Below are positions 1-64,000 of a stretch of 64,000 bases of DNA, one piece after another. Both the position numbers and the translations under genes were made by a program. The notes beneath the pieces were generated by a model. It did no database searches and was not told the origin of the DNA. It saw nothing but the letters and a program-made list of their open reading frames with translations. Source of the DNA: Flavobacterium sp. MK4S-17 (GTDB lineage: Bacteria > Bacteroidota > Bacteroidia > Flavobacteriales > Flavobacteriaceae); contig NZ_WWEP01000014.1 of the NCBI RefSeq assembly GCF_009848495.1, forward strand, positions 1 to 64,000, given 5' to 3'. The stretch's first letter is position 1. Each line of letters opens with the position of its first letter.

Positions 1-44
1 GCAGATGGTACTGCATCTTGTGGGAGAGTATGTCGTCGCCTTTC
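1..44 (+). rRNA. rrf: 5S ribosomal RNA, 3' end only
   Basis: The first bases resemble the conserved 3' arm of bacterial 5S rRNA: a GATGGTACTGC stretch, then GTGGGAGAGTA, then GTCG and a pyrimidine-rich end. A terminator hairpin follows immediately. The 5' part lies before the window, so this is the end of an rRNA operon read on the + strand. The exact 3' base is estimated. The match is from memory of 5S sequences, not from a covariance model. Confidence 0.8.
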
Positions 45-50
45 TTTTAA

Positions 51-80
51 AAGCCCTTCATTATTATGAAGGGCTTTTTG
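51..80 (+). terminator. rRNA operon terminator
   Basis: A 10-bp perfect stem (AAGCCCTTCA / TGAAGGGCTT) with a 6-nt loop is followed by a T run. It sits directly after the 5S rRNA end, so it closes the rRNA operon. Confidence 0.9.
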
Positions 81-430
81 TTTTTTAGGTTGTATACAAT
101 CGAGAAAAAATATTGTTATTAACATAGTATTAGTAGTACAGATTTATAATTATATCTGCTTGTAAGTTTTTTCTATATTTTACTTACAAATTTTTTTCGT
201 TATTTATTGTTTTTATTATTAATATTTTAATAATTACTTTATAATTTATAAAATATTAAGGATTTTATATATTTAACATATTTAAATTACAAAATTTAAT
301 ATTTAACTCATGTGTATTTTAGTATTGAAATACAGTACATTAAAATATTTAAATTTTAAATAAAGTAAATTTATTCGTTCAAATACATTTGATAAATATT
401 TAATAATCAATATGTTAATGTAAGTTTTTA
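81..430. other. AT-rich intergenic stretch without a gene
   Basis: About 350 bases of extreme AT content separate the rRNA terminator from the first protein gene. No convincing open frame, tRNA or known RNA is visible. One small inverted repeat (TTGTAAGT at 160-167 with ACTTACAA at 182-189) could form a weak hairpin. The composition suggests a spacer or upstream promoter region. Confidence 0.6.
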
Positions 431-438
431 TATTTTTG
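431..438 (+). promoter_or_regulatory. Probable -7 promoter element of the 1,087-aa adhesin gene
   Basis: TATTTTTG matches the Bacteroidota -7 consensus TAnnTTTG and lies 55 bases before the start codon. No good TTTG -33 box is seen at the expected spacing, so the call rests on the -7 element and position. Confidence 0.5.
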
Positions 439-493
439 CATAAATTTATGATGTAGGATAATCTCTCTGAGATTTAATGTGTGGTTAAAATTT

Positions 494-3400
494 ATGAAAA
501 AATTTACAAGCTTATTATTGTTAATAATTACAGTCAGTGTTAATGCTCAGCAATTGCCTGATTTTAATTTACAAGTTACTAAAACAGATGAAACCTGTTT
601 AGGCAACGGAACACTTACTTTTACCGTATCAGATACCTTAGAAAATACTTCTTTACTTTATAAGGTTTATTTACTTCCTGATACATCCAATCCTATTTCT
701 GTTCAGGAAAGTACTTACATTGGCGGTTTAAATTCCGGAGTTTACAGGGTTGTTGCCTTACAGGCATTAGGTAATCAGATGAATTCTCAGCAAAGGGATA
801 TTACCATTTTTGATAATATACAGGAATTTGCTTTTAATGTTAATTCATCTAATCTTAATTGCTCTCAGGGAGGTAATATTATAGTTGAAACACTTTCAGG
901 GGTTGCAGCATCATTCGAAATTATCTCGGGGCCGGTTACAAGGCCGCTCCAAACCTCAAATGTTTTTGAAAATCTGCCTTCGGGTTCTTATAATGTAAGG
1001 GCATTTGATATTTGTGGTGTAGGTAAGGTAAAATCATATACATTATCTGTAGTTAATACTACGCTCAGCATATCAGATCCAATATATAAAGATAGTAGTA
1101 CAGATGTGTGCGATACTTATCAAATAAGCAATAAAATTACACCTTCTTCAGGTACCATGACGTATCCTCTTAACGTGAAGCATACACTTGATGCTATGGA
1201 TATATCGGGTAATCCAATTGTTTTTAACCAAACAATTACAGAGGGGCCTGAAGAATATGCAGAGGTAACTGTTACAGTGCCAAGGCTTGATGAAAGTTAT
1301 ACTTATGATATAGCTGTTACAGATAATTGTAATGCTCTTTATGAAAAAAATGGCAATGTTATAGATCCTGATATAAAGGTTTCAATTGCTCTTTTAGATG
1401 CAACTTGTGCTGAAAAATATCTTTCGGTAACACCTTCAAGGCATATGATGCCTTATACCGTTACCTTTATTGAACCTGCGGGTTTTGATGCTTCGCTTTA
1501 CAATGACAATCCTAACGGGCCGTTTACAGATGATTCTGTTGTTTACGGAAGCGAGGAAAATCCGTTACCATTTGGGCATTATGTTGTTGAAGTAGTGGAT
1601 GCCTGTGGCAGAAGGACTACTGAAGCTATTGACGTTGAATTTATAAAACCAACACCAACTTTAAAAGGTACAAATAATGGATGTTTTTCGGAATTTGGAA
1701 AAATAAGGGTTAGTGTACCTAATCAAAAGGTGGTTAGTGCAGAAGTTGTTGCTGCACCCTCAATATACGATAATAGCAATCCTGATGTTACCAGCAGGAT
1801 TAATTCGTCAGGAGTTTTGGTTTTAGGGAATATGCCTTTAGGTATTTATACCATAAAATTTACAGATGATTGTGGTTTTGAATACCAGGAAGATGTAGAA
1901 GTGCCGGTATTTAAAGATAAAGGCTTTGATGCAGTAACATTGCCTTCATGCACATCAGGTTTTGGCGGAGTACGGGTTAAAGGCGGTAACGGAGATATTA
2001 CAGCAATAGAAATAATTTCGGCTCCTTTGGCATACAGGCAGCAGCTAAACAGTAATTTGCCTTATGATGTTAGCAGTTACATTAACAATGAAGGGGATTT
2101 ATATATGGCAGATTTGCCGGCCGGTAGTTACATTTTCCGTGCTACTGATATTTGCGGGATTGTTAAAGAGTTGGCTCCATTAAATGTTGAAGGATATATT
2201 GCACCTTTAAATAGTTTTGTTTTTACACCAAAGTGCGGCTCATTTTCTGTAAGGGTTACAGATAGCAGCAATGGTAAAGAAGGTGCCACTTACTGGCTTC
2301 AAAAATATAATGAGGCAAATAATACCTGGGGGCATCCTGTAAGCGGAAATGTTTATGAAGAGGGCAGCCTGCCCGGTACCTCTACAGGTATTAAGCTGAC
2401 AAATAATGTAACTAAGAATAACCTAAATTTTGAAGGCAAATTCAGGATTGTGAAAAAATTTGAGACTTTTGCAACAGGTACCTCTCAAAATAATAACTGT
2501 ATAAGTGTACTGGGAGATTTTACATATACCGATGGGCTTTCTATAGCAAGTGCCTATACAATGGCCTGCGAAGGCAACCCTAATGATGTATATCTTGAGG
2601 CGGTAGGCCACCCTATAGCCTACAGGATAATTAAAAAGAATGGCGTTCCTTTTTTAGTACAAAACGGTACTAATAAAATATTTGTGAACCTGGAGCCTGC
2701 CGAATATGTTTTTGAAGTGGAAGATGGTTGTGGTAATGTGGTAACCAAATGGTTTAATCTGTTAACGCTGCCTTCTATAGCTGATGCAACACAGCCAAAC
2801 GATATGATTATTTGTGCTGAACCGGGAGCTTCTACCCAACAGGTTTTCCATTTAACCGAGCAGAATGCTGCAATTTTAGGCCCGTTGCATAGCGCAATGT
2901 ACACTATAACCTACCACCTTACACAGCAGGATGCAGATTTAGGAGTAAATGCTTTAGACGAATATTATACTAATATATCTAATGGGCAAAGAATTTTCGC
3001 AAGGCTTGTAAACAATCATATTTCAATATGCCACGGCACAACATCTTTCAGGTTGTTTGTTGGGGAATATCAGGAGCCGAAGATAACAACTGAAGGTACT
3101 ATTTGCGATGGCAACAAACTAAGGCTTACTGCCAACGCAGGTTATAGCAGCTATACATGGTCAACAGGCGAAAAAACAAGGAGTATATGGGTTTCAGATC
3201 CAGGTATATATACTGTAATTGTGGAAAAAGCGTATGGTAACATGATGTGTGATGGTTTTGCAGAAGTGGAAATAACTGAATCTGAAACGCCAACTATTGT
3301 GAAAATTGAAACTTCTGACTGGACAAGAGATCAAAACACTATAACAATTCATACATCAGGTAACGGTAAATACCTGTATTCAGTTGATGATATTAACTAT

Positions 3401-3757
3401 CAGGAAAGCAATGTTTTTACCAATCTCGAATCAGGGTTATACCAGGTTTATGTAAAAGATGCAATGGGATGCGGCAAAGCGCACAAAGAAATTGCATTAC
3501 TGCATTATCCTAATTTCTTTACACCTAATGGTGATGGCATACATGATAAATGGCAGATAAAATACTCTATAAAAGAACCAAACATGAAAATCGCCATTTT
3601 TGACCGTTATGGCAAACTTATAACTACTTTCGGCCCAACCAGTGAAGGTTGGGACGGTACTCTGAACGGCATCCAACTACCATCTACAGATTACTGGTTC
3701 GTGGTTACAAGAGAAGACGGAAGAGAATATAGAGGACATTTCTCGATGCTTCGTTAA
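494..3757 (+). CDS. Secreted multi-module adhesin-like protein with type B (CHU_C) sorting domain
   Basis: Large secreted protein predicted to be exported by Sec and then by the type IX secretion system. I chose the ATG at 494 because it opens directly into a signal peptide (MKKFTSLLLLII..NAQ); a GTG at 479 would add five residues. The body holds about six related modules of roughly 90-100 residues, each ending in a GxYxxxxxDxCG-like motif (for example FDICG near 170 and VEDGCG near 743), followed by an Ig-like stretch (WSTGEKTRSIW). The last ~85 residues form the gliding-motility C-terminal domain: FFTPNGDGIHDKW, IFDRYGKLI, GWDGTLNG, DYWFVV. The family is known to be cell-surface or secreted. 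The ligand is unknown; a role in adhesion is inference. Confidence 0.88.
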   Translation: MKKFTSLLLLIITVSVNAQQLPDFNLQVTKTDETCLGNGTLTFTVSDTLENTSLLYKVYLLPDTSNPISVQESTYIGGLNSGVYRVVALQALGNQMNSQQRDITIFDNIQEFAFNVNSSNLNCSQGGNIIVETLSGVAASFEIISGPVTRPLQTSNVFENLPSGSYNVRAFDICGVGKVKSYTLSVVNTTLSISDPIYKDSSTDVCDTYQISNKITPSSGTMTYPLNVKHTLDAMDISGNPIVFNQTITEGPEEYAEVTVTVPRLDESYTYDIAVTDNCNALYEKNGNVIDPDIKVSIALLDATCAEKYLSVTPSRHMMPYTVTFIEPAGFDASLYNDNPNGPFTDDSVVYGSEENPLPFGHYVVEVVDACGRRTTEAIDVEFIKPTPTLKGTNNGCFSEFGKIRVSVPNQKVVSAEVVAAPSIYDNSNPDVTSRINSSGVLVLGNMPLGIYTIKFTDDCGFEYQEDVEVPVFKDKGFDAVTLPSCTSGFGGVRVKGGNGDITAIEIISAPLAYRQQLNSNLPYDVSSYINNEGDLYMADLPAGSYIFRATDICGIVKELAPLNVEGYIAPLNSFVFTPKCGSFSVRVTDSSNGKEGATYWLQKYNEANNTWGHPVSGNVYEEGSLPGTSTGIKLTNNVTKNNLNFEGKFRIVKKFETFATGTSQNNNCISVLGDFTYTDGLSIASAYTMACEGNPNDVYLEAVGHPIAYRIIKKNGVPFLVQNGTNKIFVNLEPAEYVFEVEDGCGNVVTKWFNLLTLPSIADATQPNDMIICAEPGASTQQVFHLTEQNAAILGPLHSAMYTITYHLTQQDADLGVNALDEYYTNISNGQRIFARLVNNHISICHGTTSFRLFVGEYQEPKITTEGTICDGNKLRLTANAGYSSYTWSTGEKTRSIWVSDPGIYTVIVEKAYGNMMCDGFAEVEITESETPTIVKIETSDWTRDQNTITIHTSGNGKYLYSVDDINYQESNVFTNLESGLYQVYVKDAMGCGKAHKEIALLHYPNFFTPNGDGIHDKWQIKYSIKEPNMKIAIFDRYGKLITTFGPTSEGWDGTLNGIQLPSTDYWFVVTREDGREYRGHFSMLR

Positions 3758-3767
3758 AAACGGTTAT

Positions 3768-3797
3768 AAACCCTTTCCAAAACAGGAAAGGGTTTTT
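3768..3797 (+). terminator. Terminator between convergent genes
   Basis: AAACCCTTTCC and GGAAAGGGTTT form a stem with a short A-rich loop, followed by a T run. It lies right after the adhesin stop codon and overlaps the end of the convergent DUF4268 gene. Confidence 0.85.
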
Positions 3798-4241
3798 TTA
3801 TGAATTCATATCAAGGTCGCGTATGTAGTCTTCATATTCATAAAAAAAGCGTTCAAAGGCATCCATACTTAAATTAAAAAAGCGGAATATAGCAGCCCAT
3901 GATGCTTTGTTGTATAGGCTTATGCCTGTTTTTTCTACCCATACCCGGCTGATTGTTTTGCCGCTTTCAAGGTAAAAATCACTTTCAAAAATCGCATCGG
4001 GTAAAAATTCATCAATCAGTATGTTTTTAAGCGATTCTATCTTTTCAAAATATATCTTTCTTTTATCATCCTCTTTTGGTTCTATGTCCAGCATTACCTG
4101 TGCTTTTTTATTATCAACATAAAATTTAAATGACACATCTTTTATTTTGGTGTCATACAAAAGCCATTTACGTGGGTAGGCTTCTGCAAATGACGTCCAG
4201 AAATCTTTTTTTATCTGTTGGGCTTCCGCTTTGCTAAACAT
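3798..4241 (-). CDS. DUF4268 domain-containing protein
   Basis: 147-aa acidic/basic soluble protein with no signal peptide or membrane segment. The opening FSKAEAQQIKKDFWTSFAEAYPR and the central KWLLYDTKIK..FKFYVDNKKAQVML pattern are those I associate with DUF4268, a family of unknown function common in Bacteroidota. It is transcribed towards the adhesin gene and diverges from the Nudix gene, with 49 bases between the two starts. No promoter element is obvious. The biochemical role is unknown. Confidence 0.75.
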   Translation of the reverse strand: MFSKAEAQQIKKDFWTSFAEAYPRKWLLYDTKIKDVSFKFYVDNKKAQVMLDIEPKEDDKRKIYFEKIESLKNILIDEFLPDAIFESDFYLESGKTISRVWVEKTGISLYNKASWAAIFRFFNLSMDAFERFFYEYEDYIRDLDMNS

Positions 4242-4290
4242 AATTTATCGTTTTATAACTGCAGTATTTCTATTACCTTTATAGTTTGCT

Positions 4291-4932
4291 ATGCAGTTTA
4301 CCGAATTTATAAAATATATACCAAAAATAGTAAAAGTACAGTTGCCTGCCGTTTCGGCTCATTTAAAAATGGCACCTGTAGAAAGGCAGGCATCGCTGGA
4401 GCCCGATTATTATACCAAAAATAACCCCCGGGAATCAGCAGTAATGATGCTTTTTTACCCCCGCCAGGACGAAACCTGTTTAGTACTGATAAAAAGGAAT
4501 TCGTATCCCGGTGTACATTCAGCGCAAATTTCCTTTCCCGGCGGTAAAGCGGAACCAGAGGACAAAGACTTTGCCGATACAGCCCTAAGGGAAATCTGGG
4601 AAGAGGTTGGCGTTGGCAGGCATGAAATTAATGTGGTTATGCCTTTTACAAAAATTTACATACCGCCCAGCAATTTTTTAGTTTACCCGTTTATGGGGCT
4701 ATGCGGAAAGCAGCCTGAATTTATACCTGACCCTGCAGAAGTAAACGCTATAATAGAGCTGCCCCTGCAGGTTCTGCTTGATGATGCTACTGTTACTTCG
4801 GTTGAAATGAAAACATCCTATTCGCATAAAATAAGCGTACCGGCGTTTATATTTCAGGAAAATATTATTTGGGGGGCTACCGCCATGATTTTGAGCGAAC
4901 TTAAAGAAACTTTAAAAACAGCGTTTAAATAG
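4291..4932 (+). CDS. Nudix hydrolase, CoA pyrophosphatase type
   Basis: 213-aa soluble Nudix protein. The stretch LVLIKRNSYPGVHSAQISFPGG (about 64-85) matches the CoA-pyrophosphatase (UPF0035/NudL) signature that precedes the Nudix box. The box follows with TALREIWEEVGV (97-108), giving the metal-binding R-E..E-E residues. Members hydrolyse CoA and its derivatives to 3',5'-ADP and phosphopantetheine. Divergent from the DUF4268 gene and 40 bases upstream of the acyltransferase, which has its own promoter-like element. The substrate is inferred from the signature only. Confidence 0.85.
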   Translation: MQFTEFIKYIPKIVKVQLPAVSAHLKMAPVERQASLEPDYYTKNNPRESAVMMLFYPRQDETCLVLIKRNSYPGVHSAQISFPGGKAEPEDKDFADTALREIWEEVGVGRHEINVVMPFTKIYIPPSNFLVYPFMGLCGKQPEFIPDPAEVNAIIELPLQVLLDDATVTSVEMKTSYSHKISVPAFIFQENIIWGATAMILSELKETLKTAFK

Positions 4933-4943
4933 TAACGTTTACT

Positions 4944-4951
4944 TAAATTTG
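4944..4951 (+). promoter_or_regulatory. Probable -7 element of the acyltransferase gene
   Basis: TAAATTTG fits TAnnTTTG and ends 21 bases before the acyltransferase ATG. It lies in the short gap after the Nudix stop codon. Confidence 0.5.
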
Positions 4952-4972
4952 CAGCTTTGATATTAATGAAAT

Positions 4973-5776
4973 ATGGGTTTATTTAAAAGAAATCCTTTTG
5001 GGCATATATTATTCCTTAAGAAATGGCTTATACGGTTTTTTGGTGTTTTAACGCACCGCCGTTACAGGGGGTTTAATGAACTTAAAATTGAAGGTTCGGA
5101 AATTATACGTTCGCTGCCGGATACCAATGTTCTTTTTATATCTAACCACCAAACCTATTTTGCCGATGTGGTGGCAATGTTCCATGTTTTTAATGCCAGC
5201 CTTAAAGGGCGGGAGGACACCATTAAAAATATAGGATATATATGGCATCCCAAGCTCAATATATATTATGTGGCGGCAAAGGAAACCATGCGCGAGGGGC
5301 TTTTGCCCCGCATTCTTGCTTATGCAGGTGCAATAACTGTTGAACGCACCTGGCGTGCCAAAGGAAAGGATATACAGAGAGAAGTTAACCCTAACGATAC
5401 TGAGAATATAAAAGTTGCGCTGGAAGATGGCTGGGTAATAACATTTCCGCAGGGAACCACAAAGCCATTTAAGCCTATAAGGAAGGGAACTGCACATATT
5501 ATAAAGCAGCACAAGCCACTGGTTGTTCCTATTGTAATAGATGGTTTTCGCCGCTCATTTGATAAAAAGGGCTTGCGGGCAAAAAAGAAGGGCATATTGC
5601 AGTCGTTTATAGTGAAAGAGCCTTTGCAGATAGATTATGAAAACGAAACTATAGACCAGATTATCGAGAAAATTGAGTATGCCATAGAGCAGCACCCTTC
5701 ATTCCTTAAAGTTATACCTACAGAAGTACTGGAAGTACAGGAGGAACTTAACAAGCAAAGAAAATGGGATTATTAA
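4973..5776 (+). CDS. 1-acyl-glycerol-3-phosphate acyltransferase family protein (PlsC-like)
   Basis: 267-aa membrane-associated acyltransferase of the PlsC family, which transfers an acyl chain to lysophosphatidic acid in phospholipid synthesis. The N-terminal hydrophobic stretch is short. Catalytic motif I is NHQTYFAD (58-65), with five rather than the usual four residues between His and Asp. The usual FPEGTR motif reads FPQGTT (about 164-169). IVPIVIDGF gives the later P-rich motif. The altered motifs could mean a different acyl acceptor or simply a Bacteroidota variant. A strong terminator follows. Confidence 0.8.
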   Translation: MGLFKRNPFGHILFLKKWLIRFFGVLTHRRYRGFNELKIEGSEIIRSLPDTNVLFISNHQTYFADVVAMFHVFNASLKGREDTIKNIGYIWHPKLNIYYVAAKETMREGLLPRILAYAGAITVERTWRAKGKDIQREVNPNDTENIKVALEDGWVITFPQGTTKPFKPIRKGTAHIIKQHKPLVVPIVIDGFRRSFDKKGLRAKKKGILQSFIVKEPLQIDYENETIDQIIEKIEYAIEQHPSFLKVIPTEVLEVQEELNKQRKWDY

Positions 5777-5780
5777 AATA

Positions 5781-5806
5781 AAAAAGAGGCATATGCCTCT
5801 TTTTTA
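5781..5806 (+). terminator. Terminator after the acyltransferase gene
   Basis: A 24-base perfect palindrome (AAAAAGAGGCAT and its complement) ends in a T run four bases after the stop codon. Confidence 0.88.
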
Positions 5807-5809
5807 TTT

Positions 5810-5839
5810 TTTGTTATTGCCGAAAATAATTTAGTTTTG
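5810..5839 (+). promoter_or_regulatory. Promoter of the MFS transporter gene
   Basis: TTTG at 5810-5813 and TAGTTTTG at 5832-5839 are separated by 18 bases, a good match to the Bacteroidota TTTG-N19-TAnnTTTG promoter. The start codon is 22 bases further on. Confidence 0.65.
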
Positions 5840-5861
5840 GCGGTACACAAACCAAAACAGC

Positions 5862-7169
5862 ATGGCACAACCTGAAAAAGGCAGCAAAAAGCTCCTTACC
5901 GCCTGGGCATTTTATGACTGGGCCAACTCTGTTTACAGCCTGGTTATAGCTTCGGCAGTATTCCCCATTTTTTTTGATGCGCTTTTTAGTGACGGCCGCT
6001 CGCATATAGATGTTTTCGGCACATCTTTAAAAGGTACTGCTTTAATAAGTTTTACCACGGCATTGGCTTTTTTACTGGTGGCATTTATATCGCCACTGCT
6101 TTCGGGCATAGCCGATTATTCCGGTAACAAGAAAGTATTCCTTAAGCTGTTTTGCTACCTGGGTGCTGTTTCCTGTATCGGGCTTTACTGGTTTAACCTT
6201 GAAGATATATACTGGAGCCTTGTTTGTTACTTTTTCGGGCTGGTGGGTTTTTGGGGCAGCCTGGTTTTTTATAATTCCTACCTGCCTGATATAGCCTATC
6301 CTGAACAGCAGGATGCAGTAAGTGCGAAAGGATATTCTTTAGGTTACATAGGCAGTGTTATATTATTGATAGTTAACCTTGCCATGATAATGCAGCCGGG
6401 ATGGTTTGGCATAACAGGAACAGAAGGCGAAGCAGCTATGACAGCCATGCGTATATCATTTGTAACTGTCGGTATTTGGTGGATTTTATTCAGCCAGTAC
6501 ACTTATTATTACCTGCCTAAAGGGAATAAAAAAAATAAGGTTACACGCGATGTTATGCTTAATGGTTTCAGGGAACTGAGAAAGGTGTGGGGCGAACTAA
6601 AACTTAATACTACCCTAAAAAGGTATTTAGGGGCATTTTTTGTATATAGTATGGCGGTGCAAACTATTATGCTGGTAGCCACCTATTTTGGAGCCGAAGA
6701 AATTGAATGGGGAGAGGGAAGCGGCAAGCAAATGGGGCTTATAATAAGTATATTGCTTATACAGCTTGTAGCTGTGGCTGGAGCTATAGTAACCTCAAGG
6801 CTTTCGGAAACGTATGGCAACATTAAAACACTTATCGGTATTAATATAATATGGGCAGTAATATGTATATGGGCTTTTTTTGTAGAACAGCCAGTAGAGT
6901 TTTACATAACAGCTGGTTTTGTAGGGCTTGTAATGGGAGGCATACAATCGTTGTCGCGCTCAACATATTCAAAATTCCTTCCTGAAACTACCGATACGGC
7001 TTCATTTTTCAGCTTTTATGATGTTACCGAAAAGATAGGTATTGTTATAGGTATGGTACTTTATGGTGCTATAGACCAAATTTTTGGAAGCATGCGTTAT
7101 TCGGTTATCTTCCTTGCAGTGTTTTTTTTAGGAGGCATATTTTTACTTTCAAGGGTTTTAAAAAAATAA
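5862..7169 (+). CDS. MFS transporter, UMF1 (Atg22-like) family
   Basis: 435-aa integral membrane protein with about 12 hydrophobic segments. The N-terminus KKLLTAWAFYDWANSVYSLVI carries the FYDWANS signature of the UMF1/Atg22-like branch of the major facilitator superfamily. GGIQSLSRSTYSKFLPE (about 360-380) is also typical of this branch. Yeast Atg22 exports amino acids from the vacuole; the substrate of the bacterial members is not established. It has its own promoter and is followed by another promoter-driven gene, so it is probably monocistronic. Confidence 0.87.
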   Translation: MAQPEKGSKKLLTAWAFYDWANSVYSLVIASAVFPIFFDALFSDGRSHIDVFGTSLKGTALISFTTALAFLLVAFISPLLSGIADYSGNKKVFLKLFCYLGAVSCIGLYWFNLEDIYWSLVCYFFGLVGFWGSLVFYNSYLPDIAYPEQQDAVSAKGYSLGYIGSVILLIVNLAMIMQPGWFGITGTEGEAAMTAMRISFVTVGIWWILFSQYTYYYLPKGNKKNKVTRDVMLNGFRELRKVWGELKLNTTLKRYLGAFFVYSMAVQTIMLVATYFGAEEIEWGEGSGKQMGLIISILLIQLVAVAGAIVTSRLSETYGNIKTLIGINIIWAVICIWAFFVEQPVEFYITAGFVGLVMGGIQSLSRSTYSKFLPETTDTASFFSFYDVTEKIGIVIGMVLYGAIDQIFGSMRYSVIFLAVFFLGGIFLLSRVLKK

Positions 7170-7192
7170 TAGATATATAGATTTATTTCTTT

Positions 7193-7200
7193 TATATTTG
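7193..7200 (+). promoter_or_regulatory. Probable -7 element of the lipoprotein gene
   Basis: TATATTTG fits TAnnTTTG, lies between the MFS stop codon and the lipoprotein ATG, and leaves a leader of roughly 15 bases. Confidence 0.55.
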
Positions 7201-7220
7201 GAACCGAAAACAAATAAGTT

Positions 7221-8138
7221 ATGAAAAAAATTAATTTTTTAGCAGTTTTATTAGTGCTGTTTTCAGCTTTTAATTTCACATCGTGCGATACAGAACCGGT
7301 TGATCCTGTTTTAAAAGACGGCTTTGATGATGATGGCGGAGGTGTTACTTCGGGTGTATTTAAAGTTAATATAGATGGCGAAACACGTACTGCCACAGCT
7401 GCCACAGCTGTAGTACAATCTAACGTTATTACAATAGTAGGATTACTAAGTTCTTCCGGGGAAATGGTTAATATTGTACTTCCGGGTGTTGCTGTCGGGT
7501 CTTACACTAACGCGCAGATGAGTTACTTACCCGGTACCGGTGGTACACAAAACGCATATGCAAATGTAAATGACGATGTAGAAACAAACGGTAATGTTAT
7601 AATAACAAACATTAATACTACTGCAAAAACCATATCGGGTACATTCAGGTTTACGGGTTATCCTATTGATACTGAATCAGGGCTGCCTATAATTGAATTT
7701 ACAAATGGTACTTTTCAAAATGTTCCTTATACTGGTACAATACCGGGAACTAACCCCGGGCCAACACCAACCGATGAAGAATATTACAAAGCCAAGGTTA
7801 ACGGAACAATGGTAAACTTTGACGAAATACAAATATTAGGTTCAGGAGGATACATGACCCTTATGGGGTTATCAGGCAATAACCTGGAAACAATACAGCT
7901 TAGGATAGATGAGACACTTGGGCCTGATACATATGCTATAACAGATGGTGTGCTGGTTGATGTTTCGGCAGACTATTCTACAAATGATACGTCTATCACT
8001 GCAACTGAAGGTACACTTACAATTATTAGTAAAGAAAACGGCTGGATAAAAGGTACCTTCTCATTTTCGGGAACTGACGAAAACGATGAAACAATACAAA
8101 TAACAGAAGGTTCATTCAATATTGAATATGAGTGGTAA
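7221..8138 (+). CDS. Lipoprotein, DUF6252-like
   Basis: 305-aa predicted lipoprotein. The N-terminus is a lipoprotein signal ending in FTSC (Cys23), the form usual in Bacteroidota. An acidic linker (DDDGGG) follows. Then come two related beta-rich repeats of about 130 residues, at roughly 45-165 and 185-305. Each opens with an FKVNIDGE or YKAKVNGT type strand and ends with SGTFRFTGY..FTNGTFQNV or KGTFSFSGT..ITEGSFNI. This resembles DUF6252 lipoproteins, whose function is unknown. It has its own promoter and terminator, so is probably a single-gene unit exposed at the outer membrane. Confidence 0.75.
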   Translation: MKKINFLAVLLVLFSAFNFTSCDTEPVDPVLKDGFDDDGGGVTSGVFKVNIDGETRTATAATAVVQSNVITIVGLLSSSGEMVNIVLPGVAVGSYTNAQMSYLPGTGGTQNAYANVNDDVETNGNVIITNINTTAKTISGTFRFTGYPIDTESGLPIIEFTNGTFQNVPYTGTIPGTNPGPTPTDEEYYKAKVNGTMVNFDEIQILGSGGYMTLMGLSGNNLETIQLRIDETLGPDTYAITDGVLVDVSADYSTNDTSITATEGTLTIISKENGWIKGTFSFSGTDENDETIQITEGSFNIEYEW

Positions 8139-8161
8139 TTCTGTTAAGTTATATGATTTAA

Positions 8162-8186
8162 AAATCCGCTAAATGCGGATTTTTTT
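8162..8186 (+). terminator. Terminator after the lipoprotein gene
   Basis: AAATCCGC and GCGGATTT form an 8-bp stem with a 5-nt loop and a T run, 23 bases after the stop codon. Confidence 0.85.
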
Positions 8187-8330
8187 ATGGCATAATGATT
8201 GAAAGGAATAGTTAGTAAAATAGAAGAATAATTATTGTATTTATTGAATAACAGGTAAATAAGGCTACTGCGTTTTGTGTAGCAGCAATAATACCATGTT
8301 ATTTAATGACAAAATGACTTAATAAATAAC

Positions 8331-10781
8331 ATGTCGAATCAGAAAATTTTAAATATTGACAGTCTGTCACTTCAGGAATTGGATACGGATGCAGAATTAA
8401 TACCGTTAATGACTCCCGAAGATGAAGAAGAAATGAATAATGAAGTACTTCCAGAGGCACTGCCCATACTGCCTTTGCGCAACATGGTACTGTTTCCGGG
8501 AGTTGTTATACCTATTACCGCGGGCAGGGACAAATCTATCAAACTGATAAACGATGCCAACGCTAAAGGTAAGGTTATAGGTGTTGTGGCGCAAAAGGAT
8601 GAAGCTGTGGAAGAGCCTGCTGCAGGAGATATTCATACCATTGGTACTGTAGCAAGGATATTAAGGGTGCTTAAAATGCCTGATGGTAATACTACGGTTA
8701 TATTACAGGGTAAAAAACGCTTTGAGATTGACCAGGTAACTACTGAGCAGCCTTATTTAATGGCTACAATTAAAGAGGTTAATGAGGTAAAGCCTGAAGC
8801 CGATGATGTTGAATTTACCACAATAATAGACTCGATTAAAGACCTTGCCATACAAATAATAAAAGAGAGCCCTAATATTCCAACAGAAGCTACTTTTGCT
8901 ATTAAGAATATTGAAAGCAATTCTTTCCTTGTAAATTTTGTTTCTTCCAATATGAACCTTACAGTTAAGGAAAAACAGGATTTGCTTGTTATAAATAATT
9001 TAAAGGACAGGGCGCTGGAAACATTGCGCTATATGAACCTTGAATTGCAAAAGCTGGAACTGAAAAACGATATACAAAGCAAAGTACGTTTTGACCTTGA
9101 CCAGCAGCAGCGCGAATATTTCCTGCACCAGCAGATGAAAACCATTCAGGAGGAACTTGGTGGGGTATCGCATGACCAGGAAATTGAGGAGATGCGCCAA
9201 AAGGGAAAGAACAAAAAATGGATTGATAAAACCAAATCTCATTTTGAAAAGGAGCTTGCAAAATTGCAGCGCATGAATCCGCAGGTGGCGGAATATGCCA
9301 TACAGCGCAACTATCTTGAGCTGATGCTGGACCTGCCATGGAATGAGTTTTCCAAAGATAATTTTGACCTTAAAAGAGCAGAGAAGGTACTGCACCGCGA
9401 CCATTACGGGCTTGATGATGTTAAAAAACGCATCATAGAATATCTGGCGGTACTTAAACTGCGTAATGATATGAAATCGCCTATACTTTGCCTTTATGGG
9501 CCACCGGGCGTGGGTAAAACATCTATTGGTAAATCTGTTGCAGAGGCCTTAGGCAGGGAATACATACGCATTTCATTGGGCGGATTGCGTGATGAAGCTG
9601 AAATACGCGGGCACAGGAAAACATATATAGGCGCTATGCCGGGCAGGATTTTACAGAGTATAAAAAAGGCGGGAACCTCAAACCCTGTATTTGTACTGGA
9701 TGAAATAGATAAATTATCTACCGGGCACAGCGGCGATCCTTCTTCTGCTTTACTCGAGGTACTTGACCCGGAACAGAATTCAGAATTTTACGATAACTTC
9801 CTTGAGTTAGGCTTCGATCTTTCCAAAGTTATGTTTATAGCAACCTCAAATAACATGAGCACCATACAGCCTGCCTTGAGGGACAGGATGGAAATTATAA
9901 ACATGACAGGTTATACCATTGAGGAAAAAGTGGAAATAGCGAGAAAGCACCTTTTGCCAAAGCAGATTGAGGAGCACGGGTTAAAACCTAAGGATATTGC
10001 TATAGGAAGAAAACAGCTTGAAAAAATTATAATAGGATATACACGCGAATCAGGTGTGCGTGGGCTGGAAAAGCAAATTGCAAAAATGGTGCGCCACATT
10101 GCAAAATGCATTGCCATGGAGGAGGAGTATAATAATAAAATAACAGATGAAGATATTATAACCGTATTAGGTGCCCCTAAAATGGAGCGCGATAAATATG
10201 AAAATAATGAAGTGGCAGGTGTTGTAACAGGACTTGCCTGGACAAGTGTGGGCGGCGATATTCTTTTCATAGAATCCATACTCTCAAAAGGGAAAGGAAA
10301 TATGAGCATGACCGGTAATTTAGGTAATGTAATGAAGGAGTCGGCAACCATTGCTTTGGAGTATATTAAAGCAAATGCAGAATTGTTAGGCATCAGCCCG
10401 GAGGTTATATCAAATTATAATGTGCACATTCACGTTCCTGAAGGCGCTACGCCTAAAGATGGCCCCAGTGCCGGTGTGGCTATGCTTACCTCGCTGGTAT
10501 CATCTTTCACACAAAGAAGGGTTAAAAAGCACCTTGCCATGACAGGCGAAATTACATTAAGGGGCAGGGTATTGCCTGTGGGGGGTATCAAGGAAAAGAT
10601 ACTGGCTGCCAAAAGGGCTAACATTAAAGAAATTATACTGTGTGAGGAAAACAGGCGGGATGTTGAGGAAATAAATAAAGATTACCTTACAGGGCTTACC
10701 TTTCACTATGTAAAAGAAATGGGCGATGTTATAAAACACGCCATTACCGACCAGAAAGTAAAGAATGCAAAAACACTATAA
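8331..10781 (+). CDS. lon: ATP-dependent protease Lon
   Basis: 816-aa cytoplasmic ATP-dependent serine protease that degrades damaged and regulatory proteins. The N-terminal LON substrate-binding domain begins near 45 (LPILPLRNMVLFPG). A coiled helical region leads to the AAA+ module, with Walker A GPPGVGKT near 389 and Walker B FVLDEIDK near 453. The protease domain has the catalytic Ser in KDGPSAGV (about 712) and Lys in GGIKEKILAA (about 755). Length is normal for bacterial Lon. The 192-base upstream gap holds the previous terminator and no clear TAnnTTTG box. I cannot say whether it is heat-inducible. Confidence 0.97.
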   Translation: MSNQKILNIDSLSLQELDTDAELIPLMTPEDEEEMNNEVLPEALPILPLRNMVLFPGVVIPITAGRDKSIKLINDANAKGKVIGVVAQKDEAVEEPAAGDIHTIGTVARILRVLKMPDGNTTVILQGKKRFEIDQVTTEQPYLMATIKEVNEVKPEADDVEFTTIIDSIKDLAIQIIKESPNIPTEATFAIKNIESNSFLVNFVSSNMNLTVKEKQDLLVINNLKDRALETLRYMNLELQKLELKNDIQSKVRFDLDQQQREYFLHQQMKTIQEELGGVSHDQEIEEMRQKGKNKKWIDKTKSHFEKELAKLQRMNPQVAEYAIQRNYLELMLDLPWNEFSKDNFDLKRAEKVLHRDHYGLDDVKKRIIEYLAVLKLRNDMKSPILCLYGPPGVGKTSIGKSVAEALGREYIRISLGGLRDEAEIRGHRKTYIGAMPGRILQSIKKAGTSNPVFVLDEIDKLSTGHSGDPSSALLEVLDPEQNSEFYDNFLELGFDLSKVMFIATSNNMSTIQPALRDRMEIINMTGYTIEEKVEIARKHLLPKQIEEHGLKPKDIAIGRKQLEKIIIGYTRESGVRGLEKQIAKMVRHIAKCIAMEEEYNNKITDEDIITVLGAPKMERDKYENNEVAGVVTGLAWTSVGGDILFIESILSKGKGNMSMTGNLGNVMKESATIALEYIKANAELLGISPEVISNYNVHIHVPEGATPKDGPSAGVAMLTSLVSSFTQRRVKKHLAMTGEITLRGRVLPVGGIKEKILAAKRANIKEIILCEENRRDVEEINKDYLTGLTFHYVKEMGDVIKHAITDQKVKNAKTL

Positions 10782-10801
10782 GCATACTTCTCGTATATAT
10801 T

Positions 10802-10830
10802 AAACGGCTAAATTTCTTAGCCGTTTTTTT
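10802..10830 (+). terminator. lon terminator
   Basis: AAACGGCTAA and TTAGCCGTTT form a 10-bp stem around a 5-nt loop, followed by a T run, 20 bases after the lon stop. Confidence 0.9.
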
Positions 10831-10888
10831 ATTTAAAAATAATATCTTCGCAACTGCGTTATACTATTCAGAAAACGTACTTTTACTA

Positions 10889-11908
10889 ATGTTCAGGAAT
10901 TCTTTACTTTATACCCTTTTTTTTTGCAGCGCATTCTCTTTTGGGCAAATAGGCGGTAAGCACACTTATCAGTTCCTGAACCTGGTTACTTCCCCAAGGC
11001 AGGCAGCGCTTGGCGGTAAAATAGTCACCCTTTATGATTATGATGTTAACCAGGGTATTTTTAATCCTGCTACCATAAATCCGGAAATGGACAATCACCT
11101 GTCAGTTAACTACGGCAGCTATTATGGAGAAGTATCTTATGGCACAGGCGCTTATGCCTATACATGGGACAGGCACGTGCAGACTTTTCATGTTGGTGTA
11201 AATTATGCTAATTACGGTACGTTTGAAGGCCGTGATGAAGCGGGGCTGCTTACTGGTGAATTTACCGGTAGTGAGGCAGCGTTGTCTTTCGGATATGCTT
11301 ATAATATCCCCTGGACAGATATATATGTGGGGGCAAGTGCAAAGCTGATTTCTTCCACACTGGAAAGTTATAATTCTTTTGGTGGTGCTATTGATATTGG
11401 TGCAATTTATATTGACGATGTAAATGATATTAATATTGGTATTGCGCTAAGAAATATAGGCACACAGTTTACAACATATGCGGGAACACGGGAAACACTG
11501 CCTTTTGAAATAATAGCGGGTATATCGCAGGAGGTTGAAAACGTTCCTATCCGCTGGCATTTAACCCTTGAAAATTTACAGCAGTGGAATATTTCTTTTT
11601 CCAATCCCAACCGTGCCGAAGAAACACTTGACGGGGGCAGGGAAGAGGAAAAAGTTTCTTTTATAAATAATGCACTGCGCCATGTTATTGTGGGGGCAGA
11701 ACTTTTTCCCGGCAAAAGCTTTAACCTTAGGGTAGGCTACAATTTCAGGAGGGGCGAAGAGCTACGGATAGAAGACAGGCGAAATTTTTCGGGCATATCG
11801 GCCGGGATGAGTTTACGATTTAATAAATTGCGCTTTGATTATTCCTATTCACGCTATACACTGGCTGCCAATACCAGCCTGTTTGGCTTAATGATTAATT
11901 TACAATAA
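10889..11908 (+). CDS. porQ: Type IX secretion system protein PorQ
   Basis: 339-aa outer-membrane beta-barrel protein with a signal peptide ending near residue 19 (SFGQ). The mature start GGKHTYQFLNLVTSPRQAALGGK and the pattern of short aromatic-rich strands ending in an aliphatic C-terminus are characteristic of PorQ. PorQ is a T9SS accessory protein linked in Porphyromonas to the PorU attachment complex. This fits the four T9SS cargo proteins in this window. It is followed after 4 bases by cmk, so the two are probably co-transcribed. A TATCTTCG at 10843-10850 resembles a -7 box with one mismatch. Confidence 0.87.
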   Translation: MFRNSLLYTLFFCSAFSFGQIGGKHTYQFLNLVTSPRQAALGGKIVTLYDYDVNQGIFNPATINPEMDNHLSVNYGSYYGEVSYGTGAYAYTWDRHVQTFHVGVNYANYGTFEGRDEAGLLTGEFTGSEAALSFGYAYNIPWTDIYVGASAKLISSTLESYNSFGGAIDIGAIYIDDVNDINIGIALRNIGTQFTTYAGTRETLPFEIIAGISQEVENVPIRWHLTLENLQQWNISFSNPNRAEETLDGGREEEKVSFINNALRHVIVGAELFPGKSFNLRVGYNFRRGEELRIEDRRNFSGISAGMSLRFNKLRFDYSYSRYTLAANTSLFGLMINLQ

Positions 11909-11912
11909 GGTT

Positions 11913-12599
11913 TTGGATAAAAAAATTACCATTGCTATTGACGGTTTTTCTTCCACAGGGAAAAGTACACTTGCCCGGCAATTGGCAAAGCACCTGGGGT
12001 ATGTGTATGTAGATACAGGAGCGATGTACCGGGCTGTTACTTATTATGCATTGCAAAATGGTTATATTATTGACGATCATTTTGACCGTGACGGACTGGT
12101 AAGGAAACTGCCTGAAATAAGCCTGCAATTTTTATTTAACCCTGATATTGGCAATGCAGAAATATACCTTAATGAGGTAAATGTTGAAAACGAAATCAGG
12201 ACACTGGAAGTTTCAGGGTGGGTAAGCCGTGTTGCCGAAGTATCGGAAGTGCGCGCCAAGCTGGTAGAGCAGCAAAAGCATATGGGTGAAAATAAAGGTG
12301 TGGTTATGGATGGAAGGGATATAGGCACTGTGGTTTTTCCTAATGCCGAATTGAAGCTTTTTATGACTGCAAGCCCCGAAACAAGGGCGCAACGGCGTTT
12401 TGAGGAATTACAGGGAAAAGGGCAGGATGTAACTTATGATGCTGTGCTTAAAAATGTACAGGAGCGTGATTATATTGATACGCACCGCAAGGACTCTCCG
12501 CTTATAATGGCTGATGACGCTATTGAAATTGATAATTCTAACCTTTCAATAACCCAACAGTTTGAAAAGGTTGTTGATTTAGTGCAGAAGGTTAGTTAA
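11913..12599 (+). CDS. cmk: Cytidylate kinase
   Basis: 228-aa (d)CMP kinase, converting CMP and dCMP to the diphosphates with ATP. P-loop GFSSTGKST lies at 11-19; DTGAMYRAV (about 35-43) and VMDGRDIGTVVFP (about 130-142) are family signatures of CMP binding. The only start consistent with the full P-loop domain is TTG at 11913, four bases after the porQ stop; no upstream ATG exists in this frame. Use of TTG plus tight spacing suggests translation coupled to porQ. Confidence 0.95.
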   Translation: MDKKITIAIDGFSSTGKSTLARQLAKHLGYVYVDTGAMYRAVTYYALQNGYIIDDHFDRDGLVRKLPEISLQFLFNPDIGNAEIYLNEVNVENEIRTLEVSGWVSRVAEVSEVRAKLVEQQKHMGENKGVVMDGRDIGTVVFPNAELKLFMTASPETRAQRRFEELQGKGQDVTYDAVLKNVQERDYIDTHRKDSPLIMADDAIEIDNSNLSITQQFEKVVDLVQKVS

Positions 12600-12608
12600 A
12601 CCTTAACT

Positions 12609-12664
12609 TTAACGCCGATTTTCCTTTTTAAATTAAATTTTATTAATAGATTTACCGGCGTTAA
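12609..12664. repeat. Inverted repeat between cmk and the nucleoside transporter gene
   Basis: TTAACGCCG at 12609-12617 and CGGCGTTAA at 12656-12664 are perfect complements around a 38-nt AT-rich loop. A second small repeat (TTAAC..GTTAA, 12661-12675) overlaps the right arm. The gap has no T run typical of a terminator, so this could be a leader structure or a protein-binding palindrome for the transporter gene at 12691. Confidence 0.5.
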
Positions 12665-12690
12665 CAAAATGTTAAATCAACTTCGTTTAT

Positions 12691-14064
12691 ATGGGTATTA
12701 AAGTACGCCTTATTGCCATGAGCTTCCTTCAGTTTTTTGTTTGGGGAGCATGGCTTATAACTATAGCAAATTACTGGTTTGGCACAAAGCAGTGGGACGG
12801 AACACAGTTTGGCCTTGTGTTTGGTACTATGGGTATAGCATCTATATTTATGCCAACCATAACCGGTATAATAGCCGACAGGTGGATAAATGCTGAAAAA
12901 TTGTACGGCGTGCTTCACTTGGTTTATGCGGGGGTGTTGTTTTACCTCCCACAGGTAGGAAACCCATCTGATTTTATATATGTAATGCTGCTGGCTATGT
13001 GCTGTTATATGCCTACCATTGCACTAAGCAACTCAATATCCTATACCGCATTAAAACAAAACAGTCTTGATGTGGTAAAAGATTTTCCGCCTATAAGGGT
13101 TTGGGGCACTATAGGTTTTATTGTTGCCATGTGGATAACCAACCTTACGGGCAGCAAAGCCACAGAATTTCAGTTTTATATAGCCGGCGCAGCCGCAGTG
13201 CTGTTAGGTTTATATGCTTTTACCCTGCCAAAATGCGAACCGCAAAATACCAAAGCTAATGCCACTTTAGCTGAAGCATTGGGACTTGAAGCCTTTAAGC
13301 TTTTCGGTGTATATAAAATAGCCCTGTTCTTTATATTCTCCATGTTTTTAGGAGGGGCTTTACAGCTTACAAATGCTTATGGCGACGTGTTTCTTGATGA
13401 GTTTAAATTCTTTCCTAAGTATGCCGATTCATTTGTAGTGGAATACTCTACTATAATCATGTCGATATCGCAGGTTTCAGAAACACTCTTTATCCTTGCA
13501 ATACCGTTTTTCCTGAAACGTTTTGGTATTAAAAATGTAATGCTTATCAGTATGCTTGCATGGGTTCTTCGTTTTGGGCTGTTTGCCTATGGCGACCCTG
13601 TAACAGGGCTTTGGATGATTATACTTTCATGTATAGTTTACGGTATGGCGTTTGATTTTTTCAATATATCAGGCTCTTTGTTTGTAGAAACAACCACTCC
13701 TGCAAAAATACGTTCATCGGCACAGGGGTTATTTATGATGATGACCAATGGTTTCGGTGCTGTATTAGGCAGCTTTACTTCAGGGTGGGCAATTGACAGG
13801 TTTTTTACAAAATCATTTACTAATACAAACGAACTGGCCGCTTTCCTTGAAACGGAACCAGCCAATAACCAGATGCTTGAATTTGTAAAAGGGCATGGTG
13901 TAGAGGTGGCTGCCAGCGGTACTTTTAATGCTCCCGTACTGATGAAGGACTGGCATAGTATATGGCTTGCCTTTGCAGCCTATGCACTTATTGTGGCAAT
14001 AGCTTTTGCCATAATGTTTAAGCATAAGCATGACCCTAAAGTGGTTGAAAATGTAGCACATTAA
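12691..14064 (+). CDS. Nucleoside:H+ symporter family MFS permease (NupG/XapB-like)
   Basis: 457-aa integral membrane protein with about 12 transmembrane segments. The opening LRLIAMSFLQFFVWGAW-like stretch (here VRLIAMSFLQFFVWGAW), GTMGIASIFMPTITGIIADRW and the SYTAL motif near 113 match the nucleoside:H+ symporter (NHS) family of NupG and XapB. The predicted role is uptake of nucleosides across the inner membrane, fitting the adjacent CMP kinase only loosely. C-terminal residues are cytoplasmic and His/Lys-rich. The exact substrate cannot be read from sequence. A terminator follows. Confidence 0.87.
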   Translation: MGIKVRLIAMSFLQFFVWGAWLITIANYWFGTKQWDGTQFGLVFGTMGIASIFMPTITGIIADRWINAEKLYGVLHLVYAGVLFYLPQVGNPSDFIYVMLLAMCCYMPTIALSNSISYTALKQNSLDVVKDFPPIRVWGTIGFIVAMWITNLTGSKATEFQFYIAGAAAVLLGLYAFTLPKCEPQNTKANATLAEALGLEAFKLFGVYKIALFFIFSMFLGGALQLTNAYGDVFLDEFKFFPKYADSFVVEYSTIIMSISQVSETLFILAIPFFLKRFGIKNVMLISMLAWVLRFGLFAYGDPVTGLWMIILSCIVYGMAFDFFNISGSLFVETTTPAKIRSSAQGLFMMMTNGFGAVLGSFTSGWAIDRFFTKSFTNTNELAAFLETEPANNQMLEFVKGHGVEVAASGTFNAPVLMKDWHSIWLAFAAYALIVAIAFAIMFKHKHDPKVVENVAH

Positions 14065-14088
14065 TATTCTTCATTTTAATAAAAATAA

Positions 14089-14122
14089 AAAGGCCCTGGA
14101 TAACTGTTCAGGGCTTTTGTTT
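14089..14122 (+). terminator. Terminator after the nucleoside transporter gene
   Basis: AAGGCCCTG and CAGGGCTTTT pair around a loop of about 10 nt and are followed by T-rich sequence, 25 bases after the stop codon. Confidence 0.8.
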
Positions 14123-14147
14123 TTGGAATAATTATTGAATGTAATTA

Positions 14148-14177
14148 TTTGTAAATCAAAAAAATGTTATACATTTG
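14148..14177 (+). promoter_or_regulatory. rpsA promoter
   Basis: TTTG at 14148-14151 and TACATTTG at 14170-14177 are separated by 18 bases, nearly the consensus Bacteroidota promoter. It is one of the best promoter matches in the window and precedes a ribosomal protein gene. Confidence 0.7.
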
Positions 14178-14183
14178 CACACC

Positions 14184-14298
14184 TTTTGGCAGGGTGGGTT
14201 TCCTTAAGGTTATAATCAATTTAATGTAAAACGCTTCTGTAGTTACCGCTGTATAAGAAACCCCGGCAGGTGCAGGATACAAATTTTAAGAATCAGAC
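14184..14298 (+). promoter_or_regulatory. Long rpsA leader, possible structured regulatory RNA
   Basis: With the promoter at 14148-14177, the rpsA transcript has an untranslated leader of about 115 bases, much longer than most in this window. GGGTTTC at 14196-14202 can pair with GAAACCC at 14257-14263, and GC-rich segments flank both arms. Ribosomal protein genes are often autoregulated through leader structures, so a regulatory role is plausible. I do not recognise a named RNA family here. Confidence 0.4.
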
Positions 14299-16059
14299 AT
14301 GTCTGAACAAACAAAAACAAAAGAAGAATTCTTACAAGAGTTTAACTGGCACAACTTTGAAGAAGGTATTGATCCTGTAGATGAGAAAAACCTTCAGGAG
14401 TTTGAAGATTTAGTTGAAAAAACCTTTATTGATACCGATAGTGATGAGGTGGTTGAAGGTACTGTGGTAAGGATTACCGACAGGGATGCTATTGTGGATA
14501 TCAACGCTAAATCTGAAGGCGTTATTTCTCTTAATGAATTCCGTTACAACCCTAACCTGAAAGTGGGCGACAAAGTAGAAGTACTTATAGATGTTCGCGA
14601 AGATAAATCAGGCCAGCTTGTACTTTCTCACAAAAAAGCACGTACAATTAAAGCTTGGGACAGGGTTATCAATGCTAATGAAACAGGTGAAATCGTTAAC
14701 GGTTTCGTTAAATGCAGGACTAAAGGGGGTATGATCGTTGATGTTTTTGGTATCGAGGCTTTCCTTCCGGGTTCTCAGATAGATGTAAAACCTATCAGGG
14801 ATTACGACCAATATGTAAATAAAACTATGGAATTTAAAGTGGTTAAAATTAACCATGAATTTAAAAACGTAGTAGTATCTCACAAAGCACTTATTGAAGC
14901 TGATATCGAGGTTCAGAAAAAAGAAATCATCGGGCAGCTTGAAAAAGGCCAGGTACTTGAAGGTGTTGTTAAAAACATTACTTCATACGGTGTATTCATC
15001 GACCTTGGAGGTGTTGACGGGCTTATCCACATAACTGACCTTTCATGGAGCCGTATTAACCACCCAAGTGAAGTACTTGAACTTGACCAGAAGCTTAACG
15101 TTGTTATCCTTGACTTTGATGACGAGAAAACACGTATCCAGCTTGGCCTTAAACAACTTCATCCGCACCCATGGGACGCACTTGATGCAAACCTGCAGGT
15201 AGGCGATAAAGTTAAAGGTAAAGTTGTTGTTATAGCAGATTACGGTGCATTTATTGAAGTTGCCGAAGGTGTTGAAGGCCTTATCCACGTAAGTGAGATG
15301 TCATGGTCTACACACTTAAGGAGTGCTCAGGATTTCGTGAAAGTAGGAGATGAGGTTGAAGCTGTAATCCTTACACTAGACCGCGAAGACCGTAAAATGT
15401 CTTTAGGTATTAAACAACTTACACAAGACCCTTGGACTGATATTACTTCTAAATATCCTGTAGGTTCTAAACACACAGGTATTGTAAGGAACTTTACTAA
15501 CTTCGGTATATTTGTTGAGCTTGAAGAAGGTATTGATGGACTTATCTATATATCTGACCTATCTTGGACTAAGAAAATTAAGCACCCAAGTGAGTTTGTA
15601 AACGTAGGTGATAAACTTGATGTTGTAGTTCTTGAGCTTGATGTTGAAGGACGCAAACTTTCTCTTGGCCACAAACAGACCCAGGCTAACCCTTGGGATA
15701 AATATGAAGATTCTTTCGCTGTAGGTACTGTACACACAGGTGAAATTTCTGAAATTGTGGACAAAGGCGCAACTGTAGAGTTTAATGATGATATTGTTGC
15801 ATTTATCCCTACAAGGCACCTTGAAAAAGAAGACGGAAAGAAACTTAAAAAAGGGGAATCTGCCGACTTTAAAGTAATTGAGTTCAACAAAGAGTTTAAA
15901 AGGGTAGTAGCTTCGCATACCGCTACTTTTAAAGATGAAGAAGATAAGAATGTAAAAGCTGCTGAAGCTAATACTTCTAACAATGCAGAGAAAACCACAC
16001 TTGGTGATATTGATGCATTAGCTGAACTTAAAGAAAGAATGGAAAAAGGAGAAAAATAA
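14299..16059 (+). CDS. rpsA: 30S ribosomal protein S1
   Basis: 586-aa ribosomal protein S1, which binds mRNA on the 30S subunit. Six S1 (OB-fold) domains follow an acidic N-terminus. The first has EGTVVRITDRDAIVDI (about 53), and later repeats show the LEGVVKNITSYGVFIDLGG / DGLIHITDLSW pattern with HPSEVL. A lysine/glutamate tail ends in KERMEKGEK. Length is slightly above the E. coli protein. It has a strong promoter, a long leader and its own terminator. S1 matters particularly in this phylum, where Shine-Dalgarno use is rare. Confidence 0.97.
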   Translation: MSEQTKTKEEFLQEFNWHNFEEGIDPVDEKNLQEFEDLVEKTFIDTDSDEVVEGTVVRITDRDAIVDINAKSEGVISLNEFRYNPNLKVGDKVEVLIDVREDKSGQLVLSHKKARTIKAWDRVINANETGEIVNGFVKCRTKGGMIVDVFGIEAFLPGSQIDVKPIRDYDQYVNKTMEFKVVKINHEFKNVVVSHKALIEADIEVQKKEIIGQLEKGQVLEGVVKNITSYGVFIDLGGVDGLIHITDLSWSRINHPSEVLELDQKLNVVILDFDDEKTRIQLGLKQLHPHPWDALDANLQVGDKVKGKVVVIADYGAFIEVAEGVEGLIHVSEMSWSTHLRSAQDFVKVGDEVEAVILTLDREDRKMSLGIKQLTQDPWTDITSKYPVGSKHTGIVRNFTNFGIFVELEEGIDGLIYISDLSWTKKIKHPSEFVNVGDKLDVVVLELDVEGRKLSLGHKQTQANPWDKYEDSFAVGTVHTGEISEIVDKGATVEFNDDIVAFIPTRHLEKEDGKKLKKGESADFKVIEFNKEFKRVVASHTATFKDEEDKNVKAAEANTSNNAEKTTLGDIDALAELKERMEKGEK

Positions 16060-16080
16060 ATTTTCTTATCCTTCAATATA

Positions 16081-16107
16081 AAGCCCTCACATAGTGAGGG
16101 CTTTTTT
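16081..16107 (+). terminator. rpsA terminator
   Basis: AAGCCCTCAC and GTGAGGGCTT form a 10-bp stem around ATA, followed by a T run, 21 bases after the rpsA stop. Confidence 0.9.
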
Positions 16108-16180
16108 ATTATATTAGAACTTTGAGATTAAATAGTGCAAAAGTAAAAAGCTATATTAAATATTAACTCATTGGAAACAG

Positions 16181-16209
16181 AAAAGCCCTCACATTTGCGA
16201 GGGCTTTTT
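16181..16209 (-). terminator. Terminator of the carotenoid operon
   Basis: AAAAGCCCTC and GAGGGCTTTT form a 10-bp stem with an 8-nt loop, ending just beyond the crtZ stop codon. It reads as a terminator on the reverse strand. Its stem is nearly the same as the rpsA terminator 100 bases away, so the convergent units are insulated by two separate hairpins. Confidence 0.85.
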
Positions 16210-16212
16210 ATT

Positions 16213-16665
16213 TTAGCTTTTCTTAAAATATTTCCAAGGCACTACCAGCATACCAAAACATTCACCATCTGCTTTACCTGTGTGCTTATGGTGCATTTTA
16301 TGTGCCCGGCGCACCGCCTTTGCATACCGGTTGTTGGCATTCCTGAATATTTTAAACCTTTGGTGTATAAAAATATCATGCACAAAAAAGTAAGCTATAC
16401 CGTAGGCCAGTATCCCCAAACCAATGGCAAGCCCAATTTGCAGTATATCATTTTTCCATAAAAGGAAAAAGCCGATACTTACCAGCGCATAAAAAATAAA
16501 AAAAGCATCGTTACGCTCAAACCAGGAATCATGATCTTTCCGGTGATGGTCCCTGTGCAGGCTCCATAAAAAACCATGCATTACATATTTATGGGTAAAC
16601 CACGCCATAAATTCCATAATGCCGAAGGTTAATAAAAATACTATTATATATATCCACCACTCCAT
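16213..16665 (-). CDS. crtZ: Beta-carotene hydroxylase CrtZ
   Basis: 150-aa membrane di-iron hydroxylase that adds 3-hydroxyl groups to beta-ionone rings, giving zeaxanthin from beta-carotene. All histidine clusters are visible: H25-x4-H30, H37-x2-HH(40,41), H96-x4-H101 and H122-x2-HH(125,126). About four hydrophobic segments lie between and around them. Length fits bacterial CrtZ. It is the last gene of the regulator-crtI-crtB-crtZ unit, one base after crtB, and a terminator follows. Confidence 0.92.
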   Translation of the reverse strand: MEWWIYIIVFLLTFGIMEFMAWFTHKYVMHGFLWSLHRDHHRKDHDSWFERNDAFFIFYALVSIGFFLLWKNDILQIGLAIGLGILAYGIAYFFVHDIFIHQRFKIFRNANNRYAKAVRRAHKMHHKHTGKADGECFGMLVVPWKYFKKS

Positions 16666-16666
16666 A

Positions 16667-17506
16667 TTAAATAATATTAAAACGATAATTAAAATAGCAT
16701 TGTGCCAGCAGGCCTAATTTTTCATAATCAGGAACCCTTATACGGGTTGATTTAATTTTTACAGGAGGCGTGTTTTTTAATTTTTGCAATAATTTTTTAT
16801 AATATACATAAGCCGTATATACCCCAAATTTAGCTTCGGGTGGTAATTTAATGATACCTTTAAAGCCCTCGTTAAGATCGGCTTCAATTTCACTTATAAT
16901 AGCTGCTTTCGTGGCATCATCAATTTCACTTAAATTCAGTGAGGGAAAATAATTCCTTTCCAATTCCTCAGTGTCGGCTTTCAGGTCGCGTAAAAAGTTT
17001 ACTTTTTGGAATGCCGAACCCAGCCTCATGGCAGGCATTTTTAGTTCCTCATACTTTTTGTCATCGTTGCCTGTAAATACTTTAAGGCACATTAGCCCGA
17101 CCACATCGGCCGAGCCGTAAATGTACTCATTATATTCCTGAACGGTATTATAAACACTTTTATGTAAGTCCATTTTCATACTTTTCATAAAAGCATCAAT
17201 CAGGTTTTGGGGGATATTATATTTGTTTACGGTATGCTGGAAGGCATTCAGCACTGGGTTTAAACTTATTTTTTCTTTAAGGGCAGTTTTAAGGTCTTCT
17301 TCAAGGAGGGCAAAAAGTTTTTCTTTGTCATAGTCATGAAAAGTATCCACAATTTCATCTGCAAGGCGAACAAAACCATAAATATTGTAAATATCCTGGC
17401 GTATGCTTGGTGACAGCATTTTTACTGCAGATGAAAATGATGTGCTGTATGCACGGGTTATATTTTTACTGCACTGGCAGGAAATGAGGTCAAAAATTGC
17501 TTTCAT
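16667..17506 (-). CDS. crtB: Phytoene synthase CrtB
   Basis: 279-aa squalene/phytoene synthase family protein that condenses two geranylgeranyl diphosphates to phytoene. The two Asp-rich magnesium-binding motifs are D50-EIV-D54 and the RDLKAD motif near 188. YSTSFSSAVKML near 20 is the usual N-terminal signature. It overlaps crtI by four bases (ATGA), so the two are translationally coupled. Squalene synthase is an alternative within the family, but the crtI and crtZ neighbours make phytoene synthase far more likely. Confidence 0.93.
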   Translation of the reverse strand: MKAIFDLISCQCSKNITRAYSTSFSSAVKMLSPSIRQDIYNIYGFVRLADEIVDTFHDYDKEKLFALLEEDLKTALKEKISLNPVLNAFQHTVNKYNIPQNLIDAFMKSMKMDLHKSVYNTVQEYNEYIYGSADVVGLMCLKVFTGNDDKKYEELKMPAMRLGSAFQKVNFLRDLKADTEELERNYFPSLNLSEIDDATKAAIISEIEADLNEGFKGIIKLPPEAKFGVYTAYVYYKKLLQKLKNTPPVKIKSTRIRVPDYEKLGLLAQCYFNYRFNII

Positions 17507-19002
17507 ACAGTAACTTGGTTTAAAGTTGGTTTAGGTTGCTTTGCGGTATATTTTTCTATCAGTCCCGCTGCCAGTTTTCCTGAGATTAGTGCTGGTGGCA
17601 CACCAGGGCCGGGCACGGTAAGTTGTCCGGTAAAGTAAAGGTTGTTTACTTTTGCACTTTTAAGTTTAGGCCTTAAAAATGCTGTCTGAAATAAGGTGTT
17701 GGCAAGCCCGTAAGCATTGCCTTTATAGGAGTTGTACTCTTTTACAAAGTCATTTACGCAGAATGACTCTTTAAATAATATATGCTCTTTTACATCCTGA
17801 TTTGTCAGCTTCTCAAGGCGGGTAATAATTTTTTCAAAATATTTTTCCCTTAATTCAGGTGTATCCTCAATACCCGGTGCCAGTGGTATAAGAAAAATAG
17901 CAGCCTCTTTTCCTTCAGGTGCTGCTTCTGCATCTGTTTTAGATGGGAAACTGGCATAAAATAAAGGTTCCTCAGGCCATTTAGGGTTATCATATATATC
18001 TTTTGCATGGATATCAAAATCAGTATCAAAAAACAATGTATGATGCTCAACATTATCCAGCTTTTTATCAATACCTACATAGAAAAGAAGTGAGGAAGGT
18101 GCAAATGTTTTTTTATCCCAGTATTTTTCGGAATAGGCCCTGTAGCTGCTATCCAACAGTGTTTCGGTATGGTGGTAATCAGCCCCGCTTACAACAGTAT
18201 CGGCAGGTATAAACTCATTATTAATGGTAATGCCTGTTACCGAGCCATTTTCAACATTAATTTTTTGCACGGCAGCGTTGGTAACTATTTTTACACCAAG
18301 TTCGCGAGCCAGTTTTTCTATTCCTTGTATAACGCTGTACATGCCGCCTTCAGGATGCCACGTGCCAAGCCCAAAGTCGGCATAATTCATAAAACTGTAA
18401 AAAGAAGGCGTGTCCGATGGTTTTGCACCAAGGAATAATACAGGAAATTCTAATACCTGCACAAGTTTTTTATTGGTAAATTTTTTCCTTACATCTGATG
18501 AGATGTTGCCAACAAACTGATTCAGCTTTTTTATTGTTTTAAGTGTAACCAGTTCCAAAGGCGACTCACCCGGCCTGTACACAAGGTCTTTTATGGCTAC
18601 ATCATAATTTTCCTTTGCATCGCCAATAAATTTTTTTAGTGATTTTCCGCTGCCTTGCTCAATAGCTTCAAAAGTGCTTTCTATATCGTTAAGGTTGTCT
18701 TTAATGTCAACAAAACTGCTGTCTTCAAAATAAACCCTGTAGGCTGGTGACAGCTTTTTCAGGTTGTAGTAGTCTTCAGGCTTTTTACCAAAATCGGCAA
18801 AAAAGCGTTCAAAAACATCAGGCATCCAATACCATGTAGGGCCAATATCAAACGTAAAATTATTTTTATGAAGTTGCCTGGCCCTGCCGCCTATGGTTGC
18901 ATTTTTTTCATATATAGTAACATTATGCCCCTGCTTTGCCAGGTAGCAAGATGCAGCCAAAGATGAAAAACCAGACCCTATTATGATTGTTTTTGTATCC
19001 AT
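17503..19002 (-). CDS. crtI: Phytoene desaturase CrtI
   Basis: 499-aa FAD-dependent desaturase converting phytoene to lycopene. The N-terminal dinucleotide-binding fold is IIIGSGFSSLAASCYLAKQG (6-25) followed by YEKNATIGGRARQ. The C-terminal carotenoid-desaturase signature is LTVPGPGVPPALISGKLAA near 465-483. Length matches bacterial CrtI. It begins the biosynthetic part of the operon, 52 bases downstream of the regulator gene, and overlaps crtB. Confidence 0.94.
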   Translation of the reverse strand: MDTKTIIIGSGFSSLAASCYLAKQGHNVTIYEKNATIGGRARQLHKNNFTFDIGPTWYWMPDVFERFFADFGKKPEDYYNLKKLSPAYRVYFEDSSFVDIKDNLNDIESTFEAIEQGSGKSLKKFIGDAKENYDVAIKDLVYRPGESPLELVTLKTIKKLNQFVGNISSDVRKKFTNKKLVQVLEFPVLFLGAKPSDTPSFYSFMNYADFGLGTWHPEGGMYSVIQGIEKLARELGVKIVTNAAVQKINVENGSVTGITINNEFIPADTVVSGADYHHTETLLDSSYRAYSEKYWDKKTFAPSSLLFYVGIDKKLDNVEHHTLFFDTDFDIHAKDIYDNPKWPEEPLFYASFPSKTDAEAAPEGKEAAIFLIPLAPGIEDTPELREKYFEKIITRLEKLTNQDVKEHILFKESFCVNDFVKEYNSYKGNAYGLANTLFQTAFLRPKLKSAKVNNLYFTGQLTVPGPGVPPALISGKLAAGLIEKYTAKQPKPTLNQVTV

Positions 19003-19009
19003 TGTTTAA

Positions 19010-19017
19010 CAAAAATA
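19010..19017 (-). promoter_or_regulatory. Possible second promoter at crtI, with an AAACGTTT palindrome upstream
   Basis: Read on the reverse strand, 19017-19010 is TATTTTTG (TAnnTTTG), only 7 bases before the crtI ATG, so a transcript from it would be nearly leaderless. A short palindrome AAACGTTT lies at 19042-19049, upstream of the box in the same gap, and could be an operator. Both are short in AT-rich DNA and may be chance. Confidence 0.3.
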
Positions 19018-19054
19018 GAAAAATAATAAACAAAAAAACCTAAACGTTTGTTAA

Positions 19055-19951
19055 TTAAAAGATATCGGTAAAATCCTTAATACTACTATATATCCTGATT
19101 TTATTGTTTACTATACTTTTATTAAGATATTGCGAATTGTGCCCAAATATGTAAAGGTTCGTAGTTTCGTCTAAAAGTTCATTCTTTAAAGTGTTAATAT
19201 AATCATTTATTTCTTCCATTCCCGGTTCAACGGTGCAATATGTTATAAATGTTATATCATCAAAATAATTTTTTACATCTTTCAGGTTGTCAATAGGTAC
19301 ACTTTCACCTAAATAAATGCAACGGAAACCATTTAGTGCTAATTCATAATTAAGGAACATCAGTCCTAATTCATGTATTTCATTTTCAGGTAAATACAAT
19401 ACAAATATCCTGTCGTTTTTGTAAGATGGCTGCAATAGCAGCTTTTCAATATTTGATGCGAGCTTTTGTTTTATAAGGAAACTTATAAAATGTTCATGAG
19501 CAGGAGTTATAGTATTGGTTTGCCATAAATAGCCTATTTCATCAAGGAGGGGAATAAAGAATTCGTAAAAAATTTCACGGAAAGACTTTTCCTGTAGTAA
19601 ACTGTTATAGGTGTTGAGGAACAACGACTGGTCAAAATTCATCATGGCCAGTTTAAAGTTGTTTAATACATGGTTGTTAAGGCTTTTATTAGAAAGCACT
19701 TCCTTTACAAGTACAGGTATTTTTTCCTGCGGCATTTTTGCCAGTGCAGAAATTTTATATCCAAAAGAATTTAGTGTTGATATATTAAGTAATTTTTGGA
19801 GGCTGGCTACATCATAAAAACGTATGTTGGTGTCTGTGCGCATAGGTTCCAGTATTTTATATCTCTTTTCCCATATGCGTATTGTGTGCGCTTTGATGCC
19901 TGTAAGGTTTTCAAGGTCGCGTATATTGAAGGTGTTTTTTATATTGTTCAT
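19055..19951 (-). CDS. MerR-family regulator with B12-binding domain (CarH/LitR-like)
   Basis: 298-aa transcription factor, first gene of the carotenoid unit. Residues 1-75 form a MerR DNA-binding domain (FNIRDLENLTGIKAHTIRIWEKRY). The C-terminus is a cobalamin-binding module of the CarH type. The W-x9-EH cap motif is present (W143 and E153-H154), as is ExHxxG (E191, H193, G196), whose His is the lower cobalt ligand in CarH. The residue after W143 is Gln, where Thermus CarH has the His that ligates cobalt after illumination. Later SxL and GG motifs of the B12 fold are degenerate. Family knowledge suggests repression of crt genes relieved by light through adenosylcobalamin. Whether this protein still binds B12 is inference. 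Confidence 0.85.
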   Translation of the reverse strand: MNNIKNTFNIRDLENLTGIKAHTIRIWEKRYKILEPMRTDTNIRFYDVASLQKLLNISTLNSFGYKISALAKMPQEKIPVLVKEVLSNKSLNNHVLNNFKLAMMNFDQSLFLNTYNSLLQEKSFREIFYEFFIPLLDEIGYLWQTNTITPAHEHFISFLIKQKLASNIEKLLLQPSYKNDRIFVLYLPENEIHELGLMFLNYELALNGFRCIYLGESVPIDNLKDVKNYFDDITFITYCTVEPGMEEINDYINTLKNELLDETTNLYIFGHNSQYLNKSIVNNKIRIYSSIKDFTDIF

Positions 19952-19972
19952 CTTTTTTTATAAATTATTAAA

Positions 19973-19980
19973 CAAATTTA
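19973..19980 (-). promoter_or_regulatory. Probable -7 element of the carotenoid operon
   Basis: The reverse strand reads TAAATTTG (TAnnTTTG) 21 bases upstream of the regulator ATG, leaving a leader of about 15 bases. It would drive regulator-crtI-crtB-crtZ as one unit. Confidence 0.5.
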
Positions 19981-20106
19981 ATTAATTTATTTTAAACTAA
20001 TTACATATTAAATATTTTTTATGTATGTAATGTTACCAAAGGATTTTGGTATTGTTATAAATGCTAATGCCCTCATAACTAAAGTTTTTTTTACCGAAAT
20101 AAAGTG

Positions 20107-20114
20107 TACATTTG
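20107..20114 (+). promoter_or_regulatory. typA -7 element
   Basis: TACATTTG matches TAnnTTTG and lies 19 bases before the chosen typA ATG. It falls inside an upstream in-frame extension, which argues against starting translation further upstream. Confidence 0.6.
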
Positions 20115-20133
20115 CACCTTCAAAAAAATTGAT

Positions 20134-21933
20134 ATGGCATCTATCAGAAACATCGCTATTATTGCACACGTTGACCACGGAAAGACTACGCTGGTTGACA
20201 AGATTATGTACCATTGCCAGTTATTCCGTGAAAACGAAAACACAGGCGACCTTATATTGGATAACAATGATTTGGAGCGTGAAAGAGGTATTACCATTAC
20301 TTCAAAAAACGTTTCGGTTACCTATAAAGGCACAAAAATTAATATTATAGATACTCCCGGGCACGCCGACTTTGGCGGTGAGGTTGAGCGTGTGCTAAAC
20401 ATGGCAGACGGTGTTTTGCTGCTTGTGGATGCTTTTGAAGGGCCCATGCCGCAAACACGTTTTGTACTGCAAAAAGCTATTGACCTTGGCCTGAAGCCAT
20501 GCGTGGTTATAAATAAGGTAGATAAGGAAAACTGTACTCCTGAAGAAGTACATGAAAAAGTTTTTGACCTTATGTTTGAGCTTGGTGCTGAAGAATGGCA
20601 GCTTGATTTCCCAACTGTTTATGGTTCGGCGAAACAAAACTGGATGAGCACCGACTGGAAGCAAAAAACTGATAATATAGAGCCATTGCTTGACATGGTG
20701 CTGGAGCACATACCTGCACCAAAGGTATCTGAAGGTACACCGCAGATGCTTATTACATCACTTGACTTTTCCAGCTTTACCGGGCGTATTGCCATAGGCA
20801 GGCTGCAAAGGGGTGTTTTGCGCGAAGGCATGAATATTTCCCTTGTTAAGCGTGATGGTAAAATAATGAAAAGCAGGATAAAAGAGCTTCATACTTTTGA
20901 AGGGCTTGGCCGTAAAAAAGTAGATGAGGTTGTTGCCGGCGATATTTGTGCTCTTGTTGGGCTTGAAGGTTTTGAAATTGGTGACACCGTTGCCGATTTT
21001 GAAAACCCTGAAGCTTTGGCAACTATAGCAATTGACGAGCCTACAATGAGTATGCTTTTCACCATTAACGATTCACCATTCTTTGGTAAGGAAGGTAAGT
21101 TTGTTACTTCAAGGCACATAAAAGACAGGCTTACAAAAGAGCTTGAAAAAAACCTTGCATTGCGTGTAAATGAAACGGAAAGTGCTGATAAATTTATGGT
21201 ATTTGGCCGTGGCGTACTTCACCTATCTGTACTTATTGAAACCATGAGGCGTGAAGGCTATGAATTACAGATTGGCCAGCCGCAGGTTATTATAAAAGAG
21301 ATTGATGGTGTTAAATGCGAACCCGTGGAAGAGCTTACCATAGACCTTCCTGAAAACCTTTCGGGGCGTGCAGTGGAGTTTGTAACTATACGCAAAGGGG
21401 AGATGCTTAGCATGGAACCTAAAGGCGACCGAATGATTATTAAATTCCATATTCCTTCACGTGGTATAATCGGCTTGAGGAACCAGCTGCTAACAGCAAC
21501 TGCCGGTGAGGCAATCATGTCGCACCGCTTTCTGGAATACCAGCCATTTAAAGGCGAAATACCGGGACGTATAAACGGTTCCCTTATTTCTATGGAAAAT
21601 GGTAAGGCAATACCTTATTCTATTGACAAGCTGCAGGAGCGTGGTAAATTCTTTGTTGACCCTAACGAAGATATTTATGAAGGACAGGTTATTGGTGAAA
21701 ACAGCCGTGGCGACGATATGGTTGTAAATGTTACCAAAACCAAGAAACTTACTAACGTACGCTCATCTGGCGCTGACGATAAGGCAAGGATTATTCCTGC
21801 CATTAAGTTTTCGCTTGAAGAAGCACTGGAATACATTCAGAAAGACGAATATGTAGAGGTTACACCAAAAAGCCTTCGCCTTCGTAAAATTTACCTGAAT
21901 GAAAACGACAGAAAGCGTTTTAAAATAGCATAA
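20134..21933 (+). CDS. typA: Translational GTPase TypA/BipA
   Basis: 599-aa ribosome-associated GTPase of the elongation factor family, involved in ribosome assembly and stress adaptation. G1 AHVDHGKTT near 9-17, the ERERGITI switch region, [12 protein letters not shown] (G3) and NKVD (G4) are visible. EF-G-like domains III and V and the TypA-specific C-terminal region ([12 protein letters not shown]) follow. I chose ATG 20134, which yields the standard [18 protein letters not shown] start. A GTG 30 bases upstream is in frame, but the promoter -7 box lies within that extension. Divergent from the carotenoid regulator. Confidence 0.96.
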
Positions 21934-21940
21934 TGACAAT

Positions 21941-21972
21941 AAAAAAAGCCCTGTATCAACAGGGCTTTTTTT
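21941..21972. terminator. Bidirectional terminator between typA and the secreted-protein operon
   Basis: A 14-bp perfect stem (AAAAAAAGCCCTGT and its complement) around ATCA has an A run on one side and a T run on the other. It can end transcription from both convergent units. Confidence 0.9.
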
Positions 21973-21996
21973 ATATTTTATACTTTAAATTGAAGC

Positions 21997-24486
21997 TTAC
22001 CTTAAAAGGCTGAAATGCCCTTTCACTATCCTGCCGTTATCCAGTTCAACAACATACCAGTAGTCGGTAGCGGGCAGTTTAGTACCATCAAATGTGCCAT
22101 CCCAACCTGTTCCGGTTGGGTCTATGTCAGCAAGTAGTTTGCCAAAGCGGTCAAATACCCTTATTTTGCTCTGCTGGTAAAAGAAAGGATTTATCCCTAT
22201 AACTCTCCAGCTATCATTAATCCCGTCGCCATTGGGTGTAAAAAACTTAGGTATTAAGAGTACTGATATTTGTTGTTCAGCCACGCCGCACTCATCAGTA
22301 TTATAAACATATACAGTGTGGATGCCGGGTGCAACATTTTCAAAAAGGTTGGACTCCTGCCACGGGCCGTTTGGCGCGTCAATGCTGTAAAGATAGGTGC
22401 TTACTGTATTGGCAGGTGCAGATGCATATATTGTAACCGTACTGTTATCCCGCAGGTCTCTTATTTCAACATCATCAATTATTGCAATATCCGAAGCTTT
22501 TACAGTTATTGTTTTTGTGCTGCTGCAGTTATTAGCATTGGTTATTGTTACTGTATAAATACCGGGTTCGTTCACCCAGATAGTTTGGCTTGTTTCGTTG
22601 GAGGGAGACCATAAGTAAGTATAGCCCGTTCCCTGCACGCCGGCATTTAGTGGTATATAATCTTTTGTACTAAGGCATACTATTGCTTCTTCCTCAGGCT
22701 GTACAGCGGGTGTTTCAAGGGCTGTTATAGTAAAAGTGGTCAGCGCATAACATTCCGGGTGATTTTTATGGTGCACCCGCGCATATATATCCTGTTGGTT
22801 TAAAGTAGTATTATTATAAGGGCTATTTAAAGGCCTTATATTATCGTTAGCATCTGCAGCAGATGCAAAATACCTTACCAAATAGTTATTACTGTTTTGT
22901 GTACCCAGTATATCAGCCGTATTTAAATCAAGGTTAAAAGCAGCGACTCCGTCATTATCATTATCACACTCGGCAAGGTTTTGCGCGGGGTTAGCAACAG
23001 GGTAAGGCACAATGGTAATATCAGCACTTGCAGTACTTACGTCTGTCATTTTTGTAACTGTGGCTACAACAGTATAGGTACCGGGAGTTGCATAGGTATG
23101 GGAAGGGGTATTGCTTACAGAGGTGGCACTGCCATCTCCAAAATCCCATACCACACTGTCAAAAGTACCATTTACATTTAGCTGAAACTGCGTAACATCA
23201 CCAAAGCAGGTATTCTCGGCTTTAATGGAAGCCGAAAAGAGCGAAGTAATAAATGGCGGCAGCCCGAATATGGATCTCATTCCCGGGCCCAGTGGCACGG
23301 CCGCAATACGATAATCGCAAAGTGAACCATCTGCTTCGGGGTTCTCTATAACATCCAGTGCCGTGCCACCGTTTATGGAACGGTATATTTTTTTATTTGG
23401 CCCCAACTGTAAAGCTCCGGAATTGATGAAACCCGATGAAATGGCTACACCGGATGCCTCTATATTACTTGCAAGTAAATCGTATTGATAAACGCCTTCA
23501 ATTCCTGTAAGGCCCCTGTCATAAGATACATAAAGCTTTTTAACTTCAGCAGAAAATTCAAGGCCGTAAGGAACTGTATTTTCACTCACAGTAACCATGT
23601 TGCTTATTATTCCTGTTGCATCATCAAAATCATAAAGGTAAACACCCCCGTTACTCTCTACCTGGCCTGTTAATGTACCTTTTTGGTTATGGGCTATTGC
23701 CAGTTTCTTGCCATCGGGCGAAGCCTTTAAGTAACCTATGGAATTTCTCCTGTAACCAGAAGTGGGTACCGTAGGGGCTATCTGTGTTATTACAGGTGTT
23801 GTATTAACGCCCGTAGCATCTATAAGAAAGGCATAAAACTTGTCTATAAAATGTGTAATAACCCAAAAGCCGGTTCCCGTACTATTTTTTACTGCAGTTA
23901 TTTTTTCAGAACATTTGTATTTATCCTGTTGAATATCGGTAGGATCATAGGTAAGTAAATGCACATTTCGTGTAGTTACATCTCCAATGCTGCCATTACT
24001 TCCGGTAACTGAAAGGTCTACTATGGAATAATTAAGCCCGTTATTAAAGCCGTCGTCTTCATCAAAAGGCACACCTGTATTCCGATTGGGGTATGTAGCG
24101 GCATTGTCATGATGCGGCTCATCAACTGTTATAATATAATATATATCAGGGTTTCCCTTTTTTGGCACTATTATACCGGATTGGGTACTTGATGGGTCGC
24201 CCAGCAAACCTGTTCCTGCGTTATAGTTGGCATTGGGCATTATAACACTGTTTCTGTCCCATACATTGCGCCCGTCAGTATAAAAAAGCAGGTTACCATC
24301 TTTATCAGAAATAGAGCTGCAGCCTTCGTTAGTGTTCATTTCGCTGCCCTGTAACACTGCAACTGAACCATCAGGTAGAAACTGTAATCCTGCAAACTGG
24401 CCAAAAAACCAGTTGTTGGCTTCTCCCTGCGCAAACCCAACTGCGGTAATAAATAAAAAAATAATATATATCGGGATTTTTTTCAT
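21997..24486 (-). CDS. Secreted protein with PKD domain and type B (CHU_C) sorting domain
   Basis: 829-aa protein predicted to be exported by Sec and T9SS. The start at 24486 gives a clean signal peptide (MKKIPIYIIFLFI..FAQ); longer in-frame starts would overlap the end of the upstream gene. Residues ~20-430 are a repeat-rich, propeller-like region (NNWFFGQFAGLQF, LLFYTDGRNVWDRN, SPDGKKLAIAHN). A PKD domain follows (VVWDFGDGS..YATPGTYTVVATV). Next is a module shared with its two neighbours (ECDNDNDGVAAFNL..YFASAADA), then an Ig-like stretch. The final ~85 residues are the gliding-motility C-terminal domain (FFTPNGDGINDSW, DRFGKLL, GWDGTFDG). It is the last of three co-oriented genes for similar proteins. 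Ligand unknown. Confidence 0.87.
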   Translation of the reverse strand: MKKIPIYIIFLFITAVGFAQGEANNWFFGQFAGLQFLPDGSVAVLQGSEMNTNEGCSSISDKDGNLLFYTDGRNVWDRNSVIMPNANYNAGTGLLGDPSSTQSGIIVPKKGNPDIYYIITVDEPHHDNAATYPNRNTGVPFDEDDGFNNGLNYSIVDLSVTGSNGSIGDVTTRNVHLLTYDPTDIQQDKYKCSEKITAVKNSTGTGFWVITHFIDKFYAFLIDATGVNTTPVITQIAPTVPTSGYRRNSIGYLKASPDGKKLAIAHNQKGTLTGQVESNGGVYLYDFDDATGIISNMVTVSENTVPYGLEFSAEVKKLYVSYDRGLTGIEGVYQYDLLASNIEASGVAISSGFINSGALQLGPNKKIYRSINGGTALDVIENPEADGSLCDYRIAAVPLGPGMRSIFGLPPFITSLFSASIKAENTCFGDVTQFQLNVNGTFDSVVWDFGDGSATSVSNTPSHTYATPGTYTVVATVTKMTDVSTASADITIVPYPVANPAQNLAECDNDNDGVAAFNLDLNTADILGTQNSNNYLVRYFASAADANDNIRPLNSPYNNTTLNQQDIYARVHHKNHPECYALTTFTITALETPAVQPEEEAIVCLSTKDYIPLNAGVQGTGYTYLWSPSNETSQTIWVNEPGIYTVTITNANNCSSTKTITVKASDIAIIDDVEIRDLRDNSTVTIYASAPANTVSTYLYSIDAPNGPWQESNLFENVAPGIHTVYVYNTDECGVAEQQISVLLIPKFFTPNGDGINDSWRVIGINPFFYQQSKIRVFDRFGKLLADIDPTGTGWDGTFDGTKLPATDYWYVVELDNGRIVKGHFSLLR

Positions 24487-24518
24487 TTCATATGTACAAC
24501 GCAAGTAAAAATAACTTA

Positions 24519-26120
24519 TTATCTTATCATGGCAAAATGCCCTTTTATTATCCTGCCATTTTCCAATTGAAGTGTAAACCAATAATCGGTGGCAGGTAGT
24601 GAGGCACCATTAAAATTACCATCCCATCCTTTATCCCTTCCTTTAAAACCGTACAGTACCTTACCATACCTGTCAAATATGGTAACTCTTGCATCAGGTT
24701 TCAGCCTTAGGTAAGGTATAGTCCAGTAATCATTTGCCCCATCACCGTTAGGTGTAAAAAAGGTTGGATAGTTTAATATTACAGCATCCCTGCTGACAGT
24801 TTTACAACCCGTTTTTGCTTTTATATATACAGTGTATGGGCCGGGTTCCAAATTGCCGAAAAAAGAGGTGTCGGTATAAATATTTCCATCCAGTGAAAAT
24901 TGATAATTTTCAGGGTCAGGCATTTCTACTGATATGGAATTATTATTATCAGTAAAATCCTTAATCCTTAAATCAAAATCAATGTCAGGCAATGGAATTA
25001 TATTAAGTGTAAACGTTTTAATATCATGTCCGTAACAGCCGCTTATGTTTTCAAGCCGTGCCCATATGGTTTGTTGTGGTGATGTGTTGCGGTAAGGGCT
25101 GCTTAACGGATTTGTTTTATTCCGGGCATCGGTTACAGAGGCATAATAAGTAACCTGTGTATTGGGCATGCCATTGCGTACAGCATCATCATTTGATGCT
25201 ATATCAAACAAACGGGTACCATTCTCATACAAATCGCAAAGTTCTAAATCCTGCGGTTGTCCTGCTGTTACAGGGTTAACAACTTCTATGGAAAAAGGCG
25301 CTATTGAAAAGCATCCCGTTAATGTATTGGTTAACCTCATAAACAGGTTTTGCCGTTGCGATGTATTAATGTAAGCAGCAGGATTTGTTATAGGATTAAT
25401 ACCCGTAAGGGCATCATTCTGAAAGTCATGGTAAGTAGCCACTACATTAGGCTGGCCTTGTAAAATCCTTGCCTCATCCGTGGTTAAATTAAATTCTACT
25501 TTTCCATCATCAACAGCGTCATCATCACAAGTTGACTGACTAAGTGCTTCTATGTTAGGTATGTTGAATAACGGTGCATCCTGGAAAACCGCAGTGCCTG
25601 TCCATTCCAATACAAAGTTACTTCCTCCTATGGGCCTGTCTATTACAAGAAAATACGTTTCATTATCCAGTACGTTAAGCCATTGTATATAATTATTGCC
25701 AAATGCGCCAGGCCCTTCAGAAACATCCGTTTCAGTACCGTTCATGCCTGTCCAGTTATTTGCAGCCCCCGAAGCTGCCGGATTGGTGGTAGAGCAGCGT
25801 ATAGCACGGCCTATGCTGCCGCAAGTAACATTGGGCCCATATATAAAAAAGTCAAAATCTACATTAATGTCAGTATTTTTTGGTTTTAAAGTAAAGCCTA
25901 AAGTACCTCCTGTTTTTATGGATATTTTTAACCACAAGCTATTGTTTTCCTGGCTTTGGCAATCGTTTGTGTTTTGCAGTTCCTGCGTGCCGAAACCAAC
26001 AGCGTTCAGTCCTTCATAAGCCATATTGCCGCACACGGTTATTGCATCGCGGCAATCACTCTGGGCGGTTATTTTAAGGCTGCAAATAAGCAGAAGAAAT
26101 AGTAAAAAATTTTTAGGCAT
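24519..26120 (-). CDS. Secreted protein with type B (CHU_C) sorting domain
   Basis: 533-aa protein with a signal peptide (MPKNFLLFLLLI..TAQ) and a type B T9SS sorting domain at the end (FFTPNGDGANDYW, IFDRYGKVL, GWDGNFNG). Residues ~20-180 form a cysteine-containing beta domain beginning SDCRDAITVCGNM, with DFDFFIYGPN and GPGAFGNNYIQWLNV, seen in many flavobacterial surface proteins. Two modules follow, each with a C-D-x-x-x-x-G..F-D/N-L start and a YYASVTDA / NTSPQQTIWARL end. Middle gene of the three; 19 bases separate it from the upstream gene. Function unknown. Confidence 0.85.
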   Translation of the reverse strand: MPKNFLLFLLLICSLKITAQSDCRDAITVCGNMAYEGLNAVGFGTQELQNTNDCQSQENNSLWLKISIKTGGTLGFTLKPKNTDINVDFDFFIYGPNVTCGSIGRAIRCSTTNPAASGAANNWTGMNGTETDVSEGPGAFGNNYIQWLNVLDNETYFLVIDRPIGGSNFVLEWTGTAVFQDAPLFNIPNIEALSQSTCDDDAVDDGKVEFNLTTDEARILQGQPNVVATYHDFQNDALTGINPITNPAAYINTSQRQNLFMRLTNTLTGCFSIAPFSIEVVNPVTAGQPQDLELCDLYENGTRLFDIASNDDAVRNGMPNTQVTYYASVTDARNKTNPLSSPYRNTSPQQTIWARLENISGCYGHDIKTFTLNIIPLPDIDFDLRIKDFTDNNNSISVEMPDPENYQFSLDGNIYTDTSFFGNLEPGPYTVYIKAKTGCKTVSRDAVILNYPTFFTPNGDGANDYWTIPYLRLKPDARVTIFDRYGKVLYGFKGRDKGWDGNFNGASLPATDYWFTLQLENGRIIKGHFAMIR

Positions 26121-26139
26121 TAGGGTATAAAGTATTCTG

Positions 26140-28431
26140 TTAGCGGAGCAATGAAAAATGCCCCTTAATTGTTTTATTGTCTAATTCAATTACAAACCAG
26201 TAATCGGTTGCGGGCAGGGTACGCCCGTTAAGCGTGCCATCCCATCCTGCGGATGCGCCTGAAAAACCTGTTATGGTTTTGCCGAAACGATCAAAAATAG
26301 TAACTACAGCATCTGCCCTTGTCCTTAAATAAGGTATGGTCCAGTAATCATTTTTGCCATCTCCGTTAGGTGAAAAATAACGTGGATAATCCAACACAAA
26401 AACAATATCTGTATAAACAGGGAGGCAATTGTTATCATCTTTTATATAAACAGTGTACCTCCCTGCATTTAAACCGCTGAAAACAGGGCTTTCCTGGTAA
26501 TTGATTCCATCCAGTGAATATACATACCTGCCCGGGCCTTCAGGAACAACTGTAATAGAATTGTTGCTGGTAAAATCATTAATAGTAAAGTCGGCATTGG
26601 TAGCCGGCCCGGAGGGTAATACTATATATGTTTTGCTGGCAGTGCAGGTATTACTATTTTTAAAGCTGGCAGTATAAGTTCCCGGTTGCCTCACCCTTAA
26701 CGTTTGCGAATAGGTTACCGGGGTGGTGTCCCATTCATAGTCCTGGAATCCGTTTCCGGCATCCAGTATTATAAAGCTATCGGTACACAGGTAAACGGTT
26801 TCATTGGTAAACCCGCTGCCAAAGGTATCGGCAATAAGTTCCAGTTCGGCAATACCGTAACAATCGCCTGCATTGTAAATGCGCGCATATACAGTTTGGC
26901 TTCCTGCAACATTATTGGTAAAATTATCTGGTGTTGGTATTGCATTTTCACCTGCCAGTGCTTCCTCACGTGTAATATAATATTCAAGTTGAAGCCCTGC
27001 CGGCAGTCCTTGCAGTATTTCCGCGTTTTTTTGCGTAAGGTCAAAATTATAGAAACCATCATCATCGGTATCGCATTCCAGCAAAGGGGAAGGGTTGCTT
27101 AATCCATTAACTGCCGTTGATAAAGTTACCATGCCTACAGCACTGCACCCATACCTGTTTTCTATAACAGCAAATATTTGCTGGTTTGGAGTGGTGTTTT
27201 GGAAATTAATCAGGTTTGTTATAGCATCAGTCCCGGTATTAGCATCGCTCACGGTCCTGTAATACCTAACTGTAAAGTCTGGGTCGCCACCTGTTAGCAA
27301 AGGGGTTGCCAGCGAAAGGTTAAAGCGGGTTAATCCATCACTATCATCATCGCACTGCAATAAAACCTGGCTTGATGTAACAGGTGCCGCTACATATTCC
27401 ACTGTTATCCTGCCTTTTATAAAGCAGGTTGAATTAACCTGTACTTCAACAGTATATACACCCGGTGAGTTTACCTCAAATTCAGAAGGTATTGCGCCTG
27501 CTGCCTGTGGTACACCATCTTTAAACCACTGGTATCCTAAAGCGCCAGTATAGGCAGCATTAAGCGTAAGCTTTTCACCGTTGCATAACGGGTTGTTTGC
27601 AGCAATAAGCCTGTCAGGGCCCAAATCGGTAGTAGCATTAAAGCTCCCGCCACCTAAAAATATTGCCGAGTCATAAAGATTATTACCCTGGTCGGCAACT
27701 ACAAGCTTTATGTGGTATTGCGTACCTGCCACTACATCCGATTCCGCTTTTAATATAACGGTTTGCCCGTTAAAGTTTGTAGGATGGTTTGTGCCGTTAA
27801 ATCCTCCAAAATATTGTGCATTGGCTTCCGGGCATACTCCAGCCCCACGTACTGTATTTACCCTTACCGGAATATTAGTTCCCGGTACTATAGCAAGGTT
27901 TTTATAAGTACTGCTTCCCGCTTCCTTTAAAAGAAAGGCAAACCCATCGGTATAATTACACTGGTTGGGCGAATTGATACTGGTTAAATACTGTTCTGAC
28001 GAAAACATATAGTCAAAACTAATATGGTTGGTAAGCGGTATAAAATCAAACTCCAGTACGGTGGCGTTAATAGTATTATTAACATTAAGCGCATCTTCAA
28101 GGTCGTTATCACCGCCCCACGCAGTGCTGCCCTCGCTGAGCAGTGAATTATTGGGCCCGGGAGACGAAGACGCAAACCCTGTGCTCAGTATAATCCCGTT
28201 ATCAAACGGGAAATTTGATGTTCCTTTTGTAAAGTAACCGTAACTGACACTGCCCGACGAGCCCGACCATCCGTTAATAGAAACATTGGAAACCTGTGCA
28301 CATGTGCCGCCTACCAAAGCATCAACAAGCTGTTGTGCAGTATAATTATCATTAACCTGTATATATTGCGCAAAAGCAACAGGTGTAAAAAGTAATGATA
28401 AAATAATATAAAAATAACGCCTTACATTCAT
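26140..28431 (-). CDS. Choice-of-anchor L domain protein with type B (CHU_C) sorting domain
   Basis: 763-aa secreted protein. The signal peptide ends near residue 21 (VAFAQ). Residues ~25-265 match the choice-of-anchor L domain: YTAQQLVDALVG, GIILSTGFA, DNDLEDALN, LEFDFIPLTNHISFDYMFSSEQY, GFAFLL, IKLVVADQGNNLYDSAIFLGGGSF. An Ig-like region follows, then two C-D-x-D-x-DG..F-D/N-L modules like those in the next genes. The gliding-motility C-terminal domain ends the protein (YFSPNGDGKNDYW, GWDGTLNGR). It is first in a three-gene unit with its own promoter element. Surface attachment or matrix function is inference. Confidence 0.88.
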   Translation of the reverse strand: MNVRRYFYIILSLLFTPVAFAQYIQVNDNYTAQQLVDALVGGTCAQVSNVSINGWSGSSGSVSYGYFTKGTSNFPFDNGIILSTGFASSSPGPNNSLLSEGSTAWGGDNDLEDALNVNNTINATVLEFDFIPLTNHISFDYMFSSEQYLTSINSPNQCNYTDGFAFLLKEAGSSTYKNLAIVPGTNIPVRVNTVRGAGVCPEANAQYFGGFNGTNHPTNFNGQTVILKAESDVVAGTQYHIKLVVADQGNNLYDSAIFLGGGSFNATTDLGPDRLIAANNPLCNGEKLTLNAAYTGALGYQWFKDGVPQAAGAIPSEFEVNSPGVYTVEVQVNSTCFIKGRITVEYVAAPVTSSQVLLQCDDDSDGLTRFNLSLATPLLTGGDPDFTVRYYRTVSDANTGTDAITNLINFQNTTPNQQIFAVIENRYGCSAVGMVTLSTAVNGLSNPSPLLECDTDDDGFYNFDLTQKNAEILQGLPAGLQLEYYITREEALAGENAIPTPDNFTNNVAGSQTVYARIYNAGDCYGIAELELIADTFGSGFTNETVYLCTDSFIILDAGNGFQDYEWDTTPVTYSQTLRVRQPGTYTASFKNSNTCTASKTYIVLPSGPATNADFTINDFTSNNSITVVPEGPGRYVYSLDGINYQESPVFSGLNAGRYTVYIKDDNNCLPVYTDIVFVLDYPRYFSPNGDGKNDYWTIPYLRTRADAVVTIFDRFGKTITGFSGASAGWDGTLNGRTLPATDYWFVIELDNKTIKGHFSLLR

Positions 28432-28439
28432 AGCATCGG

Positions 28440-28447
28440 CAAAGATA
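28440..28447 (-). promoter_or_regulatory. Probable promoter of the three-gene secreted-protein operon
   Basis: The reverse strand reads TATCTTTG (TAnnTTTG) eight bases before the ATG at 28431 and directly after the upstream ABC permease stop. The transcript would have almost no leader. Confidence 0.55.
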
Positions 28448-29287
28448 CTATAAATCCCGTTTTTTTAGTATGCGGTAAGACATTAATACAAAGAAAATTA
28501 TCCAAAAAATTACTATAACGGTTTCATACCAATGGGTACCATAAAATTTTTGGTTAACTGTTCCTGCAACCTGGTTTTCAAGTGCTTTATACGCCTGAAA
28601 CCTTGTAAACGGTTCTTTTACCAGGTTGCTCATGGCGTTAAGCGGGAAAAATTGCATTACAGTATCGGTAATTTCACCATCTTTTATAATTTTCCAACGT
28701 AATACTCCATAAATAATCCACTCTATTATAGCCCATAATATTACAAAACCAATGGCAAATGCCGAACGCTTTACCAGCATGCCCGCAAAAAGGCAGAAGG
28801 AGAAAAAGCCCAGCAGCTTTAGGAAATAAAAGAAAATATAACCTAAATTAGAGAATATTATTGACATTTCATTATAAGAGGAAAAACTCAGCCCCAGTAT
28901 AAGCGACATAACAAACACAAAAAGTGCCGAGGCAAAGGCAAATACTGTTATTGTAAGGAATTTTGATTTAATAAATTCTTCCTTGCTAAGGCCGTCTATC
29001 AGGTTTTGCTTCAGCGTTCCATAAGTGTATTCATTCGCCATCATGGAAACCACTACCAATGCAAGGAAAAGTTTGAACAATGCTGCTATATAAGTATTAA
29101 AATGCCATATATAAGGGAAATTGAATATTCCCTGGTCGGCAAGGCGAAAATCAATACCTATAATTTTAAAATTGACAGAGGCAAGGAGTGCTATAAACGA
29201 AAGGAGCACAAAGTAACTGAGTATAAGTATTTTGCTGGCCCTGTTTTTCCACAGTTTTTGAAGTTCTATAGTAAGAAGACGTTTCAT
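28448..29287 (-). CDS. ABC transporter permease, ABC-2 type
   Basis: 279-aa integral membrane protein with about six hydrophobic segments and an N-terminal amphipathic start (MKRLLTIELQKLWKNRASK) typical of ABC-2 type permeases. MANEYTYGTLKQNLIDGLSKEEFIKSKF near 83-110 is the cytoplasmic loop common to this group (ANEYxxGT). It is 12 bases downstream of the ATPase gene and surely forms a transporter with it. Direction is probably export. The substrate is unknown. Confidence 0.87.
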   Translation of the reverse strand: MKRLLTIELQKLWKNRASKILILSYFVLLSFIALLASVNFKIIGIDFRLADQGIFNFPYIWHFNTYIAALFKLFLALVVVSMMANEYTYGTLKQNLIDGLSKEEFIKSKFLTITVFAFASALFVFVMSLILGLSFSSYNEMSIIFSNLGYIFFYFLKLLGFFSFCLFAGMLVKRSAFAIGFVILWAIIEWIIYGVLRWKIIKDGEITDTVMQFFPLNAMSNLVKEPFTRFQAYKALENQVAGTVNQKFYGTHWYETVIVIFWIIFFVLMSYRILKKRDL

Positions 29288-29299
29288 GTTAATGCTTGA

Positions 29300-30202
29300 T
29301 TAATTGGTTTGTTTTGAGGTTAACTGAAGGAATTGCTCTTCAAGGCTGTATTTCCTTTTTACAAGATGACTAAGGCAAATGCCTTTTTCAAAAAGGTATT
29401 TGTTAAGTTCTCCTGCTTCTAAAGGCTGTGAAGGATAAAGCAGCAGTTTTCCATCCTGCTCCTCAATTTTTTCTGTGTAAGGGAATAATTGCAGTATTTC
29501 CCTAAGCTGCACACTATTTGGTGCCTGTAATTCAAAAAAGCCTTCGTTGGCTATCATGCCATTTACACTGCCGGTATATAGTACCACGCCCTTTTGCATT
29601 ACAACTACATGGCTGCACACTTTTTCTACCTCATCCAGTAAGTGCGATGCCAGCAATATAGTTGTGCCGGTGGCAGCTATCTGCCGTATAATATCCCTTA
29701 TCTGGCGTATGCCCTGCGGGTCTAAACCGTTGGTAGGTTCATCCAGTATAAGTATTTCGGGGTCATTAAGCAGGGCAGACGCAATGGCAAGGCGCTGCTT
29801 CATACCAAGTGAATAAGTCCTGAACTTGCTATCCTTCCTTTCAGAAAGCCCTACAAGCTCCAGTTTTTCATCAATTTTATTATAGGAAATACCTTTTATA
29901 TTGCAAACCAGTTTCAGGTTTTGGTATGCAGTCATATAAGGGTAAAAGTTGGGGCGCTCTATTATTGCGCCTACTTTTTTAAGTGCCTGGTGTGTATCCA
30001 TGCTGCCGCCAAACCAGGAATAAGAGCCGGAGGTTTTATTAACCACATTAAGTATAATACCTAAAGTTGTAGATTTTCCGCTGCCATTAGGCCCAAGTAT
30101 GCCATAAACATTTCCTTTATTTATTTCGAACGAGGCATTTTTAACCGCATGGATTTTACCAAACCTTTTATCAAGGTTTTGTATAGTAAGAATGGTTTCC
30201 AA
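29300..30202 (-). CDS. ABC transporter ATP-binding protein
   Basis: 300-aa ATPase subunit. Walker A is GPNGSGKST at 37-45, the signature region is YSLGMKQRLAIA (a variant of LSGGQ, usual in this group), and Walker B is ILILDEPTNGLDPQG. The D-loop and the switch His (ILLASHLLDE) follow. A C-terminal extension of about 80 residues (from ~220) is typical of ABC-2 exporters of the CcmA/NatA group. It is co-transcribed with the permease. Drug, lipid or lantibiotic-type export are all possible. Confidence 0.9.
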   Translation of the reverse strand: METILTIQNLDKRFGKIHAVKNASFEINKGNVYGILGPNGSGKSTTLGIILNVVNKTSGSYSWFGGSMDTHQALKKVGAIIERPNFYPYMTAYQNLKLVCNIKGISYNKIDEKLELVGLSERKDSKFRTYSLGMKQRLAIASALLNDPEILILDEPTNGLDPQGIRQIRDIIRQIAATGTTILLASHLLDEVEKVCSHVVVMQKGVVLYTGSVNGMIANEGFFELQAPNSVQLREILQLFPYTEKIEEQDGKLLLYPSQPLEAGELNKYLFEKGICLSHLVKRKYSLEEQFLQLTSKQTN

Positions 30203-30272
30203 AATGTAATAATTAATGGTTGTTATATACTTGACGAGAAGTAGGCCTGTTTGTTACGCAAAAAGGCAAATA

Positions 30273-32135
30273 TTATTGATAAGGCACCACAACCGGCTTG
30301 CCAACCTGAAAATCAGGAAGGGCAATATCCGTATTTTTAAAGGTATTGGTTTTAAATACATTATTGCCCTGGCCGGGTATATTGGGATAAAACGCAATTG
30401 ATAGCTGAAAGCTATTAAAAACCAGGTAATCATTATACAATAATATCCCGATGCCTACTTTTGTGTACAAGTTGCTTTGGTATATAGGATGGTTGTGGTC
30501 GCCAATTACCCCCATAGTAAAGTTTATAAACGGGTTGATGCGGAAACCGCTTAAATTCCATGGAGAATAAGATTGTGTTTGCAGGGTTAGCAAAAGTTTC
30601 CTTGTGCCTAATACTTCCCGGCTGAAAAACCCCTGTATGCCATTATCGCCATTAAGATTTAACTGATCGGTAATTATCGGCATCCTGTTATCGCCAAACA
30701 CCAACAGTGGTTTTATAAAATGGCGGAAACGCCATTCACCCCATTCCAGTATATTGGTAAAGTAAAGCATATCCAGCTTAAATACACTCTGGTATCTGTT
30801 GTTGTTGTAAAAAAACGAACCTACTTCAGCATTTGTGCTTAAATAACCCCATTTATAATAGTTACCGAAGCCATAGCGTGCGCCAAGATAAAAGCGATGC
30901 TCGTTATTTTTATCCTGTATGCCAAAAGTGGCAGAATATACCTTACCAATAGGTATATCTTCAACAATATCATAATTAAAAAGAAACTTATCCTGTACGA
31001 ATTTTCGGGATGTGATACCCACACTTGTAAGATAAAGCCGCTGGTCGGAGTAGAAGTTTATTGAATCATAAACCGCAGAAGGAGATTCCTTATAAACCTG
31101 ATTGTAAAACCTGCCTGTTGTTACAAGGTTGGTGGTACGGTCTTCTTCGGTAAAGCCTTTAAATATTTTAAATGAGTAGCCTGCCCAGTAGTCCTGTGCC
31201 TCGGTTTTATAGTTTTGCATAGCATAAACATTCTCATTGTCAGGCAACGAATCCCGCACCAGCTTTTCTTCAAAATAAACACCGCCTGCCCAACGCGTAT
31301 AGGCAGAAAAAAACTGCCTTTGCAGGCTAAAACTTTTTTGCGAATTGTCACCCCGCCATATCTCATAATTTATTTCTCCGTCTATGTAGGTATTTACAAT
31401 ATTGGGGACGCGGTACCGGGCAAGGTAGGAAGTCTGGCCGGTGTTGAAGCGTTTATCAAACTCATTACGAAACTCGTGGCCCAAGCCAAAAAAATTGCGC
31501 TCGGTTATTTCAAAAGAAGTACCGGAGCCTGATGCCGAGCCGTTTGGTATAAGGCTCCAGGAATCCAAAACCCTGATATATAAATCAACCGAATCGTTGC
31601 TTGTACCAACAGGCAGCGGCTTTATGGCTACCCTCCTTATATATCTCTGGCTTCGTATTAAACGCTCTGACTCTTTTACAAGCAGGGAATCCAGCTTTTC
31701 ATGCTTTTTAAACAGTAGCAGGTTCCTTATAGTCATCTGCTTGCTTTTTAAATGCACGCTGTTACCAAAGTTTTCGAGCCAGTTATCAGGTTTCTTTGTA
31801 GTGTCGTTTACAGAATAGCCAAAGGGGTCAAGGGTTTCAATGGTAATAGTGCGAATTACTTTACCTTCATATTTTTCATAGGTATTTTGCAGTTCGGGAG
31901 TCTTTTTCTTTATATGTTTTCTTTCCCGCGAAGGTTCTTTTGCCTTTACCGGCTTGAATATTAATTTATGCAGGAATTTGGTAAATTTTTTCTTTTTAGA
32001 GAATTTCTCTATTTTCCTGTACATTTTGTCCTGCTTTTCCTTAACGGAGTCTTTGCTGGCAGGGTTTACCTGCGCTACCATTGTGCCGGCTCCGAACAAC
32101 AACATTACAATAAGCAGTTTTATTTTTAAGTACAT
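30273..32135 (-). CDS. Outer-membrane barrel protein with POTRA-like region
   Basis: 620-aa protein with a signal peptide (MYLKIKLLIVMLLF..MVAQ), a very basic segment (~30-75: KKKKFTKFLHKLIFKPVKAKEP), then a region resembling POTRA modules (VIRTITIETLDPFGYS, then SERLIRSQRYIRRVAIKP, LYIRVLDSWSLIPNG). Residues ~215-620 are amphipathic strands ending in aromatic positions, as in outer-membrane barrels (ERNFFGLGHEFRNEFD). The layout resembles the BamA/TamA/FhaC superfamily, but I recognise no named member. A role in moving or inserting outer-membrane proteins or lipids is inference. It lies 70 bases upstream of the ABC ATPase gene and may share its transcript. Confidence 0.75.
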   Translation of the reverse strand: MYLKIKLLIVMLLFGAGTMVAQVNPASKDSVKEKQDKMYRKIEKFSKKKKFTKFLHKLIFKPVKAKEPSRERKHIKKKTPELQNTYEKYEGKVIRTITIETLDPFGYSVNDTTKKPDNWLENFGNSVHLKSKQMTIRNLLLFKKHEKLDSLLVKESERLIRSQRYIRRVAIKPLPVGTSNDSVDLYIRVLDSWSLIPNGSASGSGTSFEITERNFFGLGHEFRNEFDKRFNTGQTSYLARYRVPNIVNTYIDGEINYEIWRGDNSQKSFSLQRQFFSAYTRWAGGVYFEEKLVRDSLPDNENVYAMQNYKTEAQDYWAGYSFKIFKGFTEEDRTTNLVTTGRFYNQVYKESPSAVYDSINFYSDQRLYLTSVGITSRKFVQDKFLFNYDIVEDIPIGKVYSATFGIQDKNNEHRFYLGARYGFGNYYKWGYLSTNAEVGSFFYNNNRYQSVFKLDMLYFTNILEWGEWRFRHFIKPLLVFGDNRMPIITDQLNLNGDNGIQGFFSREVLGTRKLLLTLQTQSYSPWNLSGFRINPFINFTMGVIGDHNHPIYQSNLYTKVGIGILLYNDYLVFNSFQLSIAFYPNIPGQGNNVFKTNTFKNTDIALPDFQVGKPVVVPYQ

Positions 32136-32206
32136 TCTTTTACAGGTTCGCGTGCTAATGTAACTCTAAAAATACTTTTTTGGTTCAGCATTATCACCGC
32201 TTTAAC

Positions 32207-32235
32207 AAAAAAAGAGGCCATTGGCCTCTTTTTTT
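32207..32235 (-). terminator. Terminator after the nucleoid-associated protein gene
   Basis: AAAAAAAGAGGCCA and TGGCCTCTTTTTTT form a long stem with a tiny loop. It lies 16 bases past the stop codon of the gene at 32252 and could work in either direction. Confidence 0.88.
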
Positions 32236-32251
32236 GCTGATATATTGAATA

Positions 32252-33310
32252 TTAGCTTTTTTGTTCTTTATTAAAATAAACGAGGTAATAATACATCTGT
32301 TTTTCCTCATCCCAGCCTTTTTCAACAAATTTTTCAGCGCTTTCAGGATTCACAAAATCCATTTTTATCTGAATATTGGTATCCAGCTGAATGACATTTT
32401 TCATTTTTTTACGCGCATCGGTAACAGCGGCATTCGCAATAGGGAATGTGGTAACATCTTCTATGCTGTATTTAGGTGCTTTTTCAACCTTATAGTTTTT
32501 AAACTCAGGTATAAGGTCGGGATTATCAAGTACTTCATTAAGAAATTTGCTTTCTTCAAACTCATCATTTTTAGCGAAGAAGTTAACCGAGCGGTTCATG
32601 AACATTACCTCTTCTTTTTTGTCTTCCGCAGGCAAAACCACATCTTTTGCAAAATCCTGTACAAACTTCATGTATTTTTTTGTCATGAAGTTTTCATCCT
32701 GGAAAGCATCAACCGAAAGGAAGTGTTCCAGCCAGTAGCGGGCATCATAACGGTTACTGTCAATAGTAAGTATCTTGTAGCCGTCTTCCTTTTTATAATT
32801 AAATATAAGGCAGCCTTTATCAAGCTTATTAAGATTAATACCCTGCTGTAAAAGTATTTCAAGGTTAGGCCCTTTTTCTTCAAACTGAAGGAAATCTGCT
32901 TTTATTTCACTTTTAAATATACCTATGGCATCTACAGGATTATTATCTATAGTTACATTGGTAAGGTAGGCAACATATACTTCGCCATTTTTAATGTGTG
33001 GATGATTTGACTGCTCAAAAAGGTGTTTGGTTATTTTTTTTGACACCTCATGTACACTGCCCGGATTGGTAAAAATCTCATTGGCAAAATTGTACATATC
33101 ATTATAATCCAAATCTACATCATGTGCAAACTGGAAATAATTTTCTTCCTTATCACGAAAAGGCTTAAAAAAGTATTCCTTGATAAGCGGTAAAATTTCA
33201 TCGTTTAAATTATACGGCTGTTCCGATAAAAATATAGCCTCATTACGGCTTTTATTGCCAACCCTGTGTATGGAAAGGCTTTCTATATGTGTGTTAAACA
33301 GGTTAATCAT
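32252..33310 (-). CDS. Nucleoid-associated protein (NdpA/YejK family)
   Basis: 352-aa soluble protein of the 37-kDa nucleoid-associated family. Supporting stretches are the N-terminal SLSIHRVGNKSRNE..LSEQP, YVAYLTNVTIDNNPVDAIGIFKSE, KLDKGCLIFN and SNRYDARYWLEHFL..DENFMTKKYM. The family binds DNA or the nucleoid in enterobacteria; the role in Bacteroidota is not well defined. It lies 24 bases downstream of the pRiA4b ORF-3-like gene and is probably co-transcribed with it, ending at a strong terminator. Confidence 0.85.
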   Translation of the reverse strand: MINLFNTHIESLSIHRVGNKSRNEAIFLSEQPYNLNDEILPLIKEYFFKPFRDKEENYFQFAHDVDLDYNDMYNFANEIFTNPGSVHEVSKKITKHLFEQSNHPHIKNGEVYVAYLTNVTIDNNPVDAIGIFKSEIKADFLQFEEKGPNLEILLQQGINLNKLDKGCLIFNYKKEDGYKILTIDSNRYDARYWLEHFLSVDAFQDENFMTKKYMKFVQDFAKDVVLPAEDKKEEVMFMNRSVNFFAKNDEFEESKFLNEVLDNPDLIPEFKNYKVEKAPKYSIEDVTTFPIANAAVTDARKKMKNVIQLDTNIQIKMDFVNPESAEKFVEKGWDEEKQMYYYLVYFNKEQKS

Positions 33311-33334
33311 TTATAGTAATCGGCTATATGTTTT

Positions 33335-33871
33335 TTAATTCCAGTTGTTTTCGTCAAACCCTAAATCTTCAAAATTGTCGTCGTCCAGCATATCAAGGTC
33401 ATCTTCATCATAATCATCATCAAAATCGCTGTACATATCATTATCATCGGCTGTAAATTCCTTATCAGGAGCAGTTACAGGCATAAGGCCGTGGCTGTAC
33501 AAAAGGTCGGGGTATGACACGCCTGTTTCGGGTTCTTCAATAGCAGCAAGCTCCACAAAGAAAGTCCACATATTAAGGAAATCGTAAACATAAATTATCT
33601 TAGTACTTTGCTCGTCAAGAATACTGCTTAGCGGATAATCGGCCATGGTTTTTTCCTCTCCCGGCACATCGCCCGTATCAAAAAGTGGAATTTCGTCTTC
33701 CTGTACCCACTCGTCATTACATGTATAAAAAGAAGCTATTTCCATACCATCAAAGCCAAAAGCATTAACTATGGCATTGTGCAGGTCTTCCAGCGTATCG
33801 TTTTCATCAATTGCCAAATCCCTGAAAACATCTTCTTCTGCATCTAATATAACCCTGAATTTATATATCAT
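33335..33871 (-). CDS. Plasmid pRiA4b ORF-3 / IS1096 passenger TnpR-like family protein
   Basis: 178-aa strongly acidic soluble protein. The start YKFRVILDAEEDVFRDLAIDENDTLEDLHNAIVNAFG and the following YDFLNMWTFFVELAAIE match the pRiA4b ORF-3-like fold. The last 45 residues are almost all Asp/Glu/Asn. Despite the family name there is no sign of a mobile element here; chromosomal copies are common. The function is unknown. It has its own promoter element and leads into the nucleoid-associated gene. Confidence 0.8.
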   Translation of the reverse strand: MIYKFRVILDAEEDVFRDLAIDENDTLEDLHNAIVNAFGFDGMEIASFYTCNDEWVQEDEIPLFDTGDVPGEEKTMADYPLSSILDEQSTKIIYVYDFLNMWTFFVELAAIEEPETGVSYPDLLYSHGLMPVTAPDKEFTADDNDMYSDFDDDYDEDDLDMLDDDNFEDLGFDENNWN

Positions 33872-33894
33872 ATTTTAATGTTTTTTAGGTGCAG

Positions 33895-33902
33895 CAAAGG
33901 TA
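33895..33902 (-). promoter_or_regulatory. Probable -7 element for the two-gene unit 33871 to 32252
   Basis: The reverse strand reads TACCTTTG (TAnnTTTG) 23 bases upstream of the ATG at 33871. Confidence 0.55.
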
Positions 33903-33955
33903 CTCTATAAATTTAGAATAAGGGTTTTGTAAATTCCGTTTTTTTAAATATGGCG

Positions 33956-34345
33956 TTACTTCTGGTAAAACTCAACAGGCAGCCCATCAGGGTCGGATAT
34001 AAAGGTAAATTCTTTTCCTGTAAACTCATCAACCCGTATCGGTTCTGCTTCTATATTATGTTTGCTAAGCCACTCAACAGCCTTGCTTATGCTGTCTACC
34101 TCAAATGCAATATGCCGTAAGCCTGCAGCTTCCGGAAGTGAAACACGGGCAGGCGGATTTGGAAATGAAAATAACTCAATAGTATAAACACCATGTATTG
34201 CCAAATCAAGCTTAAAGGAATCACGCTCTTTCCTGTAATGCTCTTTTATAATTGAAAAGCCCAATATCTGGGTATAAAACAGTTTAGATTTTTCATAATC
34301 AGAACAGATTATGGCTATGTGATGTACTTTATTGATTTTTAGCAT
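33956..34345 (-). CDS. VOC (glyoxalase/bleomycin resistance) family protein
   Basis: 129-aa single-domain VOC protein with two beta-alpha-beta-beta-beta repeats. KVHHIAIICSDYEKSKLFYTQILGF opens the first. The second contains GLRHIAFEVDSISKAVEWL and ends DPDGLPVEFYQ. Putative metal ligands are the His near 9, a Glu near 56, His near 78 and the final Glu. It resembles the YaeR/SMU.1112c group rather than classic glyoxalase I; substrate unknown. It lies 10 bases downstream of the next gene, so the two may be co-transcribed. Confidence 0.85.
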   Translation of the reverse strand: MLKINKVHHIAIICSDYEKSKLFYTQILGFSIIKEHYRKERDSFKLDLAIHGVYTIELFSFPNPPARVSLPEAAGLRHIAFEVDSISKAVEWLSKHNIEAEPIRVDEFTGKEFTFISDPDGLPVEFYQK

Positions 34346-34355
34346 TCACTAGTAA

Positions 34356-35555
34356 TTAAAAAATCCTGTATCCTAATATTATGCCGACAGAACTTAGATT
34401 AGCTTCCCAGCCAATCTCATTTTCCAAAGGATTATCATTAAAGGCATATCTTACTTCAGCACTGTATCTTTTATAATTATAGCCTGCACCAATAACAAAT
34501 GTAGAAGTTTGCCTTAAGTCAATCGTAACAGAATCGTAATAACTTAATTTCGAGTCATTAATGGCAAAAGACATAGCAAAAGCAATATCAAGAAATAATT
34601 TCGATTGATCATTTAAATACATATAATGCCGGGCACCAATAGGAAGTTGTATAAATGTATAATTCATTTCTAAGTCATATGGCCCAACGTTACCTTTATT
34701 TTTATACTGCTGAAAATTTGGATCGATAAATAAAGACCATTTATTTCGGTTATAAGGCAATACATACTCCAGTTCTGCCCCAAGCCTGAATATTGTTTTA
34801 TCGCTAAACTCTAAACTTTTAAACAGTGCAAGCTCATTAGAAACTTTAAATGTTGCGAAATTTATACCGGGAGTAATTTTTAAATGCAGGCTGCCTTTGT
34901 TTTGCGTTGCAGTAAAATCCTTAAATAAATCATCATTAGTATTGTACTCTACAAAAATTTTCACCAAGTCATCTTTTTTATAGCTGATTTTTATAAATCT
35001 TTCTATGTTAGAAATCTTGTCCTTCATATTATTGTAAAGCTGTTCCTGGAAAGCATTGTTGTCTTTTTTTATACTACCGTTACTATTGTAAACTGTTTCG
35101 CCTTTAATCTTATACTTCCTGTATACTAATTGTTCAGGTTTACTATGATCACTCTTACTGAAAAAATATCTCATTAACTTACCATCTTCATATTGATATA
35201 AGTTAAGGCTGCCTTCAACTAAAACTTTAAGGAATAATGTTTCCTTTTTCCATTCCGGTTCGGGAGAACTCATAACAGTTACATTACTACTCGGTCGATC
35301 AATATCTACATTAAATCTTAAAAATTTGTGTGATTCTACGCTAAATTCTTTTACGGTTTTTATTGTATTAATCTTTGGTTCATCATTTTCGTTTAATTTA
35401 TAGCTAAATTCTGTAGGTGTATTTTTCCATCCTGTATTCTTTATAAGGCATTCTGTTTTATTGCCGCTATTGTCAATAAAATACCCTGGCTGATATGTAA
35501 TTTGTGAAATGGCTGTGAAACTTGTAAATAACAGTAATAGTAATAACTTTTTCAT
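34356..35555 (-). CDS. Outer-membrane beta-barrel protein, hypothetical
   Basis: 399-aa protein with a signal peptide (MKKLLLLLLFTSFTAISQ). Residues ~20-200 form a soluble region that begins ITYQPGYFIDNSGNKTECLIKN, a stretch common in flavobacterial proteins of unknown role. From about 220 the sequence shows alternating strands with glycine and aromatic residues (LRLGAELEYVLPYNR-like; IQLPIGARHYMYLN; FVIGAGYNYKRYSAEVRYAFND; GIILGYRIF) and ends in Phe, as expected for an outer-membrane barrel. No named family is recognised. It is divergent from the TonB receptor gene. Confidence 0.72.
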   Translation of the reverse strand: MKKLLLLLLFTSFTAISQITYQPGYFIDNSGNKTECLIKNTGWKNTPTEFSYKLNENDEPKINTIKTVKEFSVESHKFLRFNVDIDRPSSNVTVMSSPEPEWKKETLFLKVLVEGSLNLYQYEDGKLMRYFFSKSDHSKPEQLVYRKYKIKGETVYNSNGSIKKDNNAFQEQLYNNMKDKISNIERFIKISYKKDDLVKIFVEYNTNDDLFKDFTATQNKGSLHLKITPGINFATFKVSNELALFKSLEFSDKTIFRLGAELEYVLPYNRNKWSLFIDPNFQQYKNKGNVGPYDLEMNYTFIQLPIGARHYMYLNDQSKLFLDIAFAMSFAINDSKLSYYDSVTIDLRQTSTFVIGAGYNYKRYSAEVRYAFNDNPLENEIGWEANLSSVGIILGYRIF

Positions 35556-35681
35556 TTGTAGGTTAATTTGTTTTATTGGTAATTATGTTTAAAATTAAAA
35601 TTGTATTGGTTTTAGTAGCATTGATTTATGTATTGATATATCTATGATTTTTGTTTGGCGGGCTAAAATAAAATTTTTATT

Positions 35682-35753
35682 TCAATTCATCCTGTTCATT
35701 CTACAATTGGGTAATTTTTTTTATTATTCGTTTACAGGTTACTGCAACTTTGT
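35682..35753 (+). promoter_or_regulatory. LytTR-type operator and promoter of the TonB-dependent receptor gene
   Basis: Two 9-bp repeats, TCAATTCAT (35682-35690) and ACAATTGGG (35703-35711), lie 12 bp apart. Each fits 8 of 9 positions of the known LytTR-family consensus [TA][AC][CA]GTTN[AG][TG], whose sites occur as pairs with a 12-13-bp spacer. A core promoter TGCAACTTTGT (35743-35753; -7-like CAACTTTG) follows, and the ATG is 21 bases further on. The operon at 39422 has the same arrangement with identical spacing, which is the main support for the call. Confidence 0.65.
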
Positions 35754-35774
35754 CCCAACAAAACCAATACAATT

Positions 35775-36548
35775 ATGAAGCGGACAATTATTTTTCTAAT
35801 ATTATTCCTGGCTTATTCAGCAGCAGCAGCACAAACATTAATTTCGGGCAAGGTTACAGATGAAAAAGGCAATCCGCTGCCTGCAGCCAATATATACCTG
35901 GATGGTACCTATGATGGTACTACATCGGCAGAGGATGGCAGCTTTTCTTTCAAGGCAAGTGTAAAGGGGCAGCAGGTTCTGGTTATAAGTTTCCTCTCTT
36001 TTGAAGAGATAAGGCAGGATATAGTAATTGAAGAGTACCAGCCTAAAACATTTAAAATGCGGGAAAATGTAAATACCCTTGATGCCGTTGTAATATCGGC
36101 TGGTACTTTCCAGACAGGCGATAATACAAAAGTTACTGCATTAAAGCCGCTGGATATTGTAACAACTGCGGGCTCGGCTGGCGATATTATTGCCGCACTG
36201 CAAACATTACCCGGCACACAAACCGTAGGCGAAAGCGGCAGATTATTTGTTAGGGGAGGTGAGGCAGATGAAACACAAACCTTTATAGATGGCATACGGG
36301 TAGCACAGCCTTATGGGGCTGCGGCCAATAACATTCCAACACGTGGGCGCTTTTCTCCTTTTCTTTTTAAGGGAATGACATTTTCTACAGGTGGATATTC
36401 TGCAGAATATGGTGAGGCACTTTCCAGCGTTTTATTGCTTAATACTATAGATGAACCGGTGCAGGAGCAAACCGATATTTCATTAATGACTTTACGAACT
36501 AGGATTGGGGCTTGGCAATACACAAAAATGGGAAAAAAGTTCCCTTAG
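35775..36548 (+). pseudogene. TonB-dependent receptor, N-terminal part (frameshifted)
   Basis: 257 codons encode a signal peptide (MKRTIIFLILFLAY..AAAQ) and a CarboxypepD_reg-like domain (~20-105: LISGKVTDEKGNPLPAANIYLDG). The TonB plug domain follows (~125-235: SAGDIIAALQTLPGTQ, GRLFVRGGEADETQTFIDGI). Normal receptor sequence runs to about SLMTL at codon 240, then changes to an unrelated tail (RTRIGAWQYTKMGKKFP) and a stop. The barrel continues in the +1 frame at 36505. One extra base (or two missing bases) between about 36492 and 36510 explains this. Either the gene is broken in this strain or the base is a sequencing error. Confidence 0.85.
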
Positions 36549-37938
36549 CTTTAATGCTGCATATATTAATCTTGAACCTTACCAGAAGGTAATACAGCAA
36601 AATGTTACATGGCATAAACCGTATCAATCATTATCTGGGGAAACAGTGTATCGTTATAAATTTGCCAATGGTTTGTTTAAGGCTTATGCAGCCTTTGACC
36701 ATGCTGATTTTAGCCTTGATCAGGACGATATCAACCAGCCGGAACCTGTGCGCACAGCTATAACCAATAACAACTTATATGTAAATACTTCCTATAATGG
36801 CATATTGGGTAACCAATGGGCCATAACAACCGGAATGAGTTATGGTTACAGCCATAATGCTATCGGGCTTAACCGCAATGAAGTTACCAATGGAGAGCAC
36901 AGCTCGCACCTTAAGCTGAAATTAAGAAAGAAAATTACAAACCGCTTTAAGCTTTCCTTCGGTGCAGATTATTTTCTAACTGATTTTAACGAAATGTACA
37001 AAGAGCCGCAAGAGTTTGAATTTAAAAGCGGTTACAATAATAATATTGCGGCAGCCTATGCCGAGGCAGATATATTTTTCTCTAAAAAACTGGCTTTAAA
37101 AGCAGGCGTACGCAGTTCCCACTCTGCTATGGTTGGTACTACTACTATAGAACCACGGGCTGCCTTTGCCTATAAATCAGGTTCAAACAGCCAGATTTCG
37201 CTGGCTTATGGTAATTTTTACCAAACTCCAGGGCAGGATTATCTTAAATATTACAATAACCCCAACTATGAAAAAACTGCCCATTATATTTTTAATTACC
37301 TGTACAACACCGATTCATACACATTAAGGGCTGAGGCATACTATAAAGATTACGGCAGCCTTGTAAAATATGATACAGGCACTGCACAATACAACTCTGA
37401 TTTCAGTAATACAGGCATTGGCTATGCAAAAGGTATCGATGTTTTTTGGAGAGACAACAAATCGTTTAAAAATATGGAATACTGGGTATCTTATTCGTTT
37501 ATTGACAGCGAGCGCGATTACCGGAATTATGAATATGGTGCTACGCCATCCTATATTGCTAAACATAATTTTTCTTTGGTTACAAAATACTGGATTCAAA
37601 GCCTTAGGTCTCAGTTGGGTGTAACCTATACCTATAATTCAGGAAGGCCGTACAATAACCCTAATGAGTCGGCTTTTATGAATGGAAAAACAAAAAGCTA
37701 TAATAATCTTAGCCTTAGCTGGGCATGGCTGGTAAGCCAGCAAAAAATATTATACCTGTCCGTTTCAAATATTGCAGGCTCCGATAATATATTTGGCTAC
37801 AACTATGCCAGCACTCCTGGCCCTGATGGTACTTTTGCGCGCCAGCCCATAACACAGGCTGCCGACCGTTTTGTTTTTATTGGCTTTTTCTGGACAATAA
37901 GCGACAACAAAAAAACAAACCAACTGCAAAATCTGTAA
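36505..37938 (+). pseudogene. TonB-dependent receptor, C-terminal barrel part (frameshifted)
   Basis: This frame continues the receptor barrel without a signal peptide or plug: GLGNTQKWEKSSLSFNAAYINLEPY picks up where the first part breaks off. Repeated outer-membrane strands follow (LALKAGVRSSHS, ISLAYGNFYQTPGQDYLKYY, YWVSYSFIDSERDYRNY, LGVTYTYNSGRPYNNP), with a C-terminal region ending near FIGFFWTISDNKKTN. The apparent TTG start at 36505 is simply where the frame becomes open; in frame, GAACTAGGATTG just before it also reads as sensible receptor sequence. Joined, the two parts give a receptor of about 720 residues, a usual size. Confidence 0.85.
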
Positions 37939-38003
37939 TTTATGTATTTGGGTATTATAGGTTAGTTAACAAATACTGGCACAGTTACTGTATTATTGGC
38001 AGT

Positions 38004-39140
38004 GTGAAAAAGAAAAGTTTAATTTATTTATCAGCGGCTGTAGCTGTGCTATTGCTAACGTTCTCATGCCCCGGTTGTTCAGGTATTTCTAATGCTGTAA
38101 CAAGTGTGGCTGACGCTATAACAAAACCTACTGCAAGAGAAGTTTATAAAAGGGAATTTAAGGAAAATATGATGCTGTATGAGGCATGGATAGAGGCATA
38201 TAACAGTGCTTTAAAGGATAGCCTCAATATTTCGCTTCCTTATGGTGAAAAAGGTACATTTAATCCTTTAAAAGAAACAGCTTATAGTTATAACCTAAAC
38301 CTGCAGGAAGGAGAGGTTTTGGTGACAGAAGTTATTAAAGATTCTTCTCAAAGGGTTTTTATAGACTTATTTCAGGATAATAAAAATGAAAAACGTTCGG
38401 AATTAAATCAGCACAGGCTTGAATTTGCAATACAATCATCAGGTATTTACAAATTAATGATTCAGCCTGAAATAGCTGCCAACAGTAATTTTTTTATAAG
38501 CATAACTAAAAAACCGCAATATAATTTTCCCGTAGCAGGAAAAAGTAACGGGGCTATAGGAAGTTTTTGGGGTATGGAGCGCGAAGGCGGCAAACGCCGC
38601 CACGAAGGCATTGATATTTTTGCACATAAAGGCACACCCGTAGTAGCGGCCACAAATGGAATTATAGGTTTTACGGGAGAAAGGGGCATAGGTGGAAAAC
38701 AGGTTTGGCTTCGCGATGGTATTTTTGGCAAGTTCTTATACTATGCCCATTTGGACAGCATAAATGTACAATCCGGCTTGAGGGTAAAAATGGGCGATAC
38801 GCTGGGATTTGTGGGAAATACAGGAAATGCAAAATTTACCCCGCCACACCTGCATTTTGGAATTTATAAAGCTACAGGTGCAGTTAATCCGCTGCCTTAT
38901 GTTTATAAAGCTGAACAGATACTACCTGAAAATTATCCTGCTGATTTCAAAACTACCTTGCTAAAGGTTAAAAGAACTGCTAATTTAAGGCAGGGGCCTT
39001 CTCTCAACTACTCTGTATTAGGCAGGCTTAATAGTAACAATACAATAATATTACTTGGGCAGCATAAAGAGTGGCTGCATATAATTACACCACAAGGCAG
39101 TAAAGCATTTTTACATAAAAGCCTGGTTAATAATAAATAA
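38004..39140 (+). CDS. M23 family peptidoglycan endopeptidase with SH3 domain, probable lipoprotein
   Basis: 378-aa cell-envelope protein. It starts with GTG at 38004, giving MKKKSLIYLSAAVAVLLLTFSCPG, a probable lipoprotein signal with Cys22. Residues ~185-300 are a peptidase M23 (LytM) domain with Zn ligands in RHEGIDIFAH and PHLHFGIY and the intermediate YYAHLD. The C-terminal ~65 residues form an SH3b domain (KRTANLRQGPSLNYSVLGRL). The family cleaves peptide cross-bridges in peptidoglycan. It lies 65 bases after the receptor gene with no obvious promoter, so it may be read through from that promoter. Confidence 0.88.
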   Translation: MKKKSLIYLSAAVAVLLLTFSCPGCSGISNAVTSVADAITKPTAREVYKREFKENMMLYEAWIEAYNSALKDSLNISLPYGEKGTFNPLKETAYSYNLNLQEGEVLVTEVIKDSSQRVFIDLFQDNKNEKRSELNQHRLEFAIQSSGIYKLMIQPEIAANSNFFISITKKPQYNFPVAGKSNGAIGSFWGMEREGGKRRHEGIDIFAHKGTPVVAATNGIIGFTGERGIGGKQVWLRDGIFGKFLYYAHLDSINVQSGLRVKMGDTLGFVGNTGNAKFTPPHLHFGIYKATGAVNPLPYVYKAEQILPENYPADFKTTLLKVKRTANLRQGPSLNYSVLGRLNSNNTIILLGQHKEWLHIITPQGSKAFLHKSLVNNK

Positions 39141-39314
39141 TGTATTTCCTTTACTTTAACCTTATTCAAAGTTGTATGGTTAGCAAGTATTCTTCCCTCC
39201 GTTTAATTAGTTTTATAAAATCATATTTCCGGCATTATTAGTGAAATATCATTTTTAACTCCCTGCTTTATAAGAGCCTTGATACTATAATTTTAAAATA
39301 CTTTATCTTTTTTT

Positions 39315-39386
39315 ACAGCTCATCCGTAAAAATCTACAGTTCGGTAAAACACTTTTTTAAAGGAGTTGTTTATGGTGCAACTTTGT
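39315..39386 (+). promoter_or_regulatory. LytTR-type operator and promoter of the 2TM/LytTR operon
   Basis: ACAGCTCAT (39315-39323; 8 of 9 consensus positions) and ACAGTTCGG (39336-39344; full match to [TA][AC][CA]GTTN[AG][TG]) are 12 bp apart, the classical LytTR spacing. TGCAACTTTGT (39376-39386) is the core promoter. Positions 39320-39386 align without gaps to 35687-35753 upstream of the TonB receptor: TCATCC, N7, TCTACA[AG]TT[GC]GGTAA, N28, TGCAACTTTGT. The operon ends with a LytTR regulator gene, so autoregulation is likely. The rest of the 281-base gap (39141-39314) holds no gene. Confidence 0.7.
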
Positions 39387-39421
39387 TTCATCAAAATACA
39401 ACAACCTAAAAATTAAATATT

Positions 39422-40048
39422 ATGGTACGAGTTATTACAGCAGTAGTTATTTTTTTTGTGAGCACAATGCTTAACGCGCAATCCCAGTATGAAAGCGGAA
39501 TGCAAAAAGCATTTTCATTATGGACTGAAGGCAAGCCCGCCGAAGCTTCGGCTATGTTTGAAAGGATAGGGGCAGCGGAGAAGGACAACTGGCTCCCACA
39601 ATATTATGTGGCACTTGTTAATACCACGCAGGCATTTACAACTAAAGACAAAGAAAAAGTTAATGCGCTTTTAAGCAAAGCACAGCAAGCGCAGGAAAAA
39701 GCTGAAGCACTTTCTTCCGGCAACCCGGAGCTTATGGTAATGCAGGCAATGATACATACGGCATGGATTGCTTTTGACCCTATGACAAACGGAATGAAAC
39801 TTTCGGGTACTGTAAACGGGCTTTATGCAAAAGCAATGCAAGTAGCCCCTGATAACCCGAGGGTAGTATTGAGTAAAGCTGAATTTGATATGGGTTCGGC
39901 GGCTTATTTTGGCACAGATACAAAACCGATGTGTGCTGAGGTTGAACGTGCTGTTGAACTTTTTGCTACCTTTAAACCTGAATCTCCCTTTCATCCTCAA
40001 TGGGGGCTGGACAGGGCAAAGCAAGTACTTGAAAATTGTAAAAAATAA
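39422..40048 (+). CDS. Secreted/periplasmic TPR-like protein, first gene of the 2TM/LytTR operon
   Basis: 208-aa protein with a signal peptide (MVRVITAVVIFFVST..NAQ). The mature part is helical: SQYESGMQKAFSLWTEGKPAEASAMFERIG at the start and LYAKAMQVAPDNPRVVLSKAEFDMG near 135 look like TPR motifs. Two or three Cys residues lie near the C-terminus (PMCAEVERAV, LENCKK). No enzymatic motif is seen. It is six bases upstream of the histidine kinase gene and follows the LytTR-type promoter, so it belongs to the same operon. It may be an envelope partner of the sensor; that is inference. Confidence 0.8.
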   Translation: MVRVITAVVIFFVSTMLNAQSQYESGMQKAFSLWTEGKPAEASAMFERIGAAEKDNWLPQYYVALVNTTQAFTTKDKEKVNALLSKAQQAQEKAEALSSGNPELMVMQAMIHTAWIAFDPMTNGMKLSGTVNGLYAKAMQVAPDNPRVVLSKAEFDMGSAAYFGTDTKPMCAEVERAVELFATFKPESPFHPQWGLDRAKQVLENCKK

Positions 40049-40054
40049 TACGCT

Positions 40055-41401
40055 TTGAAAACTTATATCAGGGAAATATTCCGTTCGCTAATAGCAGGTA
40101 CACTTTTGTTCCTGACAGTAGTACTGGTTTTTACAGTATTAGGCAAAATAAACTGGGAAACTTTTAGCCTGGCCGAATGGTATGCCGAATTCATGTTGTT
40201 TGCAATACCGATATTTTTGGCTAATTCACTGGTGTTTATAAAGCTGGACAGGGTATTCGGTACGGGAAATATGTCGTTAAAAAGAGTTGCCATAGGCTTT
40301 GTGGCTTCAGGCATGGTAACTATGATTTTAGTTTTTTTGCTGTTGCTGCTGCACTCACTTTTTATTGAAGGCAATACAATACAGGCTTTTTTTGCTGCGC
40401 ACAGCCTTGGCAATTACAGGTTTACCTTATTGCTTACCCTTATTGTTAATACAATAGTCCATATATTTTACTTTTACAGGAGGTATCAGGAAAACCGTGT
40501 AAAAGCGCAAAAAATAGTGGCGGGTGTTGCTTCGGCACAGTTTGAATCGCTTAAAAACCAGATAGACCCTCACTTTCTTTTTAACAGCCTTAATGTGTTA
40601 AGCTCGCTGATAGAAGAAAATCCGGAAAGTGCACAGCGTTTTACAACGTCGCTTTCCAAAGTGTACCGTTATGTGCTGGAACAGCGGGATAAAGAACTGG
40701 TAAGCGTACAGGAGGAACTGGCTTTTGCTAAAACCTATATGAATCTGCTAAAAATGCGTTTTGAAAATAGTATTTCTTTTGAAATCCCACAGGATTTTAA
40801 TAATCAGGAGGCCAGGGTAGTACCACTGTCTTTACAACTGCTCCTTGAAAATACTATAAAGCATAATGTTGTCAGCCAGCAACGCCCGCTTCATATAAGG
40901 ATATTTGAAGAAAAAGGTTACCTGGTGGTACAAAATGACCTCCAGAAAAAAGAAGTGTTACAGGACAGGAAAGGTGTAGGGCTTCAAAATATAGTAAGCC
41001 GGTATGCAATATTAACCAGCAGGAATGTGCTGGTAGAACAAACAGAAAAACATTTTACAGTGAAATTACCAATTTTAACTAAACAAGTAAGTATAATGGA
41101 AACACAAATAAATACAGATAAAGAAAGTGCTTATTACAAAGCACAGAAAAAAGTGGAAGAAATAAAAGGTTTTTACGGTAACCTGACATCCTATGTAGTA
41201 GTGATTTTAGGGCTTATGGTACTTAACCTTTATACCAGCGCAGAGCATTTATGGTTTATTTATCCTGCTATTGGCTGGGGTGTAGGGGTTATAATACATG
41301 GAATGAGCGTGTTTAACTATATGCCGTTTGCCGGCCGGGACTGGGAGGAAAGAAAAATACGCGAGTACATGGAAAAAGAGAAAAATAATAAATGGGACTA
41401 G
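40055..41401 (+). CDS. LytS-type sensor histidine kinase fused to a 2TM domain
   Basis: 448-aa inner-membrane sensor kinase. It starts with TTG at 40055, six bases after the previous stop. Four transmembrane segments (~12-145) precede a His_kinase (LytS-type) domain: phospho-acceptor His173 in QIDPHFLFNSLN, LLLENTIKHN (~263-272) as N-box, and KGVGLQNIVSRY as G-box. The kinase ends near 345. Residues 348-448 form a 2TM module: YYKAQKKVEEIKGFYGNL, two membrane segments, then GWGVGVIIHGMSVF and RDWEERKIREYM. Met348 (ATG 41096) lies exactly at the join, as if a separate 2TM gene had been fused; it could also be an internal start. Confidence 0.9.
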   Translation: MKTYIREIFRSLIAGTLLFLTVVLVFTVLGKINWETFSLAEWYAEFMLFAIPIFLANSLVFIKLDRVFGTGNMSLKRVAIGFVASGMVTMILVFLLLLLHSLFIEGNTIQAFFAAHSLGNYRFTLLLTLIVNTIVHIFYFYRRYQENRVKAQKIVAGVASAQFESLKNQIDPHFLFNSLNVLSSLIEENPESAQRFTTSLSKVYRYVLEQRDKELVSVQEELAFAKTYMNLLKMRFENSISFEIPQDFNNQEARVVPLSLQLLLENTIKHNVVSQQRPLHIRIFEEKGYLVVQNDLQKKEVLQDRKGVGLQNIVSRYAILTSRNVLVEQTEKHFTVKLPILTKQVSIMETQINTDKESAYYKAQKKVEEIKGFYGNLTSYVVVILGLMVLNLYTSAEHLWFIYPAIGWGVGVIIHGMSVFNYMPFAGRDWEERKIREYMEKEKNNKWD

Positions 41402-41404
41402 AGC

Positions 41405-41698
41405 ATGGATTATAATAAAGTTGCCTATGACAGGGCCAGAAAAAAGGTAAAGGAAATCAAACATTTTTACATTAACCTTAGTCTTTACCTAACCATTATT
41501 CCTGTACTTGTGTTTATAAACCTCTATTTAACACCCGAAGCCTACTGGTTTCAGTTTCCAATGTTAGGTTGGGGCACCGGTGTGGCTGTACATGGTATGT
41601 CAGCACATAATTATATTCCTTTTTTAGGGAAAAACTGGGAAGAGAAAAAATTAAAGGAATTGATTGACAAGGAAATTCAGAAAAGAAATTACTTATGA
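41405..41698 (+). CDS. 2TM domain protein
   Basis: 97-aa small membrane protein made of one 2TM module (PF13239 type): basic helix YDRARKKVKEIKHFYINL, membrane helix, short turn, second helix with GWGTGVAVHGMSAHNYIPF, and charged end KNWEEKKLKELIDKE. It begins three bases after the kinase stop and overlaps the next gene by four bases (ATGA). Its near identity of layout with the kinase tail suggests it could pair with the kinase in the membrane. The function of the 2TM domain is not established. Confidence 0.88.
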   Translation: MDYNKVAYDRARKKVKEIKHFYINLSLYLTIIPVLVFINLYLTPEAYWFQFPMLGWGTGVAVHGMSAHNYIPFLGKNWEEKKLKELIDKEIQKRNYL

Positions 41699-42297
41699 AA
41701 GATAATACTACACAAAAAGCTTATAAAGAAGCAAGGAAAAAAGTGAAAGCTATAAGGGGTTTTTATTTTAACCTGTTAGTATATATTGCTGCTCATTTAG
41801 TATTTATATATTTTAATTTAATTTATAACCTTCAGTTTAATTGGTTCTGGTATTCTATACTATTATGGGGAATAGGAATGGCGGTGTATGGTATGATAGT
41901 ATTTGACAGTATGCCATTTATGAAAAGAAACTGGGAAGAACAAAAATTAAGAGAGCTGATTGGTAATAAGGAAGAGAAAAAAGGAAACGATGCTGAAGGG
42001 CAATTGAATGAACAAATACTGTACAATCGCGCAAAAAAGAAAATCCATGCCTTAAGAAATTTTTACAGGCACCTTACAGCTTATATAGTGGTTATTATTC
42101 TTTTACTGGTACTACTGTGGGTAGGGTTTCAAAAAAAGCAGGACTTATTTATTTATATTGCTTATGGTGCTGCTTTTGGCTGGAGTATAGGATTGCTAAT
42201 ACATATTTTTAAGGTATTTGGAGTTTCATTCCTTATGGGTAAAAATTGGGAAGAACTAAAACTTATAGAGCTAATACAGGAAGAAAATAAAAAATAA
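41695..42297 (+). CDS. Tandem 2TM domain protein (two modules)
   Basis: 200-aa protein with two consecutive 2TM modules. The first (1-~98) has YKEARKKVKAIRGFYFNL, two membrane segments and RNWEEQKLRELIG. The second (~103-200) has YNRAKKKIHALRNFYRHL, two membrane segments and KNWEELKLIELIQEE. In the second module the usual IHGM motif reads IHIFKVF. It overlaps the previous gene by four bases and is followed after four bases by another 2TM gene. Four membrane segments are predicted in total. Partner binding is inference. Confidence 0.87.
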   Translation: MKDNTTQKAYKEARKKVKAIRGFYFNLLVYIAAHLVFIYFNLIYNLQFNWFWYSILLWGIGMAVYGMIVFDSMPFMKRNWEEQKLRELIGNKEEKKGNDAEGQLNEQILYNRAKKKIHALRNFYRHLTAYIVVIILLLVLLWVGFQKKQDLFIYIAYGAAFGWSIGLLIHIFKVFGVSFLMGKNWEELKLIELIQEENKK

Positions 42298-42301
42298 GGT
42301 C

Positions 42302-42634
42302 ATGAACAATAATACATTAAGGACAGTTGAGGAGCAGCTGCGTTATGACAGGGCAAGGAAAAAAGTAAAGTCTATAAAAGGCTTCTATATGCACTTTACA
42401 GCTTATTTGGTAGTAAACATCATATTATTGCTAATGCACTGGGAAGATATGAAACCGGGAGAAGAATTTTTTACCTTTCAGGCATTCAGTACAGCCATTT
42501 TTTGGGGAATAGGTGTTTTGTTTCATGCTTTGGGAACGTTCAGCAGTAATATTTTACTGGGTAATAACTGGGAAGAAAGGAAGATAAAGGAAATGATGGA
42601 AAGAAATCAGGGCAACCGTACTAAATGGGAGTAA
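42302..42634 (+). CDS. 2TM domain protein
   Basis: 110-aa membrane protein with one 2TM module: YDRARKKVKSIKGFYMHFTAY, first membrane segment, a longer loop (HWEDMKPGEEFFTF), second segment with FWGIGVLFHALGTF, then NNWEERKIKEMMERN. The ATG at 42302 is four bases after the previous stop codon. It is the last 2TM gene before the response regulator and the fifth 2TM module in the operon counting the one on the kinase. Confidence 0.88.
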   Translation: MNNNTLRTVEEQLRYDRARKKVKSIKGFYMHFTAYLVVNIILLLMHWEDMKPGEEFFTFQAFSTAIFWGIGVLFHALGTFSSNILLGNNWEERKIKEMMERNQGNRTKWE

Positions 42635-42644
42635 AATAAGTAAG

Positions 42645-43403
42645 ATGAATGTAATAATAATTGAAGACGAAAAACCGGCTGCAAGACTGCTGCAACGCAA
42701 ACTGCTAAAACTGGGCATAAACGCAGAAACCATGCTTCACTCTGTAGAGGAAGCTATAAACTGGTTTTCAGGAAATGCGCACCCTGACCTTATTTTTTTG
42801 GATATACAGTTGTCTGACGGGCTTTCTTTTGAAATATTTGAAACGGTTACTATTAACAGTGCCATTATTTTTACTACGGCTTATGATGAGTATGCACTGA
42901 GGGCATTTAAGCTAAACAGTATAGACTATTTATTAAAGCCTATAGATGAAGATGACCTTGAAACAGCTGTAAATAAATACAGGGAATACCGGCCACAACC
43001 GCAAAACCTTTCTCTTGATTTTGAGCAGATAAAAAAGATGCTGGTAAACCCTTTGGAGAAAAGCTACAAAAAGCGTTTTGCCATAAAAATAGGACAGCAC
43101 CTTAAAATGGTAAATGTTGATGATGCCGAATGTTTTTTCAGCGAAAATAAGGGGACTTACATACACACCAGGGATAATAAAGACTACCTGCTGGAAAGTA
43201 CTTTGGAGCAGCTTGAAAACGAGCTTGACCCGGCAAAGTTTTACCGTGTTAGCCGGAAGCATATAGTGTGTATAAACACCATTAAGGATATAGTGGTTTA
43301 TACCAATTCAAGGCTTAAGGTTATATTGCCAACTTATAATGCGGATGAAGTAATAGTGAGCCGGGAGCGGGTAAACGATTTCAGGGACTGGCTTGGCAGT
43401 TAA
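42645..43403 (+). CDS. LytTR family response regulator
   Basis: 252-aa cytoplasmic response regulator. The receiver domain (1-~120) has the acidic pair E7-D8, phospho-acceptor Asp53 in LIFLDIQLSDG, Thr in IIFTTAYDEYA and Lys in DYLLKPID. The LytTR DNA-binding domain covers ~145-250 (FFSENKGTYIHTRDNKDYLLESTLEQLE, KFYRVSRKHIVCINTIK). It is the cognate partner of the LytS-type kinase by operon position. LytTR proteins bind paired 9-bp repeats, and such pairs lie upstream of this operon (39315-39344) and of the TonB receptor gene (35682-35711). Confidence 0.92.
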   Translation: MNVIIIEDEKPAARLLQRKLLKLGINAETMLHSVEEAINWFSGNAHPDLIFLDIQLSDGLSFEIFETVTINSAIIFTTAYDEYALRAFKLNSIDYLLKPIDEDDLETAVNKYREYRPQPQNLSLDFEQIKKMLVNPLEKSYKKRFAIKIGQHLKMVNVDDAECFFSENKGTYIHTRDNKDYLLESTLEQLENELDPAKFYRVSRKHIVCINTIKDIVVYTNSRLKVILPTYNADEVIVSRERVNDFRDWLGS

Positions 43404-43430
43404 AACAAATCTCCTTTGAGGAGATTTGTT
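43404..43430 (+). terminator. Hairpin ending the LytTR operon
   Basis: A 12-bp perfect stem (AACAAATCTCCT and its complement) around a 3-nt loop starts immediately after the regulator stop codon. The T run after it is poor, so termination is probable but not certain. Confidence 0.7.
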
Positions 43431-43502
43431 ACATTTCTGCAAAAATAGTATTACAGGCGGTGCTTTGCATATTTTATATTTACAGATTACAATTCTGTGA
43501 AT

Positions 43503-46331
43503 ATGAAGTTTACATACAGCTATATCCTGCTATTTATCTACACACTTTGTTTCGGTCAGGAAAATTCACCCCGTGAAAAAATACTTATAGATGATGACTG
43601 GCATTTTGCCTTTGGGCATCCGTCTGATGTTGCCAAAGACTACAACCATGCGACAGGCTATTTTTCATACTTGGCAAAAACCGGTTATGGCGATGGCCCT
43701 GCTGCACCTGATTTTGATGACAGGGCCTGGAGGCAGTTAAATTTACCGCATGACTGGGCTGTAGAACAGCCCTTTAGCGAAGAAGCAAGTTTTAGCCATG
43801 GTTTTAAGGCATCGGGTAAAGGTTATCCTGAAAAGAGCATTGGCTGGTACCGCAAGACAATTACTATTCCCAAAAGTGATTTAGGCCGTAGGATTACGCT
43901 ACAGTTTGATGGTGTGTTCCGTAATTCGAAAGTGTGGCTTAACGGCCACTATTTAGGTACTGAGGAAAGTGGTTATGATGCGTTTGAATATGATATTACC
44001 GAGTATATAAATTATGATGGCAATAATGTTATAGCTGTAAGGGTTGATGCCGGGATGGAGGAGGGATGGTTTTATGAAGGGGCAGGTATTTACCGCCATG
44101 TATATCTCTGCAAAACAAATAAACTGCATATAGCCACTAATGGTACATATGTGGTATCTGCGCTTAATGGTGATAATGCACAAGTAGCAGCCACCGTTTT
44201 TATTGAAAATCATAAAATCGATACTGCTGGTGAAGTTGAGGTTGTAAATACTATATATGATTCAGCAGGAAAAAAGATAGCTGCTGAAATTTCAAAGCAT
44301 GTAGTTCCCGGATATTACAAGACTGTTGCATATAAAATGTCATTAAAAGTTTTTAAGCCAAAGCTTTGGGGTATTTATAACCCTGAATTATACAGGCTTG
44401 TTACAGTGCTTAAATATAAGGGCAATATTATCGATGAGTACCAAACAACTTTCGGTATAAGGACAATACATTTTGATGCTGAAAAAGGTTTTTTTCTGAA
44501 TGGAAAACCTTTAAAACTAAAAGGCACAAACAACCACCAGGACCATGCAGGGGTAGGGACTGCATTGCCTGATGAATTGCAGTATTACAGGATTAGGAAA
44601 CTTAAGGAGATGGGTAGTAATGCCTACAGGTGCTCGCACCATCCGCCTACGCCGGAGCTTCTTAAAGCCTGTGATGAACTTGGTATGCTGGTTATTGATG
44701 AAACAAGGCTGATGGGTGTAAATGAATATCATTTAGGCAGCCTGAAAAAGATGATTGAGCGTGACAGGAATCACCCAAGTGTAATATGCTGGTCTGTAGG
44801 GAATGAAGAATGGGCTATAGAAAATAGCATAACAGGAGAGCGGATAGCACAAACCATGGAGGCATTCACAAAAAGCCTCGACAGTACACGGCCTGTAACT
44901 GTAGGCATTAGCGGAGGTTTTAAAAGCGGTATATCATCGGTTGTTGAGGTGATGGGGTATAACTATCTGGGTAATGGCGATATAGATGCACACAGGGGTC
45001 AGTACAAACAGCAACCGGGCATGGGCACCGAAGAGGGTTCCACCTTTGCCACAAGGGGAGTATATTTTACAGATAATGAAAAACATTACCAAAGTACCTA
45101 TGATAAAAAACCACGTCCCTCTTTTTACAGTATAGAAGAGGGATGGAATTTTTATGCGGCACGCCCTTACCTTGCGGGGATGTTTATATGGACAGGTTTT
45201 GATTACCGGGGCGAGCCGACTCCTTATGGCTGGCCTTCGGTTACTTCCTATTTTGGGATGATGGACGTTTGCGGGTTTGCAAAAGATAACGTGTATTATT
45301 TAAAATCATGGTGGGGAAAGGGAGATGTATTGCATATATTGCCCCACTGGAACTGGGAGGGAATGGAAGGCAGGAAAATAGATGTTTGGGTATATTCCAA
45401 TTGTGATGAGGTGGAATTATTTTTAAACGGAAAAAGCTTGGGGAAAAAGAAAATGCAGGTTAACAGCCACCTGGAATGGAATGTGCCTTACAGCCCGGGC
45501 AAGTTAAGTGCTGTTGGGTATAAAAATGGAAAGAGAGCGCTGCAGGCGGAAAGGGTAACAACAGGCAGGGCAGATAAAATTAAATTGACCCCGCACAAAA
45601 ATAAGTTATCCGGCAGTACTGATGTAGCTGTTATTACGGTGGAAGTAACAGATAACAAAGGCAGGCATGTGCCAACTGCCAGTAATGAAATACAATTTAC
45701 TATAAAAGGCCCGGGTAAAATAATAGGTGTGGGTAATGGAAATCCTACTTCGCTGGAACCGGATAAATTTTTAGATAGCATAACGTTATATCCTATAAAT
45801 GATTTAAAAGAGCAGCCTTTGGCTACAGCCGGACTTCCATCTTTACCGGATTTTAATTTAAAGGACTGGAGGGAGGCATTTAAAGACAGGGATTATAAAA
45901 ACCTGCCACCGGCATTTGTATATGAGGGTATATTTACCTTAACAGGAAGTTTTAAAGATGCAGAAATAACGTATTACTATAAAAATTTAGGTACTGATAA
46001 GGCTGTTTTTATTAATGGGATAAGGGTAATGCCTGATGACAAAGATACTCTGAAATTTAAATTGCCCGCTCCTATTTTAAAAGAGGGTAACAATACGGTT
46101 GCTGTAATAGCGCCACCGATACATAAAGCACATGAATGGGATAAAATAAATACAGACCCGGGAGTGATACAGGTTATTAAAAAAGCCCCGCAGTGGAAAA
46201 GGAAATTATTTAACGGATATGCGCAGTTAATTATACAGGCAGATAAAAATAAAGGTAAGATTGAGATAACTGCAGAAGGTGCAAAGCTAAAAGGAACCAC
46301 CTTGGTAATTCAATCTGCCGGAGGGGAATAA
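43503..46331 (+). CDS. Glycoside hydrolase family 2 protein (beta-galactosidase-like, DUF4982)
   Basis: 942-aa secreted glycosidase; ATG 43503 gives a clean signal peptide (MKFTYSYILLFIYTLCFGQ), while a GTG two codons upstream is also in frame. Domains in order: GH2 sugar-binding (~25-215, LPHDWAVEQPFSEEA), GH2 Ig-like (~220-330), TIM barrel (~330-610), DUF4982-like domain (~620-690), a Big-like domain and a C-terminal beta region. The acid/base Glu lies in SVGNEEW near 434. The probable nucleophile Glu is in GTEEGSTFATRG near 508. The family cleaves beta-galactosides, glucuronides and similar bonds; substrate unknown. No polysaccharide-utilisation partner (SusC/D) lies beside it. Confidence 0.88.
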   Translation: MKFTYSYILLFIYTLCFGQENSPREKILIDDDWHFAFGHPSDVAKDYNHATGYFSYLAKTGYGDGPAAPDFDDRAWRQLNLPHDWAVEQPFSEEASFSHGFKASGKGYPEKSIGWYRKTITIPKSDLGRRITLQFDGVFRNSKVWLNGHYLGTEESGYDAFEYDITEYINYDGNNVIAVRVDAGMEEGWFYEGAGIYRHVYLCKTNKLHIATNGTYVVSALNGDNAQVAATVFIENHKIDTAGEVEVVNTIYDSAGKKIAAEISKHVVPGYYKTVAYKMSLKVFKPKLWGIYNPELYRLVTVLKYKGNIIDEYQTTFGIRTIHFDAEKGFFLNGKPLKLKGTNNHQDHAGVGTALPDELQYYRIRKLKEMGSNAYRCSHHPPTPELLKACDELGMLVIDETRLMGVNEYHLGSLKKMIERDRNHPSVICWSVGNEEWAIENSITGERIAQTMEAFTKSLDSTRPVTVGISGGFKSGISSVVEVMGYNYLGNGDIDAHRGQYKQQPGMGTEEGSTFATRGVYFTDNEKHYQSTYDKKPRPSFYSIEEGWNFYAARPYLAGMFIWTGFDYRGEPTPYGWPSVTSYFGMMDVCGFAKDNVYYLKSWWGKGDVLHILPHWNWEGMEGRKIDVWVYSNCDEVELFLNGKSLGKKKMQVNSHLEWNVPYSPGKLSAVGYKNGKRALQAERVTTGRADKIKLTPHKNKLSGSTDVAVITVEVTDNKGRHVPTASNEIQFTIKGPGKIIGVGNGNPTSLEPDKFLDSITLYPINDLKEQPLATAGLPSLPDFNLKDWREAFKDRDYKNLPPAFVYEGIFTLTGSFKDAEITYYYKNLGTDKAVFINGIRVMPDDKDTLKFKLPAPILKEGNNTVAVIAPPIHKAHEWDKINTDPGVIQVIKKAPQWKRKLFNGYAQLIIQADKNKGKIEITAEGAKLKGTTLVIQSAGGE

Positions 46332-46335
46332 AAAA

Positions 46336-46401
46336 GAAACTGTTTTATAAACGATAGCTTTAGTTATTTAAAAACTAATATCCGGTTTATAAAACAGTTT
46401 C
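46336..46401. repeat. 17-bp perfect inverted repeat between convergent genes
   Basis: 46336-46352 and 46385-46401 are exact complements (GAAACTGTTTTATAAAC), with a nested TTAGTT/AACTAA pair in the 32-nt spacer. On the reverse strand the outer stem is followed by a run of T, so it can serve as the terminator of the CsbD gene; towards the + strand it lies just after the GH2 stop. The arm length is unusual for an ordinary terminator. Confidence 0.75.
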
Positions 46402-46435
46402 GGGAAATGCAGTATATCCTTAAAGGAACTTCAGG

Positions 46436-46618
46436 CTATTGGAAAATAGAAAGTATTTCTTTTTTCGCTTTACCTAATTTCTTTTCAAGGCGTCCCCACA
46501 TTTCATCTTCTTTTCCTTCTTCATATGTTAAGTCGTCATCAGTAAGCTGTCCATATTCCTGTTTAAGCTTACCTTTAAACTCGTTCCAGTTTCCTCTTAT
46601 TTCTTCTGAATTTGGCAT
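46436..46618 (-). CDS. CsbD family stress-related protein
   Basis: 60-aa soluble, highly charged protein. [28 protein letters not shown] is the CsbD family signature (I-x-G-x-W-x-x-x-K-G-K-x-K-x-x-x-G-x-L-T-D-D). Members are general-stress-induced small proteins of unknown mechanism. It stands alone, converging on the GH2 gene and followed by the large inverted repeat. Confidence 0.9.
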
Positions 46619-46702
46619 GATTATATGTTTTTATTTGTTATAGTATAAAGTTACTATTGATAATCTAAAAATACTGCCAAAGCCATGCTAAGCTTATCAC
46701 AA

Positions 46703-47722
46703 TTATTTACTTAGTCTATGCAGTGTAAAAGTCATTGCGGTAAGGAGGAAAAATGCAACTACCTGATGTGCAAGCCCAAGCCATAAGGGCACCCTTAGTA
46801 ATAATGTAAATACTCCAAGTATAAATTGAAGCGATACAATAATGACCAGGGCATTTAAACCTTGCTTTTGCTGAGTATCAAGGTTGTATTTTTTCCCTTT
46901 AAAAAACAGGAATACTATAAAAGCAACTACTACATAAGCCATAGTGCGGTGCACAAACTGCACGCCGCTTTGCCCCTCTGTTAATGCAAGCAGTAAAGAA
47001 GGCTTTTCTATAAAAATACTGTCATGCATAAATTGCCCGTCACTCATTAAAGGCCAGTGGTTGTGTATCAGCCCGGCGTTTAGCCCTGCAACAAAGCCAC
47101 CATAAATAATTTGCAATAACAGGATTAAAAGTGTTATACGTGCCAGTTTTTTAAGCGGTGCAATAGCCGGTTTCCTCTCAGGGTAAATTAAATCAAGTGC
47201 TACCCAAAGCGTATAGGCAAAAGTTACAAAAGCAAAAGTTAAATGCAGTGAAAGCCTGAAATGGCTTACATCAGGATTATCCACGAGTCCGCTTTTTACC
47301 ATGAACCAGCCGAAAAAACCCTGTAAGGCACCCATAGCTAAAAGTATGAGGCATTTTCCCACAGTTGCCTTATCCAGTTTTTTGCGTATTAGGAAATAAA
47401 TAAACGGAATAATAAAAACTATCCCTATTACCCTGCCTATAAGGCGGTGGAACCATTCCCAGAAATAAATAAACTTATAATCTGAAAGCGTAAAATCGTT
47501 ATGGATATTAATTTTTTGATACTCGGGGAATTTTTTGTATTCCTCAAAAGCATCCTGCCATTTTTCCTCGCTCATAGGAGGAAATGTATCTGTAACCAAA
47601 TGCCAGTCGGTCATAGAAAGCCCGGAATTGGTAAGCCTTGTAATTCCGCCCACTACAACCATGATAAAAACCAGGGCACAGCCTGATAGCAGCCATAGTA
47701 TTACCGGTTTATTTTGCTTCAT
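46703..47722 (-). CDS. ctaA: Heme A synthase, COX15/CtaA family
   Basis: 339-aa integral membrane protein with eight predicted transmembrane helices that oxidises heme O to heme A for cytochrome oxidase. Conserved stretches: VVVGGITRLTNSGLSMTDW (23-41), EWFHRLIGR with a heme-binding His near 91, HFRLSLHLTFAF, GLIHNHWPLM, QFVHRTMAY and LAHQVVAFFLL near the C-terminus. The longer form with an insertion after helix 1 resembles the COX15 (alphaproteobacterial/mitochondrial) subtype. It follows the CCA-adding enzyme gene by 11 bases and ends the tsaC-cca-ctaA unit. Confidence 0.93.
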   Translation of the reverse strand: MKQNKPVILWLLSGCALVFIMVVVGGITRLTNSGLSMTDWHLVTDTFPPMSEEKWQDAFEEYKKFPEYQKINIHNDFTLSDYKFIYFWEWFHRLIGRVIGIVFIIPFIYFLIRKKLDKATVGKCLILLAMGALQGFFGWFMVKSGLVDNPDVSHFRLSLHLTFAFVTFAYTLWVALDLIYPERKPAIAPLKKLARITLLILLLQIIYGGFVAGLNAGLIHNHWPLMSDGQFMHDSIFIEKPSLLLALTEGQSGVQFVHRTMAYVVVAFIVFLFFKGKKYNLDTQQKQGLNALVIIVSLQFILGVFTLLLRVPLWLGLAHQVVAFFLLTAMTFTLHRLSK

Positions 47723-47733
47723 TTTATTGTGTA

Positions 47734-49161
47734 TTAGTTTGTTTTAAGCCCCATTTTTAAAGCCTTTTCCATCATAAAATCGTGGGCAGCATTATATTCA
47801 TTAGGAATTTCACCTTCCAGTATAGCTTCTTTTATGGCTTCCTTAAGCACACCTATTTCCCTAGAGGGCTTAAGGTTAAATATTTCCATAATTTCTTCCC
47901 CGCTTATGGGTGGCTGGAAATTGCGCACATGGTCGCGCTCCTCAACTTCCACAATTTTTTGGCGTACAATTTTAAAGTTATTATGGTACTTTTTAAATTT
48001 TTGTGGATTTTTCGTGGTAATGTCAGCCTCGCATAAGGTCATTAAATCTTCAACATCTTCTCCGGCATCAAATATAAGCCTGCGCACAGCAGAATCAGTT
48101 ACTATATCCTGTGCTAACACAATAGGGCGGGAGCTGAGCATAACCATTTTAGATACATATTTCATTTTATGGTTAAGGGGCATATGCAGCCTTTCAAAAA
48201 GTTTCTTAACCATTTTACCTCCCACAAATTCATGCCCGTGAAACGTCCAGCCTATTTTTTTATGGAACTTTTTTGTTGGTGCCTTACCAATATCATGTAA
48301 CAATGCCGACCACCTAAGCCATACATCATCAGTATTTGGGGCAATATTATCAACCACTTCAAGGGTATGATAAAAATTATCTTTGTGGGTTTGGCCCTCT
48401 ACTTCCTCAACACCCTTCAGGGCGGTAAGCTCTGGTAAAATAATTTGCAAAAGCCCCGTTTGGTGCAAAAGTTTAAATCCTGTTGATGGCTTTGGCGCCA
48501 TCAATATTTTATTCAGTTCGTCAACAATTCGTTCACCGGAAATTATACTTATACGGTCTTTATTACGTCCTATTGCCTTTAACGATTCTTCCTCAATAGT
48601 AAAGTTAAGCTGTGTGGCAAAGCGTATGGCACGCATCATGCGCAGCGGGTCATCACTATAGGTTATATCCGGGTCTAAAGGCGTGCGTATAATACCTTTT
48701 TTAAGGTCGTCCATTCCGTTAAATGGATCTACCAGTTCGCCAAAATCTGCTTCATCAAGGGATAAGGCAAGGGCGTTAATGGTAAAATCACGGCGGTTTT
48801 GGTCATCTTCTAGTGTACCTGTTTCAACATGCGGCTTTCGGCTTTCCCATTGGTAGGATTCCTTACGCGCACCCACAAATTCAATATCGGTATCGTTATG
48901 GCGCAGCATGGCAGTACCGTAATTCTTAAAAACCTGAACTTTAGGCTTACCGGGCAGCAGGGAAGAAACTTTTTCTGCCAGTGCAATACCACTGCCAACG
49001 GCAACAATATCTATATCTTTTTTAAGGCCCCTGTTTAAAAGAAAATCGCGCACATAGCCGCCAATAACATAACTTTTTACATTAAGCGTTGCAGCAGCCT
49101 GGGAGGTTATTGTAAATATTTTATTATTTAATGCTTCTTTATATGAAGTTTTTGCTTTCAT
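47734..49161 (-). CDS. cca: CCA tRNA nucleotidyltransferase with HD domain
   Basis: 475-aa enzyme adding or repairing the 3' CCA of tRNA. The class II nucleotidyltransferase core has [12 protein letters not shown] and KDIDIVAVG (catalytic DxD, about 50-55). [31 protein letters not shown] and [14 protein letters not shown] follow. An HD domain (~245-360) has HTLEVVDNI and [12 protein letters not shown], giving the metal-binding His/Asp set seen in one bacterial subgroup. Its start overlaps the tsaC stop by one base (TAATG), so the two are translationally coupled. Confidence 0.93.
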
Positions 49162-49733
49162 TAAGGTCGTATCACTTTTACCTGCAAATCGTTACCTATT
49201 TTAATAATAGTGGATGGTTTTGCGGCAATTTTATCGTGGTGCAAATTTACAATATAGTCAACTCCGTCCAAAATATGGTGGTCTATTTCTTTAAAAGAAT
49301 TAGGTGTTGGCATGCCGCTTATATTAGCAGAAGTTGAAACCAGCGGTTTTTTCATGCGTTTCATGAGTTTGTAGCAAAAAGGTTCTTTCACTAAGCGTAC
49401 GCCAAGTGTATTATCTGATGCAACTAAATTAGGAGCCACATTTTTAGGGTTATCCAGTATAAGCGTTGTAGGTTTATCGCTCAGCTCTATTATCTGCCAG
49501 GCAACTTCAGGTATTTCCCGGAAAACATTATGCATCATTCTGTCGCCATTCATCAGCACAATCATGCTTTTGGTTTCTTCACGTTGTTTCAGCTCATATA
49601 TTTTTTTTACGGCTTCAGGGTTGGTGGCATCACAGCCTATACCCCAAACCGTGTCTGTAGGGTATAATATTATACCGCCATTTTTTATTACCTCAAATGC
49701 ATTGTGCACTTCTTCGTTAATTGTATGTTCCAT
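49161..49733 (-). CDS. tsaC: L-threonylcarbamoyladenylate synthase (Sua5/YciO/YrdC)
   Basis: 190-aa single-domain YrdC-type protein making threonylcarbamoyl-AMP from threonine, bicarbonate and ATP, the first step of t6A tRNA modification. [18 protein letters not shown] (20-37) is the family signature. [17 protein letters not shown] (about 126-142) forms the nucleotide-binding part. The C-terminal Sua5 extension is absent, so this is the short form. It is coupled to the CCA-adding enzyme gene, another tRNA-maturation function. Confidence 0.92.
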
Positions 49734-49738
49734 ACTGT

Positions 49739-50839
49739 TTAAAACTTATTAAGTATTTCAGTAATTGTTTGTATTTCTTCCTGAGTAAGCACCGGGCTTA
49801 TCGGCAGGCTCAGCACTTCATTATGCAGTTTTTCTGTAACAGGTAAAGACAGGGTGTTATACTCCCTATAAGCATCCTGCTTGTGGGGCGGAATTGGATA
49901 ATGTACCTGTGTTTGTATTCCGTTATCTGTTAAGTATTGCTGTAGCCTGTCCCTTTCGGTACAGCGTATTACAAATAGGTGCCATACATGGCTTTCAGGT
50001 TTGGCGGGCCAAGCAGGTACTTTTATTTTAGGATTGATAATGTTGTTGATATAAAATTCAGCTATTTCCCTGCGCTTTTGGTTTTCGGCATCAAGATATT
50101 GTAGTTTTATATTTAAAACGGCTGCCTGTATTTCGTCCAGCCTTGAATTCAGCCCTTTGTATTTGTGCACATATTTGGTTTCCGACCCATAATTTGCCAG
50201 TGCCCTTAGTGTTTTTGCAAGCCTATCATCATCGGATGTAACCGCACCGCCATCGCCAAGGGCACCAAGATTTTTACCAGGATAAAAACTGAATGCAGCA
50301 GCATCGGCAAGGCTGCCTGTTTTCCTGCCATTCCATACGGCGCCAATAGCCTGGGCATTATCTTCTATAATTTTAAGATTATACTTTTGGGCAAGATTTT
50401 GTAACGCGTCCGAAAAAACAGCCTGCCCGTATAAATGCACTATCATAATAGCTTTTGTCCGTTGTGATATGCTTTCCTCAATTTTCGTGAGGTCAATATT
50501 AAAGGTAGTTTCATCAGGTTCGGCAAAAACAGGCTTCAGCCCGTTTTCTGTTATGGCAAGTACAGAAGCTATATAAGTATTGGCAGGCACTATAACTTCA
50601 TCCCCTGGCTGCATTACACCCATTTCCATATAGGCACGCAAAATAAGCCGCAGTGCATCAAGGCCGTTGGCTGTTCCTATGGCATGCTTTACACCTATAT
50701 AACCTGCAAGGTTCTGTTCAAAAAGTTTTGTTTCTTCACCCAGTAAATACCAGCCACTCCTAAAGGTTTCCAGCAGTTTCTGCTCAATTTCCTTTTGGTG
50801 CAGCATGTTTATTTTTTGCAGGTCGAGAAACTTTATCAT
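49739..50839 (-). CDS. DegT/DnrJ/EryC1/StrS family sugar aminotransferase
   Basis: 366-aa PLP-dependent enzyme of the kind that aminates nucleotide-linked keto-sugars for surface polysaccharides. [48 protein letters not shown] and [17 protein letters not shown] (PLP lysine near 185) are the family motifs. The sequence resembles the 3-amino (FdtB-like) branch, but the sugar cannot be fixed by eye. It begins the polysaccharide block, divergent from the GT4 gene, with its own promoter; tsaC follows after five bases and may be co-transcribed. Confidence 0.88.
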
Positions 50840-50856
50840 TACAATTAATTATAAAG

Positions 50857-50864
50857 CAAAAATA
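50857..50864 (-). promoter_or_regulatory. Probable -7 element of the aminotransferase gene
   Basis: The reverse strand reads TATTTTTG (TAnnTTTG) 17 bases upstream of the ATG at 50839. Confidence 0.5.
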
Positions 50865-50924
50865 TTGAAAGTTTATATAACAGCAGTTAATAATATGCTT
50901 AGTATGCAACATTATTATTTTTGA

Positions 50925-50932
50925 TACCTTTG
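50925..50932 (+). promoter_or_regulatory. Probable -7 element of the glycosyltransferase operon
   Basis: TACCTTTG (TAnnTTTG) ends 16 bases before the ATG at 50949. Confidence 0.6.
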
Positions 50933-50948
50933 CCTGCAAACGCTATTT

Positions 50949-52058
50949 ATGAGATTAATACAGGTTACTGCATCAAGGGTTTGGCGCGGGCACGAGCAAA
51001 AGATAATTTATTTATATGAGGCTTTTCGCGATTTTGGCTATGTTGAAGACCAGTGGATTGTGTGTATAAAAGACTCCGAACTATATAATGTTGCCAAAAG
51101 CAAAAATATGCAGGTAATAGGACTGGAATATAATGGTGAATATGACCTTAAGTTTGCCAAAGCCTTAAAACAGGCAGCCGATGAAAACAGGGCTGATATT
51201 GTATTTATCCATAACAGCGAGTCGCACACAATAAGCGTCCTGTCGTCCATATTTTACGGACTTAAAATTCCTTTGGTATTGTGCCGTACTCTTATTAAAA
51301 GGGTGGATACCAACTTTCTTAGGAAGTGGAAATACAATTATAAAGAAATTAAGAAAATTATATGCGTATCAAACCCTGTAGTCGATGTACTGAAATATGC
51401 AGTTAAAGACCACAGTAAAATGTGCGTTGTGGGCAGTGTTACTGATATTCATAAATTCAAATATAAAGATGCAGGGATACTAAGGAAAGAATTTTCTATT
51501 CCTGACGATTATAAAATTATAGGCAATATAGCTGCCTTTACAGGATTTAAAGACCATGTAACCTGGGTTAATGCAGCAGCCGAACTGGTTAAGCGGGGTG
51601 TAAAGGCAAAATTTATACTGATTGGCGAAGGCGGGCTGGAGCAGCAGGTAAGACAGCAGGTAAAAGATTTAGGTATTGACAGCGAAGTAATTTTTGCGGG
51701 TTTCAGGAAGGATATACCGCAGGTTTTGCCCGAATTTGATTTATTCATGTTTACCTCCAACAATGAACCTACAGGCGGTGTACTGCTGGAAGCCTATGCC
51801 TGCCATGTGCCTATTGTGGCAGCTAATGCAGGCGGTATTCCCGAAGTGGTGGTTAATGGTGAAACAGGGCTTATGGCGCAGGTGGGCAACCCAATAGATT
51901 TTGCAGATAAGGTTCAGCAGTTACTGGGTGATGAGGGGTTACAGGATGAATTCAGGAAAAACGGATATGAATTCCTTAAAAATAACTTCACCAAAGAAGT
52001 GATTGCCAAAAAAATGTTTGACGAGCTTAATGAGGTATTGCAGGCTTCCAAAAAATAG
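50949..52058 (+). CDS. Glycosyltransferase family 4 protein
   Basis: 369-aa GT-B fold glycosyltransferase, cytoplasmic or membrane-peripheral. GRGHEQK-like start (RVWRGHEQKIIYLYEAF) gives the N-terminal domain. In the C-terminal domain, IGEGGLEQQVRQQVKDLG binds the donor and EPTGGVLLE is the EX7E catalytic motif (near 270-278), followed by NAGGIPEVV. Donor and acceptor are unknown. It heads a short + strand unit with the TupA-like gene, whose start touches its stop codon. Confidence 0.9.
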   Translation: MRLIQVTASRVWRGHEQKIIYLYEAFRDFGYVEDQWIVCIKDSELYNVAKSKNMQVIGLEYNGEYDLKFAKALKQAADENRADIVFIHNSESHTISVLSSIFYGLKIPLVLCRTLIKRVDTNFLRKWKYNYKEIKKIICVSNPVVDVLKYAVKDHSKMCVVGSVTDIHKFKYKDAGILRKEFSIPDDYKIIGNIAAFTGFKDHVTWVNAAAELVKRGVKAKFILIGEGGLEQQVRQQVKDLGIDSEVIFAGFRKDIPQVLPEFDLFMFTSNNEPTGGVLLEAYACHVPIVAANAGGIPEVVVNGETGLMAQVGNPIDFADKVQQLLGDEGLQDEFRKNGYEFLKNNFTKEVIAKKMFDELNEVLQASKK

Positions 52059-52063
52059 TGTTT

Positions 52064-52942
52064 ATGAATTTTTTTAAAAGAAAGTATTACCGCTTTTTGG
52101 TGAACTACCTTGAAAAAAGGGAAGCCGATGATGTAAAGTATCTTAAAATACTATATTACCTTAAAAATGAAAGGGAGCTTAACCTTGAGAATCCCAAGGA
52201 ATTTACTGAAAAAATACAATGGCTCAAACTTTATAAATATACTGAGCAGTATAAGGAGTATGCAGATAAGTATGCCGTTAGGCAGTTGGTAGCCGAGAAA
52301 GCAGGCGATGACATACTAAATGAACTTTACGGTGTTTATAATTCAGTTGAGGAGATTGATATTGATACCCTGCCGCAGCAGTTTGTTTTAAAATGCACCC
52401 ATGCATCGGGCACTAATATAATTGTAAAGGATAAAAGTAAACTGAACTGGCCAAAGGCCAAAGCCAAACTGCAACAGTGGATGCAGCTTAACCAGTATTA
52501 CAAAAACCGCGAAAAGGTTTATAAAGATATAACTCCGCGTATTATTGCTGAAAAATATTTAAGTGAAGCTGACGAAGACCTGCTTATAGATTACAAGTTT
52601 TACTGCTTTAACGGAGTTCCTCATTATGTACTGGTAAAGCTCACCGAGAATGGGGATGAGAAAAAATGCTATTACACCATGGACTGGCAAAAGGTGCATC
52701 CTGAAAAAGAACCACGTAATTTCCTGAAAAGGGATATGCCTAAACCTGAAAATTTTGACGAAATGGTAAGGATTGCCAAAATACTTTCAGAAGGTTTTAT
52801 TTTTATACGTGTGGATTTATATTCTTTACAGGGCAAAATTTATTTTGGCGAACTTACTTTTTTCCCTACCGGCGGTATTAAAAGGATAGCTGTAGAGTGG
52901 ATGAATGAAAAGCTGGGCGATTTAATACAGCTTCCAGCCTGA
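52064..52942 (+). CDS. TupA-like ATP-grasp protein
   Basis: 292-aa protein (a GTG two codons upstream, overlapping the previous stop, would add two residues). The start FKRKYYRFLVNYLEKREADDVKYLK, the NPKEFTEKIQWLKLYKY motif, YADKYAVRQLV and KCTHASGTNIIVKDK match the TupA-like ATP-grasp family (PF14305 type). YKFYCFNGVP and the FGELTFFPTGG end form the metal/ATP site. TupA is named for teichuronopeptide synthesis; relatives occur in many capsule and O-antigen clusters and are thought to ligate an amino acid or modify a sugar. The substrate here is unknown. Confidence 0.85.
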   Translation: MNFFKRKYYRFLVNYLEKREADDVKYLKILYYLKNERELNLENPKEFTEKIQWLKLYKYTEQYKEYADKYAVRQLVAEKAGDDILNELYGVYNSVEEIDIDTLPQQFVLKCTHASGTNIIVKDKSKLNWPKAKAKLQQWMQLNQYYKNREKVYKDITPRIIAEKYLSEADEDLLIDYKFYCFNGVPHYVLVKLTENGDEKKCYYTMDWQKVHPEKEPRNFLKRDMPKPENFDEMVRIAKILSEGFIFIRVDLYSLQGKIYFGELTFFPTGGIKRIAVEWMNEKLGDLIQLPA

Positions 52943-52943
52943 G

Positions 52944-54014
52944 TTATTTTAAAAGCTGTTTGTACACATCATAATATTCCAAAGCGGCTTTATCCCAGCT
53001 GAAGTGTTTGGAGCGCGCTATCAGCTTTTCAACCATCACGGGTTCATTATTATAATGGTTTTCCAGGCCCTCTTTCAGCACGCCTGCCATGTACTCCGGT
53101 TCATAATTATACCAGTAGCTGGCAGCATCGCCGCCAATTTCCGGCAGGCATGTTTTATCAGAAAGGAAAACAGGTTTGCCAAAGCGCATGGCTTCAATAA
53201 CCGGCAGGCCAAAACCTTCCCTTCTTGAAGGGAAAACAAAAGCTGTGCAGTGCTTGTAGTAGTACTGCTTTTCAGCCTCATTAACCTGTCCTGTAAGTGT
53301 TATACGCTCCTGTAAGCCTGAATGGTTAATAAGCTTTTTTAATTCTTCTCCCGCACCGGTATTATTTGCCCCTGAAATTACCAGGTCAAACTCCGGTAAA
53401 AACTCCATCATTTTTATAAGCTGGTTAAAATTTTTACGTGGCTGTATTACCCCTATGGTAAACAGGAAAGGGCGTTTTGGGACAAAATTTGGTGTAAAAT
53501 TTTCAGCGAGGGTAATATCTGTAATAGGGTTACCATTATATATTACAAACTGCGGAACATTGGGAACATCATAAAATTTTTGCGTGGACAACTTTGTGTA
53601 TTCCGAAATATATGTAATTGCGGTACTTCGGCTAAGCTTTTCCTGAAATATTTTATGCTCCGGCAGTTGCCTGTAGTTTTCAGTATCTTTAATATTAGGG
53701 TGGTCATGCACTGTAAGCAGATAAGGTACATTGCTGCCGTAGGGCTCAATTTTTGTGTTTTGGTTCAGGGCGTGCCAAAGGCTGTATTCTTTTCTTATTC
53801 TTAAGGCAGGATACCTTCTTAACGAATAATATTTTTTGTAGCTGAAGTAACTGCCAAACTGCTCTTTTAAAAAGCTGATATTTTTTGCATGCACCACAAA
53901 TTCAAATTCAGGATTTTCAATTTTACTAAGGCTTTTCAGCAGGTTATAGTTAAATTGCCCAAACCCGAAATAAAGGTTTTTTACATGGTGAGCCTCTAAA
54001 AATATAGTTTTCAT
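52944..54014 (-). CDS. Glycosyltransferase family 4 protein (mannosyltransferase-like)
   Basis: 356-aa GT-B glycosyltransferase. LLTVHDHPNIKDTENYR near 104, FTIGVIQPRKNFNQLI (~194), and SRREGFGLPVIEAMRFGKPVFLSD with the EX7E motif (EGFGLPVIE, ~264) are typical of GT4 mannosyl/galactosyltransferases. The gene faces the TupA-like gene; the stop codons are one base apart. It is divergent from the Kdo-kinase-like gene. Donor sugar unknown. Confidence 0.9.
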   Translation of the reverse strand: MKTIFLEAHHVKNLYFGFGQFNYNLLKSLSKIENPEFEFVVHAKNISFLKEQFGSYFSYKKYYSLRRYPALRIRKEYSLWHALNQNTKIEPYGSNVPYLLTVHDHPNIKDTENYRQLPEHKIFQEKLSRSTAITYISEYTKLSTQKFYDVPNVPQFVIYNGNPITDITLAENFTPNFVPKRPFLFTIGVIQPRKNFNQLIKMMEFLPEFDLVISGANNTGAGEELKKLINHSGLQERITLTGQVNEAEKQYYYKHCTAFVFPSRREGFGLPVIEAMRFGKPVFLSDKTCLPEIGGDAASYWYNYEPEYMAGVLKEGLENHYNNEPVMVEKLIARSKHFSWDKAALEYYDVYKQLLK

Positions 54015-54061
54015 TAAAACAGCTTTCCTGCAATATTACGAATATTTTATGCGGCTGTAGG

Positions 54062-54069
54062 TATATTTG
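54062..54069 (+). promoter_or_regulatory. Probable promoter of the LPS-kinase/GT2 pair
   Basis: TATATTTG (TAnnTTTG) ends 22 bases before the ATG at 54092. A second match, TAATTTTG at 54080-54087, is only four bases from the ATG and would give a leaderless transcript. Confidence 0.5.
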
Positions 54070-54091
54070 AACAAAATCGTAATTTTGCGTG

Positions 54092-54859
54092 ATGAACCAA
54101 GTATTTGATAAGGATAACAGCCTGGACAGGGGAAAAATAAAAGAGGCAATAGCTGATTTTACCCATACAGGTGAAGTTTTGGTGAAAGGCAAAAGAAACG
54201 TGATAAAGCTTTTTACTATTAACGGGCAGGTTATAAACGTAAAATCTTTCCGCATGCCCAACCTTATTAATAAAATTGTGTACAGGTTTTTCAGGAAATC
54301 AAAAGCAAGGCGTTCATTTGAGTTTGCAAAAAGGCTGCTGGAAAATAATATAGGAACACCTAAACCTATTGCCTATTTTGAAAATTATGACGCTGTAGGC
54401 CTAACCGATAGCTATTATGTATGCGAACACCTTTATCCTGACCTAACCTACAGGGAACTGGTTGCTGACCCTGACTACCCTGAGCATGAAATAATTTTGA
54501 GGCAGTTTACACAGTTTTCGTTCAGGCTGCATGAAAAAGGCATAGAGTTTAAAGATCACTCTCCCGGTAATACACTTATAGTTAAAAGAGGGGAGGGCAT
54601 ATATGATTTTTACCTGGTTGACCTTAACAGGATGGAATTTCATGCCGCTATGAGTTTTGACCAGCGCATGGAAAACCTAAAAAGGCTTACGCCAAAAAAG
54701 GAAATGGTTGCCGTTATGAGCAATGAATATGCTAAATTGTATGGAAGGGCGGAAGCAGAGGTTTTTGAAAAATTATGGCAAAAAACCACAGCCTTTCAGG
54801 AAAAATTCAGGAGGAAGAAAAGGTTAAAAAGTAAATTGGGAATAGGCAAAAAGAAATAG
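54092..54859 (+). CDS. Kdo/LPS kinase-like protein (InaA/WaaP family)
   Basis: 255-aa protein kinase-fold enzyme. VLVKGKRNVIKLF and INVKSF give the ATP lysine region, RLHEKGIEFKDHSPGNTLI the catalytic loop (Asp in KDHSPGN near 163), and YLVDLNRMEF the metal-binding DLN. The C-terminus is Lys/Arg-rich (RRKKRLKSKLGIGKKK), likely membrane-binding. Homologues phosphorylate Kdo or heptose of the LPS core. A GTG one codon upstream is also in frame. One base separates it from the GT2 gene, so the two are co-transcribed. Confidence 0.87.
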   Translation: MNQVFDKDNSLDRGKIKEAIADFTHTGEVLVKGKRNVIKLFTINGQVINVKSFRMPNLINKIVYRFFRKSKARRSFEFAKRLLENNIGTPKPIAYFENYDAVGLTDSYYVCEHLYPDLTYRELVADPDYPEHEIILRQFTQFSFRLHEKGIEFKDHSPGNTLIVKRGEGIYDFYLVDLNRMEFHAAMSFDQRMENLKRLTPKKEMVAVMSNEYAKLYGRAEAEVFEKLWQKTTAFQEKFRRKKRLKSKLGIGKKK

Positions 54860-54860
54860 T

Positions 54861-55670
54861 ATGAAAGCATCGGTTATAATGAGTACCTATAATGCTGAGG
54901 AATGGCTTGCAAAAGTTATCTGGGGATTTAGCGTGCAGACAGAAAAGGATTTTGAAATTATTATTGCTGATGACGGCTCCGGGCCTAAAACTAAAGAGTT
55001 ATTGGACAGGCTCCGTACACAAATAAGCATGCCGCTTGTTCATGTCTGGCAGGAGGATAATGGTTTTCAAAAATCGCAGATACTCAATAAAGCTATTATA
55101 GCTTCTAAAACCAATTACCTTATTTTTACAGACGGCGACTGTATACCCCGCAATGATTTTATTGAAACACACCTTAAATTCAGGCAGGAAGGCTATTTTC
55201 TTTCAGGGGGGTATTTTAAACTGCCCATGAATATATCTCAGGCTATTACCAAAGAGGATATTTTTGCCCAGCGGTGTTTTGATGTAAAGTGGCTTAAAGG
55301 GATGGGAATGAAATCATCTAAAACAGCCAAGCTTTCTGCTACCGGCCTGTGGGCAAAATTCCTGAATTTTATAACACCAACCAAAGCTACCTGGAACGGG
55401 CACAATGCTTCGGGCTGGAAGTCTGACCTGGTGGCGATAAATGGTTTTAACCAGGAAATGCAGTATGGCGGGCAGGACAGGGAACTTGGAGAAAGGCTTT
55501 TTAACAAAGGGCTTAAATCAAAACAGATACGCTATAGCGCAGTTTGCGTGCATTTAGACCATGCCCGGGGATATGTAAATGAAGCAACCTGGAAAAAAAA
55601 TTATGCAATAAGGGCCAATACAAGAAAAAACAAGGTAATTAAAACTCCGGTTGGGATAGATTCCAATTAA
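54861..55670 (+). CDS. Glycosyltransferase family 2 protein
   Basis: 269-aa GT-A fold enzyme. SVIMSTYNAEEWLAKVI opens the domain, IIIADDGSG is the first nucleotide-binding Asp pair and FTDGDCIP is the DxD motif (about 91-98). A C-terminal galactosyltransferase-like region (NGHNASGWKSDLVAINGFN..YGGQDRELGERL) carries the acceptor/base residues. Probably adds a sugar in LPS core or O-antigen synthesis. It overlaps the convergent GT2-GT9 gene by four bases. Confidence 0.9.
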   Translation: MKASVIMSTYNAEEWLAKVIWGFSVQTEKDFEIIIADDGSGPKTKELLDRLRTQISMPLVHVWQEDNGFQKSQILNKAIIASKTNYLIFTDGDCIPRNDFIETHLKFRQEGYFLSGGYFKLPMNISQAITKEDIFAQRCFDVKWLKGMGMKSSKTAKLSATGLWAKFLNFITPTKATWNGHNASGWKSDLVAINGFNQEMQYGGQDRELGERLFNKGLKSKQIRYSAVCVHLDHARGYVNEATWKKNYAIRANTRKNKVIKTPVGIDSN

Positions 55671-57493
55671 TTTTCTCTTATATATTTTTCAAGTGCCGGC
55701 ATTATAAGTCCCGGTGTAAATTCCTGGTACAGCCGAATAGCATGTGTCTTCATCTCCTTTGGAGATTTTTCCCCATACAGTTCCGGTTTATAGTCTTTTA
55801 AATGTACCGAAACATTTGTTGTTCCGTTTTCAAAGGAATTCCACGCTTCTTTCTTAATCCATGTAGAAAAAATGGTAAAGGTGGGTATGTTTAGTGCTTT
55901 TGCCATATTTACAGCACCACCCTCATTACCAATAAGGGCACGGCAATGATATAGTACAGAAAGAAATTCCCTGATAGTACCGGGAGCAATATCCATACGT
56001 ATTTTTTCGCGTGTGGTTTCATTGCAAAGGTTGTATATGGTTTCAGCATCCTTGCTTTGGGCCGGTATATAATTAAATACCAGCCAGGCATCGCTATTAG
56101 CAGCAATCCTGTCAAGCAATGCTGCCATATAGTTAAAGGGATAAGTTTTATTGTCGCCGCTTCCCAGTACGCTTATCATGTATATTTTACTGCCTGCAAT
56201 ACCTTTTTCTGCTAAAAGTTGCCGCCCTGACGCTATCTCCTGTGGGGTTATATATATTTTTGGTTTGCTCTCAAGCAGTACTTCGGGATGGAGTGCTTTA
56301 AGTAAAAGTAAACGGTTATCAAGCGCAAGCCCTGCATTGGTGGCAGGTGTTTTTAACTCCTTTACGGTATCTGTATAAATAAAACTTGTATAAGGTTTAT
56401 AAAAGCTAATCTTTTTTTGCGCTCCAGAAAACAAAGTAATCAAATTACTTTCCAAAACGCCATAAGCATCTATAACCACGTCATACTTTTTCCTGCGTAG
56501 CTGCATCAGGAATTTAAAAAATGCCCATTTACTATCCCTCAGTTCCTGGTTAAAAAGAATAATAGAATCAATATTCGGGTTATTTTCTGCAACAGGTTTA
56601 GTAAAAGGGTAAATTAGGTAATCAACCTGGCTTACGGGGTACATCTTTTTCAGGTTATTGCAAATAATGCTGCTGGCAAGTACATCGCCTATCATTTTTT
56701 GCTGTATAACCAATATTTTTACCCCGTCTTTCAGGTAATACATTTCTTTGAGGTACACATACCTCATATAAACGTGGTAGCCAAGTATGCGCGCTATTTC
56801 AAAGCCTCTCCTGCCATTTAAAAAGCCGAGCCCTAAAATATAATATTTAAAAAAGCGGAAGGCTGGCCTTATGGTCAGGTGGTAAAAGTTGGGCTTTATA
56901 CTTTTTGCGTATAATTCTTTGGCTTTTAGCCTTGAATACTGCAGCCTTTTGTTTAAAAAATCTTCAGTGCTTTTAAAGGAAAAGTGCTTTATGCCTTCCT
57001 GAAGGCTGCCTGTCCTGCCGTTTACTGAAAGTGTTTCGTGTACCAGTTTATCTGTATAACGGCATTTTGATTTCCTGAAAAGGCGTATGGTTTTGTCCTT
57101 ATTAAAGTTGTTGTTTACAAAAGGCTTTCCTTTATAATAAAATATCCGTTTAACACAAAAGGCAACTTCAACAGGATTATTGTTAACCACCTGCCTTATT
57201 TCATCTATACCGTTTTGTGTAACCCTCTCATCGGCATCAAAAAAACATACCCAGTCATTACTTGCAAGGCTAAGTGTATAGTTTCGCTGCGAGGAAAAGT
57301 CATCAAACTTCCGTTGGTAAAATTTCACATGCGGAAATTCAGCCTTAATAATTCTAGGTGTTGCATCTGTGCTATAAGAGTCAACTACAATAATTTCATC
57401 AGCAAAAGCCATGTTTTGCAGATAGTCCCTTATGTTGTGCTCCTCATTGTAAACAATGGCGAGTGCAGATATTTTAGTTTGGTTTTCGCTCAT
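55667..57493 (-). CDS. Bifunctional glycosyltransferase: GT2 (KdtX/WaaE-like) fused to GT9 heptosyltransferase-like domain
   Basis: 608-aa protein with two complete-looking enzymes. Residues 1-~260 are a GT2 of the WaaE/KdtX type: ISALAIVYNEEHNIRDYL, EIIVVDSYSTDAT, WVCFFDADERV (DxD) and KHFSFKSTEDFL. From ~262 a GT9-type domain starts with VKILVIQQKMIGDVLASSIIC, as in heptosyltransferases. It continues with KYDVVIDAYG and ends with RALIGNEGGAVNMAKALNIPT (donor-binding site, ~545-565). No frameshift or internal stop separates the halves. The likely job is two successive steps of LPS core assembly; fusion of neighbouring genes is the simplest origin. Confidence 0.88.
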   Translation of the reverse strand: MSENQTKISALAIVYNEEHNIRDYLQNMAFADEIIVVDSYSTDATPRIIKAEFPHVKFYQRKFDDFSSQRNYTLSLASNDWVCFFDADERVTQNGIDEIRQVVNNNPVEVAFCVKRIFYYKGKPFVNNNFNKDKTIRLFRKSKCRYTDKLVHETLSVNGRTGSLQEGIKHFSFKSTEDFLNKRLQYSRLKAKELYAKSIKPNFYHLTIRPAFRFFKYYILGLGFLNGRRGFEIARILGYHVYMRYVYLKEMYYLKDGVKILVIQQKMIGDVLASSIICNNLKKMYPVSQVDYLIYPFTKPVAENNPNIDSIILFNQELRDSKWAFFKFLMQLRRKKYDVVIDAYGVLESNLITLFSGAQKKISFYKPYTSFIYTDTVKELKTPATNAGLALDNRLLLLKALHPEVLLESKPKIYITPQEIASGRQLLAEKGIAGSKIYMISVLGSGDNKTYPFNYMAALLDRIAANSDAWLVFNYIPAQSKDAETIYNLCNETTREKIRMDIAPGTIREFLSVLYHCRALIGNEGGAVNMAKALNIPTFTIFSTWIKKEAWNSFENGTTNVSVHLKDYKPELYGEKSPKEMKTHAIRLYQEFTPGLIMPALEKYIREN

Positions 57494-57502
57494 TGCAAGG
57501 TG

Positions 57503-58318
57503 TTAAACCGCTACATCATATTCGCGTAAGGCATTGTTAAGCGAAGTTTTTAAATCGGTGGAAGGCTTGCGCTTGCCAATAATAAGCGCACACGGAACCT
57601 GGTATTCGCCTGCTGCAAATTTTTTAGTATAGCTTCCCGGTATAACAACACTGCGTGCAGGCACCACACCTTTTAGCTCAACTGGTTCGCTGCCTGTTAC
57701 ATCTATTATTTTTGTGGAAGCCGTTAAGCATACATTTGCACCAAGCACGGCTTCGGTTTCTACCCTTACCCCTTCAACAACTATGCAGCGTGAGCCTATA
57801 AAAGCACCATCCTCAATAATTACAGGAGCAGCCTGTAAAGGCTCAAGCACTCCGCCTATGCCCACACCACCGCTAAGGTGTACATTTTTACCTATCTGCG
57901 CGCAGCTACCTACAGTAGCCCAGGTATCAACCATGGTGCCTTCATCTACATAAGCGCCTATATTTACATAGCTGGGCATTAGTATAACACCCGAAGATAT
58001 ATAGGCTCCGTGCCTTGCCACAGCATTGGGTACAACGCGTATGCCCTTTTCGGCATAATTGCGTTTTAGGGGCATTTTATCATGATACTCAAAAATACCG
58101 GCTTCAAGGGTTTCCATTTTTTGTATGGGGAAATACATAACCACAGCTTTTTTTACCCATTCATTAACCTGCCAGCCATTTTGTACGGGTTCGGCTACAC
58201 GCAGCTTGCCTGCATCAAGCATTTCAATAACTTCGCGAATGGCTTTTATAGTGTCCTGGCTTTGCAGTAAGGAGCGGTCGTTCCATGCCTGCTCTATAAT
58301 GGTTTGTAAAGTGTTCAT
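57503..58318 (-). CDS. dapD: 2,3,4,5-tetrahydropyridine-2,6-dicarboxylate N-succinyltransferase
   Basis: 271-aa acyltransferase of the succinylase branch of lysine/diaminopimelate synthesis. ATG 58318 gives the standard start MNTLQTIIEQAWNDRSLL; a longer in-frame form would add 31 odd residues and swallow the promoter. Left-handed beta-helix hexapeptide repeats run ~105-230 (VARHGAYISSGVILMPSYVNIGAYVDEGTMVDTWATVGSCAQIG). GVGIGGVLEPLQAAPVIIEDG is the family signature. The C-terminal tail follows. The gene is divergent from the methyltransferase and 10 bases upstream of the LPS fusion gene. Confidence 0.95.
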   Translation of the reverse strand: MNTLQTIIEQAWNDRSLLQSQDTIKAIREVIEMLDAGKLRVAEPVQNGWQVNEWVKKAVVMYFPIQKMETLEAGIFEYHDKMPLKRNYAEKGIRVVPNAVARHGAYISSGVILMPSYVNIGAYVDEGTMVDTWATVGSCAQIGKNVHLSGGVGIGGVLEPLQAAPVIIEDGAFIGSRCIVVEGVRVETEAVLGANVCLTASTKIIDVTGSEPVELKGVVPARSVVIPGSYTKKFAAGEYQVPCALIIGKRKPSTDLKTSLNNALREYDVAV

Positions 58319-58337
58319 TGCAAATAAGTGGTTTTGG

Positions 58338-58345
58338 CAAAGATA
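58338..58345 (-). promoter_or_regulatory. dapD -7 element
   Basis: The reverse strand reads TATCTTTG (TAnnTTTG) 19 bases upstream of the dapD ATG. Its position supports the short dapD start. Confidence 0.6.
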
Positions 58346-58442
58346 GTAATATGTATATATTACGGTTATTAAAAATACATATTTATAAGCAGTTTTTAGT
58401 AACGGGAACAATTAATTACCTTTACGGTATAAGGCTTAAATT

Positions 58443-59180
58443 ATGAAAGATAATTTTTCGGCACAGGCAAAAGGCTACTCTCAGTTCCGGCCGAGATATC
58501 CTGAAGAAATGGTAAATTATATTTTGCAATTTGTTGAGGAAAGAAACAGTGCGCTTGATGTGGCTACAGGTAACGGACAGTTGGCGGCTAAATTATCCGG
58601 CCATTTTAATAACGTTCATGCTACAGATATTAGCAGCAGCCAGCTGGATAATGCTGTTGTAAAAGATAATATTTATTATAGCCGGCAAAGTGCAGAAAAC
58701 ACTGATTTTGAAGACAACAGTTTCAATTTAATAACAGTGGGGCAGGCAATACACTGGTTTGATTTTGAGCAATTTTATAAAGAAATAAAACGTATAGGGA
58801 AACCGAAGAGTATTATTGCCGTTTTAGGATATGGGCTTTTTAAATCCAATCCGGGTACCGAAAAAATAATAAGCAGGTTTTACCATGATATTGTTGGCCC
58901 TTATTGGGACAATGAGCGGAGGTATATTGATGAAAATTATACCACTATTCCTTTTCCTTTTGAAGAAATATATACTGACAAGGCATTTGCCAACCATTTA
59001 ATGTGGACTTTTGAGCAGCTTGAGGGTTATCTTGAAACGTGGTCGGCAGTGCAGCATTATATAAAGAAAAATGGACACAATCCGCTGCTCCTGATTAAAG
59101 ATGAATTGCAGGAATCATGGGAAAATGGAGATAAACAGGTAGTTTTTCCCTTACTTTTGCGGATGGGGAAAATTAAATAA
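58443..59180 (+). CDS. Class I SAM-dependent methyltransferase
   Basis: 245-aa soluble methyltransferase. FSAQAKGYSQFRPRYPEEMV is the usual start of this subgroup. ALDVATGNGQLAAKL (~37-51) is the SAM-binding motif I, VHATDISSSQLDNA the acidic motif II region, and FNLITVGQAIHWFDFEQFYKE motif IV and beyond. It resembles trans-aconitate/ubiquinone-type methyltransferases found in both bacteria and fungi. The substrate is unknown. It is six bases upstream of ruvX and probably co-transcribed. Confidence 0.88.
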   Translation: MKDNFSAQAKGYSQFRPRYPEEMVNYILQFVEERNSALDVATGNGQLAAKLSGHFNNVHATDISSSQLDNAVVKDNIYYSRQSAENTDFEDNSFNLITVGQAIHWFDFEQFYKEIKRIGKPKSIIAVLGYGLFKSNPGTEKIISRFYHDIVGPYWDNERRYIDENYTTIPFPFEEIYTDKAFANHLMWTFEQLEGYLETWSAVQHYIKKNGHNPLLLIKDELQESWENGDKQVVFPLLLRMGKIK

Positions 59181-59186
59181 CTTAAA

Positions 59187-59603
59187 ATGAGGATACTTGC
59201 CATTGATTACGGACTTAAAAGAACCGGTATAGCTGTTACAGATGAAATGCAGCTTATAGCATCGGGTTTAACTACAGTAGCATCAGAAACAGTATTAGAT
59301 TTTTTAAGCGATTATTTTAAAAAGGAAAGGGTGGGGCTTGTATTACTGGGCGAGCCTAAGCAGATGAATAATGAACCTTCGCAAAGCGCAGAGCTTATTG
59401 AAGTTTTCCTTCAAAAATTTAAAGATGCTTTTCCTGATATGCAAGTAGAAAGGGTGGATGAACGCTTTACTAGTAAAATGGCATTTCAGGCCATGATTGA
59501 TATTGGCTTAAAGAAAAAGCAAAGGCAAAATAAAGCACTGATTGATGAAATTTCGGCAACAATTATGCTGCAGGATTATTTATCGCGAAAAAAAAGCTTC
59601 TGA
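59187..59603 (+). CDS. ruvX: RuvX/YqgF family putative pre-16S rRNA nuclease
   Basis: 138-aa RNase H-fold protein, usual length. RILAIDYGLKRTGIAVTDEM carries the first catalytic Asp (Asp6). LVLLGEPKQMNNEPSQSAELIEVF holds the second region, VERVDERFTSKMAFQAM the third, and the C-terminal IDEISATIMLQDYL ends the domain. The E. coli member YqgF matures 16S rRNA and was once called a Holliday junction resolvase. Follows the methyltransferase gene. Confidence 0.92.
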   Translation: MRILAIDYGLKRTGIAVTDEMQLIASGLTTVASETVLDFLSDYFKKERVGLVLLGEPKQMNNEPSQSAELIEVFLQKFKDAFPDMQVERVDERFTSKMAFQAMIDIGLKKKQRQNKALIDEISATIMLQDYLSRKKSF

Positions 59604-59680
59604 TATTTTTTATATCATTAAAAATGCCACTTCATGATTAATATCATTGCGTATTAAGATAAGTTTTAGAAAGTGTAAAG

Positions 59681-59688
59681 TACCTTTG
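59681..59688 (+). promoter_or_regulatory. mqo -7 element
   Basis: TACCTTTG (TAnnTTTG) ends 17 bases before the mqo ATG. Confidence 0.6.
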
Positions 59689-59705
59689 TATTTTAAACTT
59701 AAATC

Positions 59706-61217
59706 ATGTGTGCAGATATAAAAAATGAACCTGATGTAATACTCATTGGCGCGGGTATTATGAGTGCAACCCTGGGTATGTTTTTAAAAGAACTTATGCC
59801 TGAGGTTAAGATAAATATATATGAAAGGCTGGACAGGGCAGCTGCTGAAAGCTCGGATGCATGGAATAATGCCGGTACCGGGCACTCGGCTTTTTGTGAG
59901 CTGAATTACACGCCTGAACTTCCCAATGGCGAAATTGATACAGCAAAGGCTTTGAAAATTGCCAATTCTTTTGAAGAATCAAAGCAGTTTTGGACTTACC
60001 TTGTTGAAAAAGGCAGGATAACAAACCCAAAGGAGTTTGTAAACAGTATTCCGCACATGAGTTTTGTATGGGGTAAAAATAATGTTGATTACCTTAAAAA
60101 GCGTTATGATGCTTTACAGCAATTCCCCTTGTTTGAAGGTATGGAATATAGCGAAGACAAGGCTGAGATAAAACAGTGGGCACCCCTTATAATGGAAGGC
60201 AGGGAAGGTAAAGAGCCTGTTGCCGCCACACGCATGCAAATAGGCACAGACGTTAACTTTGGCGAACTTACACGCGATATGCTTGAATGGCTTACAGCAC
60301 AGGAAGGCGTTAATGTTTATTTTGGGCATGAGGTTAAAAAACTACGCCGTTCAAAAGGCAGGAAAGGGCAGTGGAAACTTAAAATTAAAGACCTTGACAC
60401 AGGTGATAAGCATAAAGTATATTCTAAATTTGTTTTTATAGGTGCAGGAGGCGGTTCATTGCCTTTGCTTGAAAAAGCCGATATACCCGAAGGGGAAGGC
60501 TATGGCGGCTTTCCTGTTAGCGGGCAGTGGCTCCGGTGCACCAATGAGGAAGTTATACAAAAGCACCATGCTAAAGTATATGGAAAGGCTTCTGTAGGAG
60601 CGCCGCCCATGTCGGTTCCGCACATTGATACCAGGATGATAAATGGTAAAAAGGAACTGCTTTTTGGGCCTTATGCAGGTTTCAGTACTAAATTTCTTAA
60701 ACATGGCTCCTATTTTGACTTACCCTTATCTATCAAAGCTAATAATATTGGGCCTATGCTTGCCGCAGGGTACCACAACCTTTCCCTTACAAAATACCTG
60801 ATTGAACAGGTAACACAGTCAAGGGAAGACAGGCTGGAAGCCCTTAAAGAATATTTACCCGATGCTAAAATGGAGGACTGGGAACTGGAAACGGCAGGGC
60901 AGCGTGTACAGGTAATTAAAAAAGACCCAAAAGAGGGGGGTAAGCTTGAGTTTGGTACTGAAGTTATTACCAGTGCCGATGGTTCGCTTGCAGCATTGCT
61001 GGGTGCATCGCCGGGAGCAAGTACTGCGGTTTCAATAATGCTGGACCTTATGGGACGTTGTTTCCCTGAAAAAATGCAGTCGGCTGAATGGCAGGAAAAA
61101 TTAAGCGGCATGATACCGTCATTCGGAAAGCTTTTAAATGATAATCCCCAACTGCTTTATAAGGTAAGGCAGCACGCCGATGAGATGCTTGATTTGCATT
61201 CATTGCAGTTAGCTTAA
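59706..61217 (+). CDS. mqo: Malate:quinone oxidoreductase
   Basis: 503-aa FAD-dependent peripheral membrane enzyme that oxidises malate to oxaloacetate and reduces quinone, bypassing NAD malate dehydrogenase. PDVILIGAGIMSATLGMFLKE is the FAD-binding start. AESSDAWNNAGTGHSAFCELNYTP is a strong Mqo signature. KFVFIGAGGGSLPLL, FPVSGQWLRC, PHIDTRMINGKKELLFGPYAGFS and LGASPGASTAV follow in the expected order. Length is normal. It has its own promoter element and is followed by a separate promoter before tatD. Confidence 0.96.
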   Translation: MCADIKNEPDVILIGAGIMSATLGMFLKELMPEVKINIYERLDRAAAESSDAWNNAGTGHSAFCELNYTPELPNGEIDTAKALKIANSFEESKQFWTYLVEKGRITNPKEFVNSIPHMSFVWGKNNVDYLKKRYDALQQFPLFEGMEYSEDKAEIKQWAPLIMEGREGKEPVAATRMQIGTDVNFGELTRDMLEWLTAQEGVNVYFGHEVKKLRRSKGRKGQWKLKIKDLDTGDKHKVYSKFVFIGAGGGSLPLLEKADIPEGEGYGGFPVSGQWLRCTNEEVIQKHHAKVYGKASVGAPPMSVPHIDTRMINGKKELLFGPYAGFSTKFLKHGSYFDLPLSIKANNIGPMLAAGYHNLSLTKYLIEQVTQSREDRLEALKEYLPDAKMEDWELETAGQRVQVIKKDPKEGGKLEFGTEVITSADGSLAALLGASPGASTAVSIMLDLMGRCFPEKMQSAEWQEKLSGMIPSFGKLLNDNPQLLYKVRQHADEMLDLHSLQLA

Positions 61218-61293
61218 TTAATAAAAACACTTATTGCCATTCAGGTGAGCGCAGTATCTGCTCTCTCTCAATGGCAATTTTGTTTGTATATTG

Positions 61294-61307
61294 CAAACTT
61301 AAGTTTG
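61294..61307 (+). promoter_or_regulatory. Promoter with a 14-bp palindrome before tatD
   Basis: CAAACTTAAGTTTG is a perfect palindrome containing the -7 match TAAGTTTG (61300-61307), with TTTG at 61279-61282 as a possible -33 box. GTTTGTATA occurs at 61282-61290 and again at 61303-61311, 21 bases apart. The ATG follows at 61314. The palindrome could be an operator, but it might also be chance overlap of AT-rich elements. Confidence 0.4.
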
Positions 61308-61313
61308 TATATA

Positions 61314-61967
61314 ATGTTTTATAACCTGCATACCCATACTGCAACACATGACAGCAATATTCTGGGAGTTGTAAACCGTTACCCAACAGAGGATGTTGAT
61401 GTACCTTTTTTTTCTACCGGGATACACCCGTGGTATATTGAACAGGATAAAACTGAAAAACATCTTGCTGTAATTGAAGAACGCCTTTTAATGGATAACT
61501 GCCTTGCTATAGGCGAATGCGGGCTCGATAAACGCATTGAAATTCCATTAAGTATACAAATACCTGTTTTCGAAAAACAACTGCTATTGGCAAAAAAATA
61601 TCAAAAACCTGTAATTTTGCACATTGTTGCTGCTTTTCAGGAACTGGTGGAAATAAAAAAGAGTGTAGTGCCGGGTGTACCTTTGGTAATTCACGGATTT
61701 TCTAAAAATATACAAACGGCACAGCAATTGCTGGATAATGGCTTTTACCTGTCCTTTGGTAAATATTTATTAAGGAACCCGGAATTGTCTGGTGTATTGG
61801 CAAAAGTACCGCAGGAGCGTTTTTTTCTTGAAACTGATACAATTGAAGAAGGCATACAGCAGGTTTATGAAAAAGCGGCTTTGGCACGCAATATTGATAT
61901 AGAAGATTTAAAACATAGTATAAGCACAAATTTTAAAACCGTTTTTAAAAATGGCAGAATGGACTGA
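61314..61967 (+). CDS. TatD family hydrolase (short form)
   Basis: 217-aa metal-dependent hydrolase. ATG 61314 gives MFYNLHTHTATHDS with the HxH metal site; an in-frame GTG 69 bases upstream would add a non-homologous piece spanning the promoter. Other ligands: Glu in AIGECGLDKR (~66), His in VILHIVAAFQE (~103), His in VIHGFSKN (~126) and Asp in FLETDT (~172). TatD proteins are exonucleases acting on DNA/RNA. At about 40 residues shorter than typical TatD, this belongs to a compact group common in Bacteroidota. The last 17 bases overlap tcdA. Confidence 0.85.
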   Translation: MFYNLHTHTATHDSNILGVVNRYPTEDVDVPFFSTGIHPWYIEQDKTEKHLAVIEERLLMDNCLAIGECGLDKRIEIPLSIQIPVFEKQLLLAKKYQKPVILHIVAAFQELVEIKKSVVPGVPLVIHGFSKNIQTAQQLLDNGFYLSFGKYLLRNPELSGVLAKVPQERFFLETDTIEEGIQQVYEKAALARNIDIEDLKHSISTNFKTVFKNGRMD

Positions 61968-62667
61968 AAGGGCTGAACTTTTATTTAAGGAACAGGGATT
62001 GCAAAATTTAAAAAACTCCCATGTGCTCATTGTGGGCATGGGAGGCGTAGGCTCTTTTGCTGCCGAGTTTATTGCAAGGGCAGGAGTGGGGAAAATGACT
62101 ATTGTAGATGGTGATGTTGTTGATATTACCAATATAAACAGGCAGTTGCCCGCTTTGCACTCTACAGTTGGCAAACCAAAAGTTGATATAGTGGGCGACA
62201 GGCTTATGGATATTAACCCGGAACTTAAACTGATAAAGCTGAAGGAGTTTCTTTCGCCGGAAAGGGCTTATGAACTGGTAACAGAAGATTATGATTATGT
62301 AATGGACTGTATTGACAGTATTACACCCAAGCTTAACCTTATTATGGCTTCAAGGCGTAAAAAGATTAAGATTATAAGCAATATGGGAGCCGGCGGTAAA
62401 TATGAAGCCTCTAAAGTAAAAGTGGCTGATATCAGTAAAACGGAATACTGCCCGTTGGCAAAAACTATACGCAAGCGTTTAAGGAAGGAAGGAATATCCA
62501 AAGGGGTAAAAGTGGTTTACTCTGTTGAAGCGCCGGATGAAACCAGCTTAAAGATGACTGACGGCACCAACTTCAAAAAGTCTTTTTACGGAACCAATAG
62601 CTGGATGCCGGCACTATTTGGGCTGCATGCCGCCGAAACTGTAGTGAAATATCTTTTAAAGAAATAG
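61951..62667 (+). CDS. tcdA: tRNA threonylcarbamoyladenosine dehydratase TcdA
   Basis: 238-aa E1-like enzyme that cyclises t6A to ct6A at position 37 of tRNA using ATP. WTERAELLFKEQGLQNLKNSHVLIVGMGGVGSFAAE is the ThiF/MoeB/TcdA Rossmann start with nucleotide loop GMGGVGS (~29-35). DVVDITNINRQLPAL and VMDCIDSITPK follow, and C-terminal SWMPALFGLHAAETVV is TcdA-typical. It overlaps the end of tatD by 17 bases. Together with TsaC (49161-49733) it belongs to the same tRNA modification pathway, though the genes are apart. Confidence 0.92.
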   Translation: MAEWTERAELLFKEQGLQNLKNSHVLIVGMGGVGSFAAEFIARAGVGKMTIVDGDVVDITNINRQLPALHSTVGKPKVDIVGDRLMDINPELKLIKLKEFLSPERAYELVTEDYDYVMDCIDSITPKLNLIMASRRKKIKIISNMGAGGKYEASKVKVADISKTEYCPLAKTIRKRLRKEGISKGVKVVYSVEAPDETSLKMTDGTNFKKSFYGTNSWMPALFGLHAAETVVKYLLKK

Positions 62668-62673
62668 CCGCTA

Positions 62674-63831
62674 TTAGGGAGTTTCCCGGTTTTCGGGCAT
62701 ATTTCCGTTTTCGGATGAAGGGCGGGGGCGGTTTATAGGATAGGCAGGCGGAGCAGTTGTTTTGGCTGTACTCCCTGCTGTGTTATTAATAGATTGCCCA
62801 GCCTCATTTAAAACAGGCGCAGGCTTGCCAATGGGAATGTAAATATCGGTAACCCATTGTGATGGCTTTTTTGTTTGCTGCATGCCTGTACTGTAAACTT
62901 CAACATAGCTTCCGGAAGTATTTTCAGGCAGGTTATTTTTCCTAATATGTGCATATGCTGCGTTCCAAGCCTCTTTGAGATGAGAATAATCGCCCTTTAG
63001 GGTAGTCTTCAGCGCATTAAAGCTTTCCAGTTTGCCACCTTCAAACTCACTGCCCGGTGAGGTGAAAATTTCCTCTTTAATAGGCACACATACGGCAAAC
63101 TTTGTAAAACCTTTTATAGAATCATGCTTTTTATAAAGGATAAACGGCGCGCCGTTTGTAGCAATTTTATTCTCTTTTACAAAATTGAGCAGCTTAGGGA
63201 ACAGGTTAAATATCTTTCTGTTTAATCCTTCAACAGTAATAGAATCGGTATGCCCCAAATAAAAGACAGCATTTTTCTTTACCATACCCTTTACATCAAT
63301 GGTATATGTGCTCAATTCATTTACCAGATAGTCATTCAGGTTGTCCAGGCTGTTCTGTAATCCTGTTTCAGTCTGGTTTTTAATATCACCATTTAAAACG
63401 GAATAAGCTTTTTCAATGAATGACAGCCTGCCTTTTACCCTTACCGTAACTTTTGTACCATTAAGAGTGTCTTTAAATTTCCAGAAAATATCTGAATCAA
63501 GCCCATTGTTATGCGCTTTTTGAATTATGGAATCATTACCTACTGTTTTTATGGTATGAAGTTTTCCTTCAGTATCTGCCGACTTCCAGGTAAGCTGTGT
63601 TTTGCCTGCATTTTCTGAAAAAGTATAAACCGTTGTTGTATCTGTTTCGGGGAATAACGCCACACTTTCCCAGTTCCTATAGTCGTTTACAAAATTATAA
63701 AGTACATTTTTTGGAGCTTTAATATACTGTTCCCTTACTATGTTATATTTGCCGTCCTGTGTGGCTATAAATACAGTTAATGCAACGGCTGCAAGCAGCA
63801 ATAGCAGGAATATATACTTTACAATTTTCAT
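62674..63831 (-). CDS. Membrane-anchored SRPBCC domain protein with GyrI-like C-terminal domain
   Basis: 385-aa protein with one N-terminal membrane segment (VKYIFLLLLLAAVALTVFIA). Residues ~28-170 form an SRPBCC/polyketide-cyclase-like fold (YNIVREQYIKAPKNVLYNFVNDYRNWESVALF). Residues ~185-330 resemble the GyrI-like small-molecule-binding domain (APFILYKKHDS, FAVCVPIKEE, GGKLESFNALKTTLKGDYSHLKEAWNAAYAHI, YVEVYSTG). The final ~50 residues are Pro/Thr/Asn-rich and disordered. Soluble forms of this domain pair are common; here it sits at the membrane, probably with the domains outside the cytoplasm. Ligand unknown. Convergent with tcdA, six bases between stops. Confidence 0.8.
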   Translation of the reverse strand: MKIVKYIFLLLLLAAVALTVFIATQDGKYNIVREQYIKAPKNVLYNFVNDYRNWESVALFPETDTTTVYTFSENAGKTQLTWKSADTEGKLHTIKTVGNDSIIQKAHNNGLDSDIFWKFKDTLNGTKVTVRVKGRLSFIEKAYSVLNGDIKNQTETGLQNSLDNLNDYLVNELSTYTIDVKGMVKKNAVFYLGHTDSITVEGLNRKIFNLFPKLLNFVKENKIATNGAPFILYKKHDSIKGFTKFAVCVPIKEEIFTSPGSEFEGGKLESFNALKTTLKGDYSHLKEAWNAAYAHIRKNNLPENTSGSYVEVYSTGMQQTKKPSQWVTDIYIPIGKPAPVLNEAGQSINNTAGSTAKTTAPPAYPINRPRPSSENGNMPENRETP

Positions 63832-63891
63832 GCAGGCTGGGTTTAATGGTAGCGTAAAATTATAAATATTTCCTGTAAGTTACTAAAAAAT

Positions 63892-63916
63892 AAAAAGCCC
63901 CCTGCGGGGCTTAACT
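63892..63916 (-). terminator. Terminator of the gene at the window end
   Basis: AAGCCCC and GGGGCTT form a 7-bp stem around CTGC; on the reverse strand the stem runs into a T run. It lies six bases past the stop codon of the partial gene. Confidence 0.75.
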
Positions 63917-63921
63917 TTTAT

Positions 63922-64000
63922 TTAGTGGTCGCAATCCAAAAAGTTTTCGGGAAAGGGCGACAGGCTCACTTTATCAACCAGTATGTATATGTCTTCTTCC
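63922..64000 (-). CDS. C-terminal end of an unidentified protein (partial)
   Basis: The reverse strand reads 25 codons and a TAA stop: EEDIYILVDKVSLSPFPENF, then LDCDH. The rest lies beyond the window. The YILVDKVSL pattern resembles the last strands of jelly-roll carbohydrate-binding or discoidin-like domains that end many flavobacterial secreted proteins, but this is too short to name. A terminator follows directly, which supports a real gene end. Confidence 0.5.
   Translation of the reverse strand, partial: EEDIYILVDKVSLSPFPENFLDCDH

Follow-up and report, generated by a model that had tools for sequence, protein, structure and literature searches.

A shared direct-repeat module before a HusA-like/LytTR operon and a TonB receptor gene of Flavobacterium sp. 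MK4S-17 is very probably the operator of the operon's own regulator

Within the 64,000-nucleotide stretch of DNA analysed here (the window), two promoter regions on one strand, separated by 3.6 kb, carry the same layout, one upstream of an operon that ends in a LytTR response regulator gene and the other upstream of a TonB-dependent receptor gene, which raises the question of what this shared module is and which protein would read it. Segments 39320-39386 and 35687-35753 align without gaps, with 47 of 80 positions identical over the 80 bp counted from the first repeat; a TCATCC block, a TCTACA-TT-GGTAA block and a CAACTTTG box recur in both at equal spacing. The gap-free alignment and the 9-bp repeats exactly 12 bp apart, as claimed by a first-pass annotation, were both read as described. 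The two candidate operators are:

39315..39347, + strand: candidate operator of the operon, direct repeats ACAGCTCAT (39315-39323) and ACAGTTCGG (39336-39344), 12-bp gap, GGTAA-type tail
35682..35714, + strand: candidate operator of the receptor gene, direct repeats TCAATTCAT (35682-35690) and ACAATTGGG (35703-35711), 12-bp gap

Each of the four 9-mers matches the LytTR-family consensus at 8 or 9 of 9 positions, so the claimed fit is real, but it is not significant as evidence: the window holds 12 consensus-fitting pairs with a 12-bp gap, where 12.7 would be expected and 20 simulated sequences had from 6 to 21. Generic consensus fit was rejected as evidence because chance yields equally many pairs, and the case rests instead on the longer module that both promoters share and on how it is conserved. 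Taken by itself, the short block ACARTTSGGTAA with one mismatch was at chance level too (3 found versus 1.81 expected). When the layout was searched for in the whole genome (2,951,637 bases, 99.92% complete), a degenerate 33-bp pattern gave exactly 2 matches with 0 mismatches, a near-identical 33-bp pattern with up to 3 mismatches again gave 2, and a backwards control pattern gave 0 in both scans. When 3 mismatches were allowed, a related pattern matched twice in the 64-kb window versus 0 times in 100/100 shuffles.

The genes of the locus and the repeat that closes it are as follows:

35775..37938, + strand: TonB-dependent receptor gene (CarbopepD_reg, Plug and barrel by Pfam), frame broken between about 36490 and 36548
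38004..39140, + strand: M23 peptidase with SH3 domain (Pfam), between receptor and operon
39422..40048, + strand: P4, first operon gene, predicted all-helical HusA-family haemophore-like protein (structure model and HusA matches)
40055..41401, + strand: LytS-type histidine kinase fused to a C-terminal 2TM domain (Pfam His_kinase PF06580, E 1.7e-25, and 2TM)
41405..41698, + strand: 2TM protein (Pfam)
41695..42297, + strand: double 2TM protein (Pfam)
42302..42634, + strand: 2TM protein (Pfam)
42645..43403, + strand: response regulator with receiver and LytTR DNA-binding domain (Pfam PF04397, E 3.1e-20; PF00072, E 3.5e-13)
43404..43430, + strand: perfect 11-bp inverted repeat directly 3' of the regulator gene (direct reading)

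The inverted repeat is likely the operon terminator, judged from its sequence and place, and is absent from the computed list of terminator-like elements. Species differ in how many 2TM genes lie between kinase and regulator (41405-42634 in the window), as if these genes had multiplied by tandem duplication. In 2/80 loci (L063 and L069) a homologue of the M23 peptidase is found no more than 1.3 kb upstream of the operon. The annotation had placed a TonB receptor gene behind the second module; such a gene is present, but in this genome it is split by the frame break into two frames (35775-36548 and 36505-37938), and in related loci it is one long frame. No second receptor copy was found in this genome at E <= 1e-20. 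The break may reflect a true pseudogene or an assembly error; because the reading frame is broken, this target may be dead in this genome. The receptor structure model was poor (pLDDT 66.6) and matched many TonB receptors, BtuB first, and in sequence searches only a short SusC-homologue chain matched; with a poor model and unspecific matches, we claim no cargo from the structure. No NCBIfam family reached its cut-off with the receptor, the kinase or the HusA-like protein. A divergent outer-membrane-barrel-like gene (34356-35555, - strand) lies back to back with the receptor promoter, and its homologues (42-47%) adjoin the receptor in L065, L083 and L103.

A Pfam search with P4 found no family at E <= 0.001, and its export signal was judged by eye. 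The structure model of P4 is all-helical (pLDDT 91.1), and its best match among solved structures is HusA (TM 0.79/0.81; Z 21.8, rmsd 2.8, 190 aligned; the next row has Z 16.4). A profile of 38 sequences matched the HusA entry 6bqs (PG_2227) with E 5.3e-16 over profile positions 21-206 of 207, and the next match had E 0.016. By sequence and modelled fold alike, P4 is thus placed as a HusA-family member, and the HusA homology of the first operon protein is new here. HusA is described as the porphyrin-binding haemophore of P. gingivalis with groove residues F80, P126, W130 and Y164 (PMC6173696). In the profile alignment to HusA, F80 is kept in 38/38 sequences and P126 in 37/38, and the positions of W130 and Y164 are glycine in 38/38, which makes a porphyrin cargo uncertain. 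RhuH, a haemophore of Riemerella, was considered as a P4 relative and rejected, its fold being described as different from that of HusA (PMC11967795). For HusA, the proposed TonB receptor is HusB (PMC6173696). Because P4 is a HusA homologue, the core targets resemble an uptake pair made up of a HusA-like protein and a receptor.

P4 orthologues were found in 21/36 other genomes sampled in the genus, and the module stands upstream of 20 of these 21 with 0 to 6 mismatches to the consensus pattern. The exception is the homologue in L024 (36% identity, 8 mismatches); by the same pattern, the three homologues in L025-L027 (other families, 10 or 11 mismatches) likewise had no clear module upstream. 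A profile, R1, was built from the operon promoters of 20 other species, excluding the window, all receptor promoters, L024 and L025-L027. R1 recovered both window sites, the operon site with 53.9 bits (per-genome E 5.3e-14) and the receptor site with 26.2 bits (E 3.8e-5), without any receptor promoter in its training. Weak R1 matches at 38252 (E 0.12) and 38453 (E 0.61) in the window, and a third match in the genome at E <= 0.1, were treated as chance.

In the Flavobacterium-type locus set, the best 80 of 468 related loci, R1 at E <= 0.01 found 152 sites. Eighty of 80 operons carried one, a count that is partly by construction since at least five loci come from training genomes, as did 67/67 scorable receptors; one site was a stray. 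Two further receptors lay at locus edges and were not scored, and eleven loci had no receptor. In ten genomes whose receptor is not linked to the operon (L078, a short contig, was left out), a receptor relative was found elsewhere in 10/10, and each had a same-strand R1 site at its 5' end (10/10, E 4e-13 to 2.5e-5). It is thus the receptor gene, and not the location, that the site accompanies. The search of relatives that the annotation had proposed as a check thus bore out the module before operon and receptor alike, linked or unlinked. Because the same site precedes the same genes in many relatives, the modules are very probably regulator binding sites. Four loci (L107, L094, L095 and L126) have two R1 sites about 500 bp apart upstream of the operon instead of one, and L195 has two divergent sites upstream of the receptor. 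Eight loci (L143, L144, L145, L146, L149, L152, L153 and L154) combine kinase and LytTR genes with an R1 site, no HusA-like gene being detected in them; the operator may thus predate the HusA-like gene or be independent of it.

As to which protein would bind there, the operon ends in the LytTR regulator gene in nearly all loci with enough sequence. Among 61 genus genomes (site at E <= 1e-4, LytTR orthologue at E <= 1e-70), 44 had both, 3 the site only, 1 the regulator only and 13 neither (Fisher p 1e-9, ignoring kinship). The family sample of 149 genomes (orthologue at E <= 1e-60) gave 112, 2, 6 and 29 in the same order (Fisher p 1e-22, again ignoring kinship), with a regulator relative in 118/149. 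A strong site was absent from 13/16 genus and 29/31 family genomes without a detected orthologue. The annotation's link between the site and the regulator at 42645 is thus supported in both samples at the level of gene content; the species in these samples are not independent, and the co-occurrence is partly built in because the operon's own promoter counts as a site. Two of the three site-only genus genomes are assemblies of 220 and 240 contigs, and in one site-only case (G060) the site precedes an unrelated-looking gene. G081, the genome with the regulator only, shows a weaker site (E 0.0012) ahead of the kinase gene, and G019, which has neither, holds one LytTR gene with internal stops.

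The most serious rival is that the module is the site of another regulator, a LytTR paralogue or an unrelated factor, that travels with the operon. This genome has 6 LytTR domains, that of the regulator at 42645 among them, and the site occurs without a detected orthologue in 2/149 family and 3/61 genus genomes. Yet the 13 genus genomes with neither orthologue nor strong site keep 1 to 6 LytTR domains, and the site stands before the operon in 80/80 loci, the operon ending in this very regulator gene in nearly all loci with enough sequence. We consider such a substitute regulator unlikely.

The arrangement of the promoters bears on the mode of action. Relatives conserve TTT at a place, about -35 to -33, where one would look for TTG. 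The promoter elements are:

39355..39357, + strand: TTT at about -35 to -33, conserved in relatives (column conservation)
39378..39385, + strand: operon -7 box CAACTTTG, one base off TAnnTTTG, at a fixed offset in relatives
35745..35752, + strand: receptor promoter -7 box CAACTTTG (sequence reading)

The -7 consensus TAnnTTTG is described at -12 to -5 (PMC9723704). With the -7 box taken at that position, the repeats span -75 to -46 with their centre at about -60, a placement that reads as an activator-site layout, and the operon transcript is predicted to start at about 39390. We compared 78 operon promoters (the 80 without L078, which lacks flank, and L121) and a receptor set of 68 (67 receptor promoters plus one L121 operon site). 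Over the 33 repeat positions the information reached 43.9 bits (operon) and 38.4 bits (receptor set), versus only 4.7 and 7.3 bits in the 60 bases upstream of the repeats, all these values being inflated because the species are related. TTTG stood at a single fixed offset in 72/78 operon and 65/68 receptor-set promoters, and the complete TAnnTTTG at the fixed offset in only 34/78 and 16/68. A TTCATCAAAA stretch immediately 3' of TTTG is common to the receptor promoters. A Sigma-70 scan of 39130-43600 gave 11 promoter-like sites versus 14.5 expected and is uninformative for this promoter type.

The fixed TTTG box, together with the TTCATCAAAA stretch shared by the receptor promoters, is what a strong or common house-keeping promoter type with no regulator site could also offer. 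Such a promoter should number in the hundreds, but there are two good copies here and 1 to 8 R1 matches (E <= 0.1) in each of the 61 genus genomes; conservation peaks in the two repeats, far upstream of the core promoter, and genomes without a detected orthologue mostly have no strong site (13/16 genus, 29/31 family). We regard this reading as very improbable. Functionless leftovers of a local duplication, suggested by the closeness of the two sites on one strand, are less probable still, as the module is kept across species and its flanks are not, and unlinked receptors retain the site in 10/10 genomes. Just as little credence goes to a transcribed RNA element, leader or riboswitch: conservation spans about 86 bases before a coding gene, but Rfam gave no match at gathering score in 34000-44000, and because the -7 box lies at its 3' end, most of the stretch should be upstream of the transcript.

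We therefore return to the regulator of the operon itself, and think it very likely, from sequence comparison, that both modules are operators of the LytTR regulator at 42645, driving its own operon and the receptor gene. The mechanism we infer would begin with the kinase at 40055 phosphorylating this regulator, a dimer of which would bind the two 9-mers, which are spaced by two helical turns and cover about -75 to -46. Bound there, it would bring in RNA polymerase at a promoter whose -7 box is usable and whose -33 element is poor, amplify its own operon and switch on the TonB receptor gene. The core output would probably be an exported haemophore-like protein and its outer-membrane receptor, which accessory envelope proteins may join in other genera.

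The module is present in 113/148 family genera sampled and, in an order-wide sample, in 22/119 genomes (13 Flavobacteriaceae, 8 of a second family and 1 of a third). The annotation had proposed a compact regulon: in this genome only two sites were found, as it held, but the regulon is not a local one. The predicted regulon is compact in this genome and, across the family, old and widespread. Further targets were surveyed in the best 60 among the listed family sites without a locus, the 28 top loci not being counted, with operon and receptor recognised by BLAST and other targets by eye. Among these best 60 listed sites, 21 head the operon directly, 9 head it with a small gene in front of it and 15 precede a receptor gene; 4 stand before a lone DUF2141-like, 2 before a DUF2807-like and 3 before a serine-hydrolase-like gene, all these further targets being in other genera. 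The remaining 6 comprise one site each before an ABC transporter, an outer-membrane-like and a small membrane protein gene, one with only a distant regulator gene and two without an open frame. Pfam confirmed DUF2141 and DUF2807 in one gene each from the 28 top loci. Hits before envelope genes had been named in advance as support for a regulon, and envelope-type genes are indeed among the further targets. DUF2807/Toastrack points to an envelope-stress reading (PMC11237479), which is possible for the accessory genes. In three large-genome species (L138, L139 and L140) there is a third R1 site, upstream of a gene for a small membrane protein, about 2 kb before an ftsH-looking gene; the protein from L138 had no Pfam match.

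These results yield a specific operator, a regulator and a set of targets for a two-component system that is common in the family. In Flavobacterium and its relatives they also connect a HusA-family protein, of a kind studied in Porphyromonas for carrying porphyrin, with a TonB receptor and a regulator dedicated to them, and the cargo of the HusA-like protein and the receptor is now directly testable. In the open-access papers searched, no description of such a regulon was listed.

AgrA, like the regulator proposed here, has a cognate kinase and activates its own expression. We know of no HusA-like protein, receptor or 2TM genes in the AgrA system. AgrA repeats at agr P2/P3 of Staphylococcus aureus centre near -60, and the likeness extends to a LytTR response regulator, tandem direct repeats near that position and a sub-optimal core promoter, as described in PMC4227749; unlike AgrA, the present system belongs to a different phylum and has a promoter type with a -7 TAnnTTTG.

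LRS operators (HdrRM, BrsRM) are described as 9-bp repeats, mostly with 12-bp gaps, their position being strongly biased towards 10 bp upstream of -35 (PMC6193735). The 9-bp repeats, the 12-bp gap and the position close upstream of the -35 region recur here, the repeats ending at -46 and the conserved TTT lying at -35 to -33, both positions being reckoned from the -7 box. Further likenesses are small membrane proteins encoded in the operon and autoregulation, here predicted (PMC6193735). An LRS regulator lacks a receiver domain, whereas this one has one, a histidine kinase is encoded in the operon, and the membrane proteins are PF13239 2TM proteins. Receiver and LytTR domains, a LytS-type kinase in the operon and repeats two helical turns apart place the system among LytTR two-component systems. 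We tentatively entertain the wider idea, itself rather doubtful, of an ancestral Flavobacteriaceae envelope regulon in which a 2TM-fused LytS kinase and a variable number of stand-alone 2TM proteins form a two-component/LRS hybrid that would sense porphyrin or a related hydrophobic ligand and switch on the HusA-like carrier, the TonB receptor and accessory envelope proteins.

In F. johnsoniae coevolved with Burkholderia, FJOH_RS09515 (LytTR) or the next-numbered histidine kinase gene is reported mutated in 5/5 replicates (PMC10197871); the adjacent locus tags argue against that pair being this operon. BtsSR resembles the present system as a LytS/LytTR pair switching on an uptake gene, btsT in its case (PMC10653868, PMC5552118), and differs in cargo class; the regulator here scores 100 bits, far below the NCBIfam cut-off of 246 for BtsR. 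Unlike HusA/HusB of Porphyromonas gingivalis, the system has glycine at the W130 and Y164 positions and predicted LytTR control; like that pair, as described in PMC6173696, it has a protein homologous to HusA over nearly its full length, in sequence and modelled fold, and a TonB receptor gene that lies nearby or bears the same operator.
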